Below, piece by piece: positions 1 to 64,000 of a stretch of DNA of 64,000 bases. The position numbers and the translations under genes are program-made. Origin of the DNA: Solirubrobacter phytolaccae (GTDB lineage Bacteria > Actinomycetota > Thermoleophilia > Solirubrobacterales > Solirubrobacteraceae); NCBI RefSeq assembly GCF_027587195.1, contig NZ_JAPDDP010000040.1, positions 1 to 64,000 on the forward strand, in the 5' to 3' direction. How positions within the stretch are numbered: the stretch's first letter is position 1; every line of letters begins with the position of its first letter. The notes beneath the pieces were generated by a model. That model was not told where the DNA came from. It searched no databases and saw only the letters and a program-made list of their open reading frames with translations.

Positions 1-1
1 G

Positions 2-1417
2 GCGAAGGCGAGCGGCGCGGCCGGGGCGAGCGGCGCGAAGGCGAGCGCGAGCGGCGCGGCCGGAGGGGGCGACGCGGAGGCGAGCGCGAGCGGCGCGACG
101 ACGCTGTCGCCGCGGATGAAGGCGGCGCTCGCGTCGGCCAAGCCGATCGTGGCGCCGATGAGCGTGAGCGGGCTCAGCCCGTCGATCGCGAACGCGCTCA
201 CGGCCGCGTCGGCGAAGGCCGGGCGGCCCGTGCTCGCGGTGCCTCCGGGGCCGCTCGGGTCGTTCGCGCCGCAGACGTTGCGGCCCGGGTCGGCGGTCGC
301 GGTCGGGTACTCGACCGGGGACGTGCGGACGAGCGCGGTCGGCACCGTGACGTACGTCGACGGCGACCGGGTGTGGGTCTTCGGGCACCAGCTCGAGGGC
401 GTCGGGCGGCGCGCGCTGCTGCTGCAGGACGCGTACGTGTTCCGGATCGTGAACAACCCGACAGCGCTCGGGGCGCTCGCGTCGACGTACAAGCTCGCGT
501 CCTCCGGGCATGACCTGGGGACGATCAGCTCGGACGGGTTCAGCGCCGTCGCCGGGCGGACCGGCGCGCTGCCGCACACGGTGCCGGTGCAGGTCATCGC
601 GCGCGACCTCGACACCAACGCGGTCGCCGCGATCAATACGTCGGCGGCGGACGAGGCCGCGGTGGATCTGCCGAGCGGCGGGTCGTGGACGTCGTTCATC
701 GCGCCGCTCGCGGTCTCGCAGGCCGCGGCCGGCCTACTCGGCAGCACGCCGGCGCGGCTCACGGGGAACATGTGCGCGAAGATCGCGCTCAAGGAGATCG
801 AGAAGCCGCTGCGGTTCTGCAACCGCTACGTGTCGACGTCCGCGACGCAGTCCGACGACGGCTCGTCGCTGAACGCGGTGCTCAGCGGCGCGTCGAGCGA
901 CCTCGCGAACGCGATCTCCTCGATCGACGCGTACACGGGCACGCCGCCGCAGGTGACCGGCATCAACGTGCTGCTGAAGGTCCGCCGCGGCGCCGACCAG
1001 GCGTTCATCCGCTCCGTCCGGCTGCCGTCGCGCGTCCGTCCCGGCCAGCGCGTGCGCGCCCGGGTGTCGCTCCAGCGCGTCCGCGGCGGCACGTTCGCCC
1101 GCAACTACACGGTCCGCATCCCGGGCGACGCCCCGCGCGGCAGCCAGCGCGTGCGCTTCGTCGGCCAGGACGCCGACCAGGGCGAGGACGGCTTCACCAC
1201 GATCATCATCGGCGACGACGACGAGCGCGACGAGGGCGGCGATCCCGGCCCCACCTCGCTCAAGGAGCTCGAAGCCCAGATCAAGGCCACGGCTCGCTAC
1301 GACGGCGTGACCGCGCGCGTCGGGCGCAGCAGCCGCTTCGAGGCGTTCCGCGACGACGAGTTCCGGATCTCCGGCTCCGCCGACGCGACGGTGCGCGTGA
1401 CGCGCGACGCTCGCTAG
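2..1417 (+). CDS. C-terminal part of a secreted SpoIVB-like (S55) peptidase-family protein, 5' end outside window
   Basis: The frame is open to the window edge, so the N-terminus is missing. The first 37 codons are a Ser/Gly/Ala low-complexity linker. The following part resembles the S55 (SpoIVB) fold: a strand-rich stretch VGTVTYVDGDRVWVFGHQ has the family's G-x-V...G-H pattern that carries the catalytic His, followed by a region like the family's IGTI segment (LGTISSDGFSAVAGRTG). I do not see the usual G-M-S-G-S-P serine motif, so it may be a non-catalytic relative. The C-terminal third has an Ig-like strand region and an acidic Asp/Glu-rich loop. An intrinsic terminator-like hairpin follows. 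Family assignment is by motif memory only. Confidence 0.5.
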   Translation, partial: AKASGAAGASGAKASASGAAGGGDAEASASGATTLSPRMKAALASAKPIVAPMSVSGLSPSIANALTAASAKAGRPVLAVPPGPLGSFAPQTLRPGSAVAVGYSTGDVRTSAVGTVTYVDGDRVWVFGHQLEGVGRRALLLQDAYVFRIVNNPTALGALASTYKLASSGHDLGTISSDGFSAVAGRTGALPHTVPVQVIARDLDTNAVAAINTSAADEAAVDLPSGGSWTSFIAPLAVSQAAAGLLGSTPARLTGNMCAKIALKEIEKPLRFCNRYVSTSATQSDDGSSLNAVLSGASSDLANAISSIDAYTGTPPQVTGINVLLKVRRGADQAFIRSVRLPSRVRPGQRVRARVSLQRVRGGTFARNYTVRIPGDAPRGSQRVRFVGQDADQGEDGFTTIIIGDDDERDEGGDPGPTSLKELEAQIKATARYDGVTARVGRSSRFEAFRDDEFRISGSADATVRVTRDAR

Positions 1418-1430
1418 CGCTCGCGTCGCT

Positions 1431-1461
1431 GGGAGTGCTCGCCCGGAGGGCTCGCACTCCC
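1431..1461. terminator. bidirectional hairpin between convergent genes
   Basis: Arms GGGAGTGC (1431-1438) and GCACTCCC (1454-1461) pair perfectly. Inside is a symmetric TC/TC internal loop, then GCCC-GGA-GGGC. There is no T run. It sits between two convergent genes and can serve both strands. Confidence 0.65.
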
Positions 1462-1474
1462 GCCGAATGCAGGG

Positions 1475-2269
1475 CTAGGCGTGGAAGCGGTAGACGACGC
1501 CGGCGTTGTCTGGCGTCGCTGCCGCGGCGTGCGGGACGGCGGCGCGCAGGATCGACGCGAACAGCTCGGTCGACGCGGCCATGTTCTCCACCAGCGTCGA
1601 GACCGGCGTCGCCTCCTCGGTGACGCCGTTCGCGTAGTCGGTCAGGAACCCGAGCAGCGCGAACGGGAGCTCGAGCTCGCCGCACAGCACGGTCTCCGGG
1701 CCGGCCGTCTGCGACACCGCGGTCACACCCGCCGCGGCCAGCGACCGGATCTCGGCGCGCGTGTTGAAGCGCGGCCCGTCGACGTGCCCGTAACAGCCAC
1801 CGTCACGCACGGCCACGCCCGCCTCCTCGCCACCCCGCAGCAGCGCGGCGCGCAACCCGGACGAGAACGGGCCTTCGTAGATCCAGTGCCCGCGGTCGGC
1901 CGCGCCGGGTTCCGTGAAGAACGTGCACAGCGAGCCGTCCGGCAGCCGGTTCGAGAGGAAGTGCAGGTCGTCGAAGCACACGACCGACCCGAGCTCCGCG
2001 TCCGGCTCGACGGCACCGCAGACGGTCACCGCGAGCACGCCCGTCGCACCCAGCGACTTCAGCGCCGCGATGTTCGCGCGGTGCGTGACGTGGTTCGACA
2101 GCCGCGGATGCCCGACGCCGTGGCGGGACACGTGCAGCACATCGACCCCCGCCCACGAGCCGTGTGAGACGAACGCCTCGCCCCACTCCGTCAGCACCGG
2201 CTCCGAGCCGGACGTGGTGAAGCCCGGAAGCGCGTAGGTGCCCGAGCCGGTGAGGATGCCGATCGCCAT
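1475..2269 (-). CDS. 5'-methylthioadenosine/purine nucleoside phosphorylase family protein
   Basis: A 264-residue member of the PNP/MTAP phosphorylase family, which splits MTA or purine nucleosides with phosphate in purine and methionine salvage in the cytosol. Visible features are the N-terminal GILTGSGTY phosphate loop, the RHG...H segment at about residues 49-64 followed by HRANIAAL, a GPRFNTRAEI stretch and a late FLTDYANG (family: TDYD). The ATG at 2269 is chosen because family alignment starts there; longer upstream starts add only Arg-rich noise. It lies 10 bp downstream of a LacI-type regulator gene on the same strand, so the two are probably co-transcribed. Substrate (MTA, inosine or MTI) cannot be told from sequence alone. 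Confidence 0.83.
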   Translation of the reverse strand: MAIGILTGSGTYALPGFTTSGSEPVLTEWGEAFVSHGSWAGVDVLHVSRHGVGHPRLSNHVTHRANIAALKSLGATGVLAVTVCGAVEPDAELGSVVCFDDLHFLSNRLPDGSLCTFFTEPGAADRGHWIYEGPFSSGLRAALLRGGEEAGVAVRDGGCYGHVDGPRFNTRAEIRSLAAAGVTAVSQTAGPETVLCGELELPFALLGFLTDYANGVTEEATPVSTLVENMAASTELFASILRAAVPHAAAATPDNAGVVYRFHA

Positions 2270-2279
2270 GCCGCGCACC

Positions 2280-3308
2280 CTACCCGGGCGGCGCGGCCGT
2301 GGACGCGCGCACGACGAGCTCCGGCGCGGACGGCTGATAGTCCGGCGCGTCGGCGACACCGATCGCCGCGAGCAGCGCGCCCGCGGCCGCCTCGCCGAAC
2401 TCTCCGTAGTCCACGCGCACCGACGTCAGCGGCGGTGACGCCAACGCGGCCAAGGGCGAGTCGTCGAACCCCGTCACCGACAGGTCCGCGGGCACGGCGA
2501 GCCCGCGTTCGCGCGCCGCGCCGACGACCGCCAGCGCGAGCACGTCGCTCGCGCACACCACTGCGGTCGGCTCCCCGGCGAGCAGGACCTCCGCCGCGGC
2601 CGCGGCCTCGCGATCGTCCGCGTGCACCGCCAGCCCCTCTTCGACGCCGACCGCGTCGATCGCCTCCCGCCAGCGCGAGAGCCGCACCTGCACGTGCTCG
2701 TAGTCCGCCCGCCCACCGAAGAACGACACCCGCTCGTGCCCCAGCGCCGCGAGGTGCTCGACCGGCCCGCGCATGCCCTCCTCGTGGCGCGTCTCCACCC
2801 ACGTGAACGGGCACTCGCCGACCGGCCGGCCAGCCAGCACGACCGGCACGCCGGACGCCTCGAGCAACGCGAAGCGCGGATCGTCGAGCTCGACGTCCGT
2901 CAGCAGGAACCCGTCCACGCGCCCCGCCGCCGCGAGCCGCTCGTAGGCCGGGAGCGCCGCGCCCGCCCCACCCGGCACGAGCTGCAGCAGCAGCGCGTAG
3001 TCGGCGTCGGTCAGCGCCCGTTCGATCCCGGACAGGAAGCGGATGAAGAACGCGTCGAGCTCGAGCTGCTCCGTGTCGCGCGCGAGCACCAGCCCGATGG
3101 CGCGGGTGCGAGCCTCGGTCAGCGCGCGGGCGCTCGCCGACGGCCGCCAGCCGAGCTCACGGGCCGCGACGAGGATGCGCTCACGCGTGTCCGGGGACAC
3201 GCCCGGCCGGTCATTGACCGCGAACGACACGGCCGCGGCGGAGACACCCGCGCGGCGCGCCACGTCAGCGATCGTGGGGCGGCGGCGCGGCGGGTCGGAC
3301 GAGGTCAC
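2280..3308 (-). CDS. LacI/GalR-family transcriptional regulator
   Basis: 342 residues with the classic layout: an N-terminal HTH plus hinge helix (TIADVARRAGVSAAAVSFAVN, about residues 12-32, then RPGVSPDTRERI) and a periplasmic-binding-protein-like effector domain (AIGLVLARD...VSFFGGRADY...VTGFDDSPLA). Such proteins normally repress carbohydrate genes and are released by a sugar effector. It starts at GTG 3308 and faces the glycosidase gene across a 72-bp intergenic region containing a perfect LacI-type palindrome (3348-3361), so it probably controls the glycosidase and itself. The phosphorylase gene follows in the same operon. Confidence 0.92.
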   Translation of the reverse strand: MTSSDPPRRRPTIADVARRAGVSAAAVSFAVNDRPGVSPDTRERILVAARELGWRPSASARALTEARTRAIGLVLARDTEQLELDAFFIRFLSGIERALTDADYALLLQLVPGGAGAALPAYERLAAAGRVDGFLLTDVELDDPRFALLEASGVPVVLAGRPVGECPFTWVETRHEEGMRGPVEHLAALGHERVSFFGGRADYEHVQVRLSRWREAIDAVGVEEGLAVHADDREAAAAAEVLLAGEPTAVVCASDVLALAVVGAARERGLAVPADLSVTGFDDSPLAALASPPLTSVRVDYGEFGEAAAGALLAAIGVADAPDYQPSAPELVVRASTAAPPG

Positions 3309-3347
3309 GCCACGTCGTTACCCGAACGTGCGCCTCGGGTAGCAAGC

Positions 3348-3361
3348 CTGAAGCGCTTCAG
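3348..3361. promoter_or_regulatory. candidate LacI-family operator
   Basis: CTGAAGCGCTTCAG is a perfect 14-bp palindrome with the TGAAGCGCTTCA core seen in many LacI/MalR-type operators. It lies between the divergent lacI-type gene and the glycosidase gene, 19 bp before the latter's ATG. A second inverted repeat, ACCCGA-N9-TCGGGT, lies at 3320-3340. Confidence 0.7.
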
Positions 3362-3380
3362 GGGAGAGGAAGGCACCAAG

Positions 3381-5780
3381 ATGATGCGTGCACTCGGTAC
3401 GGCGGGGCTGGTTCTCGCGCTGTTCCCGGCGACTGCGGGAGCCGCGAGGGAGATCTCCACGAGCGACCGGTTGGCGGACCGGCGCGAGGTCGTGGCGGGT
3501 GATCGCGCCTACGCGGTCGGCTTCCAGGACGGCGGCTGGTACGCCAACGGCTGGCACATCACGGGTGAGATGGGCGGCGTCTGGGCGCCCCCGCTCAAGC
3601 TCGCGGACGGCGTCTGGTTCGGCGTCGACGGCCAGTGGGTCGGCCCCGCCACGCGCTTCACCAGTGGCGCGGGCTACGTCCGCTACGACCTGCCGAAGCT
3701 CGACGACGTCGCGCTCAGCCGGACCGACTTCGTCCCCGACGGCCGTCGCGCGGCGCTGTTCGGCCTCACCCTGACGTCCTCCACGCCGAAGACGGTCGCC
3801 ATCGACGTCGACGTGCACTCCGAGCTGCTGAACGCCTACCCGTGGAGCTCGAGCGAGGGGCACCCGACCGCTTCCGACAACGGCCAGGACACCGCCGCGA
3901 GCGAGCAGGGCGTGCTCGCGTTCCGCGACGGCGCGCTCACCGCGTTCGCCGGTGCGGACCGCACCGCGCAGAGCGTCCAGACCGGCCCGGGCTTCCGCGG
4001 CCCGCGCGCCGGGCTGATCTGCGGCCCGGACGGCAAGCAGCCGCCGAGCCAGTGCGACGACGGACCGGTCGGCCGCGGCGCCGGCGGCCGCCTGCGCTAC
4101 AGCGTCCGGGTCTCAGACAAGCCGACGACGCTGTGGTTCGCGGTCGCCGCCACCCGCGCCGACCTGACCGCGGCCGCCAGGGACCCGCAGGCGCTGCTCG
4201 ACCGCAAGCTCGCCGCCCGCGCCGCGCTCGCCGAGCGCAGCACCGTGAGCCTGCCGGGGGACCGCAGCCTGCAGAAGGCCGTCGACTACGGCAAGCAGAA
4301 CCTTGCCGACCTCACGCAGACGGCGAAGGACCTGCAGATCCGCTTCGTCGACCGCGGCAAGGCGTACCCGCGCCCCGTCGGCGTCCTGAAGGAGGCGACG
4401 TTCATCGGCGCGGGTTACCCCGACTACCCGTGGCTGTTCGCCACCGACGGCGAGTACACGGCGTTCGCGGCGGTCGCTCTCGGCCAGTTCGAACCGATCA
4501 AGGCGCACCTGAAGGCGCTCCAGCAGGTGTCGGACCGGCTCAACGCCAAGTCGGGCAAGGTCGCGCACGAGATCGTCACCGACGGCTCGGTCTACTTCGG
4601 CGCGAACACGGACGCCGGCAACACGGACGAGTCAGTCAAGTTCCCGAGCGCCGTCGCCCTCGTCTGGCGTTGGACCGGCGATCGGCGCTTCCTGAACGAC
4701 CTCTACGACTTCTCGCGGCGCGCGATGCGCTACGTCGTCGACAACCTCGACAAGGACAAGGACGGCTGGCCCGAGGGCCTCGGCAACGTCGAGCGCGAGG
4801 GCATGGGCGAGGAGAAGCTCGACAACGCCGTCTATCTGATCCGCGGGCTCGCCGACCTGGCCACGCTGGCGAACGACACGGGCGACGGAGCGACGGCGAA
4901 GTGGGCGTATGACCTGCTGCGACAGCTGCGCCCCGCCTTCGACCGCACCTGGTGGAACGAGGCGTCGCAGCAGTACGCCGACTCACTCGGCTCCAGCAAC
5001 GCGCAGCTCGTCCAGCAGCACTGGATCGGCGTCACCCCGATGGAGACGGGGCTCGCGCCGGCCGCGCACGCCAACACCGCGCTCGACGTCCGCGAGACGG
5101 ACTGCTTCAGCGGCACCGCCCCGTTCAACGTCGGCCTCTTCCACACGGGCTGCACCGGCGGTCCGGAGGGCAAGGGCGAGCGGACCGTGTTCAGCCTCAA
5201 CACCGCGATCAAGGCCGTCGCCGACGGCAACTACGGCCGCTCGCAGCGCCGCTACACCGACGCGAACGCGAAGACGATGCTCGACGAGCAGCCCGGCGCG
5301 CTGCCGGAGATCCTGCCGTCACCTGACCAGAACCGGAACATCGACCGCTGCTGGACGTGCCGCTCGATGTTCATGCAGGCCTGGGGCCACTACGGCACGG
5401 CCTGGCCCGTGATCGCGCAGCAGCTCGGCGTCCAGCCGAACCTCGGCCGCCGCCGGCTGGACGTCGTGCCGAACCTCCCGCCTGACCAGGAGCTGATCAG
5501 CGGGCGGTCGATCCGCCTCGGCGAGGACGGCACCGTGGCGGTCCGCGCCCTCCGCGACGGCAAGACGTACGAGACGCGGGTCACGCTGCGCAGCGACGAT
5601 GTGCGGACCCTGCGCATCGGTGTCACGCTCCCGCACGGCACCCGCCCGCAGCGCGTCTGGGTGGACGGCAAGCGCCAGAAGTACTTCCTCACTCCGCGCG
5701 TGACGAAGCGGGGCGTCGAATTCACCGTCAGCGTCACGCGCCCGCAGGGCCGCCACGTAGTGACGGTCGAACGACGTTAG
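3381..5780 (+). CDS. secreted six-hairpin (alpha/alpha)6 glycoside hydrolase, debranching-enzyme-like
   Basis: 799 residues. Start ATG 3381 is preceded by the Shine-Dalgarno-like GGGGAGAGGAAGG and begins a signal peptide (LVLALFPATAGAA, cleavage near residue 21). An N-terminal beta-sandwich-like part is followed by an (alpha/alpha)6 barrel with repeated helical hairpins; acidic motifs include DKDKDGWPEG at about 457-466 and REGMGEEKLDNAVYL, typical of glucosidase/debranching clans (GH15/GH63/GDE-like). A small C-terminal beta domain ends the protein. It probably cleaves an oligo- or polysaccharide outside the membrane. Control by the divergent LacI regulator is strongly suggested by the operator 19 bp upstream. 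The exact GH family is uncertain. Confidence 0.68.
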   Translation: MMRALGTAGLVLALFPATAGAAREISTSDRLADRREVVAGDRAYAVGFQDGGWYANGWHITGEMGGVWAPPLKLADGVWFGVDGQWVGPATRFTSGAGYVRYDLPKLDDVALSRTDFVPDGRRAALFGLTLTSSTPKTVAIDVDVHSELLNAYPWSSSEGHPTASDNGQDTAASEQGVLAFRDGALTAFAGADRTAQSVQTGPGFRGPRAGLICGPDGKQPPSQCDDGPVGRGAGGRLRYSVRVSDKPTTLWFAVAATRADLTAAARDPQALLDRKLAARAALAERSTVSLPGDRSLQKAVDYGKQNLADLTQTAKDLQIRFVDRGKAYPRPVGVLKEATFIGAGYPDYPWLFATDGEYTAFAAVALGQFEPIKAHLKALQQVSDRLNAKSGKVAHEIVTDGSVYFGANTDAGNTDESVKFPSAVALVWRWTGDRRFLNDLYDFSRRAMRYVVDNLDKDKDGWPEGLGNVEREGMGEEKLDNAVYLIRGLADLATLANDTGDGATAKWAYDLLRQLRPAFDRTWWNEASQQYADSLGSSNAQLVQQHWIGVTPMETGLAPAAHANTALDVRETDCFSGTAPFNVGLFHTGCTGGPEGKGERTVFSLNTAIKAVADGNYGRSQRRYTDANAKTMLDEQPGALPEILPSPDQNRNIDRCWTCRSMFMQAWGHYGTAWPVIAQQLGVQPNLGRRRLDVVPNLPPDQELISGRSIRLGEDGTVAVRALRDGKTYETRVTLRSDDVRTLRIGVTLPHGTRPQRVWVDGKRQKYFLTPRVTKRGVEFTVSVTRPQGRHVVTVERR

Positions 5781-5806
5781 TGCCCCGAGCCGGAAGTTCG
5801 CGGGCA
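5781..5806 (+). terminator. weak hairpin directly after the glycosidase stop
   Basis: TGCCC (5781-5785) pairs with GGGCA (5802-5806), with a short inner CGA/TCG helix. No T run follows. The remaining 5807-5880 shows no gene. Confidence 0.35.
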
Positions 5807-5880
5807 CCTACCGGACGTCTCGCCGCGCCTGGCGGCCGCCGGCGATCCCGCACGTACCACCAGCATGCGCTGGAATCACC

Positions 5881-5911
5881 AGCGGGCCCAGCCACGACGA
5901 TCGGGCCCGCT
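5881..5911. terminator. bidirectional terminator hairpin
   Basis: A perfect 9-bp stem AGCGGGCCC (5881-5889)/GGGCCCGCT (5903-5911), followed at 5915-5930 by CGCACG-CGAA-CGTGCG, a second stem with a tetraloop. It separates the convergent glycosidase and PucR genes. Confidence 0.6.
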
Positions 5912-5940
5912 ATGCGCACGCGAACGTGCGACTCGCGGCA

Positions 5941-7176
5941 CTAGCGGTCTTTGACGTCGCGCCGCACGCGCCCGCCGCCGGCGCCGGCCTCCGAGGCCGG
6001 GCCGCGCGGCGCGGCGATGCCGAGCACGCGCATCGCCTTCAGCCCGAGGCCGAGCTTCTCGCGGCCGTCCGTGGAGGCGACGTCCAGGCTGCTCAGGTCC
6101 TTCACGCGCTCGAGCCGGTAGCGCACCGTGTGGCGGTGCGTGAACAGGCGCGCGGCGGTGCCGGCGACGTTGCCGTCGGCGTCCAGGAACGTCTCCAGCG
6201 TCTGCACCAGGTCGGTCTCGTACTGGTCGTCGTAGGCGACGAGCGGCGCGACCGTCTCCGCGTAGAAGCGCTGCAGCTCGGCGGGGTCCTCGCTCATGGC
6301 GGGCAGCAGCAGCCGGTAGGCGCCGGTGTCCTCGAAGGCGAGCATCGCCACCTCGTCGCCGGCGCCGTCCGCGTTCGCGACGTTGGCGGCGAGCAGCGCC
6401 TCGTTGCCGGCGCGGTAGAGGTCCACCGGGTCCTGTGCGACGCGCGAGTGGCCGACCGCGAAGGTGAACCCGTGGACGGACGCGTTGAGCTCGCGCGCGA
6501 TGCCCTCGGCGACGCGGCGCAGGGCCACGTCCTCCGCCGTCGGCAGGAGCACGGTGACGTGGTCCTCCATGCTCGCGGCGAGCGCGCCGGGAGCGCCGGA
6601 CCGGGCCGCGCGCTCGGCGGCGGCGAGCACCCGCGCGCGCCAGTCGTCGTCCGCCGGCGCGAAGTGGTGCGCGCGCACGACCACGACGGCGCCGCCCTCC
6701 GAGAGGTCGGCCCCGAGCTCTGAAGCCCGGGCGATGATGTCCCCGCGGTCGGTCACCTTGCGGGAGAGCAGCGCGGTGAGGAACGCGGACTGGGCGGCCT
6801 CCGACGCGCGGTCGGGCGCGCGCAGGCGCTCGACCTCGGACGCGATCATCGTCGTGGCGATCCGCAGCACCGCGGCTGAGGTTCCACCGCCGCGGGGCCG
6901 CAGGCGCAGCCGGCCGACGACCGCGTCGCCCACGCGCAGCTCGTGCGTCTCGACGCCTTCGGCGTCCCGCATCAGCTGGCGCTCGTCCGCCGTTGAGCGC
7001 GCGGCGACCGCGAGCACGGAGCTCGAGCGGTCGATCAGGACGAGCGACGCATCAAGGGCGCGGGCGGCGGCGCGAACGACCTCGGGCAGACCCAAGCCCG
7101 ACTCGACGGCGTCGGAAATGGCCCCGAGAGCACCCAGATCGGGCGGCGCCGCCTCCTTGCGGGCGGGCGAACTCAC
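5941..7176 (-). CDS. PucR-type (CdaR-like) transcriptional regulator
   Basis: 411 residues. The N-terminal 130 residues look like a GAF-type sensor, the middle like the GGDEF-related domain of PucR proteins, and the C-terminus carries the PucR HTH_30 motif (TLETFLDADGNVAGTAARLF, then HTVRYRLERV, about residues 326-362). Such regulators activate catabolic or purine/amino-acid genes in response to small molecules. The last 35 residues are a Gly/Arg-rich tail. GTG 7176 is chosen because a TAAACT -10 hexamer lies 6 nt upstream, predicting a leaderless message. The gene for a small membrane protein lies immediately upstream on the same strand. Confidence 0.85.
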   Translation of the reverse strand: MSSPARKEAAPPDLGALGAISDAVESGLGLPEVVRAAARALDASLVLIDRSSSVLAVAARSTADERQLMRDAEGVETHELRVGDAVVGRLRLRPRGGGTSAAVLRIATTMIASEVERLRAPDRASEAAQSAFLTALLSRKVTDRGDIIARASELGADLSEGGAVVVVRAHHFAPADDDWRARVLAAAERAARSGAPGALAASMEDHVTVLLPTAEDVALRRVAEGIARELNASVHGFTFAVGHSRVAQDPVDLYRAGNEALLAANVANADGAGDEVAMLAFEDTGAYRLLLPAMSEDPAELQRFYAETVAPLVAYDDQYETDLVQTLETFLDADGNVAGTAARLFTHRHTVRYRLERVKDLSSLDVASTDGREKLGLGLKAMRVLGIAAPRGPASEAGAGGGRVRRDVKDR

Positions 7177-7182
7177 GGGCTT

Positions 7183-7188
7183 AGTTTA
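7183..7188 (-). promoter_or_regulatory. -10 TAAACT, leaderless start of PucR gene
   Basis: On the minus strand TAAACT is followed by 6 nt and then GTG 7176. It overlaps the stop codon of the upstream small membrane gene. Confidence 0.55.
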
Positions 7189-7413
7189 GAGCTCGACGCG
7201 ATCGCTGAAATACCAGAGTGCTGCGAGCCCGACGCCCGTCCCCGCGAGCACGAACGCGGCGAGGATGTAGATGCTCAGCACGGTGGCGACGATCCGGTCG
7301 CGCACGCGCCAGTAGGACTTCCAGGCGGGGATGACCACGAGCGCGAGCCAGGCCACGAGGCTCACGAGCGCGGCAGCGCCGATGATGAGGTAGGTCTTCG
7401 TGTCGTCGGTCAT
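7186..7413 (-). CDS. small two-helix membrane protein
   Basis: 75 residues with two clear hydrophobic helices (about 8-29, IIGAAALVSLVAWLALVVI, and 41-66) joined by a basic loop KSYWRVRDR. Its ATG overlaps the stop of the upstream DedA-PAP2 gene by ATGA, so translation is probably coupled and it may work with that membrane enzyme. I do not recognise a named family and assign no function. Confidence 0.75.
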   Translation of the reverse strand: MTDDTKTYLIIGAAALVSLVAWLALVVIPAWKSYWRVRDRIVATVLSIYILAAFVLAGTGVGLAALWYFSDRVEL

Positions 7414-8981
7414 CGAGACGTCTCGCTCGGAACATTGTGGCGAACGCGGCCGGCGAACAGCGAGAAGATGCCGACGAGCGACCAGATCGCGATCGCCAGC
7501 GCGGCTCCTCCAAGCACGTCGGTGAGGAAGTGCGCGCGCAGGTAGACCCGCGTCACGCCGACGATCGCGGCGAGGATCACGGCCACCGTGACGACCCCGA
7601 TCCGCACCGCCCAGCCGACGCCCGCGCGCACGAGCACGGTGGCGATCGCGATCAGCGCGATCGCGTAGGCGGTGTGGCCGGAGGGGTAGGCGGCGTCGAA
7701 CGTGTCCGTGAACGCGCCGATGGGACGCTCACGGTCGTAGGCGCTCTTGGTCGTATGGACGGCGGCCCACACCAGCAGCCAGCCGGCGATCAGGGCGACC
7801 GCGTCGATGCGGCGCCGCCGGACCAGGGCGAAGATCGCGGTGGCGAGCGTGAGCGCGGCGGTGACGGGCGACGAGCCGAGCTCGGTCACGACGCGGGCGA
7901 TGTCGACGACCGTCTCGTTGCGCAGCCGTTGCGCGAGGTCGAACGCCCAGCGGTCGATCCGCGGCTCGGGGTTGTTGAGGATCGCGTCGCCGATCAGGAA
8001 GAAGTTGAAGCCGCCGATCAGCGCGAGCATCAGCAGCGTCGTGAGCTCCAGCCCGAGGTTGCCGGGCGTGATCCGGTCCGTGGTGAAGCGCGCGGCGACG
8101 TCGGCGAGCTTCGCGGCGGGGCTGAGCAGGAGGTGCCAGACGGGCCGGGCGGCCTTCGCGAGGTGCTTCCAGCCGGGCTGGTCGTCGCGCTCGTCGATCC
8201 AGTCGCGGACCTTCGCGCGCGCCTCCGGGCTGCGGCGCAGGTGGATCAGCGCGACGATCCCGCCGATCACCACGACGAGCGTCCCGAACGCGAACAACCC
8301 GCGCGAGACGTAGGTCGTGAGCTGGTCGATCGAGCGCCAGAACAGGAACCCGAGCGTGCAGAACAGGATCGACCACAGCCCCGCGGCGAGGATGTCGTAG
8401 GGCAGGAACTTGCTGAGCGGCATCCGCGAAGCACCCGCGGTGAAGGGGATCAGCGGGCGGACCAGGCCGAGGAAGCGGCCGAAGACGATGAACACCGCGC
8501 CGCGCTTGTCCAGGAACGCCTCGACCGTCCCGAGCCGCTCCTCCGTGATCTGCAGTCGCGCACCGTGCTTGAGGAGCCAGCCACGGCCGAGCCGGCGCCC
8601 GATCTCGAACGACGTCAGGTCGCCGAGGACGCAGCACACCCACACGATCGCGATCAGCACGAGCAGCGAGATCTCGCCCTGGCCGGCGACGAGCCCGCCG
8701 ACGATCACCGCGGTCTCGCCGGGCGCGACGAACCCCAGGAAGGCGCCCGTCTCCAGGAACGCCAGCAGGCCGACGGCGAGGTACGTCCACTTGCCGAGCA
8801 TCTGCCCCGCGTCCTCGAGCAGGTGCTCGAAGTTCGGCAGGTGCACGACGCCGAACCCGACCAGGCACGCGCCGGCGATCACCACGAGCTCGGCCACCTG
8901 CACCCAGCGGTGCTGCTTGTGGCGGCGGATGATCAGCCAGCCGGCGAGCGCGACCGCGGCGAGCAGCCAGGTGAACTTCAC
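7410..8981 (-). CDS. DedA/SNARE-associated domain fused to PAP2 phosphatase
   Basis: 523 residues, all membrane. The N-terminal half (about 50-210) is a DedA/VTT domain with FLETGAFLGFVAPGETA and the conserved GRFLGLVRPLIPFTAGAS stretch. The C-terminal part is a PAP2 lipid phosphatase: motif 1 KSAYDRERP near 410, PSGHTAYA near 433, and RVYLRAHFLTDVLGG near 480. DedA proteins flip phospholipids or undecaprenyl phosphate; PAP2 enzymes dephosphorylate undecaprenyl-PP or phosphatidic acid, so a lipid-carrier recycling role is plausible. GTG 8981 (VKFTWLLAA) is chosen: the first membrane helix starts at once and GAGG lies 7 nt upstream; longer starts encode Arg/Pro-rich noise. Confidence 0.88.
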   Translation of the reverse strand: MKFTWLLAAVALAGWLIIRRHKQHRWVQVAELVVIAGACLVGFGVVHLPNFEHLLEDAGQMLGKWTYLAVGLLAFLETGAFLGFVAPGETAVIVGGLVAGQGEISLLVLIAIVWVCCVLGDLTSFEIGRRLGRGWLLKHGARLQITEERLGTVEAFLDKRGAVFIVFGRFLGLVRPLIPFTAGASRMPLSKFLPYDILAAGLWSILFCTLGFLFWRSIDQLTTYVSRGLFAFGTLVVVIGGIVALIHLRRSPEARAKVRDWIDERDDQPGWKHLAKAARPVWHLLLSPAAKLADVAARFTTDRITPGNLGLELTTLLMLALIGGFNFFLIGDAILNNPEPRIDRWAFDLAQRLRNETVVDIARVVTELGSSPVTAALTLATAIFALVRRRRIDAVALIAGWLLVWAAVHTTKSAYDRERPIGAFTDTFDAAYPSGHTAYAIALIAIATVLVRAGVGWAVRIGVVTVAVILAAIVGVTRVYLRAHFLTDVLGGAALAIAIWSLVGIFSLFAGRVRHNVPSETSR

Positions 8982-9002
8982 GCTCGGCCTCGGACCAGGC
9001 CT

Positions 9003-9030
9003 CGGGAACGAGCCCCCGGGCGAGTTCCCG
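9003..9030. terminator. symmetric hairpin between ispE and the DedA-PAP2 gene
   Basis: CGGGAAC (9003-9009)/GTTCCCG (9024-9030) enclose GA-GCCC-CC-GGGC-GA, so a GA/GA internal loop splits the stem. It probably limits read-through from the metG-ispE operon. Confidence 0.5.
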
Positions 9031-9057
9031 CTGGAGCATGCGAGCGCGCAGCGCGAG

Positions 9058-9843
9058 TCATGCGGCGACGGCTCGCGGGTAGGCGTGGCGGAGGAAGGCG
9101 AGCGCCTCGGGGTCGTCGCTGATGCCGAACACCGTCGGGCCGGAGCCGGTGACCATCGGCTGCTCGGCACCGACGTCGCGCAGCGCCTGCAGCGCGCGGT
9201 CGATCAGCGGGCACAGCCGCCGCGCGGCGGGCTCGAGGTCGTTGACCGGCTCGAACACACCGTGCCGGAGCGCCTCCGCGGCAGCCGCGAGCTCATCGGG
9301 CGTGCGCGGCGTGTCGTGGGCGTCGAACTCGCGGTAGACCTCGCCCGCGCCCAGTGCCGCGTCGATCGGCAGGATGATCAGCGGCGGCTTGGCGCCCGGC
9401 AGCGGCTCCACGAGCTCGCCCGCCCCGGTCATCAGCGCGCGCTCGCCGCGCAGCATCACGGTCACGTCCGCCCCGAGCCGCATCGGCACGTCGTCCGGAA
9501 CGGGGAGGCCGGAGGCCTGGCTGATCAGCCGCAGCGCGGCGGCGGCGTCGCTCGACCCGCCCGCCATGCCCGCGGCGATCGGAATGCGCTTGGTGATCTC
9601 GATCCGCAGCGGCGGCCCGTCCCACCCGGTCGCGGCCCGGAACTCCCGCAGCGCCCGCAGCGCGAGATTCTCGCCGTCCACGCCCGCGCAGACGACCTCG
9701 TCCGAACCTAAAGGCCCTGGGTCTTTAAGTTCGAGGGTGTCGGCCAGGTCGGTCGGCTGGACGAGTGAGACGAGCGGGTGCAGGCCGTCGGGGCGGGGCG
9801 CGCCGACCAGCAGGCAGAGGTTGACCTTGCCCGGCGCCCTCAC
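9058..9843 (-). CDS. ispE: 4-diphosphocytidyl-2-C-methyl-D-erythritol kinase
   Basis: 261-residue GHMP kinase of the MEP isoprenoid pathway, phosphorylating CDP-ME at the 2-hydroxyl. Seen: N-terminal APGKVNLCLLVGAPRPDGLH with the family's K-x-N-L signature, the ATP-binding PIAAGMAGGSSDAAAALR near residue 95, and a C-terminal MVTGSGPTVFG. Its ATG overlaps the rsmA stop (ATGA), making it the last gene of metG-tatD-rsmA-ispE. Oddity: residues 37-47 (LELKDPGPLGS) are encoded by a 31-bp AT-rich palindrome (9703-9733) using CTT, AAA, CCA, CCT, TTA and GGT, unlike the G/C-ending codons around it. Confidence 0.93.
   Translation of the reverse strand: MRAPGKVNLCLLVGAPRPDGLHPLVSLVQPTDLADTLELKDPGPLGSDEVVCAGVDGENLALRALREFRAATGWDGPPLRIEITKRIPIAAGMAGGSSDAAAALRLISQASGLPVPDDVPMRLGADVTVMLRGERALMTGAGELVEPLPGAKPPLIILPIDAALGAGEVYREFDAHDTPRTPDELAAAAEALRHGVFEPVNDLEPAARRLCPLIDRALQALRDVGAEQPMVTGSGPTVFGISDDPEALAFLRHAYPRAVAA
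9703..9733. repeat. palindromic element embedded in the ispE frame
   Basis: Arms CGAACCTAAAGGCCC (9703-9717) and GGGTCTTTAAGTTCG (9719-9733) pair at 13 of 15 positions around a single central T. The 23-bp core from TAAAGG to AAGTT matches 40694-40716 at 20 of 23 positions. It encodes ispE residues 37-47 in frame. Confidence 0.7.
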
Positions 9844-10661
9844 GAGATCTGCTCGTAGAAGGCGCGCCAGTCGGCCGGGGAGAGCGACTCGGCGCGGGCG
9901 TCGGCGGGCTTGCCGATCGCGACCAGCGCTTCACGGGTGCGGTCGCGCAGGTCCTTCGAGCCACCCGGGGAGAGCTCGAGCGACTTCGCCATCGCCTTGC
10001 GCCGGTGCTTGAAGCCGTGCTGCACCAGCTTGACGAGCTCCTTCGGCGGCGCGGGCGAGTGGCGCTTCAGACCCACCAGCACGGAATCGACGTTCGGGAC
10101 CGGGAAGAAGACGCCGCGCGGGACCTTGCGCTCCACGCGCACGTCGCACGCGAGCTGGGCGAGCACGGACGGGACGCCGTACGCGGACGTGGACGCCGAG
10201 GCGGCGAACCGCTCCCCGACCTCCTTCTGCACCATCGCCACCCACGCGACGACGCTCTCGAGCTCGATCGTCCGGATGATCACGGTCGCGGCGACGCCGT
10301 ACGGCAGGTTGGCGACGACCTTGGTGGGCGCGGGGTCCAGCGCATCGAGGTCCAGCTTGACCGCGTCCGCGAAGTGCAGCGTGGTGTTCGCGAACGGCTC
10401 CAGCGCGTCCCGCAGCGGCAGCTCGAGCCCGCGGTCGAGCTCGACGACGTGCACGTGCGCCACCCGCTCGGCCAGGTACTCGGACAGCACGCCAAGGCCA
10501 CCGCCGACCTCCAGCACGACGTCCTCAGGGGTCAGATCGGCCAGCCGCCCGATGATCTCGAGGATGTTCGAGTCGACGAGGAAGTTCTGGCCGAGGTCGC
10601 GGTTCGGGCGGATCCCGAACTCGCGCATGCGGCGGATCGATGGCTGCGTGGGCTCCGTCAC
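9840..10661 (-). CDS. rsmA: 16S rRNA (adenine(1518)-N6/adenine(1519)-N6)-dimethyltransferase
   Basis: 273-residue KsgA/RsmA enzyme that dimethylates two adjacent adenines in helix 45 of 16S rRNA. Seen: the family signature DLGQNFLVD (about 22-30), SAM loop EVGGGLGVL (51-59), acidic ribose-binding VELD (73-76) and the catalytic NLPY (118-121). Start GTG 10661 overlaps the tatD TGA (GTGA); an internal ATG 11 codons later would still keep all motifs. It is followed by ispE with an ATGA overlap; rsmA next to ispE is a common bacterial arrangement. Confidence 0.94.
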   Translation of the reverse strand: MTEPTQPSIRRMREFGIRPNRDLGQNFLVDSNILEIIGRLADLTPEDVVLEVGGGLGVLSEYLAERVAHVHVVELDRGLELPLRDALEPFANTTLHFADAVKLDLDALDPAPTKVVANLPYGVAATVIIRTIELESVVAWVAMVQKEVGERFAASASTSAYGVPSVLAQLACDVRVERKVPRGVFFPVPNVDSVLVGLKRHSPAPPKELVKLVQHGFKHRRKAMAKSLELSPGGSKDLRDRTREALVAIGKPADARAESLSPADWRAFYEQIS

Positions 10662-11407
10662 CAGTGGAAGAGCTTGGCAGCGTTCGCTTCCACGGCAGCG
10701 TCCAGCTCCTCGTAGGCGATGCCGCGGCGCTCGGCGATGAAGCGCGCGGTGTGGGCGACGTACGCGGGCCGGTTGCGCTCCTTGCGCACGACCTGCGGCG
10801 TCAGGTACGGCGCGTCCGTCTCCACCAGGATGCGGTCGAGCGGCACCCGCACGGCCGCTTCGGCCAGGTCCGTCGACTTCGGGTAGGTGACGTTGCCGGC
10901 GAACGAGATCCACCAGCCGTGATCGAGGCACTCCTCGAGCCGGGTCGGCATCGAGAAGCAGTGCAGGATCACTTCCAGGCCGGCCGCGTCGCGCGCCAGC
11001 GTCGCGATCGTGTCGTCGTCGGCCGCGCGCGTGTGGATGACGAGAGGCTTGCCGACCTCCCGCGCCAGCGCGATGTGATCGGCGAACGCGCGCTCCTGGT
11101 CGGCGCGCGGCGCGTAGTCGCGGAAGTCGTCCAGGCCGGTCTCGCCGATCGCTCGCACGTTCGGATGCTGCGCGTATTCCCGCAGCGCGTCCAGCACCGA
11201 CGGCTCGTAGCCCGTCGTCTCGTTCGGGTGCCGCCCGACCGCGCAGAAGACCTCGTCGTACTCCTCGGACGCGCGGATCGCCGCTGCGCACGACGCCTCG
11301 TCCATGCCGATCGTGAGGATCCGCGTGACGCCCGCCTCACGGGCCTGCGCGACGAGCTCGGCCTCGGGCGCGGGCCCGCGGTCGAGGTGGGTGTGGCTGT
11401 CGATCAT
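10658..11407 (-). CDS. tatD: TatD family metal-dependent hydrolase (DNase)
   Basis: 249-residue TIM-barrel amidohydrolase relative. Metal ligands are visible: HTH at residues 5-7, ETGLD near 90, VIHTRAADDD near 127, HCF near 150 and ETDAPYL near 198. TatD enzymes act as 3'-5' DNA/RNA exonucleases and D-aminoacyl-tRNA-related hydrolases in quality control. ATG 11407 overlaps the metG stop, and its own stop overlaps the rsmA start, so this is the second gene in a tightly coupled operon. Confidence 0.92.
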   Translation of the reverse strand: MIDSHTHLDRGPAPEAELVAQAREAGVTRILTIGMDEASCAAAIRASEEYDEVFCAVGRHPNETTGYEPSVLDALREYAQHPNVRAIGETGLDDFRDYAPRADQERAFADHIALAREVGKPLVIHTRAADDDTIATLARDAAGLEVILHCFSMPTRLEECLDHGWWISFAGNVTYPKSTDLAEAAVRVPLDRILVETDAPYLTPQVVRKERNRPAYVAHTARFIAERRGIAYEELDAAVEANAAKLFHW

Positions 11408-12918
11408 TCCGGCTTGGGGAAGAGCGGGGCGATCTTCTCCACGGGCTGCCCGCCCGGGTGCGCGCCGTAGCGGGCCGTCTCGCACGCCGTCTCCGGTGCG
11501 CCGAGCGAGGCCAGCAGCTTCTCGGTCGCCTCCGGGATGTAGGGCACGAGCAGCACGGTCACGACCCGCAGGCCCTCGGCGAGCGAGCGCAGGACCGTCG
11601 CCAGCTCGCCGGCCTTCGCCTCGTCCTTGGCCAGCTGCCACGGCTGGTGCTCCTCGACGTACCGGTTCAGCCGCCGCACGCGCTGCCAGATCCGGTCGAG
11701 CGCCTGCGTGATCTCCGCCTTGTCGAGCAGCGCCGAGACCTCCTCGAGCAGCCCCTCGAAGTCCTCGCCCAGCTTCGGGTCCAGGTCCGCGGACGGCGCG
11801 GCGCCGTCGCAGTAGCGGGCGACCATGTTCGTCGTGCGGCTCGCGAGGTTGCCGAAGTCGTTGGCCAGCTCGCTCGTGTAGCGCTCCGCGAACCCGCCGA
11901 CGGACACGCCGCCGTCCTGCCCGAACGTGACCTCACGCGCGCAGTAGAAGCGCAGCGCGTCGGTGCCGAAGCGGTCGATGACCTCGAACGGGTCGAGCAC
12001 GTTGCCGAGCGACTTGGACATCTTGTGCTCGGCGCCCGACTCGTCCTTCATCAGCAGGAAGCCGTGGATGAAGATGCCCTTCGGGAGCTCGATGTCCGCG
12101 GCCATCAGCATCGCGGGCCAAAACACGGCGTGGAACTTGAGGATGTCCTTGCCGATGATGTGGAACGCCGGCCAGAACGTGTCCCGCAGGTCCTCGCCCT
12201 CGCGCGCGAACTGCAACGCCGTGTAGTAGTTCAGGAGCGCGTCGAACCAGACGTAGAAGACGTGCCCGGTGTCCCACGGGACCTCGACGCCCCAGGTCAG
12301 CTGCGAGCGGCTGAGGCTGATGTCGTTCAGGCCGCCGGTGATGAACGAGTGCGCCTCGTTGAAGCGCGTCCCCGGCGTCACGAAGTCGGGCCGCTCGGCG
12401 TACAGCGCCTCCAGGCGCTCCTGGAAGGCGGAGAGCTTGAAGAACCAGTTCTCCTCGCTCTTGTGCTCGAGCGGGATCTTGTGGATCGGGCAGGTGTCGC
12501 CGGGCCCGATCTCCTGCCCGGTCTTGAAGTCGGCGCAGCGCGGGCAGTACAGGCCCTCGTACTGGCCCTTGTACGTGAAGCCGTTGTCGTGGATGCGCTG
12601 CATCACGTCCTGGACGGCGCGCTTGTGGCGCGGGTCCGAGGTGCGGATGAAGAAGTCGTTCGTGACGTTCAGGCGCGGCCCGAGCGCGATGAAGCGCTCC
12701 GCGTTCTTGTCCGCGAGCTCCTTCGGCGACACGCCAAGTTTCTCGGCGGCCTGCGCGACCGGCTCGCCGTGCTCGTCGGTGCCCGTGAGGAAGAAGACCT
12801 CCTCGCCGCGCTGGCGCATGTGCCGCGCGAGGATGTCGGCGCCGATCGTGGTGTACGCGTGGCCCAGATGGGGCGCGGCGTTGACGTAGTAAATCGGCGT
12901 CGTGACGTAGTAGGCCAT
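11404..12918 (-). CDS. metG: methionyl-tRNA synthetase
   Basis: 504-residue class I synthetase charging tRNA-Met. Seen: HLGH (17-20) in PHLGHAYTT, the zinc-binding connective insert with CPRC and TCPIH, and KMSKSLGN near residue 300; the anticodon-binding helices follow. The C-terminal dimerisation domain found in longer MetRS is absent, as in short bacterial forms. ATG 12918 is chosen since MAYYVTTPIYYVN matches the family N-terminus. A TAACGT -10 candidate lies at 12930-12935, 11 nt upstream, so the leader would be only a few bases. First gene of metG-tatD-rsmA-ispE. Confidence 0.95.
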   Translation of the reverse strand: MAYYVTTPIYYVNAAPHLGHAYTTIGADILARHMRQRGEEVFFLTGTDEHGEPVAQAAEKLGVSPKELADKNAERFIALGPRLNVTNDFFIRTSDPRHKRAVQDVMQRIHDNGFTYKGQYEGLYCPRCADFKTGQEIGPGDTCPIHKIPLEHKSEENWFFKLSAFQERLEALYAERPDFVTPGTRFNEAHSFITGGLNDISLSRSQLTWGVEVPWDTGHVFYVWFDALLNYYTALQFAREGEDLRDTFWPAFHIIGKDILKFHAVFWPAMLMAADIELPKGIFIHGFLLMKDESGAEHKMSKSLGNVLDPFEVIDRFGTDALRFYCAREVTFGQDGGVSVGGFAERYTSELANDFGNLASRTTNMVARYCDGAAPSADLDPKLGEDFEGLLEEVSALLDKAEITQALDRIWQRVRRLNRYVEEHQPWQLAKDEAKAGELATVLRSLAEGLRVVTVLLVPYIPEATEKLLASLGAPETACETARYGAHPGGQPVEKIAPLFPKPE

Positions 12919-12973
12919 CGCGCCGGGAGACGTTAGCGAGACTCGAACCAGTGCAGTTCTTCCCAAGTCCCGT

Positions 12974-12979
12974 TAGCCT
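12974..12979 (+). promoter_or_regulatory. -10 TAGCCT, leaderless TTG start of K+ channel gene
   Basis: TAGCCT lies 9 nt before TTG 12989. The TAG is also an in-frame stop, so no longer start is possible, and no Shine-Dalgarno sequence is visible. Confidence 0.55.
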
Positions 12980-12988
12980 TGCGTCTCC

Positions 12989-13444
12989 TTGAACCGCATC
13001 CTGCGCTTCATCGCACAGTTTCCCGGGCGCGCCTGCCTGTATCTGCTGGTGTCCACCGTCGTCCTCGGCGGGGCGTTCTTCAGCCTCGTCGAAGAGCAGG
13101 CCGACTGGATCGACGGCATGTGGTGGGCGATCGTGACGCTGACCACGGTCGGCTACGGCGACTACTCGCCCGAGACCATCGCCGGCCGGTGGGTCGCGAT
13201 GTTCGTGATGGCCGGCGGGCTCGGCTCGGTCGCGATCCTCACGGGTTTGCTCGCGGACGAGATCCGGGAAGCACGCATCCACGGCCGTGACGAGACGCCC
13301 GAGCTCGACGACGACATCGAGCACGTGATGGCCGTCATGGAAGCGGAGATGGACAAGATCCGCGCCCGCGTGTCGCACCCTGAAGTCGTCGATGCCTTGC
13401 GCCGCATCCACGCCAACGAGGCCTCCAAGGAAGAGACGAAGTGA
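12989..13444 (+). CDS. two-TM potassium channel protein
   Basis: 151 residues. TM1 (about 15-33), a pore helix and the selectivity filter TTVGYGD (52-58), TM2 (about 65-85), then a charged helical cytoplasmic tail (86-151) with predicted coiled-coil character but no RCK domain. It is therefore a minimal KcsA/Kch-like K+ pore. The start must be TTG 12989, because an in-frame TAG lies five codons upstream. Its stop overlaps the GTG of the next gene (GTGA). First gene of a cassette with a lipoprotein, a glutathionylspermidine-synthase-like enzyme and a DUF350 protein. Confidence 0.88.
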   Translation: MNRILRFIAQFPGRACLYLLVSTVVLGGAFFSLVEEQADWIDGMWWAIVTLTTVGYGDYSPETIAGRWVAMFVMAGGLGSVAILTGLLADEIREARIHGRDETPELDDDIEHVMAVMEAEMDKIRARVSHPEVVDALRRIHANEASKEETK

Positions 13445-13830
13445 CCCAAGAACGCCGCCGACTCCGCTCCCGCGCCGTCCCGCTGATGGCGGTGCCCGTG
13501 CTCGCCATCGCGTTCGCCGCCTGCGGTGGCGACGACGACAGCGCGTACTGCGTGGACGACAACGACCAGATCGTCGAGAACCGTTACTGCGACGACGAGG
13601 CCTACGCGGGCAACAACGGTGGCGGCGGTGGCGCGTTCTTCTGGTTCTACGGCGGCAGCGCGGTCGGCGGCAACCGCTACGTCCCAGGCACCAAGCTCAC
13701 CGGCGGCGACCGCGTGGCCGCGTCCAACGTGGCCGAGAACGCGCGCCGCGGCGGGTTCGGCTCGTCCAGCCGCAGCACGTCCGCCAGCGGTGTGGGTCGC
13801 TCCGTCGCCTCCCACTCCGGCGGGGGCTGA
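13441..13830 (+). CDS. Gly-rich lipoprotein, possibly DUF1190/YgiB-like
   Basis: 129 residues. A basic N-terminus and hydrophobic helix end in a lipobox (AFAAC, Cys near residue 28), so it is probably an anchored lipoprotein. An acidic part with further Cys (YC, RYC) is followed by a Gly/aromatic stretch GGGGAFFWFYGG and a Ser/Gly tail. In E. coli the glutathionylspermidine-synthase-like genes ygiC and yjfC sit next to DUF1190 genes (ygiB, yjfM); position and style here suggest the same role, but sequence similarity is too weak to be sure. GTG start overlaps the channel stop; its stop overlaps the next ATG. Confidence 0.72.
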   Translation: MTQERRRLRSRAVPLMAVPVLAIAFAACGGDDDSAYCVDDNDQIVENRYCDDEAYAGNNGGGGGAFFWFYGGSAVGGNRYVPGTKLTGGDRVAASNVAENARRGGFGSSSRSTSASGVGRSVASHSGGG

Positions 13831-15005
13831 TGCATCGCATCCAGGTCGAGCCCCGGCAGGGCTGGCCCGCGATCATCGAAGAGCAGGGCCTCATCTACTG
13901 GAAGACCGAGCTTCCGGACGGCTCGATGATGCCGTACTGGCACGAGTCCAACGCCTACACGCTCGGCAGCGACGAGGTCTACGAGATGGAGGCCGCCGCG
14001 CGGCTGCTGCTCGAGATGCTCGTGGAGGCCGGCGACTACATCATCGAGAGCAACCTCTTCTCGCAGATGGGCATCCCGGGCTGGGCGGTGCCGCGCATCA
14101 AGGAGACGTGGGAGTCCGAGCCGCCGATGATCTACGGGCGCTTCGACTTCGCGTACGGCAACGACGGCTTCAAGATGCTCGAGTACAACGCGGACACGCC
14201 GACGTCGCTCGTCGAGACCGCCGTCCAGTGGCACTGGGTGCAGGACGTCTACGGCACCGGCGGCGACCAGTGGAACATGGTCCACGAGCTGCTCGTCCAA
14301 CGCTGGAAGGAGCTGCTCCCGCGCCTGCCGGGCGACCGCGTGTACTTCGTGCACACCAACGCCGAGAACTCCGGCGAGGACTTCATGACCGCCGGTTACA
14401 TGGTCGAGGTCGCGCGCGAGGCCGGTTTCACGTGCGAGCTGATGTCGATCGAGGCGATGGGGCTGCACGAGCACATCGGCTTCGTCGACCGCCAGGGCCG
14501 CTCGATGCGCAGCGTGTTCAAGCTCTACCCGTGGGAGTGGCTCGTCCACGAGGAGTTCGCCGAAGAGGCGCTCAGGCGGATGGGTGACGACCAGGGCCAG
14601 ACGCTCTGGATCGAGCCGATCTGGAAGATGCTGTGGTCCAACAAGGGCATCCTGCCGGTGCTCTGGCGGCTGTTCCCGGACCACCCGAACCTGCTCCCCG
14701 CGTTCTTCGAGGGCGAGGAGCACAAGCTCAAGAGCTACGTCAAGAAGCCGCTGCTCGCGCGAGAGGGCGCGAACTCGGTGATCGTGATCGACGGCGACGA
14801 GGCGGACCGCGGCCCGGACCAGGGCTACGGCGAGGAGGGCTTCGTCGTCCAGCAGTACACCGATCTCGGCGACTACGACGGCAACCACCCGGTGTTGGGT
14901 GTGTGGACCGTCGACATGGAGCCCGCCGGGCTCGGCATCCGCGAGTCCAATGGGCTCGTGACCAACAACTTGTCGCGGTTCGTGCCGCACGTCATTGATG
15001 ACTGA
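13830..15005 (+). CDS. glutathionylspermidine synthase-like ATP-grasp ligase
   Basis: 391 residues, the size of the stand-alone YgiC/YjfC synthetase-like family (no amidase domain). Characteristic stretches include YGRFDFAYGNDGFKMLEYNA at about 104-123, which holds ATP-grasp Mg/ATP residues, then DTPTSLVET, EDFMTAGYMVEVAREAGF, LYPWEWLVHEEF, and a C-terminal ESNGLVTNN. The family forms amide bonds between a peptide or glutathione-like carboxylate and an amine using ATP; the real substrate is unknown, and homologues have been predicted to modify envelope peptides. ATG 13830 shares one base with the previous stop (TGATG), so translation is coupled. Confidence 0.88.
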   Translation: MHRIQVEPRQGWPAIIEEQGLIYWKTELPDGSMMPYWHESNAYTLGSDEVYEMEAAARLLLEMLVEAGDYIIESNLFSQMGIPGWAVPRIKETWESEPPMIYGRFDFAYGNDGFKMLEYNADTPTSLVETAVQWHWVQDVYGTGGDQWNMVHELLVQRWKELLPRLPGDRVYFVHTNAENSGEDFMTAGYMVEVAREAGFTCELMSIEAMGLHEHIGFVDRQGRSMRSVFKLYPWEWLVHEEFAEEALRRMGDDQGQTLWIEPIWKMLWSNKGILPVLWRLFPDHPNLLPAFFEGEEHKLKSYVKKPLLAREGANSVIVIDGDEADRGPDQGYGEEGFVVQQYTDLGDYDGNHPVLGVWTVDMEPAGLGIRESNGLVTNNLSRFVPHVIDD

Positions 15006-15022
15006 GAGAGGGAGCGTCACCC

Positions 15023-15439
15023 GTGTTTGAGCTCATCCTGCAGACCCTTGCCTACAGCGGCATCGGCCTCGTCGTGCTCGTGGTCGGGTTCCTCGCGCTC
15101 GACCTGCTCACCCCCGGCCGCCTCGGCATCCACGTGATGGAAGGCAACCGCGGCGCCGGCCTGATCGCCGGCACCGGGCTCGCTTCACTCGGCCTGATCC
15201 TGTGGTTCTCGATCTACTTCACGGGCGCGGGCTGGGACGGCCTGGACGACGCCGCGATCTTCGGGCTCATCGGCGTCGTCACGCAGGCGATCGGCTTCCT
15301 CATCCTGGACATGCTGATCCCGGGCAAGCTCGCCGACCACTGCTTCGACGGTGGCACCGAGCGCGTGCACGCCGCGGGCTACGTCACGGCCGGGATTCAG
15401 CTGTCGGTCGCGCTGATCATCTGCGCCTCGCTGACGTAG
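15023..15439 (+). CDS. DUF350 (YjfL-type) membrane protein
   Basis: 138 residues with four hydrophobic helices and two repeated halves (each starting Y/I-x-G-I-G... and containing DLLTPGRLG or DMLIPGKLAD), the internal duplication typical of DUF350. Start GTG 15023 has a good GAGAGAGGGAG ribosome site. In E. coli yjfL lies beside yjfM and yjfC, matching this neighbourhood. Its function is unknown; a transport or membrane-coupling role for the ligase product is an inference. Its last 43 bp overlap the end of the convergent DUF2314-like gene. Confidence 0.85.
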   Translation: MFELILQTLAYSGIGLVVLVVGFLALDLLTPGRLGIHVMEGNRGAGLIAGTGLASLGLILWFSIYFTGAGWDGLDDAAIFGLIGVVTQAIGFLILDMLIPGKLADHCFDGGTERVHAAGYVTAGIQLSVALIICASLT

Positions 15440-16038
15440 CTGCCGTCCTTCAGGACCCAGGTGCCCTCGCGGGCGCCGGAGAAGACGAGCTCGCCGAACG
15501 CCGGGTAGCGCTCCATCAGCCACAGCAGGTTGGACATCGTCAGCTTGTCGGCGTCGAGCTGCTCCTCGGTCTCGTCGCCGACGAGGAGATCCCAGCCTGA
15601 GGACTTCTGGCCGTCGTCGCGCGGCGGCCGCTCTTCCTCCTCCGGGTCGTGGTGGACGACCTCGGGCTGCAGGTCGTCGTCCTCGAGCAGCCGCTTGGGG
15701 ACGTACGCGAGCAGGTCCTCGAACGGCTCGGTGCGCTCGTCGTAGATCGCGATGACGTGCTCGGCCTTGAAGCGGACGGTGTCCTCGCGGGAGATGTCCC
15801 GGATCGCCGCGGGCTCGTTGGTCAGCCAGCCGTAGTACTCGTCGCCATCCCGGCCCTCGACCTGGACCCACATGCGCTCGCCGCTCATGCCGTCGTCGCG
15901 GGTTTCGTGCAGCGCGAACACCATGCGCACGACGTCGCCCTTCTCGAGCCCGTTGCGCGCTTCCTCGCTCGGGATGAAGAACGAACGCGGGTTCGCCGCG
16001 TGGAGCTTCTCGGCGTTGTCGAGATACCAGTCGCTCAT
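15397..16038 (-). CDS. DUF2314/DUF2185-like hypothetical protein
   Basis: 213-residue soluble protein. The N-terminal half (about 15-115) resembles DUF2314: SFFIPSEEARNGLEKGDVV, GERMWVQVEGRDGDEYYGWL, then EDTVRFKAEHVIAI. The C-terminal half (about 140-213) with SGWDLLVGDETEEQLDAD resembles DUF2185-type small domains. An acidic Pro/Glu linker joins them. Its start overlaps the stop of the upstream ketopantoate-reductase-like gene (ATGA), and its 3' end overlaps the DUF350 gene tail to tail by 43 bp. Function unknown. Confidence 0.7.
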   Translation of the reverse strand: MSDWYLDNAEKLHAANPRSFFIPSEEARNGLEKGDVVRMVFALHETRDDGMSGERMWVQVEGRDGDEYYGWLTNEPAAIRDISREDTVRFKAEHVIAIYDERTEPFEDLLAYVPKRLLEDDDLQPEVVHHDPEEEERPPRDDGQKSSGWDLLVGDETEEQLDADKLTMSNLLWLMERYPAFGELVFSGAREGTWVLKDGSYVSEAQMISATDS

Positions 16039-16985
16039 GCCTTCGCCACCTCGTGCAGGTACTGGGGATCAGGAGCGCGTTCGCCGCGCTCCATCGAGTG
16101 CACGAGCTCGACGACCTTGTCGTTGTGCGGCGTGGGGATGCCGAGCTCGCGGCCCTTGGTCGCGACGCCGCCGTTGACGACGTCGACCTCGGTCTCACGG
16201 CCCGCGTCGAGGTCCTGCAGCATGGAAGGACGGACGTTGGCCATGTGCTCCATCATTTTCCTGAGTGGTGCGGGCCCAAACGCGTAAGGGTCGACGTGGT
16301 GCATCTCCTCGAGCCGCAGGTCCTGGGCGCGAGCGACGGTGACGCCCTCCTCCCACAGCGCGAAGACCGCGTCCGCGCCCTGCTCGGCGACGCCGCCGTA
16401 GCGCAGGCCCGAGATCGCCGACAGGCCGGTGAAGGTGGAGTTGACCTGCAGCTTGGTCCAGATCATCCCGCGCACGTTGTCGGTCACGCGCGTGTGGCCG
16501 ATGGGCTCGAGCGCCGCGGCCAGCTGCTGCGCCCGGTCCGTGATCGTCCCGTCCAGCTCCCCGACGGCGTAGCCGCCCTCGGAGTCCCGGATCAGCTCGC
16601 CCGGACCCACGTTCGACCCGCCCCACTCGACGAGGCACGCGAGCAGGTTGCCCTCCCCCACGAGCTCCACCATCCGGTCCTGGATGAGGCCGTTGCCGAG
16701 CGTGACGAACGCGCCGATGCCGCCGCGCTCGACGAGCGGCGGGATCGCCACGTGGTGCAGCGGCGCTTTGACGGCGATCAGGGCGAAGTCGAACTCGCCG
16801 TCCAACGCGTCGACGGTCGACACCGCTTCGAGCTTGACCGGCGCCGCCTCGTTGATCACGAGGCCCGGGTCGCTCAGCTTGGCGACGTGCGCCTCGTTGG
16901 CGTCGAGCACGACCACGTCGGCGTCGACACCCGCGGCGGTGATGCCGCCGATCGCGCCACCACCCACCACCAGAATCCTGGACAT
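16035..16985 (-). CDS. ketopantoate reductase-like (ApbA/PanE) oxidoreductase
   Basis: 316 residues: an N-terminal NADP Rossmann motif VVGGGAIGG (6-14), AVKAPLH near 73 with the family lysine, WTKLQVNSTF near 176 with the catalytic Lys/Asn, and an all-helical C-terminal domain. PanE reduces 2-dehydropantoate in coenzyme A synthesis, but many paralogues use other substrates, and no other pan gene is nearby. TACGCT lies 6 nt before ATG 16985, so it probably has its own leaderless promoter. It is coupled by ATGA to the DUF2314-like gene. Confidence 0.85.
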   Translation of the reverse strand: MSRILVVGGGAIGGITAAGVDADVVVLDANEAHVAKLSDPGLVINEAAPVKLEAVSTVDALDGEFDFALIAVKAPLHHVAIPPLVERGGIGAFVTLGNGLIQDRMVELVGEGNLLACLVEWGGSNVGPGELIRDSEGGYAVGELDGTITDRAQQLAAALEPIGHTRVTDNVRGMIWTKLQVNSTFTGLSAISGLRYGGVAEQGADAVFALWEEGVTVARAQDLRLEEMHHVDPYAFGPAPLRKMMEHMANVRPSMLQDLDAGRETEVDVVNGGVATKGRELGIPTPHNDKVVELVHSMERGERAPDPQYLHEVAKA

Positions 16986-16989
16986 GCGC

Positions 16990-17835
16990 TTAGCGTAAGC
17001 GGAACGTGGCGCTGCGGGCGAGCTCGGTCGCCTCGTCGGACGCGGTCAGCAGCACGCGCGCCTGGACCTTGCGGCCGCGGTCGATCGTGAAGCGCGCGGT
17101 GCCGCCGGAGCCCGTCTTCGTCGCCTTGACCGGCCACCAGCCGAAGTGCTCCTTGAGTTTGAGCTGCAGCACGACCGTCGAGCCGGCCGAGGCGGGCGTG
17201 ACCTTCACGGTGATCGTGAGCTTGCGCTTGCCGACCTTCTGGCCGGCGCTGACCTTGCGGTCGAGCACGAGCAGCTGGACGGGCGGCGCGGACTCGCCGC
17301 CGGCGACCGCGGTGTAGGACGCGGTGGCGGCGGGGCTCACGGTGGCGGAGAAGGCGCCGGCGGCGCCCACGGTCGCCGTCGTCTGCTCGACGCCGTCGGC
17401 CTGGATCGACACCGTCGTGCCCTCGGGCAGCGCGGCGCGCCCCTTCAGCGCGTACGGCTTGCCGGGCGCCGCGGGCTCCTTCGCCGCGTCCAGCAGCAGG
17501 CGGTGGACGCCGACGTCGCCGCGCATCGACGGGTGCAGCTGGCAGAAGTACGCGTACGTGCCGGGCGCGCCGAAGCGATGCTCGTACAGGCCGTCCATCA
17601 GCAGCCGCGGGGAGGCGAAGCTGCGGTCGTCGGCGAGCACGTTGTGCGCGCGGAGGGAGGCGTTGTGCCAGGTCACGGTGTCGCCGGCGAGCACGTCGAT
17701 GTGCGGCACCGCGAACGACGCGTTGTAGATCGGGACGGCCGGGCCGTCGTGCTGGCCGCCGTGGTCGTGCTGGGCCGCGGCCGGGGCGGCGGGCAGGAGC
17801 AGGAAGGCGGTGAGGGCGAGCAGGCTGCGGCGCAT
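16990..17835 (-). CDS. secreted cupredoxin with His-rich N-terminus
   Basis: 281 residues. Signal peptide 1-21, then a mature N-terminus QHDHGGQHDG that could bind copper. A plastocyanin-like domain carries type 1 copper ligands H64 (AHNV), C98, H101 and M104 (YFCQLHPSM). The C-terminal half is an Ig-like beta region. It is likely an extracytoplasmic copper or electron-transfer protein. It diverges from the double-cupredoxin/multicopper-oxidase operon across 148 bp, consistent with shared regulation. Confidence 0.83.
   Translation of the reverse strand: MRRSLLALTAFLLLPAAPAAAQHDHGGQHDGPAVPIYNASFAVPHIDVLAGDTVTWHNASLRAHNVLADDRSFASPRLLMDGLYEHRFGAPGTYAYFCQLHPSMRGDVGVHRLLLDAAKEPAAPGKPYALKGRAALPEGTTVSIQADGVEQTTATVGAAGAFSATVSPAATASYTAVAGGESAPPVQLLVLDRKVSAGQKVGKRKLTITVKVTPASAGSTVVLQLKLKEHFGWWPVKATKTGSGGTARFTIDRGRKVQARVLLTASDEATELARSATFRLR
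16992..16997 (-). promoter_or_regulatory. -10 TACGCT, leaderless start of PanE-like gene
   Basis: Minus-strand TACGCT followed by 6 nt and ATG 16985. It overlaps the 3' end of the upstream cupredoxin gene. Confidence 0.5.
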
Positions 17836-17983
17836 CGGTACGCGACTATCTCGGCTGCGCGAAACCGGTGCGATGGAGTTCTCCGCCGTCCTTACGGGGG
17901 ATATCCGAACCTCGCCTCAGTGCCAGCACCACACTTTCCCGCAACGCTTGACTTCCGCTGTGCGGCGGCGTTTCTTGAGACGC

Positions 17984-19039
17984 ATGATTGCCCTCCGCAC
18001 CGTGGTCGCCGCCGCCGCGATCACGCTCGCCGTGCCGGCCATGGCGCAGGCGAAGACGAAAGAGATCTACGCGGGCTCGCCCCCCGCGACGACGAAGAAG
18101 CTCGGGGAGGCGACCGTCGCCAACGCGTTCTATCCCGGCAAGCTCAAGGTCAACGTCGGTGACTCGGTGAAGTTCGTGCCGGCCGGCTTCCACAACGTGC
18201 ACCTGCCGAAGAAGGGCGACGGCGTCACGCCGTTCCTGATCCCGACCGGGCAGAAGGTCGCGGGGTCCAACGATGCCGCGGGCGCCCCGTTCTGGTTCAA
18301 CGGCCAGGACGCGATCGGGCCGAACCCGGCGCTGTTCACCGCCGCCGGCTTCGGCAAGAAGTTCACCTACAGCGGCGCCGCCGAGATCCAGTCGGGTCTG
18401 CCGGGTGAAGGCGCCAAGCCGATGACGGTCAAGTTCTCCAAGACCGGCACCTACAAGGTCTACTGCGACATCCATCCCGGCATGGAGGCGTCCGTCACGG
18501 TCGCCAAGAAGGGCGCGAAGGTGCCGACCGCCAAGCAGGACGCGGCGACCGTCAAGAAGGAGGGCGACGCGACCGTCAAGGCCGCCAAGGGCCTCGAGAC
18601 CAAGACGCAGCCGGCCAACACCGTCGCGCTCGGCAGCGCCACCAAGGGCGGGATCGAGTACCTCGGCATGGTCCCGGCCAGCCTCACCGTCAAGAGCGGA
18701 ACGACGGTCAAGTTCACGATGACCAAGGGCAGCTTCGAGCCGCACACCGCGACGTTCGGCCCCGGGGACGTGAGCGACCCGAACTCCTACGTCGGCGTGA
18801 TCGCGAAGTCGTTCGAGTCGCCGGCGATCGACCCGCGCGGGCTCTACCCGAGCGACGTCACCCCGGTCTCGCTGAGCCCGACGACGCACGGCAACGGGTT
18901 CTGGAGCACGGGCGTGCTCGACGCCTACAGCCAGACGCCGCAGCCGATGGACGCGAGCGTGAAGTTCGACACGCCCGGGACGTACAAGTACCTCTGCGTG
19001 ATCCACCCCTTCATGCAGGGTTCGATCACCGTCCAGTGA
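17984..19039 (+). CDS. secreted protein with two plastocyanin-like copper domains
   Basis: 351 residues. Signal peptide 1-23 (AAAAITLAVPAMAQA). Domain 1 has H70/H73 (GFHNVH) and C161-H164-M167 (YCDIHPGM); domain 2 has H254 (EPHTATFG) and C338-H341-M344 (LCVIHPFM). Both therefore keep a full type 1 copper set. A Lys/Ala-rich helical linker (about 175-210) separates them. ATG 17984 is chosen because the signal peptide starts there. The stop overlaps the GTG of the multicopper oxidase, so the two are co-translated and may form an electron-transfer pair. Confidence 0.83.
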   Translation: MIALRTVVAAAAITLAVPAMAQAKTKEIYAGSPPATTKKLGEATVANAFYPGKLKVNVGDSVKFVPAGFHNVHLPKKGDGVTPFLIPTGQKVAGSNDAAGAPFWFNGQDAIGPNPALFTAAGFGKKFTYSGAAEIQSGLPGEGAKPMTVKFSKTGTYKVYCDIHPGMEASVTVAKKGAKVPTAKQDAATVKKEGDATVKAAKGLETKTQPANTVALGSATKGGIEYLGMVPASLTVKSGTTVKFTMTKGSFEPHTATFGPGDVSDPNSYVGVIAKSFESPAIDPRGLYPSDVTPVSLSPTTHGNGFWSTGVLDAYSQTPQPMDASVKFDTPGTYKYLCVIHPFMQGSITVQ

Positions 19040-19968
19040 GACGCCTGACGGCTCTGCTGGTCCTCGGGGCGGCGAGTGTTCTCGCCGCCCCGTCGGCGTC
19101 CTCGGCCGCGACCCGGGAGTACTGGGTCGCGGCCGTGCCCGTGACGCTGAACATCGCGCCCAACCAGCGCGACGCGATCCACGGCACGGCGTTGACCCCG
19201 GCCGAGACGGTCTTCGGCACCGTCGTCTACCGGCGCTACACGAAGGGCTGGAAGAAGCCCTTGGAGAACGTGACCGCGCCCGGCTCCGGCAACTCGGACC
19301 TCATCCCCGGCCCGCTGATCCGCGCCCGCGTCGGTGACAAGCTCCGCGTGCACTTCAAGAACCTGGACACGGCCTTCAACCGGCCGCACTCGATGCACTT
19401 CCACGGCGTCGAGTACAAGCCCGACTCCGACGGCTCCTACCTGCCCGGCTACTCGGGTCGCGATGCGGACGTCAAGCCGGGTCAGACCTGGACGTACAAG
19501 CTCACCGCGGGCAAGGACTCCGCGGGCGCGTGGCCGTACCACGACCACGGCAAGGAGATGACCGCCTCGCTCGAGGGCGGGATGTTCGGGATGCTCTCGA
19601 TCCTGGGCCGGCGCGAAAAGGCACCCGATCGCGAGTACGTCGTGGTGTTCTCGCCGATGGGCAAGTTCCAGGCCGTCAACGGCCGCGCGTTCGTCGGCAA
19701 CACGCCGGTGTTCAAGTCACGCGTGGGCGAGCTCGTCCAGTGGGACGTCGCGGTGATCGGCTCCGAGCACCACACCTTCCACGTGCACGGCCACCGCTGG
19801 CGCACCCCGCTCGGCGTGCCGATGGACACCGTGACTCTGGGCCCGGCCGAGTCGGCCCGGATCCGCTGGCGGGAACGCGACCCCGGCACGTGGATGTACC
19901 ACTGCCACGTGGAGAGCCACATGATGGCCGGGATGATCGGGACCTATCAGGTCAAGAGAGCGCGGTAG
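19036..19968 (+). CDS. secreted two-domain multicopper oxidase
   Basis: 310 residues, the size of small two-domain laccases rather than three-domain ones. Signal peptide up to SASSAA. All four copper motifs are present: HSMHFHG (H118, H121, H123), WPYHDH (H169, H171), HTFHVHGH (246-253) and HCHVESHMMAGM (289-300) with Cys290 and an axial Met. Such enzymes are trimers that couple one-electron oxidation of phenols or metals to O2 reduction. GTG 19036 overlaps the upstream cupredoxin stop. Its last 22 bp overlap the convergent rsmI gene. Confidence 0.88.
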   Translation: MRRLTALLVLGAASVLAAPSASSAATREYWVAAVPVTLNIAPNQRDAIHGTALTPAETVFGTVVYRRYTKGWKKPLENVTAPGSGNSDLIPGPLIRARVGDKLRVHFKNLDTAFNRPHSMHFHGVEYKPDSDGSYLPGYSGRDADVKPGQTWTYKLTAGKDSAGAWPYHDHGKEMTASLEGGMFGMLSILGRREKAPDREYVVVFSPMGKFQAVNGRAFVGNTPVFKSRVGELVQWDVAVIGSEHHTFHVHGHRWRTPLGVPMDTVTLGPAESARIRWRERDPGTWMYHCHVESHMMAGMIGTYQVKRAR

Positions 19969-20750
19969 AGCTCGTTCGACGGCGCGCCGGTGAGGTCGGA
20001 GACGACCTTCGCCGCGGTCTTCGAACGGGCGCCCGCCTCGACCAGCGCGCGCACGGCCTCGACCGCCTGCGGGTCGAGGCCCTCGGGGGCCGGCGCGGCA
20101 CCGACCACGAGCACGATCTCGCCGCGCGGGTCTTCCTTCCCGTAGCGCTCCGCGAGCGCCTGCGCGCTGCCGCGGACGATCTCCTCGTGCAGCTTCGTCA
20201 GCTCCCGGCAGACCGCGACGGGGCGCTCGGGGTCCAGCTCGGCGAGGACCTTGAGGGAGGCGCCCACGCGGCGCGGCGACTCGAACGCCACGACGGTCTC
20301 GCGCCCCGTGAACACCTCGCGCAGCGGGCCCGCCTTGCGCGGGAGGAAGCCGGCGAAGCGCCAGACGTCGTTGGGGAGGCCGGAGGCCACCAGCGCGGTG
20401 ATGGTCGCGGACGGTCCGGGCAGGACCTCGACGCGCAGGTCCGCGGCCACCGTCGCCTGGACGAGGTCGTAGCCGGGGTCGTTCACCAGCGGCATGCCGG
20501 CGTCGCTGACCAACGCGATCACCTCGCCCGAGCGCATCCGCTCGACCAGCTCGCCCGCCCGCGCCCGCTCGTTGTGCTCGTGGTAGGAGACGAGCTTGGC
20601 CTCGATGCCGTGCCGCTTGAGCAGCCCCGCGGTGTGCCGCGTGTCCTCGCAGGCGACGACGTCCGCCTCCCGCAGCGTGGTCAGCACGCGCAGCGTGATG
20701 TCCTCGAGGTTCCCGATCGGCGTCGGGCAGACGACGAGACGTCCGCTCAA
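19947..20750 (-). CDS. rsmI: 16S rRNA (cytidine(1402)-2'-O)-methyltransferase
   Basis: 267-residue tetrapyrrole-methylase-fold enzyme. Signature stretches are CPTPIGNLEDITLR at the N-terminus, EDTRHTAGLL, SDAGMPLVNDPGY, LPGPSATITAL, FAGFLPRK and ELTKLHEE. It 2'-O-methylates C1402 of 16S rRNA. The start is TTG 20750, which overlaps the ROK kinase stop (TTGA); this matches the family start well. The 3' end overlaps the multicopper oxidase by 22 bp. Confidence 0.94.
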   Translation of the reverse strand: MSGRLVVCPTPIGNLEDITLRVLTTLREADVVACEDTRHTAGLLKRHGIEAKLVSYHEHNERARAGELVERMRSGEVIALVSDAGMPLVNDPGYDLVQATVAADLRVEVLPGPSATITALVASGLPNDVWRFAGFLPRKAGPLREVFTGRETVVAFESPRRVGASLKVLAELDPERPVAVCRELTKLHEEIVRGSAQALAERYGKEDPRGEIVLVVGAAPAPEGLDPQAVEAVRALVEAGARSKTAAKVVSDLTGAPSNELYRALLT

Positions 20751-21736
20751 CGCGGGTGGTTCTCGATGGCGCCCGTGGTCTTGCCGTCGAGCACGTCGCG
20801 GGCCAGCAGACCGGCGCCGATCATCCCCGCCTCGGGGCCGAAGCGGGCGGCCTCGACGCGCACGACGTCCTTGCCCGGCGCGAGCGCGCGCTCCAGCATC
20901 ACCTCGCGTGCGGGCGCGAGCAGCAGCTCACCCGCCGCGATCACGCCGCCGCCGATCACGACGACCTGCGGGTTGAAGATGTTCACCAGGTTCGTGATGC
21001 CGACGCCGAGCGCGCTCCCGATCGTCTCGATCGCGCCCCGGGCCACCGGGTCACCCGCCGTCGCGAGCTCGGTGATCAGCGGGCCGGTGAGCTCACGGCC
21101 TTCCTCGAGCGCGTGGCCGAGCGCGGTGTCGGGCTGACGGGCGACCGCCAGCGACGCCTCGCGCACGAGCGCGGAGCCGGACGCGACCGACTCCAGGCAG
21201 CCCCAGTTCGGGCAGTTGCCCTGGCACGGGCGCCCATTCATCTCGACGACCATGTGCCCCATCTCGGCGCCGCCCATGATCCAGCCGCGGTAGACCTGGC
21301 CGTTGAGCAGCAGGCCGCCGCCGATGCCGGTGCCGAGCGTGAGCAGCGCCACGTCCGTAGCGCCCTGGGCGATGCCGATCCGCGACTCGCAGACCGTGTG
21401 GCAGTTCGCGTCGTTGTCGACGACGACCGGCATGTTCAGGCGGTCCGCCATCAGCTCGCCGAACGCGATGTCCTTGAGCGGGACGTTGACGGCCTGCACC
21501 GCCATGCCCGTCCGCGAGTCGAACGTGCACGGGATCCCGAACCCGATCGCGCTGATCTCGCCGACCGACGCGCGGATCTCATCCACGGCGTCGGCGATCA
21601 TCTGCACGAGCTCATCCTGATTTAGCCCGTACACAAGTCGGTTGGTACGGTGGATCACCGATAGATCCGCGTCGATCGCTCCCGCCAGCAGCTTCGTGCC
21701 GCCAAGATCGACGCCGATGACGTAGCCCTCGGCCAT
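20747..21736 (-). CDS. ROK family sugar kinase (probable glucokinase)
   Basis: 329 residues. N-terminal ATP loop GVDLGGTKLLAG, catalytic-region VVDNDANCH, a second phosphate loop LGTGIGGGLL, and the ROK zinc/sugar motif GHM...CQGNCPNWGCLESVASG with the Cys cluster. An HTH is absent, so it is a kinase rather than a ROK repressor. It probably phosphorylates glucose. ATG 21736 has a GGGAGG/AGGGTGG-rich leader that overlaps the start of the divergent LCP gene, only 24 bp away. Confidence 0.88.
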   Translation of the reverse strand: MAEGYVIGVDLGGTKLLAGAIDADLSVIHRTNRLVYGLNQDELVQMIADAVDEIRASVGEISAIGFGIPCTFDSRTGMAVQAVNVPLKDIAFGELMADRLNMPVVVDNDANCHTVCESRIGIAQGATDVALLTLGTGIGGGLLLNGQVYRGWIMGGAEMGHMVVEMNGRPCQGNCPNWGCLESVASGSALVREASLAVARQPDTALGHALEEGRELTGPLITELATAGDPVARGAIETIGSALGVGITNLVNIFNPQVVVIGGGVIAAGELLLAPAREVMLERALAPGKDVVRVEAARFGPEAGMIGAGLLARDVLDGKTTGAIENHPR

Positions 21737-21760
21737 GCCGGCCACCCTACCGCCTCCCGC

Positions 21761-22909
21761 ATGGCTGAACCCGACGACAAGCGTCCGTACAACGTCTACC
21801 GCTCGAAGCCGAAGCTCTTTCGGCGCGGTGACGACGACGGCGGCGGGCTCGGGGCCGACAGCCCGCGCGAAGACGCGCCCCGCGGCTGGGACGAGGGACC
21901 GCCGGAAGCGCCGCCGCGCCGTCGCCGGCGCCTGCCGTTCCCGCGCCCGCGTCGCCGCCCCGGTCGTCGCCGGATCGGCCCCTGGCGGGTCCTGCGCTGG
22001 GTCGCCACCGGGGTGTTCGCCTGGCTGGCGATCTCGCTCGTGCTCTTCCTGGTCTCCGCGCAGATCCAGTCGTCGCAGGTGTCCAGCGCCGCCGACGCCG
22101 AGCTCGGCGGCTCCGGCTACCCGCTGACGTCCCCGAACACGATCCTCGTGCTCGGCTCGGACGCGCGCACCAAGGACAGCAAGGAGCCCGGGGCGAACAA
22201 GATCGGCCAGGCCTCGCGGTCGGACTCGATCCTGCTGCTGCGGATCGGCGGCGGCCACAACGCGACGCTCTCGATCCCGCGCGACACCGTGGTCGAGATC
22301 CCCGGCCACGGCCAGAACAAGATCAACGCGGCGTACGCGATCGGCGGCCCGGCGCTCGCGATCCGCACCGTGGAGAGCTTCCTCGGCATCCAGGTCAACC
22401 ACCTGATCGAGGTCAACTTCGAGAACTTCCCGCAGCTGATCGACGCGCTCGGCGGCGTCACCTACCGCGGCGGCTGCGTCGTCTCACGCATCAACGGCGG
22501 CTTCAAGAACGGCGGCTTCACGCTGCGGCTGAAGGCCGGCGAGCAGGAGATCAACGGCAAGCAGGCGCTCGCGCTCGCCCGTACGCGCAAGAACGAGTGC
22601 AACCCGAAGGAATCGGACCTCACCCGCGCCCGCCGCCAGCAGAAGATCCTCGGCTCGATCAAGGACAAGGTCACCTCGGTCGAGACGTTCGTCCGCCTCC
22701 CGTGGGTGTCCTGGGCCGCGCCCAAGGCGGTCCGGTCGGACATGTCCGGGCCGACGCTGCTGGGCGTGGTCGGCGCGGAGCTCAGCGCGGGCACGGCCAA
22801 GCCGCAGGTGCTCAAGCCGAGCGGGACCCTGACGCTGCCGGACGGCGGCGCGGGCTTGACGGTCGACGACGCGACCAAGCAGCGCGCCGTCGACCGCTTC
22901 CTGGGTTAG
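21761..22909 (+). CDS. LytR-CpsA-Psr (LCP) family cell-wall ligase
   Basis: 382 residues. A cytoplasmic Arg/Pro-rich N-terminus (1-70) and one membrane helix (about 75-96) precede an extracellular LCP domain: ILVLGSDART, ASRSDSILLLRI, LSIPRDTVVEIPG, KINAAYAIGG, and the Arg-containing ALALARTRKNE...DLTRARRQQ. LCP enzymes attach teichoic-acid, arabinogalactan or other polymers from undecaprenyl phosphate onto peptidoglycan. ATG 21761 lacks a Shine-Dalgarno sequence; TACCGC at 21748-21753 is a weak -10. It diverges from the ROK kinase gene with 24 bp between starts. Confidence 0.92.
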   Translation: MAEPDDKRPYNVYRSKPKLFRRGDDDGGGLGADSPREDAPRGWDEGPPEAPPRRRRRLPFPRPRRRPGRRRIGPWRVLRWVATGVFAWLAISLVLFLVSAQIQSSQVSSAADAELGGSGYPLTSPNTILVLGSDARTKDSKEPGANKIGQASRSDSILLLRIGGGHNATLSIPRDTVVEIPGHGQNKINAAYAIGGPALAIRTVESFLGIQVNHLIEVNFENFPQLIDALGGVTYRGGCVVSRINGGFKNGGFTLRLKAGEQEINGKQALALARTRKNECNPKESDLTRARRQQKILGSIKDKVTSVETFVRLPWVSWAAPKAVRSDMSGPTLLGVVGAELSAGTAKPQVLKPSGTLTLPDGGAGLTVDDATKQRAVDRFLG

Positions 22910-22966
22910 CGCGCGGGCTGATAGTCGGGGTGTGGTGGAAGGGGTGAAGGCATGCCGCGCACTCTG

Positions 22967-22978
22967 AGCGGGGCCGCT
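22967..22978 (+). terminator. weak hairpin after LCP gene
   Basis: AGCGG-GG-CCGCT followed by TT. The stem is short and the loop tight, so terminator function is uncertain. The rest of 22910-22993 shows nothing else. Confidence 0.25.
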
Positions 22979-22993
22979 TTCCGCTCACTTACC

Positions 22994-23007
22994 GGACCGC
23001 TCGGTCC
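22994..23007. promoter_or_regulatory. dyad upstream of BTAD regulator -10
   Basis: GGACCG-CT-CGGTCC ends 7 bp before the TAGGCT -10, where an operator or activator site would lie. Confidence 0.3.
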
Positions 23008-23014
23008 TGGCGGG

Positions 23015-23020
23015 TAGGCT
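23015..23020 (+). promoter_or_regulatory. -10 TAGGCT, leaderless start of BTAD regulator
   Basis: TAGGCT, 7 nt, then GTG 23028. There is no Shine-Dalgarno sequence between them. Confidence 0.55.
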
Positions 23021-23027
23021 GCGGCGC

Positions 23028-26000
23028 GTGATCGCCCGGCCGCGCGTTGAAGACCGACTGCGCGTGGCGTTGGAGCGTGGACCGGTCGCCGTGGTCGCAC
23101 CGGCGGGCGCCGGGAAGTCCGCGGCCTTGACGGGCGCGCTGCGCGGCTGGGACGGACCCGTGGTGTGGCACGTCTGCACACCGCGTGACGCCGATGCCGG
23201 CCGGCTGCTCGTGGGCGTGCTGCGAGCGTTGCGGCGCGTCGTGCCGGGCGCGGCGGACGTCCTGCTCGAGCAGCTGCTGGAGCCGGGCGCGGCGGTCGAT
23301 CCGCTGTCGGTCGTTGAGGCGCTGCTCGACGAGCTGGCCGTGCTCGTCGACCCGGTCGTGCTGGTGCTGGACGACGGCGAGCACCTGAGCGCGTCGGACG
23401 CGCTGGCCGCGTTGCTCGACGCGGACGTCGCGGTGCTGCGGACGGTGTTGCTGAGCCGCACCCGGCCCTCGCTGCGGTTGGCGCGGCGCGCCGCTGCGGG
23501 TACGTTGACGCTGTTCGACGAGGACGACCTGCGGTTCGACGCCGCCGAGTGCGCGGCGCTGCTCGCCGAGCGCGACGGACGCGAGCCGTCCGAGGACGCG
23601 GTCGTGTCCGCTCTGGCGACGACCCATGGTTGGCCGCTCGGGCTGGCGCTCGGCGTCGGCGCGGGCGACGAGCTCGAGCAGTACGTCGTCGAGGAGCTGC
23701 TCGACCCGCTGGACGCGGCCGCGCGCGCCGCCGTGCTGGACTCGGCGATCGACGGCTCGTTGCCGCCGGTTGCGCGCGAGCACGCGTGGCACCCGCTCGT
23801 GCGCGAAGCGCTACGTGCGCGGTGGCGACTCGAGCGGCCGGCGGCGGCGCGCGCGGCGCTGCTCGCGCGGGTGGCGGGCGAGCTGCTGGCGGCCGGCCGC
23901 GCTGCCGATGCCGTCGACGCCTGGCTGGAGGCCGAGCAGCCCGAGGCCGCGATCGCCGCGATGACCGAAGCCGCGCCCGAAGTGCTCCGCGCCGCTCCGG
24001 GCACGGTGCGCGCCTGGCTCGACGCCCTGCCGGAGACCGCCGCGGCTCGCGCGGACGTGGCCTGGCTCGAGGGCCGCCTGGCCGCGTCCGAGGGCCGCAT
24101 GCGTGAGGCCGCCGCGCACTACACGCGCGCACTGGGCGCGGCCGCGCCGGCCGGCTCGGCGCCCGCCCGCGTTGCGGCGGACTCGTCATCGCCCGACCCC
24201 ACTGCGGGCTCGCAGGCCGACCTCGCCGCAGGCTCGCCGCCCGGCCCCGCTGTCGTGCTCGACGACGACCGGCGCGACGTCGCCCTGTTCGGCCTCATGG
24301 AGTGCGCGTACTTCCTCGGCGAGCCGGCGCTGGGCGAGCCCGTGCGGGACCTGCTCGGCGCGCCCGAGGCGCTCGCGGGGCGGCCGCTCGGGCTGCTCGC
24401 GGCGGCGTGGTTCGGCATCAACCTCGCGGCGCACGGCGAGATCGAGGCCGGCGTCGCGCTCGCCGAGCGGGCGTTCGCGCAGGACGGCGGCGAGCTCGCG
24501 CGCGAGTTCGAGCCGCTGCTGCGCACGTTCGCCGAAGTGCCGTTCGGCGGGCACGCCGCGCTCCGGGCCACGCTGGAGGCGCTCGAGGCCGGTCGGGGCG
24601 GCGAGTTCCCAGAGTGGATGGCCTCGATCCGTGGGTTCGTCGAGGCCGATGCCGGCTTCCGTGACGCCGCGGTCGAGCACGCGCGCCGGATGGTCGACCG
24701 CGCCGGCACGCGTCACTGGCAGTCGCTCGGTCACGTCCAGCTCGCCTGGGCCCTCGCCGCGGCCGGCCGCTTGAACGAGGCCGAGACCGCGCTCGCCCCG
24801 CTGGCTGACCGCGGCTTCGAGGGCTGGCCGTCGTGCTGGGTCGACATCGGCCTGGCGCTCGTCGCCCACGGCCGCGGCGACACCACGACGGCCCGCGACC
24901 GCGCCGAACGCGCCCTGCGCTCGGCCGCCACCGGCCCGCTGTTCCTGCGCGGCATCGTCGCGTGCGACCTCGCGCCGGTGCTCGACCCGCCGCGAGCGCG
25001 AGCCCTGGTTGAGGAGACGCTCGCCGCCGTCGTCGGCGACCACGCGCGCGGCCGGCTGCGCGCGGAGAGAGCCGCGCTGGGAGCGGCCGACGAGCCGCGC
25101 GGGGCGGGCGACCGCGACGCGACCGGCGCGAGCAGCGCGGACGACGCGGACAGCGCGAGCGGCGCAGACAGCGCGGGCGCCGCGAGCAGTGCAGGCGGCG
25201 CGAGCGGCGCGGACGGCGCGGACGGCGCGGCCGACGCCCTCGACGATGTGCACGCCGCCCTTGCCGCGGGGCCCGACGTCGTTCGGGCCGAGTGGACGCT
25301 GCTGCGCGGACCCGTGTGGGACGCGCTCGAGCGCGGCGAGCTCGAGGCCGAGGCGGTCGTCGCGCTCGTGGACGCGGCGTTCCCCGGGCGGCCGGAGTTG
25401 CTCGAGCTCGCCGCGCATCCAACCGCGGCGGTGCGCGCGGCGGTCGGGCCCGTCGTCGCACGGTCGGGGCACCCCGCGGCGGCGGGGCGGCTCAAGGTGC
25501 TGCGCGAGGACGCCGACCCGACGGTCGTCGAGCGCGCGCGGCGAGGCGGCGCGCCTGAGACGCCGCCGTTGAACGTCCGGCTCTTCGGCGGGTTCGAGGT
25601 CCGGCGTGGCGAGTGGCCGGTCGAGGCGTGGAGCCGGCCGACCGCCGCACGGCTCGTGCGGTTCCTGCTCGTCCAAGAGGGCGTGCCCGCACCGCAGGAC
25701 CTGATCTTCGAAGCGCTGTGGCCCGGCCGCGACCCGGGTTCCGCGAAGTCGCAGCTGCAGGTCGCGGTGTCCCGCGCACGGACCGTGATCGACACGCCCG
25801 AGGCGGCCGAGTCCGCGATCGTATTCGCCGACGGCGCGTACCGGATCGCGCTGCCCGAGCGCGACCGCGTCGACACCGAGGCGTTCGCGCAGGCCGCCGC
25901 GGCCGCGCTCGCCGCGACCGGGTCCCTCCGCCGCCCTGCGTTGGAGCAGGCCGCGCAGTTGTGGGGCGGCCCGCCACTCCCGGAAGAGCGCTACGCGGGC

Positions 26001-26312
26001 TGGGCCGACACCTGGCGCGAGCGCCTCCAGGCGTCCTACCACCGCGTCCTGAACGCGCTCGCCGCCGAGCAACGCGCCGCGAACGACGAGCCGGCCGTGA
26101 TCGAGACCGCGCGCCGCCTCACGACCGACGACCCGCTCGACGAAGGCGCGCACCGCCTGCTGATCGAGGCCTACGCGCGCACGGGCCGCCCCGCGCTCGC
26201 GCTGCGCCAGTACCTCACCTGCCGCCGCGCGCTGGTCGACGGCCTCGGGGTCGAGCCGTCCGCCGAGACCCGCGCGCTCCAGGAAGCCGTCCTCGCTGGA
26301 CGCTCGGTGTAG
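23028..26312 (+). CDS. giant BTAD-domain transcriptional regulator with N-terminal ATPase
   Basis: 1094 residues. N-terminal STAND/AAA-like NTPase with Walker A APAGAGKS (24-31) and Walker B VVLVLDDGEH (near 107-116); a long middle of Ala-rich helical TPR-like repeats; then an OmpR-type winged helix (LNVRLFGGFEVRRGEWPV, from about 847) and a bacterial transcriptional activation (BTAD) domain to the end. It is thus related to SARP/MalT-type activators. Two low-complexity inserts interrupt the middle: an SSSPDPTAGSQ linker near 385-405 and a Ser/Gly/Ala/Asp repeat at about 700-735. Targets are unknown; no obvious biosynthetic cluster is adjacent. Confidence 0.85.
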   Translation: MIARPRVEDRLRVALERGPVAVVAPAGAGKSAALTGALRGWDGPVVWHVCTPRDADAGRLLVGVLRALRRVVPGAADVLLEQLLEPGAAVDPLSVVEALLDELAVLVDPVVLVLDDGEHLSASDALAALLDADVAVLRTVLLSRTRPSLRLARRAAAGTLTLFDEDDLRFDAAECAALLAERDGREPSEDAVVSALATTHGWPLGLALGVGAGDELEQYVVEELLDPLDAAARAAVLDSAIDGSLPPVAREHAWHPLVREALRARWRLERPAAARAALLARVAGELLAAGRAADAVDAWLEAEQPEAAIAAMTEAAPEVLRAAPGTVRAWLDALPETAAARADVAWLEGRLAASEGRMREAAAHYTRALGAAAPAGSAPARVAADSSSPDPTAGSQADLAAGSPPGPAVVLDDDRRDVALFGLMECAYFLGEPALGEPVRDLLGAPEALAGRPLGLLAAAWFGINLAAHGEIEAGVALAERAFAQDGGELAREFEPLLRTFAEVPFGGHAALRATLEALEAGRGGEFPEWMASIRGFVEADAGFRDAAVEHARRMVDRAGTRHWQSLGHVQLAWALAAAGRLNEAETALAPLADRGFEGWPSCWVDIGLALVAHGRGDTTTARDRAERALRSAATGPLFLRGIVACDLAPVLDPPRARALVEETLAAVVGDHARGRLRAERAALGAADEPRGAGDRDATGASSADDADSASGADSAGAASSAGGASGADGADGAADALDDVHAALAAGPDVVRAEWTLLRGPVWDALERGELEAEAVVALVDAAFPGRPELLELAAHPTAAVRAAVGPVVARSGHPAAAGRLKVLREDADPTVVERARRGGAPETPPLNVRLFGGFEVRRGEWPVEAWSRPTAARLVRFLLVQEGVPAPQDLIFEALWPGRDPGSAKSQLQVAVSRARTVIDTPEAAESAIVFADGAYRIALPERDRVDTEAFAQAAAAALAATGSLRRPALEQAAQLWGGPPLPEERYAGWADTWRERLQASYHRVLNALAAEQRAANDEPAVIETARRLTTDDPLDEGAHRLLIEAYARTGRPALALRQYLTCRRALVDGLGVEPSAETRALQEAVLAGRSV
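25124..25231 (+). repeat. degenerate GC-rich repeat coding for a Ser/Gly/Ala/Asp linker
   Basis: Reiterated units such as GGCGCGAGCAGCGCGGAC and GCGAGCGGCGCGGAC lie inside the BTAD regulator. The same base style occurs at 2-110 in the S55-like gene. It looks like slippage-prone linker DNA. Confidence 0.55.
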
Positions 26313-26341
26313 TTGACGATCACTGCGCGCGCGGCGACACT
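26313..26341 (+). promoter_or_regulatory. sigma-70-like promoter of small membrane gene
   Basis: TTGACG (26313-26318), a 17-bp spacer, then GACACT (26336-26341), 9 nt before ATG 26351. It begins immediately after the BTAD stop codon. Confidence 0.45.
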
Positions 26342-26350
26342 GCGCGCACG

Positions 26351-26506
26351 ATGCAGATCGTCGGACCCAGCATCGCCCTTGCCCTCGTCATGCTCGGGCT
26401 CACGGCCTGGCGCGTGCGGCGGCGTCAGTACCGCGAGCTGGCCGAGTCGTACGCGTGGATCGCGTTCATGACGGCGACCCTCGTCGCCATCGTGAACTGG
26501 GGTTGA
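26351..26506 (+). CDS. small membrane protein, 51 residues
   Basis: Two short hydrophobic helices (about 3-18, IVGPSIALALVMLGLT, and 33-50) separated by a basic AWRVRRRQYRELAESY segment. ATG 26351 follows a TTGACG-17-GACACT promoter-like sequence. The stop lies one base from the stop of the convergent acyl-CoA dehydrogenase gene. No family recognised. Support comes from coherent hydrophobicity and promoter position. Confidence 0.6.
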   Translation: MQIVGPSIALALVMLGLTAWRVRRRQYRELAESYAWIAFMTATLVAIVNWG

Positions 26507-26507
26507 G

Positions 26508-27434
26508 CTAGAGGTACGTCGCCGCGACCTGCTCGCGGTGCCAGGTCGAGTCACCGAAGGCCCGCGCGTTCGCCTCGGCGCGCTTGAAGAACAGGTGCAG
26601 GTCGTGCTCCCAGGTGAAGCCGATGCCGCCGTGGACCTGCATCGACGAGCGGCAGACGTTGACGGCCGCGTCGCTGGCGTAGGCCTTGGCGGCGTTGGCG
26701 GCCATGAACGCGGCGTCGGGGTCGTTGTCCAGCGCCCAGGCCGCCCACAGGACGACGTTCCGCGCGCCCTCGGTCTCGAGGAACATCTGCGCGCAGGCGT
26801 GGGAGACGGCCTGGTAGCTGCCGATCGGGCGGCCGAACTGCTTGCGTTCCTTGGCGTACTCGACCGACATGGCCGTCACCCGCGCCGCGACGCCGACGGA
26901 CTCCGCGGCGGCGGCCACGTAGATCGCGTGCCATGCCCGCGCGAGGTGATCGCCGGTGATCTCCTCGCCGCCGGAAGCGCGCACGGTGAACAGCGGCCGC
27001 GTCGGATCCAGCGCGTTCGCCGGCTCGATCGACGCCTCCGCGGCCGGCACCGCGAACACCTGGTCGCCGCGCTGCACGATGATCGTGTCGGCCACGTCCG
27101 CCGCCGGGACCGCGAGCTTCGCGCCGTCCTCGCCGTCCCACATCGCGACCGTCCCGCGCCCTTCCAACTCGGGGTGCAGGAGCCGTGCGGCCCAGTGCGA
27201 GGCCAGCGGCGTCGGCGCCAGCGAGAACCCGAGCTGCTCGGCGACGACCGCCAGCTCGACCATGCCGAAGTCCGCGATCTCGGGCCAGCCCAGCTCGTCG
27301 ATCTCGTCCCAGGTCGCGTCGGAGCCGCCGTCCAGGGCGATCTCCCGCACGCGAGCGATCGGATAGCGCGAGGCCAGCCACTCGCGGGCGGTGCGCTGGA
27401 TCTCGCGCTGGTCTTCCGTCAGGTCGAAGTTCAT
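26508..27434 (-). CDS. acyl-CoA dehydrogenase family protein, probable non-catalytic partner subunit
   Basis: 308 residues with FNFDLTEDQREIQRT-like start (MNFDLTEDQREIQRTARE), a middle beta domain and a C-terminal helical part with QVHGGIGFTWEHDLHL. The catalytic-glutamate stretch of classical enzymes (EG-T/S-x-x-I) is replaced by this QVHGG motif, as in the short subunits of heteromeric FadE pairs known from mycobacterial steroid degradation. Its ATG overlaps the stop of the larger acyl-CoA dehydrogenase gene, supporting an alpha2beta2 complex. Substrate unknown (fatty, steroid or branched acyl-CoA). Confidence 0.87.
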   Translation of the reverse strand: MNFDLTEDQREIQRTAREWLASRYPIARVREIALDGGSDATWDEIDELGWPEIADFGMVELAVVAEQLGFSLAPTPLASHWAARLLHPELEGRGTVAMWDGEDGAKLAVPAADVADTIIVQRGDQVFAVPAAEASIEPANALDPTRPLFTVRASGGEEITGDHLARAWHAIYVAAAAESVGVAARVTAMSVEYAKERKQFGRPIGSYQAVSHACAQMFLETEGARNVVLWAAWALDNDPDAAFMAANAAKAYASDAAVNVCRSSMQVHGGIGFTWEHDLHLFFKRAEANARAFGDSTWHREQVAATYL

Positions 27435-28555
27435 GCGCGCGGCAACCCCAGCACTCGCTCGGCGACGATGTTCTTCAGGATCTCGGTGGTCCCGCCCTCG
27501 ATCGAGTTGGCCCGGGCGCGGAGGAAGCGATAGGTCCAGGTGTCGTCGACCAGCTGCGCGGCCGGGCCGCGCGCGTCCATCGCCAGGGTCGTGAGCGCCT
27601 GGTTGATGTCCGCCCACAGCCACTTGCCGAGCGACCCCTCGGGCCCGGGCTCGCCGCCCTTCATCGTGCTCGTCAGCCCGCGGAAGGCGAGCAGCCGCAG
27701 CACCTGCGCCTCGATCGCGACCTGCGCGAACCGCTGCCGGATCAGCGGGTCGGTCGTCCCGCGCAGCTCGTCCGCCAGCTCACCCAAGGCGACCTGCACC
27801 CGCGCCTGCAGCGCGAACGCCAGCCCGGCCCGCTCGTGCATCAACGTCGTGATCGCCACGCGCCAGCCGTTGTCGACCCCGCCGACGACGTTCTCGACCG
27901 GGATCCGCGCCTCTTCGATGAACAGCTCGTTGAACTCGGCCTCGCCGGTGATCTGCACCAGCGGCCGGATCTCGACGCCCGGCTGCTCCATGTCCATCAG
28001 GAAGTACGTGAGCCCGCGGTGCTTCGGGGCTTCGGCGTTCGTGCGCGCGAGCAGCATGCACCACTTGGAGTGATGCGCGAACGTCGTCCACACCTTCTGG
28101 CCGGTGACCACGTACGCGTCGCCGTCGAGCACGGCGCGCGTCTTCAACGACGCCAGATCCGAACCCGACTCGGGCTCCGAAAAGCCCTGGCACCACATCT
28201 CGTCGGCGCTCAAGATGGGCGAGAGAAAGCGCGCCTTCTGCTCGTCCGTCCCGTGCGCGATCACGGTCGGCCCGCCCATCGTCAGCCCGAGCACGTTCGC
28301 CATCTGCGGCGCGCGCGAGCGGGCGAACTCCTCGAACAGGATCGCCTGCTCGATCTGGGTCGCGCCGGCCCCGCCGTATTCCTCAGGCCACGTGAGCCCG
28401 GCCCAGCCGCGCTCGTTCAGCTTCTGCTGCCAGTCACGCCGGAAGGCGAACGACGCTTCGTCGCCCTCCGGCTCCTTGCCCGGATGGTTGTCGGCGATCC
28501 ACGCGCGCAGCGTGTCGCGGAACTCCTCCTCCGCCGGCGAAAGCGTCAGGTCCAC
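27431..28555 (-). CDS. acyl-CoA dehydrogenase, probable catalytic subunit
   Basis: 374 residues of the FAD-dependent family introducing the alpha,beta double bond into acyl-CoA. Seen: WPEEYGGAGAT, the FAD-binding CQGFSEPESGSDLASLKT, WTTFAHHSKWCMLLART, and near the C-terminus ANSIEGGTTEILKNIVAERV with the EGGT-E glutamate region. GTG 28555 has TAGTTT 7 nt upstream, a leaderless signal. The gene pairs with the shorter paralogue downstream by an ATGA overlap. Confidence 0.91.
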   Translation of the reverse strand: MDLTLSPAEEEFRDTLRAWIADNHPGKEPEGDEASFAFRRDWQQKLNERGWAGLTWPEEYGGAGATQIEQAILFEEFARSRAPQMANVLGLTMGGPTVIAHGTDEQKARFLSPILSADEMWCQGFSEPESGSDLASLKTRAVLDGDAYVVTGQKVWTTFAHHSKWCMLLARTNAEAPKHRGLTYFLMDMEQPGVEIRPLVQITGEAEFNELFIEEARIPVENVVGGVDNGWRVAITTLMHERAGLAFALQARVQVALGELADELRGTTDPLIRQRFAQVAIEAQVLRLLAFRGLTSTMKGGEPGPEGSLGKWLWADINQALTTLAMDARGPAAQLVDDTWTYRFLRARANSIEGGTTEILKNIVAERVLGLPRA

Positions 28556-28562
28556 GCGGCGG

Positions 28563-28568
28563 AAACTA
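28563..28568 (-). promoter_or_regulatory. -10 TAGTTT, leaderless start of acyl-CoA dehydrogenase operon
   Basis: Minus-strand TAGTTT, 7 nt, then GTG 28555. Confidence 0.5.
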
Positions 28569-28576
28569 ACACGCTG

Positions 28577-29491
28577 TCAGGAAGCGCGCGCCATGGCCGG
28601 CGTCGCCGCCGGGGCCTTGACCTTCTTCGCCCGTGACGCGATCGCCACGCCGCCGAGGATCGCCACCAGGCCGACCACGGACGCGACCGTGATCGTCTCG
28701 TCGAGGAAGATCGCGCCGTAGAACAGCGCCACGCCGGGCGCCAGGTACGAGACCAGCGCCGCCCGGGCCGCGCCGATCGCCCCGATCAGCTCGTAGTAGA
28801 TGACGAACGCCAGCGCGGTGCCGAGCACGCCGAGCACCACGAGCGCGGCGACGGCGCCCACGTCCGGCGTGTGCCCGGGCGTCGTCGCGATCCCGATCGG
28901 CAGCGTCAGCAGCCCCGCGAAGGTCACGCTGATCCACGACGTCTGCACCGCGGCCAGCCCGCCGTACTTGCCCTTCACGACGAAGTTCGAGAGCCCGTAG
29001 AAGAAGGCCGCGCCGATCATCGCCATCGCCCCGAGGAACTCCTTGAGCGAGTGCACGGACTCGACGCCGACGATCAGCACCACGCCCGCGAGGCCCAGCA
29101 GCATGCCGATGCCCTGGCGGCGGTCGATCTTCTCCGACGGCAGCAGGAACGGCGCGAGCAGCGCGATGAACAGCGAGGCGGGCGAGATGAGCACGGCCGT
29201 GAGGCCCGACGGCACCACGTGCTCGCCGTAGGTGATGAGCAGGAACGGCGCGGCCACCGCGGTCACGCTCAGGATCAGCGCCCACCACGGACGCGAGCGC
29301 ACATCCGCCCAGGCGCGGGACGCCTGCCCGGTGACGCGCAGCACCACGAACAGCACGAGCGACGCCAGCAGGCACCGCATGGACACGATCATCGCGGCCG
29401 AGAAGCCCTCGAGCGCGTACTTGATCAGCAGGTAGGAGCCGCCCCAGATGGCGGACAGGGCGGCGAGCAGCGTGACGTGGCGTGCAGACAT
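28577..29491 (-). CDS. EamA/DMT-family transporter
   Basis: 304 residues with ten hydrophobic helices in two EamA repeats (N-terminal AALSAIWGGSYLLIKYAL; second repeat AMIGAAFFYGLSNFVVKG). The C-terminus ends in a basic tail. DMT proteins export amino acids or other metabolites. It lies upstream of the acyl-CoA dehydrogenase pair on the same strand, but that pair has its own -10 signal, so it may be a separate unit. Confidence 0.88.
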   Translation of the reverse strand: MSARHVTLLAALSAIWGGSYLLIKYALEGFSAAMIVSMRCLLASLVLFVVLRVTGQASRAWADVRSRPWWALILSVTAVAAPFLLITYGEHVVPSGLTAVLISPASLFIALLAPFLLPSEKIDRRQGIGMLLGLAGVVLIVGVESVHSLKEFLGAMAMIGAAFFYGLSNFVVKGKYGGLAAVQTSWISVTFAGLLTLPIGIATTPGHTPDVGAVAALVVLGVLGTALAFVIYYELIGAIGAARAALVSYLAPGVALFYGAIFLDETITVASVVGLVAILGGVAIASRAKKVKAPAATPAMARAS

Positions 29492-29564
29492 GGACGCCGG
29501 TCAGTCTCGCGGCGCCCAGCCCTTAGCGCAAATGAAGATCCGTGCGGGAGGCGATCAGAAACGC

Positions 29565-29909
29565 TTATGCGTCTGACTTGGTCGTCGACGAGGACGACGA
29601 GGAGTCAGACGAAGAGGACGAGCTCGACGACGAGGACGAGCTGTCCGAGGAGGACGACTTCTTCTCGGCCTGCTTGGCGTCGTGCTTGTCGGCGCCCGAG
29701 TCGGCGGAAGCGGCCGACTGGCGGTTGCGCTTGGCCGTGCCGTAGTCCGTGTTGTAGAAGCCGGAGCCCTTGAAGTGCACGGCGACGGGGTGGAAGACGC
29801 GCTGGACCGGCGCGCCGCAGACCTCGCACTCCGTGACCGGACCATCGGTCATCTTCTGCATCACGTCGAAGTTGTGACCGTTCTCGCAGCGGTACTCGTA
29901 AATCGGCAT
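29565..29909 (-). CDS. FmdB-family zinc ribbon protein with poly-Ser tail
   Basis: 114 residues. The N-terminal 45 residues are the FmdB/CxxC regulatory zinc ribbon: MPIYEYRCENGHNFDV, then TECEVCGAPVQRVFHP. The part near GSGFYNTDYG is typical of actinobacterial FmdB proteins. The tail from about residue 84 is almost entirely Ser with occasional Asp. TAAACT lies 11 nt upstream of the ATG. It diverges from glyS with 38 bp between starts. Role unknown; the family was named from an amidase operon. Confidence 0.85.
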   Translation of the reverse strand: MPIYEYRCENGHNFDVMQKMTDGPVTECEVCGAPVQRVFHPVAVHFKGSGFYNTDYGTAKRNRQSAASADSGADKHDAKQAEKKSSSSDSSSSSSSSSSSSDSSSSSSTTKSDA

Positions 29910-29933
29910 CGGGGTAGGCGAGTTTAGCCGCCC

Positions 29934-29939
29934 TAAGAT
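29934..29939 (+). promoter_or_regulatory. -10 TAAGAT, leaderless start of glyS
   Basis: TAAGAT, 8 nt, then ATG 29948. No ribosome-binding sequence is present. Confidence 0.55.
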
Positions 29940-29947
29940 GCCGGTCT

Positions 29948-31285
29948 ATGCCCGCAGCCACCATGGACGAGGTCGTCGCGCTCTGCAAGCGGCGTGGCCT
30001 GATCTTCCCCGCCTCCGAGATCTACGGCGGCATCGCCAACACGTACGACTACGGGCACTACGGCGTTCTGCTCAAGCGGAACGTCTCGGATGCGTGGTGG
30101 AAGGCGATGATCCAGGAGCGCGACGACATCGTCGCCCTGGACTCGGCGATCATCCAGCACCCGAAGACGTGGGAGGCCTCCGGGCACCTCTCGGGCTTCA
30201 GCGATCCACTCGTGCAGTGCCTCGGCAAGTGCAAGAAGCGCTGGCGCCTGGACCACCTGCAGGAGGCCGCCGTCGAGAACGGTGAGGACCCCGCGGCGGT
30301 CAAGTGCCCGCAGTGCGGCGGCGACCTCACGGAGCCGCGCGCGTTCAACCTCATGTTCGAGACGAACATCGGGCCCGTCCAGGACGAGAGCTCGACCGTC
30401 TACCTGCGCCCCGAGACCGCGCAGGGCATCTTCCTCGACTTCAAGCAGACGCTGAGCTACGCGCGCAAGAAGCCGCCGTTCGGCATCGCGCAGATCGGCA
30501 AGTCGTTCCGCAACGAGATCACCCCCGGCAACTTCATCTTCCGCACGCTCGAGTTCGAGCAGATGGAGATGGAGTTCTTCGTCCCGCCGGAGGAGGCCGA
30601 GCAGTGGTACGAGTACTGGTGCCAGGAGCGCCTGAACTGGTACGTCAAGCTCGGCATCAACCCGGAGCGCCTGCGCCTGCGCCCGCACGAGGCCGACGAG
30701 CTCAGCTTCTACTCGTCCGGCACGAGCGACGTCGAGTACCTGTACCCGATCGGCTGGTCCGAGCTCGAGGGCGTCGCCAACCGCGGCAACTACGACCTCA
30801 CCCAGCACGCCGAGCACTCGCGCCAGAAGCTCGAGTGGAAGGACCCGCAGACCGGCAAGGGCTACCTGCCGCACGTGATCGAGCCCGCCGCAGGCCTCGG
30901 CCGCACGATGCTTGCGCTGCTCTGCGAGGCCTATGACGAGGACGAGATCGGCGGCGAGAAGCGCACCGTGCTGCGCCTGCACCCGTCGATGGCGCCGATC
31001 AAGGTCGCGGTGCTCCCGCTCCTGCGCAAGGACGGCCACCCCGAGAAGGCGCGCGAGATCTACGAGGCCCTGCGCAAGCGGATGTCCACCGAGTACGACG
31101 ACGGCGGCAACATCGGCAAGCGCTACCGCCGCCAGGACGAGATCGGCACGCCGTACGGCATCACCGTCGACCACCAGACGTTCGAGGACGACACGGTGAC
31201 GCTGCGCGACCGCGACTCGCTCTCCCAGGAGCGCGTCCCGGTCGCGGGGCTCGCCGACCTGCTCGAGGCCAAGATCAACGCGTAG
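29948..31285 (+). CDS. glyS: glycyl-tRNA synthetase, single-subunit type
   Basis: 445-residue class II synthetase of the alpha2 type used by Actinobacteria and eukaryotes rather than the alpha2beta2 GlyQ/GlyS type. Seen: GLIFPASEIYGGIANTYDYG near the start, a zinc-binding part (CLGKC ... CPQCGGDL), motif 2-like FRNEITPGNFIFRTLEFEQM, LEGVANRGNYDL, and motif 3 near the end (EPAAGLGRTMLALLC), followed by the anticodon-binding domain (VAVLPLLRKDG). A strong hairpin follows the stop. It charges tRNA-Gly. Confidence 0.95.
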   Translation: MPAATMDEVVALCKRRGLIFPASEIYGGIANTYDYGHYGVLLKRNVSDAWWKAMIQERDDIVALDSAIIQHPKTWEASGHLSGFSDPLVQCLGKCKKRWRLDHLQEAAVENGEDPAAVKCPQCGGDLTEPRAFNLMFETNIGPVQDESSTVYLRPETAQGIFLDFKQTLSYARKKPPFGIAQIGKSFRNEITPGNFIFRTLEFEQMEMEFFVPPEEAEQWYEYWCQERLNWYVKLGINPERLRLRPHEADELSFYSSGTSDVEYLYPIGWSELEGVANRGNYDLTQHAEHSRQKLEWKDPQTGKGYLPHVIEPAAGLGRTMLALLCEAYDEDEIGGEKRTVLRLHPSMAPIKVAVLPLLRKDGHPEKAREIYEALRKRMSTEYDDGGNIGKRYRRQDEIGTPYGITVDHQTFEDDTVTLRDRDSLSQERVPVAGLADLLEAKINA

Positions 31286-31291
31286 ATTGCG

Positions 31292-31328
31292 TGCATGGCT
31301 CAGCCCCACCCTGGGGATGAGCCATGCA
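31292..31328 (+). terminator. hairpin between glyS and the ABC importer operon, overlapping the next start codon
   Basis: TGCATGGCTCA (31292-31302) pairs perfectly with TGAGCCATGCA (31318-31328); inside is CCCCA-CCC-TGGGG. The last A is the first base of the lipoprotein ATG, and the TGGGGA that could act as its ribosome site lies in the inner stem. It could be a glyS terminator, a translational switch, or both. Confidence 0.6.
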
Positions 31329-32329
31329 TGAAGCGGCTGGGAGGAGCAGTCGCCCTTGCGCTGGTCGTCGCCGGTTGCGGTGACTCCGGGCTGACCGAGG
31401 GCGCCGAGGGCGGTGACGTCACCGTCACCAACCACCCCGCGCTGCTGTACTCGCCGCCCTGGATCGCCGCGCAGGACCAGAAGCTGTTCGCGAAGAACGG
31501 GCTCGAGGTCAAGCAGATCGTCGGCTCCGAGGGCGGCGGGACGACCGTGCGCAACGTGGTCAGCGGCGGGCTGCCGATCGGTGAGGTCGCGACGACTGCG
31601 GCCGTGTCCGCGTTCATGGCCGGCGCGGACATCCGGATCGTCGGTGGCGGCGTGGCCTCCAGCCGGGACACGTTCTGGGTCACACGGCCGGACGAGCCGC
31701 TGGACTCGATCGAGGACCTCAAGGGCAAGACGGTCGGCTACACGAGCCCGGGCAGCGTGACCCAGGGCCTGCTGGCGCTGTCCCTCGAGCGCTCCGGCGT
31801 CGGCCTCGACAACGTCGAGACGCGCACGATGGGCGGGCTCACCGAGGGCCTGACCGCGCTCAAGACCGGTGACATCGACGCCGCCGCGATCCTCGAGCCC
31901 GTGTTCTCCGAGCAGGCCGAGGAGGAGTGGAAGATCGTCTTCAAGGCCTCCGACTACGTGCCCGAGTTCCTCTCGACCGTGATCATCAGCGGGCCGGGGG
32001 TGCTCGAGGAGGACCGCTCGCTCGTGCAGAAGACGATCCAGGCGCGCGCGGACGGGATCGAGTTCCTCAAGCGCGACCCCGACGCGGTCGCCGAGGCGTG
32101 GGCGAAGGAGGCCGAGATCGAGCCCGAGAGCGCGCGCAAGGCCCTCGACCTGGTCGACCCGGCCGAGCACTGGGTCGTCGGGCTCGACAGCCCGGAGGCG
32201 CTGCAGACCGTCGAGGAGGAGATGCGGCTGATCGACCTGCTGCCCGGCGGCCAGCGGATCGACTGGGACGAGCTCGTCGTCCAGGACTTCATCCCGCCCG
32301 ATCAACGGATCCAGCTGCCAGGAGGCTGA
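31328..32329 (+). CDS. ABC transporter substrate-binding lipoprotein, SsuA/NMT1-like
   Basis: 333 residues. Lipobox LVVAGC with Cys17, then a periplasmic-binding fold of the NMT1/SsuA/TauA type: ALLYSPPWIAAQDQKLFAKN, GLEVKQIVGSEGGGT, DLKGKTVGYTSPGS, and VFSEQAEEEWKIVFKASDY. Such proteins bind sulfonates, nitrate, riboflavin or pyrimidine precursors; the ligand cannot be assigned. ATG 31328 is chosen because it places the signal peptide correctly; an upstream in-frame ATG at 31295 lies in the hairpin. First gene of a four-gene importer operon. Confidence 0.9.
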   Translation: MKRLGGAVALALVVAGCGDSGLTEGAEGGDVTVTNHPALLYSPPWIAAQDQKLFAKNGLEVKQIVGSEGGGTTVRNVVSGGLPIGEVATTAAVSAFMAGADIRIVGGGVASSRDTFWVTRPDEPLDSIEDLKGKTVGYTSPGSVTQGLLALSLERSGVGLDNVETRTMGGLTEGLTALKTGDIDAAAILEPVFSEQAEEEWKIVFKASDYVPEFLSTVIISGPGVLEEDRSLVQKTIQARADGIEFLKRDPDAVAEAWAKEAEIEPESARKALDLVDPAEHWVVGLDSPEALQTVEEEMRLIDLLPGGQRIDWDELVVQDFIPPDQRIQLPGG

Positions 32330-33079
32330 ATGGTCCTCACCGTGGAGCACCTGTCCAAGACCTTCGGCGACGTGGAGGCCGTCCGCGACGTGTCGCTCGC
32401 GGTCGACGAAGGCGAGTTCGTCTCGATCGTCGGCCCGTCCGGGTGCGGCAAGAGCACGCTGATGGAGATCGTCGGCGGGCTGATCGAGCCCACCGCCGGC
32501 CGGATCGACGTCAGCGGGATGCCAGGGATCGTCTTCCAGCAGGAGTCGGCGTTCCCGTGGCGGACCGTGGTCGAGAACGTCGCGTTCGGGCTGGAGATGA
32601 CGGGCGTCGGCAAGGCGGAGCGGCTCACCCGCGCGCGGGACATGATCGAGCTGGTCGGCCTGGGCGGGTTCGAGGACCGCTATCCGACGGAGCTGTCGGG
32701 CGGCATGCGCCAGCGCGTCGCGATCGCCCGCACGCTCGTGATGGAGCCGAAGATCATCCTGATGGACGAGCCGTTCGGCGCGCTGGACGAGCAGACGCGG
32801 TTGATCCTCGGCGAGGAGCTCAGCCGCATCCGCGAGGCCACGAACGCGACCGTCCTGTTCATCACGCACTCGTTCGACGAGGCGCTGCTGCTCTCCGACC
32901 GCATCGTGGTGATGACCGCGCGGCCGGGCACGATCAAGCAGGTCGTGGTCAACCCGTTGCCGCGCCCGCGCGACTCGACGATCGTCTCCGACCCCGAGTT
33001 CGGCCGGCTGTCCGGCGAGCTGTGGGAGCTCCTGCGCGAGGAGTCGATGCGCGCGCTGGCGGGGGAGCGCGGCCGGTGA
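32330..33079 (+). CDS. ABC transporter ATPase, SsuB/TauB-like
   Basis: 249 residues: Walker A GPSGCGKST (35-43), Q-loop FQQESAFPW, signature LSGGMRQR and Walker B ILMDEPFGALDEQTR, H-loop THSFDEA. The PW after the Q-loop is typical of the SsuB/TauB group. It starts on the base following the substrate-binding protein's stop and ends in a GTGA overlap with the first permease. It powers import. Confidence 0.93.
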   Translation: MVLTVEHLSKTFGDVEAVRDVSLAVDEGEFVSIVGPSGCGKSTLMEIVGGLIEPTAGRIDVSGMPGIVFQQESAFPWRTVVENVAFGLEMTGVGKAERLTRARDMIELVGLGGFEDRYPTELSGGMRQRVAIARTLVMEPKIILMDEPFGALDEQTRLILGEELSRIREATNATVLFITHSFDEALLLSDRIVVMTARPGTIKQVVVNPLPRPRDSTIVSDPEFGRLSGELWELLREESMRALAGERGR

Positions 33080-33831
33080 GCGAGGCGCGACGGGTCCGCG
33101 CGACGCGCTGGGGGCTGGTCCTCGCGTTCCTCGCGCTGATCGAGATCATCCCGCGGCTCGGCCTCGTGAACCCGATCGCGCTCGTGCCGCTGAGCGAGAT
33201 GGTGTGGCAGCTGTGGCTGCTGCTGAAGGACGGCACGCTCGCGGACCACATCCTGCGCACGCTGACGTCGATCGTCGCCGCGGGCGCGCTCGCGGTGGTG
33301 ACCGGCCTCCCGCTCGGCGTCGCGCTGTGGCGGCTGGAGACGACGCGCCGGATCCTGCAGCCGTACCTGACGACCTACTACGCGATCCCGATCTTCGCCT
33401 TCTACCCGCTGTTCATCGCGATCTTCGGGCTCGGCTCGATGCCGGTGATCATCATCGCCTGGGCCTGGGCGGTGGTGGCGATCGTGCTGCAGACCGTGAT
33501 CGGGCTGGACGCGGTGCCGCCCGTCCTGGTCAAGGTCGGCCGCAGCCTGCGCCTGTCGAGCTGGCGGATGTTCACCCGCATCTACTTCCCGGCCGCGACG
33601 CCGCACATCTTCACGGGCTTCAAGCTCGCCGCCTCCTACACGGTGATCGGCGTGATCGCGAGCGAGTTCATCCAGGCCGAGAAGGGCGTCGGCTTCTTCG
33701 TCGGCTTCTCCTACAACAACTTCGCGATCCAGAACATGTACGCGGCGATCCTGCTGATCCTCGTGTTCGCCGTCGCGCTCAACTCGGGGCTGCTCGCGCT
33801 CGAGCGCAAGCTCTACGGGCGGCAGGGATGA
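33076..33831 (+). CDS. ABC transporter permease 1, SsuC-like
   Basis: 251 residues, about six membrane helices. The EAA-type loop is RSLRLSSWRMFTRIYFPAATPH. GTG 33076 overlaps the ATPase stop and the stop overlaps the second permease start (ATGA). With the next gene it likely forms a heterodimeric channel. Confidence 0.9.
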   Translation: MSEARRVRATRWGLVLAFLALIEIIPRLGLVNPIALVPLSEMVWQLWLLLKDGTLADHILRTLTSIVAAGALAVVTGLPLGVALWRLETTRRILQPYLTTYYAIPIFAFYPLFIAIFGLGSMPVIIIAWAWAVVAIVLQTVIGLDAVPPVLVKVGRSLRLSSWRMFTRIYFPAATPHIFTGFKLAASYTVIGVIASEFIQAEKGVGFFVGFSYNNFAIQNMYAAILLILVFAVALNSGLLALERKLYGRQG

Positions 33832-34583
33832 CCGCGCAGCGCACGACGATCCTGATCGGCCAGGCCGCGATCCCGCTCGTGCTGCTGGCGCTCTGGCAGG
33901 TCAGCGCGATGCTCGCCGGCGACTTCTACATCGCCACGCCCGCCGACGCGTTCGCGGCGCTCGACCGCGACTGGTTCTTCGACAGCCTCGGCGCGACGCT
34001 CCTCGCGGCGTTCGTCGGCTTCCTGATCGCCGCGGCCGCCGGGCTGTGGATCGGCGTCACGCTCGGCCTCACCCGCTTCTGGGGCAAGGTCCTCGAGCCC
34101 GTGACGCTGAGCGTCTACTCGATCCCGAAGGTGACGCTGTTCCCGATCTTCCTGACGGTGTTCGGCTTCGGGCTGGGCTCGAAGGTCGCCTTCGGGATGT
34201 TCCACGGGATCTTCCCGATCCTGATCATCGCCATGAACGCGACCCGCGAGGTGAACGTCGTGCACCTGAAGGTCGCGCGCTCGCTGCGGCTGAGTCGCAC
34301 GCAGACCTTCAAGCAGGTGATCTTCCCGAGCATCTACCCGTCCCTGCTGACCGGGCTGCGGCTCGGCTTCAGCCTCACGCTGCTCGGCGTGATCCTGGGT
34401 GAGATGTTCGCCTCCCGCGCCGGCTTCGGCTACGAGCTCGTGGAGGCGATCACGCTGCACGACATGCCGCGCATGTACGGGATCGTCGCCACCCTCGTGG
34501 TCATCGCGTTCGTGGTCAACGCGCTGCTGCTGCGCTGGGAGCAGGCCGCTAGCGGTCCTCGCCGCGCCGTAGCCGCTCGATGA
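33828..34583 (+). CDS. ABC transporter permease 2, SsuC-like
   Basis: 251 residues, six helices, same length as its upstream paralogue; the coupling loop is RSLRLSRTQTFKQVIFPSIYPS. Two distinct permeases for one ATPase imply a heterodimer. The last 35 bp overlap the 3' end of the convergent metallo-hydrolase gene. Confidence 0.9.
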   Translation: MTAQRTTILIGQAAIPLVLLALWQVSAMLAGDFYIATPADAFAALDRDWFFDSLGATLLAAFVGFLIAAAAGLWIGVTLGLTRFWGKVLEPVTLSVYSIPKVTLFPIFLTVFGFGLGSKVAFGMFHGIFPILIIAMNATREVNVVHLKVARSLRLSRTQTFKQVIFPSIYPSLLTGLRLGFSLTLLGVILGEMFASRAGFGYELVEAITLHDMPRMYGIVATLVVIAFVVNALLLRWEQAASGPRRAVAAR

Positions 34584-35118
34584 TCGCGTCCAGCCGGGCG
34601 ACCCGGTCGGCGGCGTCGCTGTGCCACGGGCCGTCGGCGCTCGACGCCCACGGCACGAGCACGTCGAACTCGACCGTCTTCAGCAGCTCCAGGCTGTCGA
34701 TGTAGGCGGCCCGGTCGCTGTCGCCGAGCACGGCCGCTCGCCACTCGTCGCCGTCGAGGATGATCGAGTCGCCGGTGAACAGGTACCCGTTCCACAGGAA
34801 CGCGGTGGCACCCGGCGTGTGCCCCGGGATCGGGATGAGCTCGAAGTCGTCGTCCACCGTCTGACGCCCCGAGAACGTGGTGACGGGGCGCTCGACCCAC
34901 TTCGCGTCGTCCGCGTGGATGTGGAGCGGCGCGTCGGCGAAGCCCGTGCCGAAGCCGGCCTCGTGCCAGTGGTTGAGGTACTGCGCGGGGGCGGCGGCGC
35001 CTTCCGCGCCGGGCGCGGCGTAGACGACGAAGCCGTTCGCGAGCGTGAACGAGCGCATGTGGATGGTGTCGGCGAACGGAAGCGGCTCGCCACGTGTGGG
35101 TCGAAGTCCGTTGAGCAT
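34549..35118 (-). CDS. metallo-beta-lactamase-fold protein with divergent metal motif
   Basis: 189 residues. The fold is suggested by LNHWHEAGFG, IPIPGHTPGATAFLWNG and GYLFTGDSIIL. The usual H-x-H-x-D-H is reduced to HWHEAG, so metal binding may be altered or lost. ATG 35118 is chosen because TACGGT lies 7 nt upstream; longer reading frames run through the divergent promoter. Substrate unknown. Confidence 0.72.
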   Translation of the reverse strand: MLNGLRPTRGEPLPFADTIHMRSFTLANGFVVYAAPGAEGAAAPAQYLNHWHEAGFGTGFADAPLHIHADDAKWVERPVTTFSGRQTVDDDFELIPIPGHTPGATAFLWNGYLFTGDSIILDGDEWRAAVLGDSDRAAYIDSLELLKTVEFDVLVPWASSADGPWHSDAADRVARLDAIIERLRRGEDR

Positions 35119-35125
35119 GGCGTCA

Positions 35126-35131
35126 ACCGTA
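35126..35131 (-). promoter_or_regulatory. -10 TACGGT, leaderless start of metallo-hydrolase gene
   Basis: Minus-strand TACGGT, 7 nt, then ATG 35118. Confidence 0.5.
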
Positions 35132-35224
35132 AGATCGACCCCGCCCGCTTTCGATCCGCCTTTCGCCCTACGACTAGGGGAATCCCTGATGCACGCGGGC
35201 CGCGGCGCGACTTGGATGGCGCCC

Positions 35225-35728
35225 ATGATCCGTCGCATCACTGCGCTGGCCGCGCTGGGCACGCTCGCCCTCGCCGCGCCCGCCCTCGCCGCTCCCAAGG
35301 CGAACACGATCACCGCCATCGGCGGCATGAACGTCAAGTCCAACGCCTACGTCCAGGACGATCAGCGCTGGGACGCGGACAAGTACACCGTCAAGTCCGG
35401 CGCGACCGTCACGCTGCGCGACAAGTCCACCGAGAAGCAGCCGCACACGCTGTCGCTGATCAAGAAGCTGCCCAAGACGCCCGCCCAGATCATGGGCTGC
35501 GAGGCCTGCGGTCCGCTGATGGAGGCGCACGAGGCCAACCCGGAGACGATGGAGGTCGGCAAGGAGCTCGTCGAGGCAGGCGCGGACGGCTTCGACGCCG
35601 CCGGCGACTCGATCTTCCTCGCGCCCAAGGGCAAGGTGACGTTCAAGGTCACCGCCAAGAAGGGCACGACGCTCGCGTTCGTGTGCGTGATCCACCCCTG
35701 GATGCTGGGCGAGATCAAGGTCTCCTAG
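35225..35728 (+). CDS. secreted plastocyanin-like cupredoxin
   Basis: 167 residues. Signal peptide 1-22 (ALAALGTLALAAPALAA). A cupredoxin domain with a His in KQPHTLSL and the C-terminal type 1 set FVCVIHPWMLG (Cys, His, Met). Between them lies an insert with MGCEACGPLMEAHE, whose CxxC could bind another metal. The C-terminal signature is close to those of the copper proteins at 16990-19039, suggesting a shared copper pathway. An ATG nine bases upstream is possible. Confidence 0.82.
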   Translation: MIRRITALAALGTLALAAPALAAPKANTITAIGGMNVKSNAYVQDDQRWDADKYTVKSGATVTLRDKSTEKQPHTLSLIKKLPKTPAQIMGCEACGPLMEAHEANPETMEVGKELVEAGADGFDAAGDSIFLAPKGKVTFKVTAKKGTTLAFVCVIHPWMLGEIKVS

Positions 35729-35734
35729 CGCAGG

Positions 35735-35765
35735 CCGGCGGGCGCGACGAAGCCGCGCCCGCCGG
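35735..35765. terminator. bidirectional terminator hairpin
   Basis: A perfect 12-bp stem CCGGCGGGCGCG (35735-35746)/CGCGCCCGCCGG (35754-35765) with a 7-nt loop between the convergent cupredoxin and protease genes. No T run. Confidence 0.65.
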
Positions 35766-35777
35766 GTTGGCGCGGCC

Positions 35778-36656
35778 CTAGCCCGCGGAGGCCGCGTTGT
35801 AGAGCGACTGCGCGACCGAGCCCTGGTAGGGGCCGTACATCACGTTCGGCTGGTTGTCGTAGCCGTAGGAGTTGACGCTGTACACGCTCGAGCCGACGAT
35901 CCAGCCGCCGCCCGAGGAGCCGCCGGTCATGTCGCAGCCGATGCCGAGCGTGGCCGGGTTGGCTCCGGTGTCCTGCGTCTGCAACGTCGAGTTGCAGCGC
36001 CACAGGCGCTCGCCGCTAAACGGCGGGGCGGCCGGATAGCCGTAGGAGTTGTAGGTCTGCGAACGGCTGTAGTTGAACGCGATCCCGCGCCCGCCGACGC
36101 GGTCGGTCAACGCGGTGCCGCCCGCGGGTGCGACGACCGCCGCGCCCAGGTCGTAGCTGAAGTCACCCGAGTTGCCCCAGCCGGACGTGGTGAAGAGGTT
36201 CTCGGCGACGTAGACGCCGAGCGGGGCCGAGCCGTCCTTGTAGGCGGGCACGAACTCCCAGTTGGTGGCGAAGGCGCCGGGGCCTTCGTTGACGCAGTGG
36301 CCCGCGGTCCAGACCACGGACTTGTTGCCGCTGAGCAGCGCGGTGCCGGAGCACACGTAGTCGCCGCCGCCGAGCGTGAAGAACACCTTGCCGTGCGTCG
36401 ATGTCGGCGCCTGCGTGTAGGGCGTCGTGACCTCCGCGGAGGTCCACGGCAGCGGGGCGGCCTCGGCTTCGGTCCTGGCGGCGGCTCCCCCGAACCGCTG
36501 CTCGGCCGGCTTGGCCGCCTGCATCCGCTCGGGTGTCCAGTAGTTGGCCACCGAGCTCGCCGACTGGCTGACCTCCTTGGACTCGACGCGTGCCTCAGCG
36601 GAGGACGCGGTCAGCAAAAGGCATGCCAGCACCGCCGGCGTAGTGAAACGTCGCAA
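35778..36656 (-). CDS. secreted trypsin-like serine protease
   Basis: 292 residues. Signal peptide 1-22 (LACLLLTASSAEA), a pro-region, then the chymotrypsin fold: VVWTAGHCVNE with the catalytic His near 120, FSYDLGAAVV with Asp near 170, and CDMTGGSSGGGWIVG with the catalytic Ser near 244. The SYGYP and Tyr-rich loops are typical of actinobacterial extracellular proteases. The start is TTG 36656, supported by GGGAGG 9 nt upstream. Confidence 0.88.
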   Translation of the reverse strand: MRRFTTPAVLACLLLTASSAEARVESKEVSQSASSVANYWTPERMQAAKPAEQRFGGAAARTEAEAAPLPWTSAEVTTPYTQAPTSTHGKVFFTLGGGDYVCSGTALLSGNKSVVWTAGHCVNEGPGAFATNWEFVPAYKDGSAPLGVYVAENLFTTSGWGNSGDFSYDLGAAVVAPAGGTALTDRVGGRGIAFNYSRSQTYNSYGYPAAPPFSGERLWRCNSTLQTQDTGANPATLGIGCDMTGGSSGGGWIVGSSVYSVNSYGYDNQPNVMYGPYQGSVAQSLYNAASAG

Positions 36657-36665
36657 AACGAACTG

Positions 36666-36671
36666 CCTCCC
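36666..36671 (-). promoter_or_regulatory. Shine-Dalgarno GGGAGG deciding a TTG start
   Basis: Minus-strand GGGAGG lies 9 nt before TTG 36656. It is one of the few strong ribosome-binding sites in the window and fixes the protease start. Confidence 0.6.
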
Positions 36672-36728
36672 GTCTCCACGCGCTCAAGCACCCCTGCACG
36701 AGCACGTGATTTAAGTGACGAGTCCAGA

Positions 36729-37490
36729 CTAGCGCGCGGAAACGCGACGGTATTTCAGTACAGCCAGCGGCGCGAAGACGACGACCAGACCGATCGACCA
36801 CACCGTCGCCAACCACACGGAATTGCCCGCTGGAGTGCCGACGAAGAGATGGCGCATCGCGTCCACGGTGATGGTGAACGGGTTCACTTTCGCGAACGCC
36901 TCCAGCGCCCCTGGCATGTTCTCCACCGGCACGAACGCGGACGAGATGAACGTGAGCGGGAAGATGACGGTGAACCCGATCTGCTGCGCGCTCTCAGCGC
37001 TCGTGGAATACAGACCGACGAGTGCGAAGATCCAGCTGAACGCGTAGCCGAACAGCAGCAGCAGGACGATGCCGTAGGCGACCTCGGGCACGCTCGAGTT
37101 GAAGCGGAAGCCCACCACCAGGCCGACGGCGATGATGATGATCACGCCGAACAGGTTCACGACCATGTCGGCGAGGGTGCGGCCCGCGAGCACCGCGGAG
37201 CGCGCCATGGGGAGCGAGCGGAAGCGGTCGATGAGGCCCTTGTTGAGGTCCTCCACCAGGCCCACGGCGGTCAGCGCGCCGCCGAAGGTGATGTTCTGGA
37301 CGATGATGCCTGGGATCAGGAAGTCCTCGTAGTCCATCCCGGTCTGGATCGAACCGCCGAACACGTACACGAACAGCAGCACGAACATGATGGGCTGCAC
37401 CGTGTAACCGATCAGCATCTCGGGCTGGCGGCGGAACTTGATCAGGTTGCGCTTGAGGATCACCAGCGCGTCGGCGACCATCTCACTCAT
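36729..37490 (-). CDS. ABC-2 type exporter permease, DrrB-like
   Basis: 253 residues, six helices: LKRNLIKFRRQPEMLIGYTV, then IMFVLLFVYVFGG, and the ABC-2 signature SSAFVPVENMPGALEAFAKVNP-like region. It overlaps the ATPase gene by 8 bp. With the ATPase it forms a daunorubicin-resistance-type exporter. Confidence 0.9.
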   Translation of the reverse strand: MSEMVADALVILKRNLIKFRRQPEMLIGYTVQPIMFVLLFVYVFGGSIQTGMDYEDFLIPGIIVQNITFGGALTAVGLVEDLNKGLIDRFRSLPMARSAVLAGRTLADMVVNLFGVIIIIAVGLVVGFRFNSSVPEVAYGIVLLLLFGYAFSWIFALVGLYSTSAESAQQIGFTVIFPLTFISSAFVPVENMPGALEAFAKVNPFTITVDAMRHLFVGTPAGNSVWLATVWSIGLVVVFAPLAVLKYRRVSAR

Positions 37491-38427
37491 CGTCGGTCAC
37501 CTCCTCGGCGGGCTTGCCGGTGAGAGAGAGGAACACGTCGTCGAGCGTGGGCCGCCGGACGGCGATGTCGTCGATCGTCACGTCCGCGTCGTCGAGCGCG
37601 CGCACGGCGTCGGCGATCGGGACGTGTCCCGGCACGGTGACGAGCGGGAACTCGGCGTGGACGTCCTCGCAGATGCCCCTGAGCGCCTCGACGGCCTTGG
37701 CCTCGTCCCCGGTGTCGCGCAGCTTGACCTCGAGCCGCTCGCCGCCCATGCGCGCCTTGAGCTCGTCGCTCGTGCCCTCCGCGATCACCAGCCCGTGGTC
37801 GATCACCGCGATCCGATCCGCGAGCCGGTCGGCCTCGTCCAGGTACTGCGTCGTCAGCAGCACCGTGGTGCCCTCGGCCACTCGCGCCTCGATCGTCTCC
37901 CACAGGCCGATCCGCGAGCGCGGGTCCAGCCCCGTCGTGGGCTCGTCGAGGAACACGACCGGCGGGTGGGCGACGAGCGCGGCCGCCAGGTCCAGCCGGC
38001 GCCGCATGCCGCCGGAGTACGTCTTGGCGGGACGGTCGGCGGCGTCCGTGAGCTCGAAGCGCTCGAGCAGCTCGTTCGCGCGCTCACGCGCGGTCGGCTT
38101 GCCGAGGTGGTAGAGGCGCCCGACCATGTCGAGGTTCTCGAAGCCCGTCAGGTTCTCGTCGACGGCCGCGTACTGGCCGGCGAGGCCGATCTGGCCCCGG
38201 AGCGCCTTCGCGTCGGCCTTGACGTCGAGCCCGGCGACGCGCGCGGAGCCCGAGTCGGCCTCGAGGAGGGTGGTGAGGATGCGGACGGCGGTTGTCTTCC
38301 CGGCCCCGTTGGGCCCGAGCAGGCCCAGCACGGACCCGGCCTCGGCACGCAGGTCCACGCCACGCAGCGCGTGCACCTTGCCGTAGGACTTCTGCAACCC
38401 CTCCGCGATGATCGCTGGGTCCGGCAC
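37483..38427 (-). CDS. ABC exporter ATPase, DrrA-like
   Basis: 314 residues. Walker A GPNGAGKTT (38-46), Q-loop GLAGQYAAVDE, signature YSGGMRRRLD, Walker B VVFLDEPTTGLDP. The C-terminal domain with RRPTLDDVFLSLTGK is diagnostic of DrrA-type drug exporters. GTG 38427 is preferred over TTG 38460 because TACGGT lies 8 nt before it and the protein begins like its relatives. Confidence 0.92.
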   Translation of the reverse strand: MPDPAIIAEGLQKSYGKVHALRGVDLRAEAGSVLGLLGPNGAGKTTAVRILTTLLEADSGSARVAGLDVKADAKALRGQIGLAGQYAAVDENLTGFENLDMVGRLYHLGKPTARERANELLERFELTDAADRPAKTYSGGMRRRLDLAAALVAHPPVVFLDEPTTGLDPRSRIGLWETIEARVAEGTTVLLTTQYLDEADRLADRIAVIDHGLVIAEGTSDELKARMGGERLEVKLRDTGDEAKAVEALRGICEDVHAEFPLVTVPGHVPIADAVRALDDADVTIDDIAVRRPTLDDVFLSLTGKPAEEVTDDE

Positions 38428-38435
38428 AGCGGCGG

Positions 38436-38441
38436 ACCGTA
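38436..38441 (-). promoter_or_regulatory. -10 TACGGT, leaderless start of exporter operon
   Basis: Minus-strand TACGGT, 8 nt, then GTG 38427. The hexamer lies inside the longer alternative reading frame, arguing against the TTG start. Confidence 0.5.
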
Positions 38442-38486
38442 CCGGAGCCCGGTCGGCCAAGGAGTACGGTCTGGCACACTCTTTGG

Positions 38487-39674
38487 GTGCCGGTTCGCTA
38501 TCTGATCGCGTTGCTGGGTGTCGCGATCGCGGCCGGCGTCGCCGTCGCGTCGGCGCCCGCGCAGGGCAGCGCGAAGGCCACCGCGACCGCCGCGGTGATC
38601 ACCGGCGACCTCGGCCGCGTGGCGCGTGTGCGCTCCTCCGGCGAGGACTCGGCGTCCAGCAGCGTGCCCGCCGACACGCCGGACGGGATCGTGCTCGGCG
38701 ACGGCTTCGTATCCGTCTCCACGTCGGTCTCGACGCTCTCCGCGGAAGCGCAGGCGGAAGCCGACGACCTCGAGCTCTTCGGCGGCCTCGTGACCGCCTC
38801 GATCGTCTCACGCAAGGCGGTGACGACCGGCGGGAAGGTCAAATACAGCGGCACCGTCCGCGGGCTGACCTTCGGCGACGAGGAGATCGACGAGGTCAAG
38901 GGCACGAAGACCTACCAATTCCTCGAAGGCCGGATCACGGCCAACAAGGGCGGCGCCGGGCTGATCGTCGAGCTGACGACCGAGGTCGACGGCATCCCCG
39001 CGGGGACGAAGGTCGTCGTGGCCGACGTGTCCGCGAGCGCCTCCGGCAGCGGTGGCTCGTCCACGCCCGACCCGGATGCGACGGCCACACCGACCGCGTC
39101 GCCCACCCCCACCGCCACGCCGAAGGCGACGGCCACCCCGAAGCCCAGCAAGCCCAAGCGGACGTGGCGCCAGCGGTTGATGGGCACCGCCTTCGTGTTC
39201 CCGGTCGGCGGGCCGGCGGACATCGGCGGCCCGTTCGGCGCGCCGCGCGCGAGCACGGGTCGCCCGCACGAGGGCAACGACATCTTCGCCGACTTCGGCA
39301 CGCCCGTCGTCGCCGTGGCCGACGGCGAGCTGGCCAACGTCGGCACGCTGCCGATCTCCGGCAACCGCCTGTGGGTCTACGCCGACAGCGGCGACCAGTT
39401 CTTCTACGCGCACCTGTCCGCGTTCTCCGCCAACGCCGTCAACGGCCGCCGCGTCGAGGCGGGCGAGGTGCTCGGCTACGTCGGCAACACCGGCGACGCG
39501 GAGCCGACCCCACCCCACGTCCATTTCGAGATCCACCCCAACGGCGGCGACGCCGTGGACCCGAACGCGTTCCTGGTCGCCTGGCAGAAGCGGGCCGGCG
39601 CGACGTCCCGGCCCGACACGGCCGAACGTCCGGGAGCGCTCGTCGAGGTCCGTGATTTCATCGAGGAGCAATGA
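38487..39674 (+). CDS. secreted M23 (LytM-type) metallopeptidase
   Basis: 395 residues. Signal peptide or anchor 1-25, an N-terminal beta region (about 30-190), a Pro/Thr linker (TPTASPTPTATPKATATPK) and an M23 domain with GRPHEGNDIFA (first zinc His and Asp), HLSAFS, and PPHVHFEIHP (HxH zinc motif). It would cut peptidoglycan peptide cross-links or act as an activator of other hydrolases. ATGA overlap with the next gene. Confidence 0.9.
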   Translation: MPVRYLIALLGVAIAAGVAVASAPAQGSAKATATAAVITGDLGRVARVRSSGEDSASSSVPADTPDGIVLGDGFVSVSTSVSTLSAEAQAEADDLELFGGLVTASIVSRKAVTTGGKVKYSGTVRGLTFGDEEIDEVKGTKTYQFLEGRITANKGGAGLIVELTTEVDGIPAGTKVVVADVSASASGSGGSSTPDPDATATPTASPTPTATPKATATPKPSKPKRTWRQRLMGTAFVFPVGGPADIGGPFGAPRASTGRPHEGNDIFADFGTPVVAVADGELANVGTLPISGNRLWVYADSGDQFFYAHLSAFSANAVNGRRVEAGEVLGYVGNTGDAEPTPPHVHFEIHPNGGDAVDPNAFLVAWQKRAGATSRPDTAERPGALVEVRDFIEEQ

Positions 39675-40069
39675 GCGACGAGAACGCCGCCAAGCCGTCG
39701 CTGATCGAGCGCCTGCGCGACCAACGTGAGACCCACCGCGACCGCTCGAAGATCGTGCGCGTCGGCTTCGTCATCGTCGGCTTCACGGTCCTGCTCGCGG
39801 GCATCGCGATGATGGTCCTGCCCGGCCCGGCGCTGGCCGTCATCCCGATCGGCCTCGCGATCCTCTCGCTGGAGTTCGCCTGGGCCGCCCGGCTGCTCGA
39901 AGTCGCGCTCGAGCAGGCCGAGAAGGCCAAGCAGAGCGCGAAGGAGACCACGAAGACGCAGCGGATCGTGGTCGCGGTCGCGACCGTCCTGGCCGTCGGC
40001 GCGATCGCCGCGGCCGTGCTGGTGTGGGGCATTCCCGGCTGGGTGCCCGTCATCGGCGACTGGCTCTGA
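39671..40069 (+). CDS. PGPGW-type transmembrane protein
   Basis: 132 residues. Two hydrophobic stretches around MVLPGPALAVIPIGLAILSL, the PGPGW family motif, followed by EFAWAARLLE, then a C-terminal helix (about 100-128). Basic and acidic cytoplasmic N-terminus. Function unknown; coupled by ATGA to the M23 peptidase, so an envelope role is likely. Confidence 0.82.
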   Translation: MSDENAAKPSLIERLRDQRETHRDRSKIVRVGFVIVGFTVLLAGIAMMVLPGPALAVIPIGLAILSLEFAWAARLLEVALEQAEKAKQSAKETTKTQRIVVAVATVLAVGAIAAAVLVWGIPGWVPVIGDWL

Positions 40070-40114
40070 GCGGCGGGCGGGAAGCGCGGGCGCCGCGGCG
40101 GCGTCTTGCGGGAC

Positions 40115-40669
40115 ATGACGTCGCCCCTCACCAGCAGTCCCACTGACATCGCGCTCGCCAACTTCGAGCTCATCACCGCCGAGTCGGTCACGCTCGCCGA
40201 CGCCGAGCGGGTCGTCTCACCCGACCACGTCAACCACGAGGCCCACAACGAGCCGCTGGAGTGCCGAGCGCGCGGCCCGCGCGGGCTGCTCGCCACCCGC
40301 GCCTGGCTGCGCGCGGCCTTCTCGCGCTTCGAGATCGAGCCGCTGGACGTCGTGACCGACGGCGAGCTCGTCGCCTTCCGGTGCGCGGTGACCGTCCACC
40401 ACACGGGCGACTTCGCGTTCTTCGACCCGGCCGGCCGGGTCAAGGACGCCTTCCCGCCGACGGGGCGCGAGGCGACGATCTTCCAGTCGCACTGGTTCAC
40501 CATCCGCGACGGCCTCGCGCTCGAGCACCGGGCGGTGCGCGACGACCTCGGCATGGCGGTCCAGCTCGGCTGGGTCCCGCCCAAGCCGCCGTACCTCGTC
40601 GGCATGGCGCTGGCCAAGCGCCGCACCCAGCGCGCGGTCGACCGCGGCACGGCGCCGTGGCAGGCCTGA
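40115..40669 (+). CDS. SnoaL-like polyketide-cyclase-family protein
   Basis: 184 residues of the NTF2/SnoaL fold: NFELITAESVTLADAERVVS, VNHEAHNE, the F-x-x-F-E-I-E-P strand and HWFTIRDGLALEHRAVRDDL. Such proteins are small-molecule isomerases, hydrolases or orphan binding proteins. ATG 40115 is chosen; a TTG three codons upstream is possible. The stop codon abuts the palindrome cluster 40669-40716. Confidence 0.8.
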   Translation: MTSPLTSSPTDIALANFELITAESVTLADAERVVSPDHVNHEAHNEPLECRARGPRGLLATRAWLRAAFSRFEIEPLDVVTDGELVAFRCAVTVHHTGDFAFFDPAGRVKDAFPPTGREATIFQSHWFTIRDGLALEHRAVRDDLGMAVQLGWVPPKPPYLVGMALAKRRTQRAVDRGTAPWQA

Positions 40670-40695
40670 ACTTAAACGTCCAGGACGTTTAAGTT
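40669..40695. repeat. perfect 13-bp palindrome, AT-rich
   Basis: AACTTAAACGTCC (40669-40681), one central A, then GGACGTTTAAGTT (40683-40695). Located between convergent genes; it could also act as a terminator. Confidence 0.75.
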
Positions 40696-40716
40696 AAGGC
40701 CTTGGGTCTTTAGGTT
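40691..40716. repeat. second copy of the ispE palindromic element
   Basis: AAGTTAAGGCC...GGTCTTTAGGTT is an imperfect palindrome. It matches 9709-9731 at 20 of 23 positions and overlaps the stop codon of the NmrA-like gene and the right arm of the preceding palindrome. Confidence 0.7.
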
Positions 40717-41507
40717 GTCGCCCAGACGCCCGTCGCGGCCGTGCGGCGGGCGAACTCACCGAAGTCGCGCGGCGCGCGGCCGAGCGCGCGGCGGACGCCG
40801 TCCTGGGGCTGGGCGTTGCGGCCGTCGAGCAGCTCGGTGAACAGGAAGACGACGAAGTCGGCGAGCTCGGGCGGCGCCGCGGCGCGGTACTGCTCGGGCG
40901 TGATGCGGGTGAAGCGCAGCTCGCGGCCGGTCGCCGCGGCCAGCTCCGCCACGGCCTCGTCCATGCGCAGCGCACGCGGGCCGGTGAGCTCGTAGACCTG
41001 GCCGGCGTGGCCGTGTTCGGTCAGGGCGGCGAACGCGACGTCGGCGATGTCCTCGGCGTCGACGAACGGCTCGGGCGTGTCGCCGGCCGGCAGCGCCACG
41101 TCGCCGCTCAGGACGCCGTCGAGCATGAAGCTCTCGCTGAAGTTCTGCGCGAACCAGGAGCAGCGGACGATCGTCCACGGCACGCCCGCGCCCGCCACCT
41201 CCTGCTCCGCGCGCTGGGCCTCCGGCTCGCCGCGACCGGACAGCAGCACGAGCCGGCCGACGCCCGCCGCCTCCGCCTGACGGGCGAACGCGCCGAGGAT
41301 GTCCGCCGCGCCCGGCATCGCGAGGTCGGGGTAGTAGGCGAGGTAGGCGGCGTCGGCGCCCGCGAGCGCGGCGGCCCAGGTGGAGCGGTCCTCCCAGTCG
41401 AATCCGGTGGCGCGGGAGGCGGGGCGGACGGCGACGCCCGCGGCGGTGAGACGCTCGATGATGCGCGTGCCGGTCTTGCCGGTGGCGCCGGTGATCAGCG
41501 TGGTCAT
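40710..41507 (-). CDS. NmrA-like NAD(P)-binding protein
   Basis: 265 residues. Rossmann motif ITGATGKTGTRI at residues 5-16 (GxxGxxG type), then VLLSGRGEPE, VRCSWFAQNF and DAEDIADVAFAALT, which are typical of NmrA/quinone-oxidoreductase-2 (YtfG)-like proteins. It diverges from an AraC-type regulator gene, a common pairing for redox-responsive reductases. The stop TAA lies in the palindromic element. Confidence 0.86.
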   Translation of the reverse strand: MTTLITGATGKTGTRIIERLTAAGVAVRPASRATGFDWEDRSTWAAALAGADAAYLAYYPDLAMPGAADILGAFARQAEAAGVGRLVLLSGRGEPEAQRAEQEVAGAGVPWTIVRCSWFAQNFSESFMLDGVLSGDVALPAGDTPEPFVDAEDIADVAFAALTEHGHAGQVYELTGPRALRMDEAVAELAAATGRELRFTRITPEQYRAAAPPELADFVVFLFTELLDGRNAQPQDGVRRALGRAPRDFGEFARRTAATGVWATT

Positions 41508-41532
41508 GGACCGGATTGAACCGGCCTGGCGC

Positions 41533-41578
41533 TGGACGATCCATAGTTGAAGTGCGCGTATCCATGCGTCATCGTCCA
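41533..41578. promoter_or_regulatory. inverted repeat in divergent NmrA-AraC promoter
   Basis: TGGACGAT (41533-41540) and ATCGTCCA (41571-41578), 8-bp arms 30 nt apart, spanning the region between the two start codons. A candidate binding site for the AraC-type regulator. Confidence 0.4.
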
Positions 41579-41582
41579 CGGC

Positions 41583-42506
41583 ATGGACGCGATCGCTGGC
41601 CTGCTCGACGGACCTCGCGCCCGCGGCGCGTTCCTGCTGAAGCTCGCGTTCGACGGTCCGTGGTCCGTGCGCATCCAGGACGAGTCGCCGATCGCGGTCA
41701 TCTCGGTCGTGCGCGGCGCGGCGCTGATCTTCGGCGACGGCGACGAGCCGATCCGCCTCGAGCCGGGCGACGTGGCCGTCGCGCGTGGCCCGCGGCCCTA
41801 CACGATCGCCGACGCCACCGGGACGCCCGTCCAGGCCATCGTCCATCCCGGCCAGGAGTGCAAGACGCCCGACGGCCAGGAGCTCAAGCTCGCGTGGGCG
41901 CTCGGCACGCGCACCTGGGGCAACGCCGCGGACGGCGCCGCCGTGCTGATGACCGGTGTCTACGAGTCCGCCGGCGAGATCTCCTCCCGCCTGCTGCGCG
42001 CGCTCCCGCCGCTGCTCGTCCAGCGCCTGGACTCGCCGCTGATCGCGCTGTTGGCCGACGAGATCGTCAAGGACGAGCAGGGCCAGGAAGCCGTGCTGGA
42101 CCGCCTGCTCGACCTGATCCTGATCGCCGTCCTGCGCGCGTACTTCGCCCGCCCCGAAGCCCCGGGCTGGTACCGCGCGTACGCCGACCCGGTCGTCGGC
42201 CCGGCGATCCGGATGCTCCACTCCGAGCCCGCGCACCCGTGGACGATCCAGGAGCTCGCGCACCGCATCGGCGTCTCCCGCGCCGCGCTCGCCCGCCGCT
42301 TCAACGACCTCGTGGGCGAGCCGCCGATGGCGTTCCTCACGGGCTGGCGGATCGCGCTCGCCGCCGACCTGCTGCTCGAGCCGGGCGCGACGGTCGGCTC
42401 CGTCGCCCCGCAGGTCGGTTACGGCTCGTCGTTCGCGCTCTCCACGGCCTTCAAGCGGCTGCGGGGCATCTCCCCGCAGCAGTATCGAACGGCTACGGGG
42501 ACTTGA
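41583..42506 (+). CDS. AraC-family regulator with cupin-like sensor
   Basis: 307 residues. N-terminal cupin-type domain (AVISVVRGAALIFGDGDEP, then RLEPGDVAVARG) and C-terminal double HTH: WTIQELAHRIGVSRAALARR and GSVAPQVGYGSSFALSTAFKR, ending GISPQQYR. It probably controls the divergent NmrA-like gene in response to a small molecule. ATG 41583 is used; TTG 41547 is a longer alternative. Its end overlaps the methyltransferase gene by 14 bp. Confidence 0.9.
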   Translation: MDAIAGLLDGPRARGAFLLKLAFDGPWSVRIQDESPIAVISVVRGAALIFGDGDEPIRLEPGDVAVARGPRPYTIADATGTPVQAIVHPGQECKTPDGQELKLAWALGTRTWGNAADGAAVLMTGVYESAGEISSRLLRALPPLLVQRLDSPLIALLADEIVKDEQGQEAVLDRLLDLILIAVLRAYFARPEAPGWYRAYADPVVGPAIRMLHSEPAHPWTIQELAHRIGVSRAALARRFNDLVGEPPMAFLTGWRIALAADLLLEPGATVGSVAPQVGYGSSFALSTAFKRLRGISPQQYRTATGT

Positions 42507-43059
42507 CGATCAGCAGCACGCCCGCGCCGACGGTCAGCAGCGTCGACGTGACGCCCTCGGCCGAGTAGACGAGCTCGGAGAACTCGACGAGCTCCTTGGC
42601 GTTGGAGAGCGTGTTGGCGACGACGAGCAGGCCGCGGTCGCGCAGCACGCGCACGAGGTCCGGCCAGTAGGACGCGTACTCGCGGCGCTCGGCGTCGAGG
42701 AAGATCAGGTCGAACGAGCCGTCCTCGAAGGCCGCGAGCGCCTCGGCGGCGTTCTGCGTGCGGACCTCGACGCAGCGGTCGACCTCGGCCTCGATGAGGT
42801 TCTTCTGCGCGAGCGCGGTGCGGTCGGCGTCGATGTCGAGGCTGAGGACCGTGCCGCCGACGGCCTCGGCGGCGTCGCCGAGCCAGATCGTCGAGTAGCC
42901 GTTCGAGGTGCCGACTTCCAGCACACGGCGCGCCCCCAGCGTGCGGACGAGCACGCCCAGCAGCTCGGCGGCCTCCGGCTCGACGTTGCGCAGGGCCTCG
43001 GGCACGTCGCGGCCGTGCGCGTAGAGCTCGTCCAGGAAAGCTTGGCGATTCGCGTCCAT
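42493..43059 (-). CDS. class I SAM O-methyltransferase (caffeoyl-CoA type)
   Basis: 188 residues: VLEVGTSNGYSTIWLG (SAM motif I), LSLDIDADR, FDLIFLDAERREY and VANTLSNAKE. These match O-methyltransferase family 3, which methylates catechols or similar. Its ATG overlaps the aldo-keto reductase stop, so the two are co-translated. Confidence 0.88.
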   Translation of the reverse strand: MDANRQAFLDELYAHGRDVPEALRNVEPEAAELLGVLVRTLGARRVLEVGTSNGYSTIWLGDAAEAVGGTVLSLDIDADRTALAQKNLIEAEVDRCVEVRTQNAAEALAAFEDGSFDLIFLDAERREYASYWPDLVRVLRDRGLLVVANTLSNAKELVEFSELVYSAEGVTSTLLTVGAGVLLIVKSP

Positions 43060-43949
43060 CAGGCGGAGACCTCGTCGAGTTTGGCGACTTCGCTCGGATC
43101 GAGCGTGAAGGACGGGAGGATGCCGCGCAGCTGCTCGACCGTGCGGGCGCTCGCGATCGGGGCGACGATGCCGGGCTTGGAGCGGAGCCACTCGATCGCC
43201 ACCGCGCCGACCGTGACGCCGCGCGTGAGCGCGATCTCGTCCAGCGCGTCCAGCACGTGCTCGCCGCGCGGATCGGACAGGTACTTGGAGACCATGCCCT
43301 CGCGGGCCACGCCCTCGGCGGACGCGTTGCGGTACTTGCCGGTCAGAAAGCCTGCGGCGAGCGCGTAGTACGGCGCGACCGCGAGGCCGCGGGAAGCCAC
43401 GATCGGCGCGTAGTCGCGCTCGTAGCCCTCGCGCTCCATCAGGTGGTAGTGCGGCTGCAGCCACACGTACGGCGCGAGGCCTTCGCGCTCGGCCAGCTCC
43501 AGCGACTCCACGAGCCGGTCCGGCGGCACGTTGGACGCCGCCACGTTGAGGACCTTCCCGTCACGCACCGTCCGGTCGAACGCGCGGACGGTCTCCTCGA
43601 CCGCCACCGAGCCGTCGTCCTTGTGGGCGTAGTAGAGGTCGATGCGATCGGTCTGCAGCCGTGCCAGGGACGCGTCGACGTGCGCCGCGATGTTCTCCGC
43701 CGACAGCCCGCCGTCCGACCCGACCTTGGTGGCGAGGACGAGCTGGTCGCGGTTGCCGCGCGCCGCCGTCCACTCGCCGATGATCGTCTCCGAGATGCCC
43801 ATGTTCGGGCGCATGTACGTGTCGGCGGTGTCGATGAAGTTGCCACCGGCCTCCACGTAGGCGTCCAGCACGGCCCACGACTCGTCGCGATCCGCGGTCC
43901 AGCCGAACACGTTGCCACCCAGGCAGAGTCCGTAGACGTCGAGAGCCAT
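43059..43949 (-). CDS. aldo/keto reductase
   Basis: 296-residue TIM barrel. Seen: FIDTADTYMRPNMG (catalytic Asp/Tyr region), LATKVGSDGGLS (Lys), DLYYAHKDD, and VAPIASARTVEQL for NADPH binding near the end. Leaderless: TACGCT lies 8 nt before ATG 43949. The next gene, a methyltransferase, overlaps by one base. Confidence 0.92.
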   Translation of the reverse strand: MALDVYGLCLGGNVFGWTADRDESWAVLDAYVEAGGNFIDTADTYMRPNMGISETIIGEWTAARGNRDQLVLATKVGSDGGLSAENIAAHVDASLARLQTDRIDLYYAHKDDGSVAVEETVRAFDRTVRDGKVLNVAASNVPPDRLVESLELAEREGLAPYVWLQPHYHLMEREGYERDYAPIVASRGLAVAPYYALAAGFLTGKYRNASAEGVAREGMVSKYLSDPRGEHVLDALDEIALTRGVTVGAVAIEWLRSKPGIVAPIASARTVEQLRGILPSFTLDPSEVAKLDEVSA

Positions 43950-43957
43950 TAGCGACA

Positions 43958-43963
43958 AGCGTA
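43958..43963 (-). promoter_or_regulatory. -10 TACGCT, leaderless start of aldo/keto reductase
   Basis: Minus-strand TACGCT, 8 nt, then ATG 43949. It lies just after the terminator of the upstream operon. Confidence 0.55.
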
Positions 43964-43971
43964 CGAAACGA

Positions 43972-43998
43972 AAGCGGGCGCCCGATGGGCGCCCGCTT
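43972..43998 (-). terminator. strong hairpin ending the hsp20-lon operon
   Basis: A perfect 12-bp stem AAGCGGGCGCCC (43972-43983)/GGGCGCCCGCTT (43987-43998) with a 3-nt loop. On the minus strand it is followed by TCGTTTCG, so it is a Rho-independent-like terminator. Confidence 0.75.
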
Positions 43999-44022
43999 AC
44001 AACACTCGTTTCTTGACGCTGT

Positions 44023-44478
44023 CTACGCCGCGGTGCCCGCGGTCGGAGTGCTCGACGGCGACGAGGTGGTCGAGGTGTACTCGAACTCCTCCTCGGCCCC
44101 GAACAGCGCGTCGAGGACCTTCTTGCGCAGCCCCTCGGAGAGGGCGAGCGCGACCGCGCCGCCGACGACGCCGAGCAGGAGGACACGACCGAAGCCGCCG
44201 CCGCTCTTCTGCTTCTTGGGCGCCTCGTAGAGGGCCACGCTTGCATCACGCACGCCGCCGGCCGTCTCGCGGATGTGCTTCTGCAGCTTCTTGTCCTCGA
44301 AGAGCTGCTTCGCAGGGCTCTTGCCGTTGCTCAGCCGTCCGTACGCGTCACGAGCGGACTCGAAGCTCGTGACGAGGCTCTGCCGCAGATCCTCGTCGTC
44401 GATGAGCCGCTGGACGTACGGGTTGGAGCGGGCCGACTGGGCAGCCTGCCCGGCCTTCTTGACCTTCTTGTTCGCCAT
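44023..44478 (-). CDS. hypothetical membrane-associated protein downstream of lon
   Basis: 151 residues. A basic Lys-rich start (MANKKVKKAGQAAQ), a helical charged middle (QRLIDDEDLRQSLVTSFESA), one hydrophobic stretch near 110-128 (RVLLLGVVGGAVALALSEG) and an acidic, Thr/Ser-rich tail. ATG 44478 starts 22 bp after the lon stop, so it probably belongs to the hsp20-lon unit. I do not recognise the family. Confidence 0.7.
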   Translation of the reverse strand: MANKKVKKAGQAAQSARSNPYVQRLIDDEDLRQSLVTSFESARDAYGRLSNGKSPAKQLFEDKKLQKHIRETAGGVRDASVALYEAPKKQKSGGGFGRVLLLGVVGGAVALALSEGLRKKVLDALFGAEEEFEYTSTTSSPSSTPTAGTAA

Positions 44479-44500
44479 GGCTCCTCGCTTGCCTCGCTTT

Positions 44501-46869
<2,369 letters not shown>

Positions 46870-46873
<4 letters not shown>

Positions 46874-47307
46874 CGCTCCGTCCCGCGGATCGGGACGGTG
46901 CGGGGATTCGACGGGCGGCTCAACGGCAGCTCGACGGTGAGGATGCCGTCCTCGTAGGTGGCGTCGGCGGCGTCGGCGTCCACGTCGGCGCCGAGCGCGA
47001 CGACGCGCCGGAACGGCCCGCGCTCGATCTCCATCTGCTGGTACACGCGGTCGTCGGACGGCGTGTCCGGCTCCCGCTGGCCCGACAGGAGCAGCTCACG
47101 GCCCTGCACCTCGAGCGAGACCTGGCCCGGGTCGATGCCCGCCAGGTCGGCGCGCACGATCGCCCGCGGCGGGTCGCTCGCGTAGTACACGTCGACGGCC
47201 GGCGAGAAGCCGCCACGTCGCTGCGGCGCGAAGCCACGATCGAAGAGCTCGTCCATCTGACGGCGCATTCGTTCGAAGTTCGCAAAGAGATCTCGCTCCT
47301 GAGCCAT
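46870..47307 (-). CDS. Hsp20/alpha-crystallin small heat shock protein
   Basis: 145 residues: FSPAVDVYYASDPPRAIVRA, LAGIDPGQVSLEVQGRELLL, SGQREP, RGPFRRVVALGADVDADA and DGILTVELPL, the alpha-crystallin core with the family's final GILTV motif; the C-terminal IxI-like tail is short. It holds unfolding proteins. ATG 47307 is preceded by TAGCCT 11 nt upstream. I saw no HAIR or CIRCE operator in the 46-bp divergent region. Confidence 0.9.
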
Positions 47308-47341
47308 ACGAATGTCCAAGGCTAACGGGCGCTGATCCCTG

Positions 47342-47347
47342 TACGGT
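47342..47347 (+). promoter_or_regulatory. -10 TACGGT, leaderless start of Ig-like secreted protein
   Basis: TACGGT, 6 nt, then ATG 47354. Confidence 0.5.
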
Positions 47348-47353
47348 GCCCGG

Positions 47354-48190
47354 ATGCTCCGGTCGTTGGCGGCTCTTGCCCTGCTCCCATTCTTCGTGCT
47401 CGTCGCGCCCATCCACGCGGAGGAGCTGAGCTCGCAGCCACCCGTCATCAAGTCGGTCGCGTTCACGAGCCCCGCGAGCGGCACGGTGACCGTTCCGGTG
47501 ACGGCCACGGACGACAACGGCTTGGGGGAGGCCGTCGCGGCGATCGACGGCAAGCAGGCCGCGACCGCGCTGTTCACCACGTGTGGCGACGACGGCGCGT
47601 GCACGGCGAAGCTCTCGATCGACACGACCAAGTACCCCAGCGGTGAGCGCGATGTCGACGTCCACGTCACCGACACCGACGGCAACCGCAGCTTCACCTA
47701 CGGGATGTCGATCACGTTCGACAACCCCGACGTGACGCCCACGCCGACGCCGACCCCGGAGGCGACGGTCACGCCGGAGGAGACCGCGACGCCCTCCCCG
47801 ACGCCGACCGTGCAGCAGCCCCACGACCGCCCGACTCCGACGCCCACGCCGACCCCGATGCCGCTCGGCGAGATCGGCATCCTCGGCGACGAGGCCACGC
47901 GCTACACGACCCGTGATTTCCTGAGCATCCCGAAGCGCCCGCGCGCGTCGAAGGTCGGCGCGCTGACCATGACCGCGCGCTGCCCGCTGCCGAAGACGTG
48001 CTCGCTGCGCGTCTCGCTCACGCGGGCGGGCAAGAGCTACGGCTCCGGCCGCGTGACGGTCGGCTCGAAGAAGAGCGGGAAGCTCACGCTCAAGCTCACG
48101 AAGGCGGCGCGTGCGGCGCTCAAGAAGAAGCCGCAGTCGCTGCGGCTCACGGTCGCCGGCTACCCCGGCGTCGTCATCACGCTGCGCTAG
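47354..48190 (+). CDS. secreted Ig-like protein with Pro-Thr linkers
   Basis: 278 residues. Signal peptide 1-22, an Ig-like domain (VIKSVAFTSPASGTVTVPV, then TATDDNGLGEAVAAIDG), Pro-Thr linkers (TPTPTPTPEATVTPEETAT), and a basic C-terminal beta domain with KSGKLTLKLTKAARAALKKK, a motif seen in many surface proteins of this bacterial group. Surface or wall-associated; no catalytic residues seen. The stop overlaps the convergent EAL gene via CTAG. Confidence 0.75.
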   Translation: MLRSLAALALLPFFVLVAPIHAEELSSQPPVIKSVAFTSPASGTVTVPVTATDDNGLGEAVAAIDGKQAATALFTTCGDDGACTAKLSIDTTKYPSGERDVDVHVTDTDGNRSFTYGMSITFDNPDVTPTPTPTPEATVTPEETATPSPTPTVQQPHDRPTPTPTPTPMPLGEIGILGDEATRYTTRDFLSIPKRPRASKVGALTMTARCPLPKTCSLRVSLTRAGKSYGSGRVTVGSKKSGKLTLKLTKAARAALKKKPQSLRLTVAGYPGVVITLR

Positions 48191-49218
48191 TACGCGGAAG
48201 GACGCACGAGGCGGGTGTCGACCGCCATCGGCTTCTCGGTCGGCTGGCCGAAGTAGAAGCCCTGGCCGAGGTCGACGCCCAGCTCGGCCATCGCGCGGAA
48301 CTCGTCGACGCGCTCGACGCCCTCGGCGACGACCTTCGCGCCCAGCTCGTGCGCGCACTCCACGAGCGCCTTCACGAGCGCGCGGCGGCCGACGGAGTGC
48401 TGGATGCCGGAGGTCAGCGCGGTGTCGATCTTGGCCACGTCGGGCTTGATCAGCTCCAGGCAGGCGAGCGAGTCCGGGCCGCCGGAGAGGTCGTCCAGCG
48501 CCACGAGCGCGCCGCGCTTGCGGTGCTCGGTCGTGATCGCGAGCAGCAGGTCGCGGTCCAGGCAGCGCTCGGGCTTGACCAGCTCGAGGCAGATGCGGGA
48601 CGGGTCGGCGTTGAGCCGGCCGACGACGGGCCACGTGGTGCGCATCGTCGACTCGACGTCGAGCGACGCACGCGGGTCGACGTTGACGAAGAGGATCTCG
48701 CCGGGCGGCAGCAGCGGCAGCCCGACCTCGAGCGCCGCGGTGCGGGCGCGGTAGTCGAAGGAGAAGAGCGCGTCGTGGGCCTCGGCGGCCGCGAGCAGCT
48801 CGCCGCCGCGCAGCTCGACCGCGCCGAGCATCCCGCGCATCAGCGCCTCGCGGCCGTAGGCCAGCCCGGTCGTCAGGTCGACGATCGGCTGGAAGTGCGG
48901 CCGCATCCGGCCGTGCGAGAGGAACTCCGGGAACCAGTCGGTGCGGGTGCGGTCCAGCAGCGTCTCGGCGGGCACCGGGAGGCTCTGCTCGTCCGCGAGG
49001 CGGATCGCGAACAGGCACGCGCGCTCGGAGACCGACAGCGCCTTGATCAGCGTCCGCAGGCGCTCGTCCCAGCCCGGCCCGGCCAGCAGCAGCCCCTCCA
49101 CGGCGATGTCCCCCGCCGCGGGTTCCGTGGCGAGGTGCTCGACCTTGTAGAGGACGGACGGGCGGTGCGACAGCAGTCGCACGCCGTCCATGGCGGCCGT
49201 GGCAGAGGTCACAACCAC
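48187..49218 (-). CDS. EAL-domain c-di-GMP phosphodiesterase
   Basis: 343 residues. A C-terminal EAL domain (about 105-335) keeps key residues: REALMRG (EAL equivalent), FVNVDP, LELVKPE, VALDDLSGG, DVAKID, VVAEGVE and QGFYFGQP, so it could hydrolyse c-di-GMP. There is no GGDEF domain. The N-terminal 100 residues are an unrecognised helical part. GTG 49218 or ATG 49191 may be the start. The stop shares CTAG with the convergent secreted-protein gene. Confidence 0.85.
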   Translation of the reverse strand: MVVTSATAAMDGVRLLSHRPSVLYKVEHLATEPAAGDIAVEGLLLAGPGWDERLRTLIKALSVSERACLFAIRLADEQSLPVPAETLLDRTRTDWFPEFLSHGRMRPHFQPIVDLTTGLAYGREALMRGMLGAVELRGGELLAAAEAHDALFSFDYRARTAALEVGLPLLPPGEILFVNVDPRASLDVESTMRTTWPVVGRLNADPSRICLELVKPERCLDRDLLLAITTEHRKRGALVALDDLSGGPDSLACLELIKPDVAKIDTALTSGIQHSVGRRALVKALVECAHELGAKVVAEGVERVDEFRAMAELGVDLGQGFYFGQPTEKPMAVDTRLVRPSAY

Positions 49219-49244
49219 CTCATCGGCCGCAGGTAAGCGAATCT

Positions 49245-50009
49245 TTACTTTCCGACGGTGAAGATCAGACCTTCGCGGGCCGGCTCGATCGGCCCGTCGT
49301 AGGCCCGCGCGGCCTCGGAGATGACCCAGTCCGGGCCGGCCTCCTCGGCGAAGTGCGTCAACACCAGCCGTTTCGCGCCGGCGGCCGCCGCGTGCTCGCC
49401 GGCCTCGAAGGGCGTCAGGTGCCCGCGGTCGTCCGGCGGCTCGGGCTCGAGCAGCGTCGCCTCGACCATCAGCACGTCGGTGCCGGCGGCGAACGCGACC
49501 AGGTCTTCACTCGGACCGCAGTCGGCGCCGAAGGTGAACCGCGCGCCGCCGTCCGAGAACTCGACCGCGTTGGCCGGGATGTAGTGCGGGACGGGCTGGA
49601 AGCGCACGCCGAGCCCGCCGAGCGTCAGCGCCGCCGCGGGGTCGTAGATCGTCAGGTCGAACGCCAGCTCGATGTGGTCGGCGCTCATGCTGCCGCCCTC
49701 GCACAGGCGCGCGAAGACCTCCCGCGCCCCAGGCGGCGCGTACAGCTTCGGGCGCGGCGCGGCGCCCTCCCACGGCCGGTAGCGGATGCCGGACGCGAAG
49801 GGCACGAGGTCCATCACGTGGTCGGCGTGCAGGTGGGTGATGACCACCGCGTCGACCCGCTCGTACGGGAGGCGCGTGCGCAGCTTGGCGAACACGCCCG
49901 GGCCGCAGTCGAGCAGCACGGACTGCCCGCCGCCTTCGACGAGATAGCCCGAGCAGGCGCCGTCGGCGTCCTGCCAGGCCGGGGACTTGCCCAGGACCGT
50001 GATGCGCAC
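49245..50009 (-). CDS. metallo-beta-lactamase-fold hydrolase, RNase Z-like
   Basis: 254 residues. Intact HxHxDH in VVITHLHADHVMDLV, TFGADCGPS, EATLLEPEP and LVLTHFAEEAG, the arrangement of the ElaC/RNase Z-related group. It may process tRNA 3' ends or hydrolyse another phosphodiester. GTG 50009 has GGAGGG 10 nt upstream. It follows nhaA by only 6 bp on the same strand. Confidence 0.85.
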   Translation of the reverse strand: MRITVLGKSPAWQDADGACSGYLVEGGGQSVLLDCGPGVFAKLRTRLPYERVDAVVITHLHADHVMDLVPFASGIRYRPWEGAAPRPKLYAPPGAREVFARLCEGGSMSADHIELAFDLTIYDPAAALTLGGLGVRFQPVPHYIPANAVEFSDGGARFTFGADCGPSEDLVAFAAGTDVLMVEATLLEPEPPDDRGHLTPFEAGEHAAAAGAKRLVLTHFAEEAGPDWVISEAARAYDGPIEPAREGLIFTVGK

Positions 50010-50015
50010 CTTCTG

Positions 50016-51107
50016 TCAGACCCTCCTGCGCCGAGAGGCTACAGCGAGCGCCAGCACACCGAGGATGCCGCTGATCACAGAGCCGGCGAAGATGCCGACC
50101 TTGGCGCTGTCCACGAGCGCCCGATCGTCGAACGCGAGCTCGGCGATGAACAGCGAGACGGTGAAGCCGATGCCCGCCGTCGCGGCGATCCCGGCCAGCT
50201 CCGAGCGCCGCATGCCCTCCGGCAGCGCGCCGCCGGCCCGCAGCGCCGCGAGCGTCGCGCCGGAGATGCCGAGCAGCTTGCCGACCACGAGGCCGGCGAC
50301 GATCGCCCACGTCAGCCGGCTCGAGAGCGCGTCGCTCAGGACGCCGCCGCCGAAGTCGACCCCGGCGTTGGCGAGCGCGAACAGCGGCACGACCACGAAC
50401 GCGCTCCACGGGTGCAGGCCGTGCTGCACGTGCTCACCCCGCGCGACCGGCAGCAGCAGGCCGACGACGACGCCGGCGATCGTCGCGTGGATGCCCGACT
50501 CATGCACGGCGATCCAGAGCGCGATCGCCAGCGGGATCCACAAGCGCGGTTGCCACCACAGCGCGATCGCGAGCACGGCGGCCGCGAGCAGCCACAACGC
50601 CGACACGCCCTCGGCGTAGAAGACGGCGATGATCACGATCGCGATGATGTCGTCGACGATCGCGATCGCCAGCAGGAAGACGCGCGCGCCCTCGCTCACG
50701 CGGTCGCCGAGCACCGTGACCAGGCCGACGGCGAACGCGATGTCGGTCGCGCACGCGATCGCCCAGCCGTCGAGGCCCTCGCCGCCGCCGATCAGCGCGA
50801 CGAAGATGACGATCGGCGCGAGCACCCCGCCGACCGCCGCGACGGCCGGCAGCGCGGCCGTGCGCGGGCTCTGCAGCCGCCCGTCGACGAGCTCACGCTT
50901 GATCTCGAGGCCGACCACGAGGAAGAACAGCGCCATCAGCGCGTCGTTGACCCAGTGGTGCAGGTCGAGCGGGCCGAGCTCGGTGCTCCAGAACCCGTCG
51001 TAGTCGAGGCCCGCGTTGGCCCAGATCAGCGCGACGACGGTGGCCGCGAGGATCGCGAGCCCACTCGCCGACTCCTCGCGTAAGAACTCCTTGACGGCTC
51101 GGACCAC
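50016..51107 (-). CDS. nhaA: Na+/H+ antiporter NhaA
   Basis: 363 residues, about twelve helices. Conserved IACATDIAFAVGL and AIVDDIIAIVIIAV carry the two essential Asp regions; EIKRELVDG is the cytoplasmic N-terminal loop motif. It exchanges Na+ for H+ in pH and salt homeostasis. GTG 51107 is preceded by TAGGGT 9 nt upstream, which overlaps the stop of the Cys-rich gene; whether that is a -10 or an AGGGTGG ribosome site is unclear. Confidence 0.94.
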   Translation of the reverse strand: MVRAVKEFLREESASGLAILAATVVALIWANAGLDYDGFWSTELGPLDLHHWVNDALMALFFLVVGLEIKRELVDGRLQSPRTAALPAVAAVGGVLAPIVIFVALIGGGEGLDGWAIACATDIAFAVGLVTVLGDRVSEGARVFLLAIAIVDDIIAIVIIAVFYAEGVSALWLLAAAVLAIALWWQPRLWIPLAIALWIAVHESGIHATIAGVVVGLLLPVARGEHVQHGLHPWSAFVVVPLFALANAGVDFGGGVLSDALSSRLTWAIVAGLVVGKLLGISGATLAALRAGGALPEGMRRSELAGIAATAGIGFTVSLFIAELAFDDRALVDSAKVGIFAGSVISGILGVLALAVASRRRRV

Positions 51108-51119
51108 GAGCCGCCCACC

Positions 51120-51386
51120 CTACTCGTGGAGCGCGGCCTGCTCCTGGGCGGACGGGAACGCCCAGCCGACTTGACGGCGGCGCTCCTGGCGGAACACGAA
51201 GCGCATCTGGCTCGGGGGCCGCAGCCCGTCCGGATGGTCGGGGCGGTACGTCGGGCAAGCCTCGTCGAGGTTCAACGCGCAGAGGCCGTTGCGAGCGAAG
51301 AAGCAATCCTCGCACGACGGTTTCTTCGACCTCTTGGCACGCGGCGGCGTGGCAACTGCTGACACCCGGAAGGACCCCTCGTTCAC
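51120..51386 (-). CDS. small Cys-rich hypothetical protein
   Basis: 88 residues with a four-Cys cluster SCEDCFFARNGLCALNLDEAC that could bind zinc or iron-sulfur, followed by PTYRPDHPDGL. Basic flanks. Located just upstream of nhaA on the same strand, probably co-transcribed. No family recognised; GTG 51386 is the start. Confidence 0.65.
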   Translation of the reverse strand: MNEGSFRVSAVATPPRAKRSKKPSCEDCFFARNGLCALNLDEACPTYRPDHPDGLRPPSQMRFVFRQERRRQVGWAFPSAQEQAALHE

Positions 51387-51457
51387 GACTCGGTCACAGG
51401 ACGTGGTCGATCAAAGCGGAGCCACGGGGGTCGTTCAAGGCCTTGCCAAGCGGCTCT

Positions 51458-51546
51458 CCCGCAAAACGCAAGGATTCCATGAAGACCCCGCAAATACGGA
51501 CTTTTTGCAGGTTTTATGCGCGGTTTGCGGGATTGCCACCCCGCAA
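51458..51546. repeat. CCCGCAA repeat cluster with hairpin
   Basis: CCCGCAA occurs at 51458-51464, 51487-51493 and 51540-51546, and inverted (TTGCGGG) at 51525-51531, where it forms a 7-bp hairpin with the last copy. The region (51387-51581) is AT-richer than its surroundings and otherwise gene-free. Confidence 0.5.
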
Positions 51547-51581
51547 TCTCCGTGGTTTTCGCGCCTGTCAGGCTGGAGAGG

Positions 51582-52505
51582 ATGGGCGGCGGCTTGCAAA
51601 CCCTGGTAACCGGCGTCTCGGGATACGTCGGCGCGGCGCTCGTGCCGCGCCTCGTCCGCGATGGCCATGACGTCCGCGGCTTCGCCCGCTCGGCTGACCG
51701 CGTGCGCGCCGCCGGCGCCGAGCTCGACGATCTCGTGCTCGGGGACGCGACGACCGGCGCCGGCCTCGAGCGCGCGCTCGACGGCGTCGACGTCGCCTAC
51801 TACCTGATCCACTCGATGGAGGGCGTGGACGGCGCGTTCGTGGACGTCGAGCGCCGGCAGGCCGAGGCGTTCGCCGCGGCGGCCGCGGCGGCCGGCGTGC
51901 GGCGGATCGTCTACCTCGGCGGGCTCGTGCCCCACGACGGCTCGATCTCGCGCCACCTCGCCTCGCGGCTGGCCGTCGAGCAGGCCCTCCTCGACGCGGT
52001 GCCGGAGTCGATCGCCCTGCGCGCCTCGCTCGTCGTCGGCGCGCGTTCGCGCTCGTTCCGCTTCCTCGTGCGGCTGATCGAGCGCCTGCCCGTGCTGGCG
52101 CTCCCCGCCTGGCGTGTGCACCGCACGCAGCCGATCGACGGCCGCGACGTGCTCGAGTTCCTGGCCGCCGGCGCGATGCTCGACGCCCGCCACGCGGGCC
52201 GGGCGTGGGACCTCGGCGGCCCGGACGTGATGAGCTACCAGGACCTCATGCGCCGTATCGCTGACGTGATGATGGTCGACCGACCCGCGATTGGCCTCGC
52301 GTTCAACTTCACCCCCGTGGCGTCCGTGGTCGCCGCGGCGGTGGCGGGCGAGGACCCGGGGCTGATCGAACCGCTGATGGAATCACTCGAATACGACCTC
52401 ATCCCCCGTGACGATGGCGCCGCCGAGGCGTTCGGGGTGAGACTGCACCGCTTCGAGGCGGCGGTGGAACGAGCCCTGCGCGACATGGAGGTGCAACCCC
52501 GATGA
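51582..52505 (+). CDS. NAD(P)-binding epimerase-like protein
   Basis: 307 residues. Rossmann motif TLVTGVSGYVGAALVPRL, then VAYYLIHSMEG, VRRIVYLGGLVP, SLVVGARSRSF and IDGRDVLEF, typical of the YbjT/NmrA-like branch of extended SDRs. ATG 51582 follows GGCTGGAGAGG; TTG 51594 is an alternative. Its stop overlaps the SRPBCC gene (ATGA). Confidence 0.84.
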   Translation: MGGGLQTLVTGVSGYVGAALVPRLVRDGHDVRGFARSADRVRAAGAELDDLVLGDATTGAGLERALDGVDVAYYLIHSMEGVDGAFVDVERRQAEAFAAAAAAAGVRRIVYLGGLVPHDGSISRHLASRLAVEQALLDAVPESIALRASLVVGARSRSFRFLVRLIERLPVLALPAWRVHRTQPIDGRDVLEFLAAGAMLDARHAGRAWDLGGPDVMSYQDLMRRIADVMMVDRPAIGLAFNFTPVASVVAAAVAGEDPGLIEPLMESLEYDLIPRDDGAAEAFGVRLHRFEAAVERALRDMEVQPR

Positions 52506-52945
52506 CCGTGGTACGTGCGCAGATCGACATCGATGCACCCCCGGAGGCGGTGTATGAGGTCATGCTCGACCCCGAGCGCCTGCATGAGTGGGTGACAATT
52601 CACCGCAAGGTCAATCGCACGGATTCCGGTACACCGCGCAAGGGGTACGAGATGGACCAGACGCTGTGCCTGCGTCATGCGAACTTCAAGGTGCACTGGA
52701 CGCTCACCCAGGCCGACCGCCCACACGCCGCGACCTGGGAGGGCAAAGGCCCCGCGGGCTCTTACGCCCGCACCGCCTACCGCCTCGTCGCGAAGGGTGA
52801 AGGCACGCATTTCGAGTACGAGAACGAGTTCAAGGCACCGGGGGGATTCCTCGGCGCGGCGGCGAGTCGCGTGGTCGTCGGCGGCGTACCTGAACGTGAG
52901 GCGAAAGCGTCACTTCAGCAACTCAAAGCGCTCCTGGAACGCTGA
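52502..52945 (+). CDS. SRPBCC (polyketide cyclase/START-like) protein
   Basis: 147 residues: QIDIDAPPEAVYEVMLDPERL then a beta-rich middle and a long C-terminal helix REAKASLQQLKALLER, the Bet v 1/SRPBCC fold that binds lipids or polyketides. Co-translated with the NAD(P)-binding protein, so the two may act on the same hydrophobic substrate. Confidence 0.85.
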   Translation: MTVVRAQIDIDAPPEAVYEVMLDPERLHEWVTIHRKVNRTDSGTPRKGYEMDQTLCLRHANFKVHWTLTQADRPHAATWEGKGPAGSYARTAYRLVAKGEGTHFEYENEFKAPGGFLGAAASRVVVGGVPEREAKASLQQLKALLER

Positions 52946-52973
52946 TCGGCAACGGTCCGTGCGGCGTTAACCC

Positions 52974-52989
52974 CGGTAGTGGTCTACCG
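52974..52989 (+). terminator. hairpin after SRPBCC gene
   Basis: CGGTAG (52974-52979)-TGGT-CTACCG (52984-52989). Short, no T run; TACCGT within it (52985-52990) could instead be a -10. Confidence 0.35.
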
Positions 52990-53033
52990 TTCCGGGACAT
53001 CCAGTTAATGCCCTAGCTCGGAGTCACACTCAG

Positions 53034-53453
53034 ATGGCTGACTTTCTCGACGAGAAGCGCAAAGAGATCCAGGCGCGCTTGAAGGAGCTCAAGCCCTACG
53101 TCGAGGAGTACGAACTGCTCCAGGCGGCCGAGAGCGCGCTGAGCGGGATCGGCAACGGGACCCCCCGGGCGGCCAAGCCCGCCGCCTCCACGGCGGCACC
53201 GGCGCGTCGCGGACGGCCGAAGGGCGCCGCCGGTACCGGCCGTCGCGGCCGGCCCAAGGGCGGCGGCGGCACGCGCGCCGCGCAGGCGCTGGACCTGGTC
53301 AAGGAGCGCCCCGGCATCACCATCCCGGAGCTCGCCGAGGCGATGGGCATCCAACAGAACTACCTGTACCGCGTCCTGCCCGGCCTCGCCGAGGAGGGCA
53401 AGGTCACCAAGTCCGGCCGCGGCTGGCACCTGCGCGAGGGTGTCGCAAGCTGA
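53034..53453 (+). CDS. AT-hook plus winged-helix DNA-binding protein
   Basis: 139 residues. An N-terminal coiled-coil helix (LDEKRKEIQARLKELKPYVE), two AT-hook-like RRGRPKG motifs at about 59-65 and 71-77, then a C-terminal winged helix (ALDLVKERPGITIPELAEAM, GIQQNYLYRVL). It is likely a small nucleoid-type or transcriptional regulator that dimerises through the coiled coil. Targets unknown. Confidence 0.82.
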   Translation: MADFLDEKRKEIQARLKELKPYVEEYELLQAAESALSGIGNGTPRAAKPAASTAAPARRGRPKGAAGTGRRGRPKGGGGTRAAQALDLVKERPGITIPELAEAMGIQQNYLYRVLPGLAEEGKVTKSGRGWHLREGVAS

Positions 53454-53477
53454 CGTAGGGGTATGTGAGTCCCCGCG

Positions 53478-55495
<2,018 letters not shown>

Positions 55496-55511
55496 TCAAC
55501 ATTCATCTCAC

Positions 55512-56666
55512 GTGTTCGGCGGCGGCTCCTCTCTCCAACTTTTCCGGCTGTTCGGCTTCCGCGTCGGGGTCCACCCGTCGTGGTTCCTGATCCTCTTCTT
55601 CTGGATCTTCTGGCTCAACAGCTCGTTCGACGAGGCGATCACCTCGCCGGGCCAGGGCTTCATCGCCGCGGTCGTCGCCGCCGCGATCTTCTTCGGCTCG
55701 ATCGTGCTGCACGAGCTGGGGCACGCGTTCGCCGCGCGCCGTGAGGGGATCGGCGTCGGCGGCATCGACCTGTTCTTCTTCGGCGGCTTCATGAGCGCCA
55801 ACCGTGACTCCGAGACGCCCGGCGAGGAGTTCCGCGTCGCCGCCGCCGGCCCCGCCGTCACGCTCGTGCTCGCGACCGTCCTGGGCGCCGCGGCGTACGC
55901 CATGCTCGGCGACGGCACGCTGGACGCCGCGTTCTTCTACGACCGCTCCGGCTCGCTGATCGAGGTGGTCGTCGCCTTCAGCGCGCTGGCGAACGCGTTG
56001 CTGTTCGTGCTGAACATGCTCCCCGCGTTCCCGCTCGACGGCGGCCGCATCGTCCGCGCCATCGCCTGGCAGCTGACCGGCAACCGCCACGGCGCGACGA
56101 AGTTCTCGGCCTACCTCGGCCAGGGCTTCGCCGCGCTGATGATCGGCTACGGCGTCTTCATCCTGATCACGTCCAGCGACGCGTTCGGCGGCCTCTGGTA
56201 CATCGTCCTGGGCTGGATGCTGGGCGGGTCCGCGCGCGCCGCGATCTCCCAGAGCAACTTCGTCACCCGCCTGGAGGGCATCACCGCGGGCGACATCATG
56301 GACGCCGAGCCCGTGACGATCCCGGCGGGGGTCCCGGCCACCCAGGCCTATGACGAGTTCTTCCTGCGCTACCAGGGCTGGCCGTGGTTCGCGGTCACCG
56401 AGAGCGACGGCACGTTCGTCGGCCTCGCCCATCGGGCGGCGGTCGAGCACACGGCGCTGCGGGAGGACGGCTCGGTCGCGATCCGGACGCTCGTCGGCGA
56501 CTCCGAGCAGGTCCGCACCGACACGCCGCTGGAGTCGCTGATCCAGTCCGAGCCGCTGCGCCGCCTCGGCGCGCTGATGGCCGTGGACGCCGAAGGCCGG
56601 CTCCGCGGCGTGGTCACGCTGGACCAGGTTTCGCGCGCCTTGCAGGCGCGTCTCGCACCCTCGTAA
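55512..56666 (+). CDS. site-2 intramembrane metalloprotease with CBS domains
   Basis: 384 residues. FRLFGFRVGVHPSWF start typical of the M50 Rip3-like group, HELGH (about 66-70) and NMLPAFPLDGGR (about 168) forming the zinc site within membrane helices, then a C-terminal CBS pair (about 250-384; GDIMDAEPVTIPAGVP). CBS domains may sense adenine nucleotides. GTG 55512 is chosen since the longer frame overlaps mdh and lacks family similarity. Confidence 0.9.
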   Translation: MFGGGSSLQLFRLFGFRVGVHPSWFLILFFWIFWLNSSFDEAITSPGQGFIAAVVAAAIFFGSIVLHELGHAFAARREGIGVGGIDLFFFGGFMSANRDSETPGEEFRVAAAGPAVTLVLATVLGAAAYAMLGDGTLDAAFFYDRSGSLIEVVVAFSALANALLFVLNMLPAFPLDGGRIVRAIAWQLTGNRHGATKFSAYLGQGFAALMIGYGVFILITSSDAFGGLWYIVLGWMLGGSARAAISQSNFVTRLEGITAGDIMDAEPVTIPAGVPATQAYDEFFLRYQGWPWFAVTESDGTFVGLAHRAAVEHTALREDGSVAIRTLVGDSEQVRTDTPLESLIQSEPLRRLGALMAVDAEGRLRGVVTLDQVSRALQARLAPS

Positions 56667-56695
56667 CGAACGTCACATTTATCGGGCGCGATCTA

Positions 56696-56701
56696 TATGG
56701 T
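56696..56701 (+). promoter_or_regulatory. -10 TATGGT, leaderless start of sdhA
   Basis: TATGGT, 7 nt, then ATG 56709. The upstream ATG 56697 lies inside the hexamer and would be excluded from the transcript. Confidence 0.55.
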
Positions 56702-56708
56702 GCGCGCC

Positions 56709-58394
56709 ATGCCCGCGCATGATGTGCTGATCATCGGCGCCGGTCTCGCCGGACAGCGCGCCGCACTGGCGGCAGCGCGACAGGGCGCGACGGTGGCGAT
56801 CATGTCCAAGGTCCACCCCGTGCGGTCGCACTCGAACGCGGCCGCCGGAGGCATCAACGCCGCGCTGAACCCGGACGACTCGTGGGAGTCGCACGCCTTC
56901 GACACGATCAAAGGCTCCGACTACCTCGGCGATCAGGACGCGATCGAGATCATGTGCCGCGAGGCGCCCGACGAGGTGCTGTGGCTCGAGCACGCGGGCG
57001 TCACCTTCCACCGCAACGCCGAGGGCAAGCTCGGCACCCGCGCGTTCGGCGGCGCGTCCGCGGCGCGCACGTACTACATCGCCGACATCACCGGCCAGGC
57101 GCTGCTGCACGTGCTCTACGAGCAGCTGATGAAGCACCACGAGCAGATCGACCGCTACGAGGAGTGGTTCATCACCGACCTCGCGCAGGACGACGACGGC
57201 CGCTGCGTCGGGGCGATCGCGCGCAACATCCGCGACGGCGCGATGGAGCTGTTCAGCGCCAAGTCGACGATCCTCGCCAGCGGCGGCGCGGGCCAGTGCT
57301 TCAAGCCGTCGACCAACGCGCTGATCTGCACGGGCGACGGGATGGCGCAGGCCTACCGGATCGGCGCGCCGCTGATGGACATGGAGATGGTCCAGTACCA
57401 CCCGACCACGCTCGCGGGCGTGGGCATCCTGATCACCGAGGGCGCCCGCGGCGAGGGTGCGCACCTCTACAACGCCGACGGCGAGCGCTTCATGGAGAAG
57501 TACGCGCCGAACAAGCTCGAGCTCGCCTCGCGCGACGTCGTCTCCCGCGCCGAGCAGACCGAGATCAACGAGGGCCGCGGCTTCGAGGACGGCACGGTCG
57601 CGCTGGACATCACGAAGGTCCCGCGCAAGCGCACGCTGGAGGCGCTGCGCGAGATCGTCAACATCGGGCGGGACTTCGCGGGCGTGGACATCACGCGCGA
57701 GCCGATCCGGATCCGCCCCGGGTGCCACTACATCATGGGTGGCGTCAAGGCCGACATCCACGGGCGCACGGCGGTCGACGGGCTGTACGCGGCGGGCGAG
57801 GTGGCGTGCGTGTCGGTGCACGGCGGCAACCGGCTCGGCGCGAACTCGCTGCTGGACACGCTGATCTTCGGCCGCCGCTCCGGTGAGCACGCCGCCAAGC
57901 GCGCCGCCGGGCTCGGCAAGCCCAAGCCGGTCCGCGCGCAGCTGCACGACTCCGAGCGCGCGATCGGCGCGATCATGCGCCGCACCGGCGGCCGGCGCGT
58001 GTCCGAGATCCGCGAGGAGCTCGGCACGATGATGAACGAGAAGGTGGCCGTGTTCCGCGACCACGAAGGCCTGACGGACGCACATTCGATCGTCCGCCGC
58101 CTCAAGGACGAGGCGAAGAACGCGACGATCGACGACCACGGCACGGTCTTCAACCAGGACGTGCTCGGGGCGCTCGAGCTCGGCTACATGCTCGACGTGG
58201 CCGAGTGCATCGTCGTCGGCGCGCTCGAGCGCAAGGAGTCGCGCGGCGCGCAGTTCCGCACGGACTTCCCCAAGCGCGACGACGAGCACTGGCTCAAGCA
58301 CATCCTCGAGTCGCGCAACGGCGACGACACACCGCAGGTCAGCTACTCGCCCGTGACCATCACCCAGTGGGAGCCGCAAGAGAGGACGTATTAG
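56709..58394 (+). CDS. sdhA: succinate dehydrogenase/fumarate reductase flavoprotein subunit
   Basis: 561 residues. FAD loop [22 protein letters not shown] with the His that usually binds FAD covalently, [21 protein letters not shown] with active-site residues, and [12 protein letters not shown]. Start ATG 56709 follows the TATGGT hexamer. It begins sdhA-sdhB-CCG; no SdhC/SdhD-type heme membrane subunits are present. It oxidises succinate in the TCA cycle. Confidence 0.94.
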
Positions 58395-59435
58395 GTGCCT
58401 GACTACACGCTCCGCATCCGTCGCTATTCGCCCGAGAACGGTGATGCGGCCCACTGGGAGGACTTCCAGGTCGACCTCGACGGGAGCCGCTCGGTGCTGG
58501 ACGGCGTGCTGCAGGCCAAGGACCGCGAGGACGGCTCGATCGGCATCCGCTGCTCCTGCCGCGCGGGTATCTGCGGGTCGTGCGGCGTGCGCATCAACGG
58601 CAAGCCCAACCTCGCCTGCCGCACGCACCTCGACGAGGCACACGCGCGCGCGGCCGACGGGGTGATCGTGGTCGAGCCGATGGGCAACATGCCCGTGCTC
58701 AAGGACCTGATCGTCGACATGGACGCGGTGCACTGGAAGAAGATCCAGCGCGTCACCCCGTGGCTGCTGCCGGACGGTCCGCCGCCCGAGCGCGAGTACG
58801 TCGTCCCGCCCGACAACATGATCGACGTCACGCAGACGATGGCCTGCATCCAGTGCGGCGCGTGCGTGTCGGACTGCCTGTCGATGGAGGTCGACCCGCT
58901 CTTCATCGGGCCCGCCGCGCTCGCGAAGGCCTACCGCTTCGTCGGCGACCCGCGCGACGGCCACCAGGAGCAGCGGGTGCGCGACCTGGCCGAGGACCCG
59001 CACGGCCTCTACGACTGCACGCACTGCTTCAACTGCATCGAGGCGTGCCCGAAGGGCGTGGCGCCGATGTCGCAGATCATGCGGCTGCGGCGGATCGCCG
59101 GTGACGACCACCACGTCGAGGACCGCAACAACGGCCACCGGCACGAGATGGCGTTCGTCAAGAACATCGAGAAGAACGGCCTGCTGCACGAGGCGGACCT
59201 GCTGCCGGACTCCTACGGCGGCAAGCTGCACCCGCGCGCGGTGCCGGAGCTCGTGAGCTCGCTCCCGATCATCCTGCGCGCGCTGCAACGCGGGAAGGTC
59301 ACGCCCGCCGGGGCGCTGCTGCACAAGCACAAGGCGCCGAAGGACGTGAAGCGGATCTTCCGCGACATCGAAGGCCGCGAGGAGCGCTACGAGCTCAACC
59401 TCTACGTCGCCGGTGAGGAGGAGGACGCGTCATGA
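58395..59435 (+). CDS. sdhB: succinate dehydrogenase iron-sulfur subunit, class E-like
   Basis: 346 residues, longer than typical SdhB. [2Fe-2S] ligands in [12 protein letters not shown]...LAC; first 4Fe-4[12 protein letters not shown]; second cluster [14 protein letters not shown] has an extra Cys where classical SdhB makes a [3Fe-4S] site, so two 4Fe-4S clusters are predicted, as reported for archaeal class E enzymes. GTG follows the sdhA stop directly. A C-terminal extension ends the protein. Confidence 0.93.
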
Positions 59436-60337
59436 AGGTCGCCTACTGGCCGGGCTGCGTGAGCCGCGGCTTCGCTCCGGAGCTGCACGGCTCGATGGCG
59501 CGCGTGGCGCCGCTGCTGGACATCGAGCTGGTCGAGCTCGACCGCGCCGCGTGCTGCGGCGCCGGCGTGATCGCCGAGCACAACCAGGAGCTCGCGGACA
59601 CCCTGAACGCGCGCACGTTCGCCCTCGCCCAGCAGGAGATCGCGGGCGGCGCCGAGCTGATGATGAACATCTGCTCGACCTGCCAGGGCGCGCAGAGCGA
59701 GTGCCAGGAGCGCCTGGACGGCAACACGCCCTACCGCGACCACGTCAACGCGACGCTCGCGGCCGAGGGGTTGACCTACGAGAAGGGCATCACCAACAAG
59801 CACTTCCTCTGGCTGCTGGTGGAGGAGATCGGGCTCGACGAGGTGCGGCGCCGCGTGAAGCGCCCGCTTACGGACCTGCGCGTCGGGCCGTTCTACGGGT
59901 GCTACATCGTGCGGCCTTCCAATCGGCTCGGGATCGACGAATCCCACCCGCGTGACACCTACCTGCACCAGCTGATCGACGCGCTCGGCGGGACCGTCGT
60001 CGACTACGCGGGCCAGTACAAGTGCTGCGGTTTCCCGATCATCACCATGAACAAGGAGGCCTCGTTGAAGCAGGCGGGCCGGCACGTGGGCGACGCGACG
60101 GACGCGAACGCCGACTGCCTCGTCACGCCCTGCCCGCTGTGCCACCTGAACCTCGACCTGCAGCAGCCGGCGGCGGCCGCCGTGGTCGGCCGGCCGCTGA
60201 ACATGCCGGTGCTGCACCTGCCCCAGCTCCTCGGGCTCGCCCTGGGGCTGGAGCCGAAGGAGCTGGGGATGAACAAGCACGTCGTCAAGCCGTCGTCGGT
60301 GATCGACTGGACGACGTCGGTGGTCGCCGCTGCCTAG
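59432..60337 (+). CDS. CCG-domain subunit (SdhE/HdrB-like) of succinate:quinone oxidoreductase
   Basis: 301 residues. Two Cys-rich CCG repeats: WPGCVSRG ... CCGAGV ... CSTCQGAQ, and YGCYIVRPS ... CCGFPII ... CPLCHLNLD. This is the heterodisulfide-reductase B fold that binds a noncubane 4Fe-4S cluster and replaces the transmembrane anchor in class E SQRs. ATGA overlap with sdhB. It may pass electrons to quinone or another carrier. Its stop overlaps the next gene through CTAG. Confidence 0.9.
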
Positions 60338-60987
60338 GGAAGCCCGGACTCCGCGCGCAGGGCTTTGATCAGCGCCGCGTGGCGCCCCGCCGCCAGGTCT
60401 CCGAACGGGTCCTTGGTGTAGCGGCGCAGCGTCGCGTAGTCGAGGTTGTAGGCGGCGCGCGCGGCGAGGATGTGCTCCGGCGCGTCGGTCAGCGTGCGGT
60501 GCGCGGTGTGCATCGCGCGCACGAGCCGGACGCGCCCGGGCAGGAACCACACGAGCAGCACGAGCGAGGGCAGGCCGAAGACGAGCCAGCCCGCCCAGTT
60601 GGACGCGGTCTCGGTCTTCTCGACCTGCTCGACACCCAGCCGGACGATCCGCCCGCCCTGCTCGTCACCCGTGGACCGCAGCGCGCTGGTGGCACCCGCC
60701 GGCGCCTGGCGGAGCGTCCCGCCGAGCTGCTCGCCGACGAGCGGGATCCCGTTGACCGCGCTGCCCGCATCCGCGAACGCGCCGTCCACGGCGCTCGCCG
60801 TGTTGCGGGTGGTCGCCGAGATCGCCCGGCCCGAGTCCTGGATGCTGCGCCCGACCGACGTCAGCTCGAGGATGCCGTCGTGCACCTTCATCCCCGTCCA
60901 GGCGAAGACGATCAGCAGCGCGACGATCACGAGGTCACGCGTGGCGGTGCGGGTGCGCGCCGTGGCGGACGCGGGATAGAGGCGCAT
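60334..60987 (-). CDS. hypothetical membrane protein
   Basis: 217 residues. One N-terminal helix (about 18-36, [18 protein letters not shown]), a predicted extracytoplasmic helical/amphipathic middle ([20 protein letters not shown]) and a second helix near 130-150 ([19 protein letters not shown]), then a cytoplasmic basic tail. No family recognised. ATG 60987 is just downstream of the asd terminator. Confidence 0.75.
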
Positions 60988-61012
60988 GGTCGCGCCCTAC
61001 CCAACAACGACG

Positions 61013-61038
61013 CAGGGCGGGCCCGAAGGCCCGCCCTG
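61013..61038 (-). terminator. lysC-asd terminator with UUCG loop
   Basis: A perfect 11-bp stem CAGGGCGGGCC/GGCCCGCCCTG. Read on the minus strand the loop is TTCG closed by C-G, and CGTCGTTGTTG follows. It is a strong terminator after asd. Confidence 0.75.
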
Positions 61039-61099
61039 TCATGTTTCGTACCCCTTGCCGTCCTGCAGTTGAAACTCGGCTTGAGTTATGTATTGCCGC

Positions 61100-62128
61100 T
61101 CAGGCGGGCGTTGAAACCCGAACCAGCGAACGCTGGTGCAGGACTTCGGCGATCTGGACCGCGTTGGTGGCCGCGCCCTTGAGCAGGTTGTCGCTGACGA
61201 CCCACAGCTGCAGGCCGCGCTCGTGTGTGGGGTCGCGGCGCAGACGGCCGACGAAGACCTCGTCACGGCCCGCGCTGTCCAGCGCGGTCGGGTAGCTGTG
61301 CGTGGACGGGTCGTCGACGAGGATGAGCCCGGGCTGGCCGGCGAGCAGCTCGCGCGCCGCCTCGACGCTCAGGTCCTCCCGCGTCTCCAGGGTCACCGAC
61401 TCCGAGTGCGCGCTGCGCACGGGCACACGCGCGCACGTGACCGCGATCTTGATGGACTCGTCGCCGAGGATCTTGCGCGTCTCGAACATCATCTTGCGCT
61501 CTTCGTCGGTGTGGTCGTCGCCCTCGGGGAAGTTTCCGGCGCCGCCCAGCACGTTGAACGCGATGTGATGCGGATAGACCGCGGGGTCCGGCAGCGGATC
61601 GCCGTTGAGCGCGGCGCGCGTCTGGTCCTCGAGCTCCTTGACGGCCTTCACGCCCGTGCCCGAGACGGACTGGTACGTGGAGACGTTCAGGCGGTCGATG
61701 CCCACGGCGTCGTGGATCGGCTTCAGGGCGACCATGAGCTGCATCGTCGAGCAGTTCGGGTTCGCGATCAGGCCCTTGTGGTCGTCGAGCGCCTCCGGGT
61801 TGACCTCGCTCACCACGAGCGGGATCTCCGGGTCGCGGCGGAACGCGGACGAGTTGTCCACGACGACCGCGCCGGCCTCGACGAACTTCGGCGCCCACTC
61901 CAGCGACGTCGCGCCGCCCGCGCTGAAGAGCGCGAGGTCGAAGCCCTGGATGTTCTCGTCGGTGAGCGCGCGGATCGTGCCGAAGCCCTCGAGCTCCTTG
62001 CCGGCGCTGCGCTCGGACGCGAACGGGACGATCTCCGACGCCGGGAAGCCGCGCTCCTTGAGCTTGGCGAGCATGACGGTGCCCACGGCGCCGGTGGCGC
62101 CCACGACTGCGACCTTGTATTGGCTCAT
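61100..62128 (-). CDS. asd: aspartate-semialdehyde dehydrogenase
   Basis: 342 residues. [17 protein letters not shown] loop, catalytic Cys in NPNCSTMQL near 126, [13 protein letters not shown] and the His-containing [12 protein letters not shown]. It makes aspartate semialdehyde for lysine/DAP, methionine and threonine. ATG 62128 overlaps the lysC stop (ATGA). Confidence 0.96.
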
Positions 62129-63387
62129 GCGGGTGCTCCGAACGGGTGCTCGACCTCGATCTGGTCCGCCCCGAGGTCGAAGGCCTCGTGCAGCGCGCGC
62201 ACGGCGCGGTCGACCGCCTCGACGGAGACGACGCACGAGATCTTGATCGGGGACGTCGAGATCATCTCGATGTTGATGCCCTGGTCGCCGAGGGTGCTGA
62301 AGACCTTCGCGGCGACGCCCGGGTGGGACTTCATACCGGCGCCGACGACGGACACCTTGCCCATGTCCGAGTTCTCGGAGATCGCGCGGATGCCGACTTC
62401 AGCCGCGACCGGGTCCAGGGCCAGGCGGGCCTGACGCAGGTCCGTGCGCGGGACGGTGAACGACATGTGCGCCTCGGCGCCGTCGTTGTCGGGCTCGTCC
62501 TGGATGATCATGTCGACGTTGATGTTCGCCTCGGCGAGGGCCGTGAAGATGCGGCCGGAGACGCCCGGGTGATCCGGTACGCCGAGCAGCGTGAGGCGTG
62601 CCTCGTCGCGCGAGTGCGTGACGGCGGTGATCAGCGGGCGTTCCATCGTCTCCTCTTCTCCGACTACGAGCGTTCCGGGGGCCTCGGTGAACGAGGACCG
62701 GCAATGAATACGGACGTTGTGGTTGCGCGCGTATTCCACGGAGCGCAGTTGCAGCACGCCGGCGCCCGACGCCGACATCTCGAGCATCTCCTCGAAGGAG
62801 ACCACGGGAAGCTTGCGCGCGTCCGGGACGATCCGCGGATCGGCGCTGTAGACGCCGGCGACGTCCGTGTAGATGTCGCAGACCTCGGCGTCGAGCGCGG
62901 CGGCCAGCGCGACGGCGGTCGTGTCCGAGCCGCCGCGGCCGAGCGTCGTCACGTCGCGGGCGGTCGAGACGCCCTGGAAACCGGCGACGAGCACGATCAG
63001 GTCCTCGTCGAGCGCCTCGTGGATGCGGTCCGCGCGCACGTCGAGGATGCGGGCCTTGGTGTGGCTCGTGTCCGTGACGATGCCGGCCTGCGAGCCCGTG
63101 AGGCTGATCGCCCGGTGGCCGAGGTCGTTGATCGCCATCGCGCACAGCGCGCAGCTGATCCGCTCGCCCGTGGACAGCAGCATGTCCATCTCACGGGGGT
63201 CCGGGTTCGTGGATACCTCTTCGGCGGCGGAGATCAGCTCATCCGTCGTCTTCCCGCGCGCGGAGAGCACCGCGACCACTCGATGGCCTTGTTCGCGGGC
63301 GGAGACGATCCGCCTCGCCGCGCGCTTGATGCGCTCTGCGTCGGCGACGGACGTGCCGCCGAACTTCATCACCACGGTGCCGGACAC
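62125..63387 (-). CDS. lysC: aspartate kinase
   Basis: 420 residues. [14 protein letters not shown] at the N-terminus, the [16 protein letters not shown] kinase core, and two C-terminal ACT domains (about 270-420) for lysine/threonine feedback. GTG 63387 is chosen because TAGACT lies 7 nt upstream. Together with asd it feeds the DAP pathway. Confidence 0.95.
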
Positions 63388-63389
63388 GC

Positions 63390-63437
63390 TGGCAAGTCTA
63401 GAGTCGAGGCGACCCTGGACGAGTGGACGACTTGCCA
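63390..63437. promoter_or_regulatory. inverted repeat overlapping the lysC -10
   Basis: TGGCAAGTC (63390-63398) and GACTTGCCA (63429-63437), 9-bp arms 30 nt apart. The first arm overlaps the TAGACT hexamer of lysC. Confidence 0.45.
63395..63400 (-). promoter_or_regulatory. -10 TAGACT, leaderless start of lysC
   Basis: Minus-strand TAGACT, 7 nt, then GTG 63387. Confidence 0.55.
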
Positions 63438-63495
63438 CCTGGACCATTGGCCTGCAAGATGTTGCGTCGGGAGACAACGTCCGAGGGTGGAAGAG

Positions 63496-64000
63496 TTGGG
63501 ATCGAAACACGTGGCGCGGACCAGTGGCAGGGCCGCCGGCAGGACGGCAGTGGGCGCGATGCTTGCGCTCGCGGTGCTGCCCGCTGCCGCGCTGGCCGCG
63601 GACATCACGCGCAACCCCACGATCGCCGGGACGCTGCAGTCGGGGCAGCGGCTCACGGCCTCGGCCGCGTGGACGCCGCAGAACTCCCCGCCGACGTGGG
63701 CGTGGCTGCGCTGCACATCGCCGTCGGACTGGTGGTCATGCGACGTCGCCCAGAACGGCTCCAACTCCGCCTACGTGCTCACGCCGACCGACGCCGGCAA
63801 GTTCATGCGCGTGTGGCTGTCGGTGGGCTCGGGCCGCGATCGCGACGACGCCGTCTCGAACGCGACGGCCGCGGTGGCCGCCGTGCCGACCCCGACGCCC
63901 ACGCCGGCGGCGACGCCGGAGCCGACGCCCGTGCCCACCCCCGAACCGCCGCCCCCTGTCTTTGAGGCCGCGCCCGCGCCGGTGCAGACCCAGGCGCCGA
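63496..64000 (+). CDS. secreted Ig-like repeat protein, 3' end outside window
   Basis: At least 168 residues, open to the window edge. A signal peptide ([15 protein letters not shown]) precedes one Ig-like repeat beginning [20 protein letters not shown] and containing WAWLRC...[15 protein letters not shown]...[13 protein letters not shown], a repeat type frequent in surface proteins of this bacterial group; two Cys may form a disulfide. A Pro-Thr-Glu linker follows. TTG 63496 has GAGGG 8 nt upstream; GTG 63511 is an alternative. Confidence 0.72.

What the first reader, a model, noticed from the sequence alone, without database searches (positions are those of the whole stretch)
9703..9733. 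A palindromic element sits in frame inside ispE
The 31-bp imperfect palindrome encodes residues 37-47 of IspE with a run of AT-ending codons, including a TTA, in a gene otherwise using G/C third positions. A close copy lies between genes at 40691-40716. This pattern is what one expects of a mobile palindrome that inserted into a coding gene, as known for Rickettsia palindromic elements. The matching loop in other IspE proteins is variable, so the insert could be tolerated.
Basis: partly seen in the sequence, partly recalled or inferred. Interest (0 to 1): 0.65.

Follow-up and report, generated by a model that had tools for sequence, protein, structure and literature searches.

The report
Mobile palindrome coding part of IspE
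A short mirror-image DNA repeat, one of about 114 copies that a resident transposase-like enzyme most likely spreads through this soil bacterium (Solirubrobacter), sits in frame inside the ispE gene and encodes a surface loop; in related species the same seats often hold a different version of the repeat, which suggests that copies are swapped in place, even inside protein-coding genes.

Summary
The palindrome at 9703-9733 is real, in frame in ispE (residues 37-47), and one of 114 TAAA..TTTA palindromes in the genome (reversed-pattern controls: 0-1). These are REP-like repeats with their own REP-associated tyrosine transposases (RAYT): RAYT genes here and in relatives lie beside such palindromes, RAYT branches and palindrome cores agree, and a genome's cores largely match its RAYTs. 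S. deserti and S. soli have a palindrome-free 7-residue IspE stretch; this genome, G012 and S. taibaiensis carry palindromes there. The change is net +9 bp, not a clean 30-bp insertion. About 20 other copies are also translated. Beyond the finding: 24 of 51 palindrome sites of the nearest relative hold a palindrome at the same place here, 15 of them with a different core, and the orthologous RAYT locus of four species carries three different cores. Cores thus appear to be replaced in place, which bears on the unexplained 'orthoswitch' of REP biology. New variant of a known kind. Mobilisation by RAYT is inferred from association, not shown.

The parts
9703..9733 (-). REP-like palindrome (GGCCC core family) translated in frame as residues 37-47 of IspE
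9058..9843 (-). ispE (4-diphosphocytidyl-2-C-methyl-D-erythritol kinase), host gene; only ispE match in the genome
40669..40695 (.). complete CGTCC-core palindrome between convergent genes (AACTTAAACGTCCAGGACGTTTAAGTT)
40696..40716 (.). degenerate GGCCC-family copy abutting the CGTCC palindrome; supplies the stop codon of the minus-strand gene

Best explanation
The palindrome is a REP-type non-autonomous repeat of the genus Solirubrobacter, spread by a resident REP-associated tyrosine transposase (RAYT/TnpA_REP, an HUH enzyme thought to act on single-stranded hairpins). Shown: the repeat family; RAYT genes beside the repeats; agreement of core and RAYT branch; palindrome-free relatives; the in-frame position in a variable hairpin loop of IspE; the same position holding other core types in other species. 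Inferred: that RAYT cuts the folded hairpin and moves it; that the loop tolerates the ten-residue peptide without loss of function; and that new copies end up replacing old ones in the same seat, by insertion beside or inside an old copy followed by its loss, by RAYT-mediated exchange, or by gene conversion between copies.
For: 114 copies against 0-1 control matches. Two Y1_Tnp genes in the genome, each between two palindromes: GGCCC family at C149, GAGGGAC at C4. RAYTs of relatives have palindromes of one core each beside them, and cores follow the RAYT tree. NCBIfam's only hit for four RAYTs is REP-associated tyrosine transposase, E 1e-15 to 1e-21. G012, whose only RAYT has CGTCC palindromes, has mostly CGTCC copies; the S. 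deserti genomes, with GAGGGAC and GGGGTC RAYTs, show these two cores and essentially no CCTGG-type palindromes. Palindrome-free IspE in S. deserti and S. soli. Loop in the IspE model. In-place core differences: 15 of 24 shared sites with G012.
Against: No movement was observed. The RAYTs fall just below NCBIfam's curated cut-off. No GT(A/G)G head is present. CGTCC and GGGGTC copies in this genome have no cognate RAYT in the draft assembly. Five genomes outside the genus have Y1_Tnp matches but few or no such palindromes. A second, upstream palindrome was not found for some relatives' RAYTs.
Confidence: 0.88

Rival explanations
1. The palindromes at shared places are independent insertions of different REP families into the few loops and gene ends that tolerate them; no in-place replacement occurs.
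For: Sites are in loops, linkers and gene ends; some relatives have no palindrome at the site; some shared copies differ in position or come in tandem.
Against: 24 of 51 sites coincide where about 0.1 would be expected at random. In 20 of 31 different-core pairs at least one boundary coincides to the base (one misclassified pair removed), more than scatter within a loop would give (rough estimate 10-15%).
Confidence: 0.25
2. Vertically inherited palindromes that change core by ordinary compensatory point mutation, kept symmetrical by selection for hairpin function.
For: GGCCC and CGTCC cores differ by only two base pairs; equal lengths at several sites.
Against: Identical imperfect variants recur (13, 10 and 9 copies); core families of different length (19, 21, 23 bp) swap at one site; outer arms change too.
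Confidence: 0.15
3. A Rickettsia-type palindromic element without a transposase of its own.
For: In-frame translated copies in about 20 unrelated genes.
Against: Cognate RAYT genes with matching palindromes; most copies are not in genes.
Confidence: 0.03
4. A transcription terminator, protein-binding site, or chance palindrome in ispE.
For: Hairpins between convergent genes, such as 40669-40716, could act as terminators.
Against: Zero expected by chance; 114 copies with RAYT-matched cores; copies inside coding genes.
Confidence: 0.02

Closest known systems
REP sequences with REP-associated tyrosine transposases (REPtrons, RAYT/TnpA_REP; PMC2817692, PMC6006769)
   Same: Short dispersed palindromes; a single-copy HUH/Y1 gene between palindromes; one core per RAYT branch; abundance follows the RAYT; copies close to gene ends supplying stop codons.
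   Different: No GT(A/G)G head (some subclasses lack it, PMC6006769); nearly perfect TAAA..TTTA palindromes with an odd central A or T; Actinomycetota host; many copies translated.
REP orthoswitch (PMC3686654)
   Same: Orthologous RAYT locus carrying different REP classes in related strains.
   Different: There the old copies are assumed to stay and decay while new ones spread; here the dispersed copies themselves differ at the same place in 15 of 24 shared sites.
Intragenic REPs (PMC3733652)
   Same: In-frame REPs in unrelated genes; one gene (recB) with REPs at about the same site in two Xanthomonas species.
   Different: Here same-seat, different-core occupancy is seen at about eleven genes and in intergenic sites.
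Rickettsia palindromic elements (RPE)
   Same: Palindromes translated in frame in unrelated proteins.
   Different: Here a cognate transposase is present, most copies lie outside genes, and the ispE copy lacks the CGTC end reported for RPE-4 and RPE-6 (PMC3733652).

Membership tests
REP/RAYT system | Y1/HUH transposase gene flanked by two copies of the repeat | tested here: met
   Both RAYTs of this genome and that of G012; for some relatives only one flanking palindrome was found
REP/RAYT system | HUH motif and catalytic tyrosine in the protein | tested here: met
   GNHVHL and Y..NPV motifs present in the sequences; NCBIfam NF047646 E 1e-15 to 1e-21 but 57-77 bits against a cut-off of 80
REP/RAYT system | Repeat dispersed in high copy number, mostly outside genes | tested here: met
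   114 copies, about 21 of them in coding frames
REP/RAYT system | Core specific to its RAYT; abundance follows RAYT presence | tested here: met
   exceptions: CGTCC and GGGGTC copies here without cognate RAYT in the draft
REP/RAYT system (canonical GTAG class) | 5' GT(A/G)G tetranucleotide at the foot of the hairpin | tested here: not met
   Absent beside the ispE copy and in the element alignments seen; PMC6006769 describes subclasses without it
REP/RAYT system | Cleavage and strand transfer of the single-stranded hairpin by the RAYT | not testable with these tools
   Needs an in vitro assay (PMC8266576)
Rickettsia palindromic elements | In-frame translated insertion in unrelated genes | tested here: met
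Rickettsia palindromic elements | Sequence relation to RPE families | not tested
   No alignment to RPE sequences was made; the ispE copy lacks a CGTC end

The most novel reading that the evidence does not exclude
When a RAYT changes its cognate palindrome, the dispersed copies are rewritten in place to the new core, including copies inside protein-coding genes, so that a transposase-driven process changes residues of unrelated proteins such as IspE in step with its own specificity.
Probability: 0.4. Interest if true: 0.8.

Novelty: new variant of a known kind. Interest (0 to 1): 0.62.

Why it matters
How REP classes turn over is open: the authors who named the 'orthoswitch' say its mechanism can only be speculated on (PMC3686654). 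These genomes offer dozens of orthologous places where the core differs between close species while the flanks still align, so the alternatives (insertion beside an old copy and loss, exchange, gene conversion, independent insertion) can be told apart by sequencing more strains. They also show palindromes altering loops of ordinary proteins, IspE among them, in an actinomycete genus.

Tried and rejected
Clean 30-bp insertion in ispE: rejected, since S. deserti and S. soli have 21 bp there, net +9 bp. Rickettsia-type element as the family: rejected because a cognate RAYT exists. Nested insertion in the G012 ispE: first read as a second palindrome jumping into the first; toned down, because most GGGGTC copies here are double-armed palindromes of about 49 bp, so it may be one long-form copy. 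'Partial CGTCC copies' beside GGGGTC copies are these outer arms and were not counted as heterotypic pairs. L149 against G063 was counted by the script as a different core but is a point variant; removed. L098 left out as ambiguous in frame. Paper searches for the peptide KGSDPF and for Solirubrobacter palindromes found nothing relevant.

Full report
What was checked. The palindrome CGAACCTAAAGGCCCTGGGTCTTTAAGTTCG lies at 9703-9733 inside ispE (9058-9843, minus strand) and encodes residues 37-47. In the window its core occurs only here and, with three mismatches, at 40692-40714; shuffles give none. At 40669-40716 two palindromes of different core abut and fill the gap between two convergent genes.

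It is a genomic repeat. The window is part of contig C104 of a 7.74-Mb draft genome of Solirubrobacter (genus named through relatives). The genome has 87 TAAAG..CTTTA palindromes against 1 for the reversed pattern, 75 centred on CCTGG against 0 and 39 with the other cores against 0: 114 copies in four main families, GGCCC 48, GAGGGAC 28, CGTCC 25, GGGGTC 11. Imperfect variants recur as identical copies (GGCCCTGGGTC 13, GGCCCTGGGGC 10, GGACCTGGGGC 9), as expected of copying rather than of separate mutation.

It has a transposase partner. Two Y1_Tnp (PF01797) genes exist in the genome. One (C149:21207-21530) lies between two GGCCC-family palindromes, the downstream one encoding the end of the protein itself (LLKGPGPLSFAA); the other (C4:13803-14129) lies between two GAGGGAC palindromes. 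G012 has one RAYT between CGTCC palindromes; the S. deserti-like genomes G033 and G048 have RAYTs with GAGGGAC and GGGGTC palindromes; so has G063, whose ispE stretch equals that of S. taibaiensis. RAYT branches and cores agree in a tree. G061, without a RAYT, has no CCTGG-type copies. Among 61 family genomes the four Solirubrobacter sampled have 35-87 TAAAG palindromes and all others 0-7. For four RAYTs tested, NCBIfam's only hit is REP-associated tyrosine transposase, E 1e-15 to 1e-21, below its curated cut-off. Several genomes outside the genus have Y1_Tnp matches but few or no such palindromes.

The ispE site. S. deserti and S. soli have seven residues (TTSPGER; SLEPADF) where this genome has ten (ELKDPGPLGS). 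S. taibaiensis has a GGGGCC-core palindrome with exactly the same centre, and G012 has the same outer arms as this genome around a GGGGTC core. The loop varies in length among 22 family members; in the AlphaFold2 model (mean pLDDT 91.7) residues 41-48 join strands 36-40 and 49-52. The gene is the only ispE match in the genome and keeps the invariant motifs, so it is probably functional (inference).

Other coding copies. Two codon-usage screens found 16 and 12 copies in stop-free coding frames, about 21 by union; 20 loci were compared with relatives. Hosts include a chorismate-binding/aminotransferase fusion, BTAD regulators, an acyl-CoA thioesterase, a glycosyltransferase, an EamA transporter and an alpha/beta hydrolase. 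As most of a bacterial genome is coding, in-gene copies are much rarer than random placement would give; selection presumably removes most.

In-place change of core. Orthologues of 20 in-gene loci were fetched from G012, G033 and G063 and aligned. At about eleven loci a relative carries a palindrome of another core at the same place; one linker (L123) holds four different cores in four species at equal length. Of all 51 CCTGG-type sites of G012, 24 have a palindrome at the homologous place in this genome, 9 with the same and 15 with a different core; my estimate for chance coincidence is about 0.1 site. In 20 of 31 different-core pairs at least one boundary coincides to the base (one misclassified pair removed). 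The RAYT locus itself aligns over more than 3 kb in four species (79-84% identity), with GGCCC, CGTCC, GGGGTC and GGGGTC palindromes. Copies also lie side by side more often than chance: six complete pairs within 150 bp, four of them of different core, against 0.27 expected; two further pairs (window 40669-40716 and L045) join a different core with a degenerate partner. Such pairs could be intermediates of replacement (inference).

Comparison with the literature. RAYT genes flanked by REPs and REP abundance following RAYTs: PMC2817692. REPs inside ORFs, with one gene having REPs at about the same site in two species: PMC3733652. REPs inserted in frame in tnpA_REP genes of one subclass, and subclasses without the GT(A/G)G head: PMC6006769. 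Orthologous RAYTs with different REP classes, named orthoswitch, mechanism unknown: PMC3686654. I did not find replacement of dispersed copies at their old places described on this scale; the library holds only open-licence papers, so that absence is weak evidence.

Limits. Draft genomes; relatives mostly unnamed; sites sampled from fetched stretches; offsets depend on BLAST flank ends; the null for boundary coincidence is my rough estimate. No movement of any copy was observed, and the direction of the core changes was not reconstructed.

Noticed in passing
L002, L003, L005, L028, L040, L139, L147: Most GGGGTC-core copies are double-armed palindromes of about 49 bp (AACCTAAAGCAACCTAAAGGGGTC-A-mirror), as if one palindrome sat in the centre of another; the G012 ispE copy has this form.
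   Followed up: partly
L022, L148, L149, L150, L201: Several GAGGGAC-type in-gene copies lie beside a second short palindrome, GCGACANNTGTCGC, suggesting a longer composite element.
   Followed up: no
L013 (C149), L185 (G012:C1:2721885), L012 (C4): The C-terminal residues of the RAYT proteins are themselves encoded by the downstream palindrome (LLKGPGPLSFAA, VKRPGRLSWGA, LPKEGQSLFKK), so the protein end changes with the core.
   Followed up: partly
L017 and L018 (C11:19110, C11:21901) with L202, L208, L226, L240, L216: Paralogous and orthologous BTAD-domain regulators carry palindromes of many core types in the same linker before the LLGRE motif.
   Followed up: partly
G000 genome: CGTCC (25) and GGGGTC (11) copies have no cognate RAYT in this draft; they may be relics of an earlier RAYT specificity or of a lost gene.
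   Followed up: no
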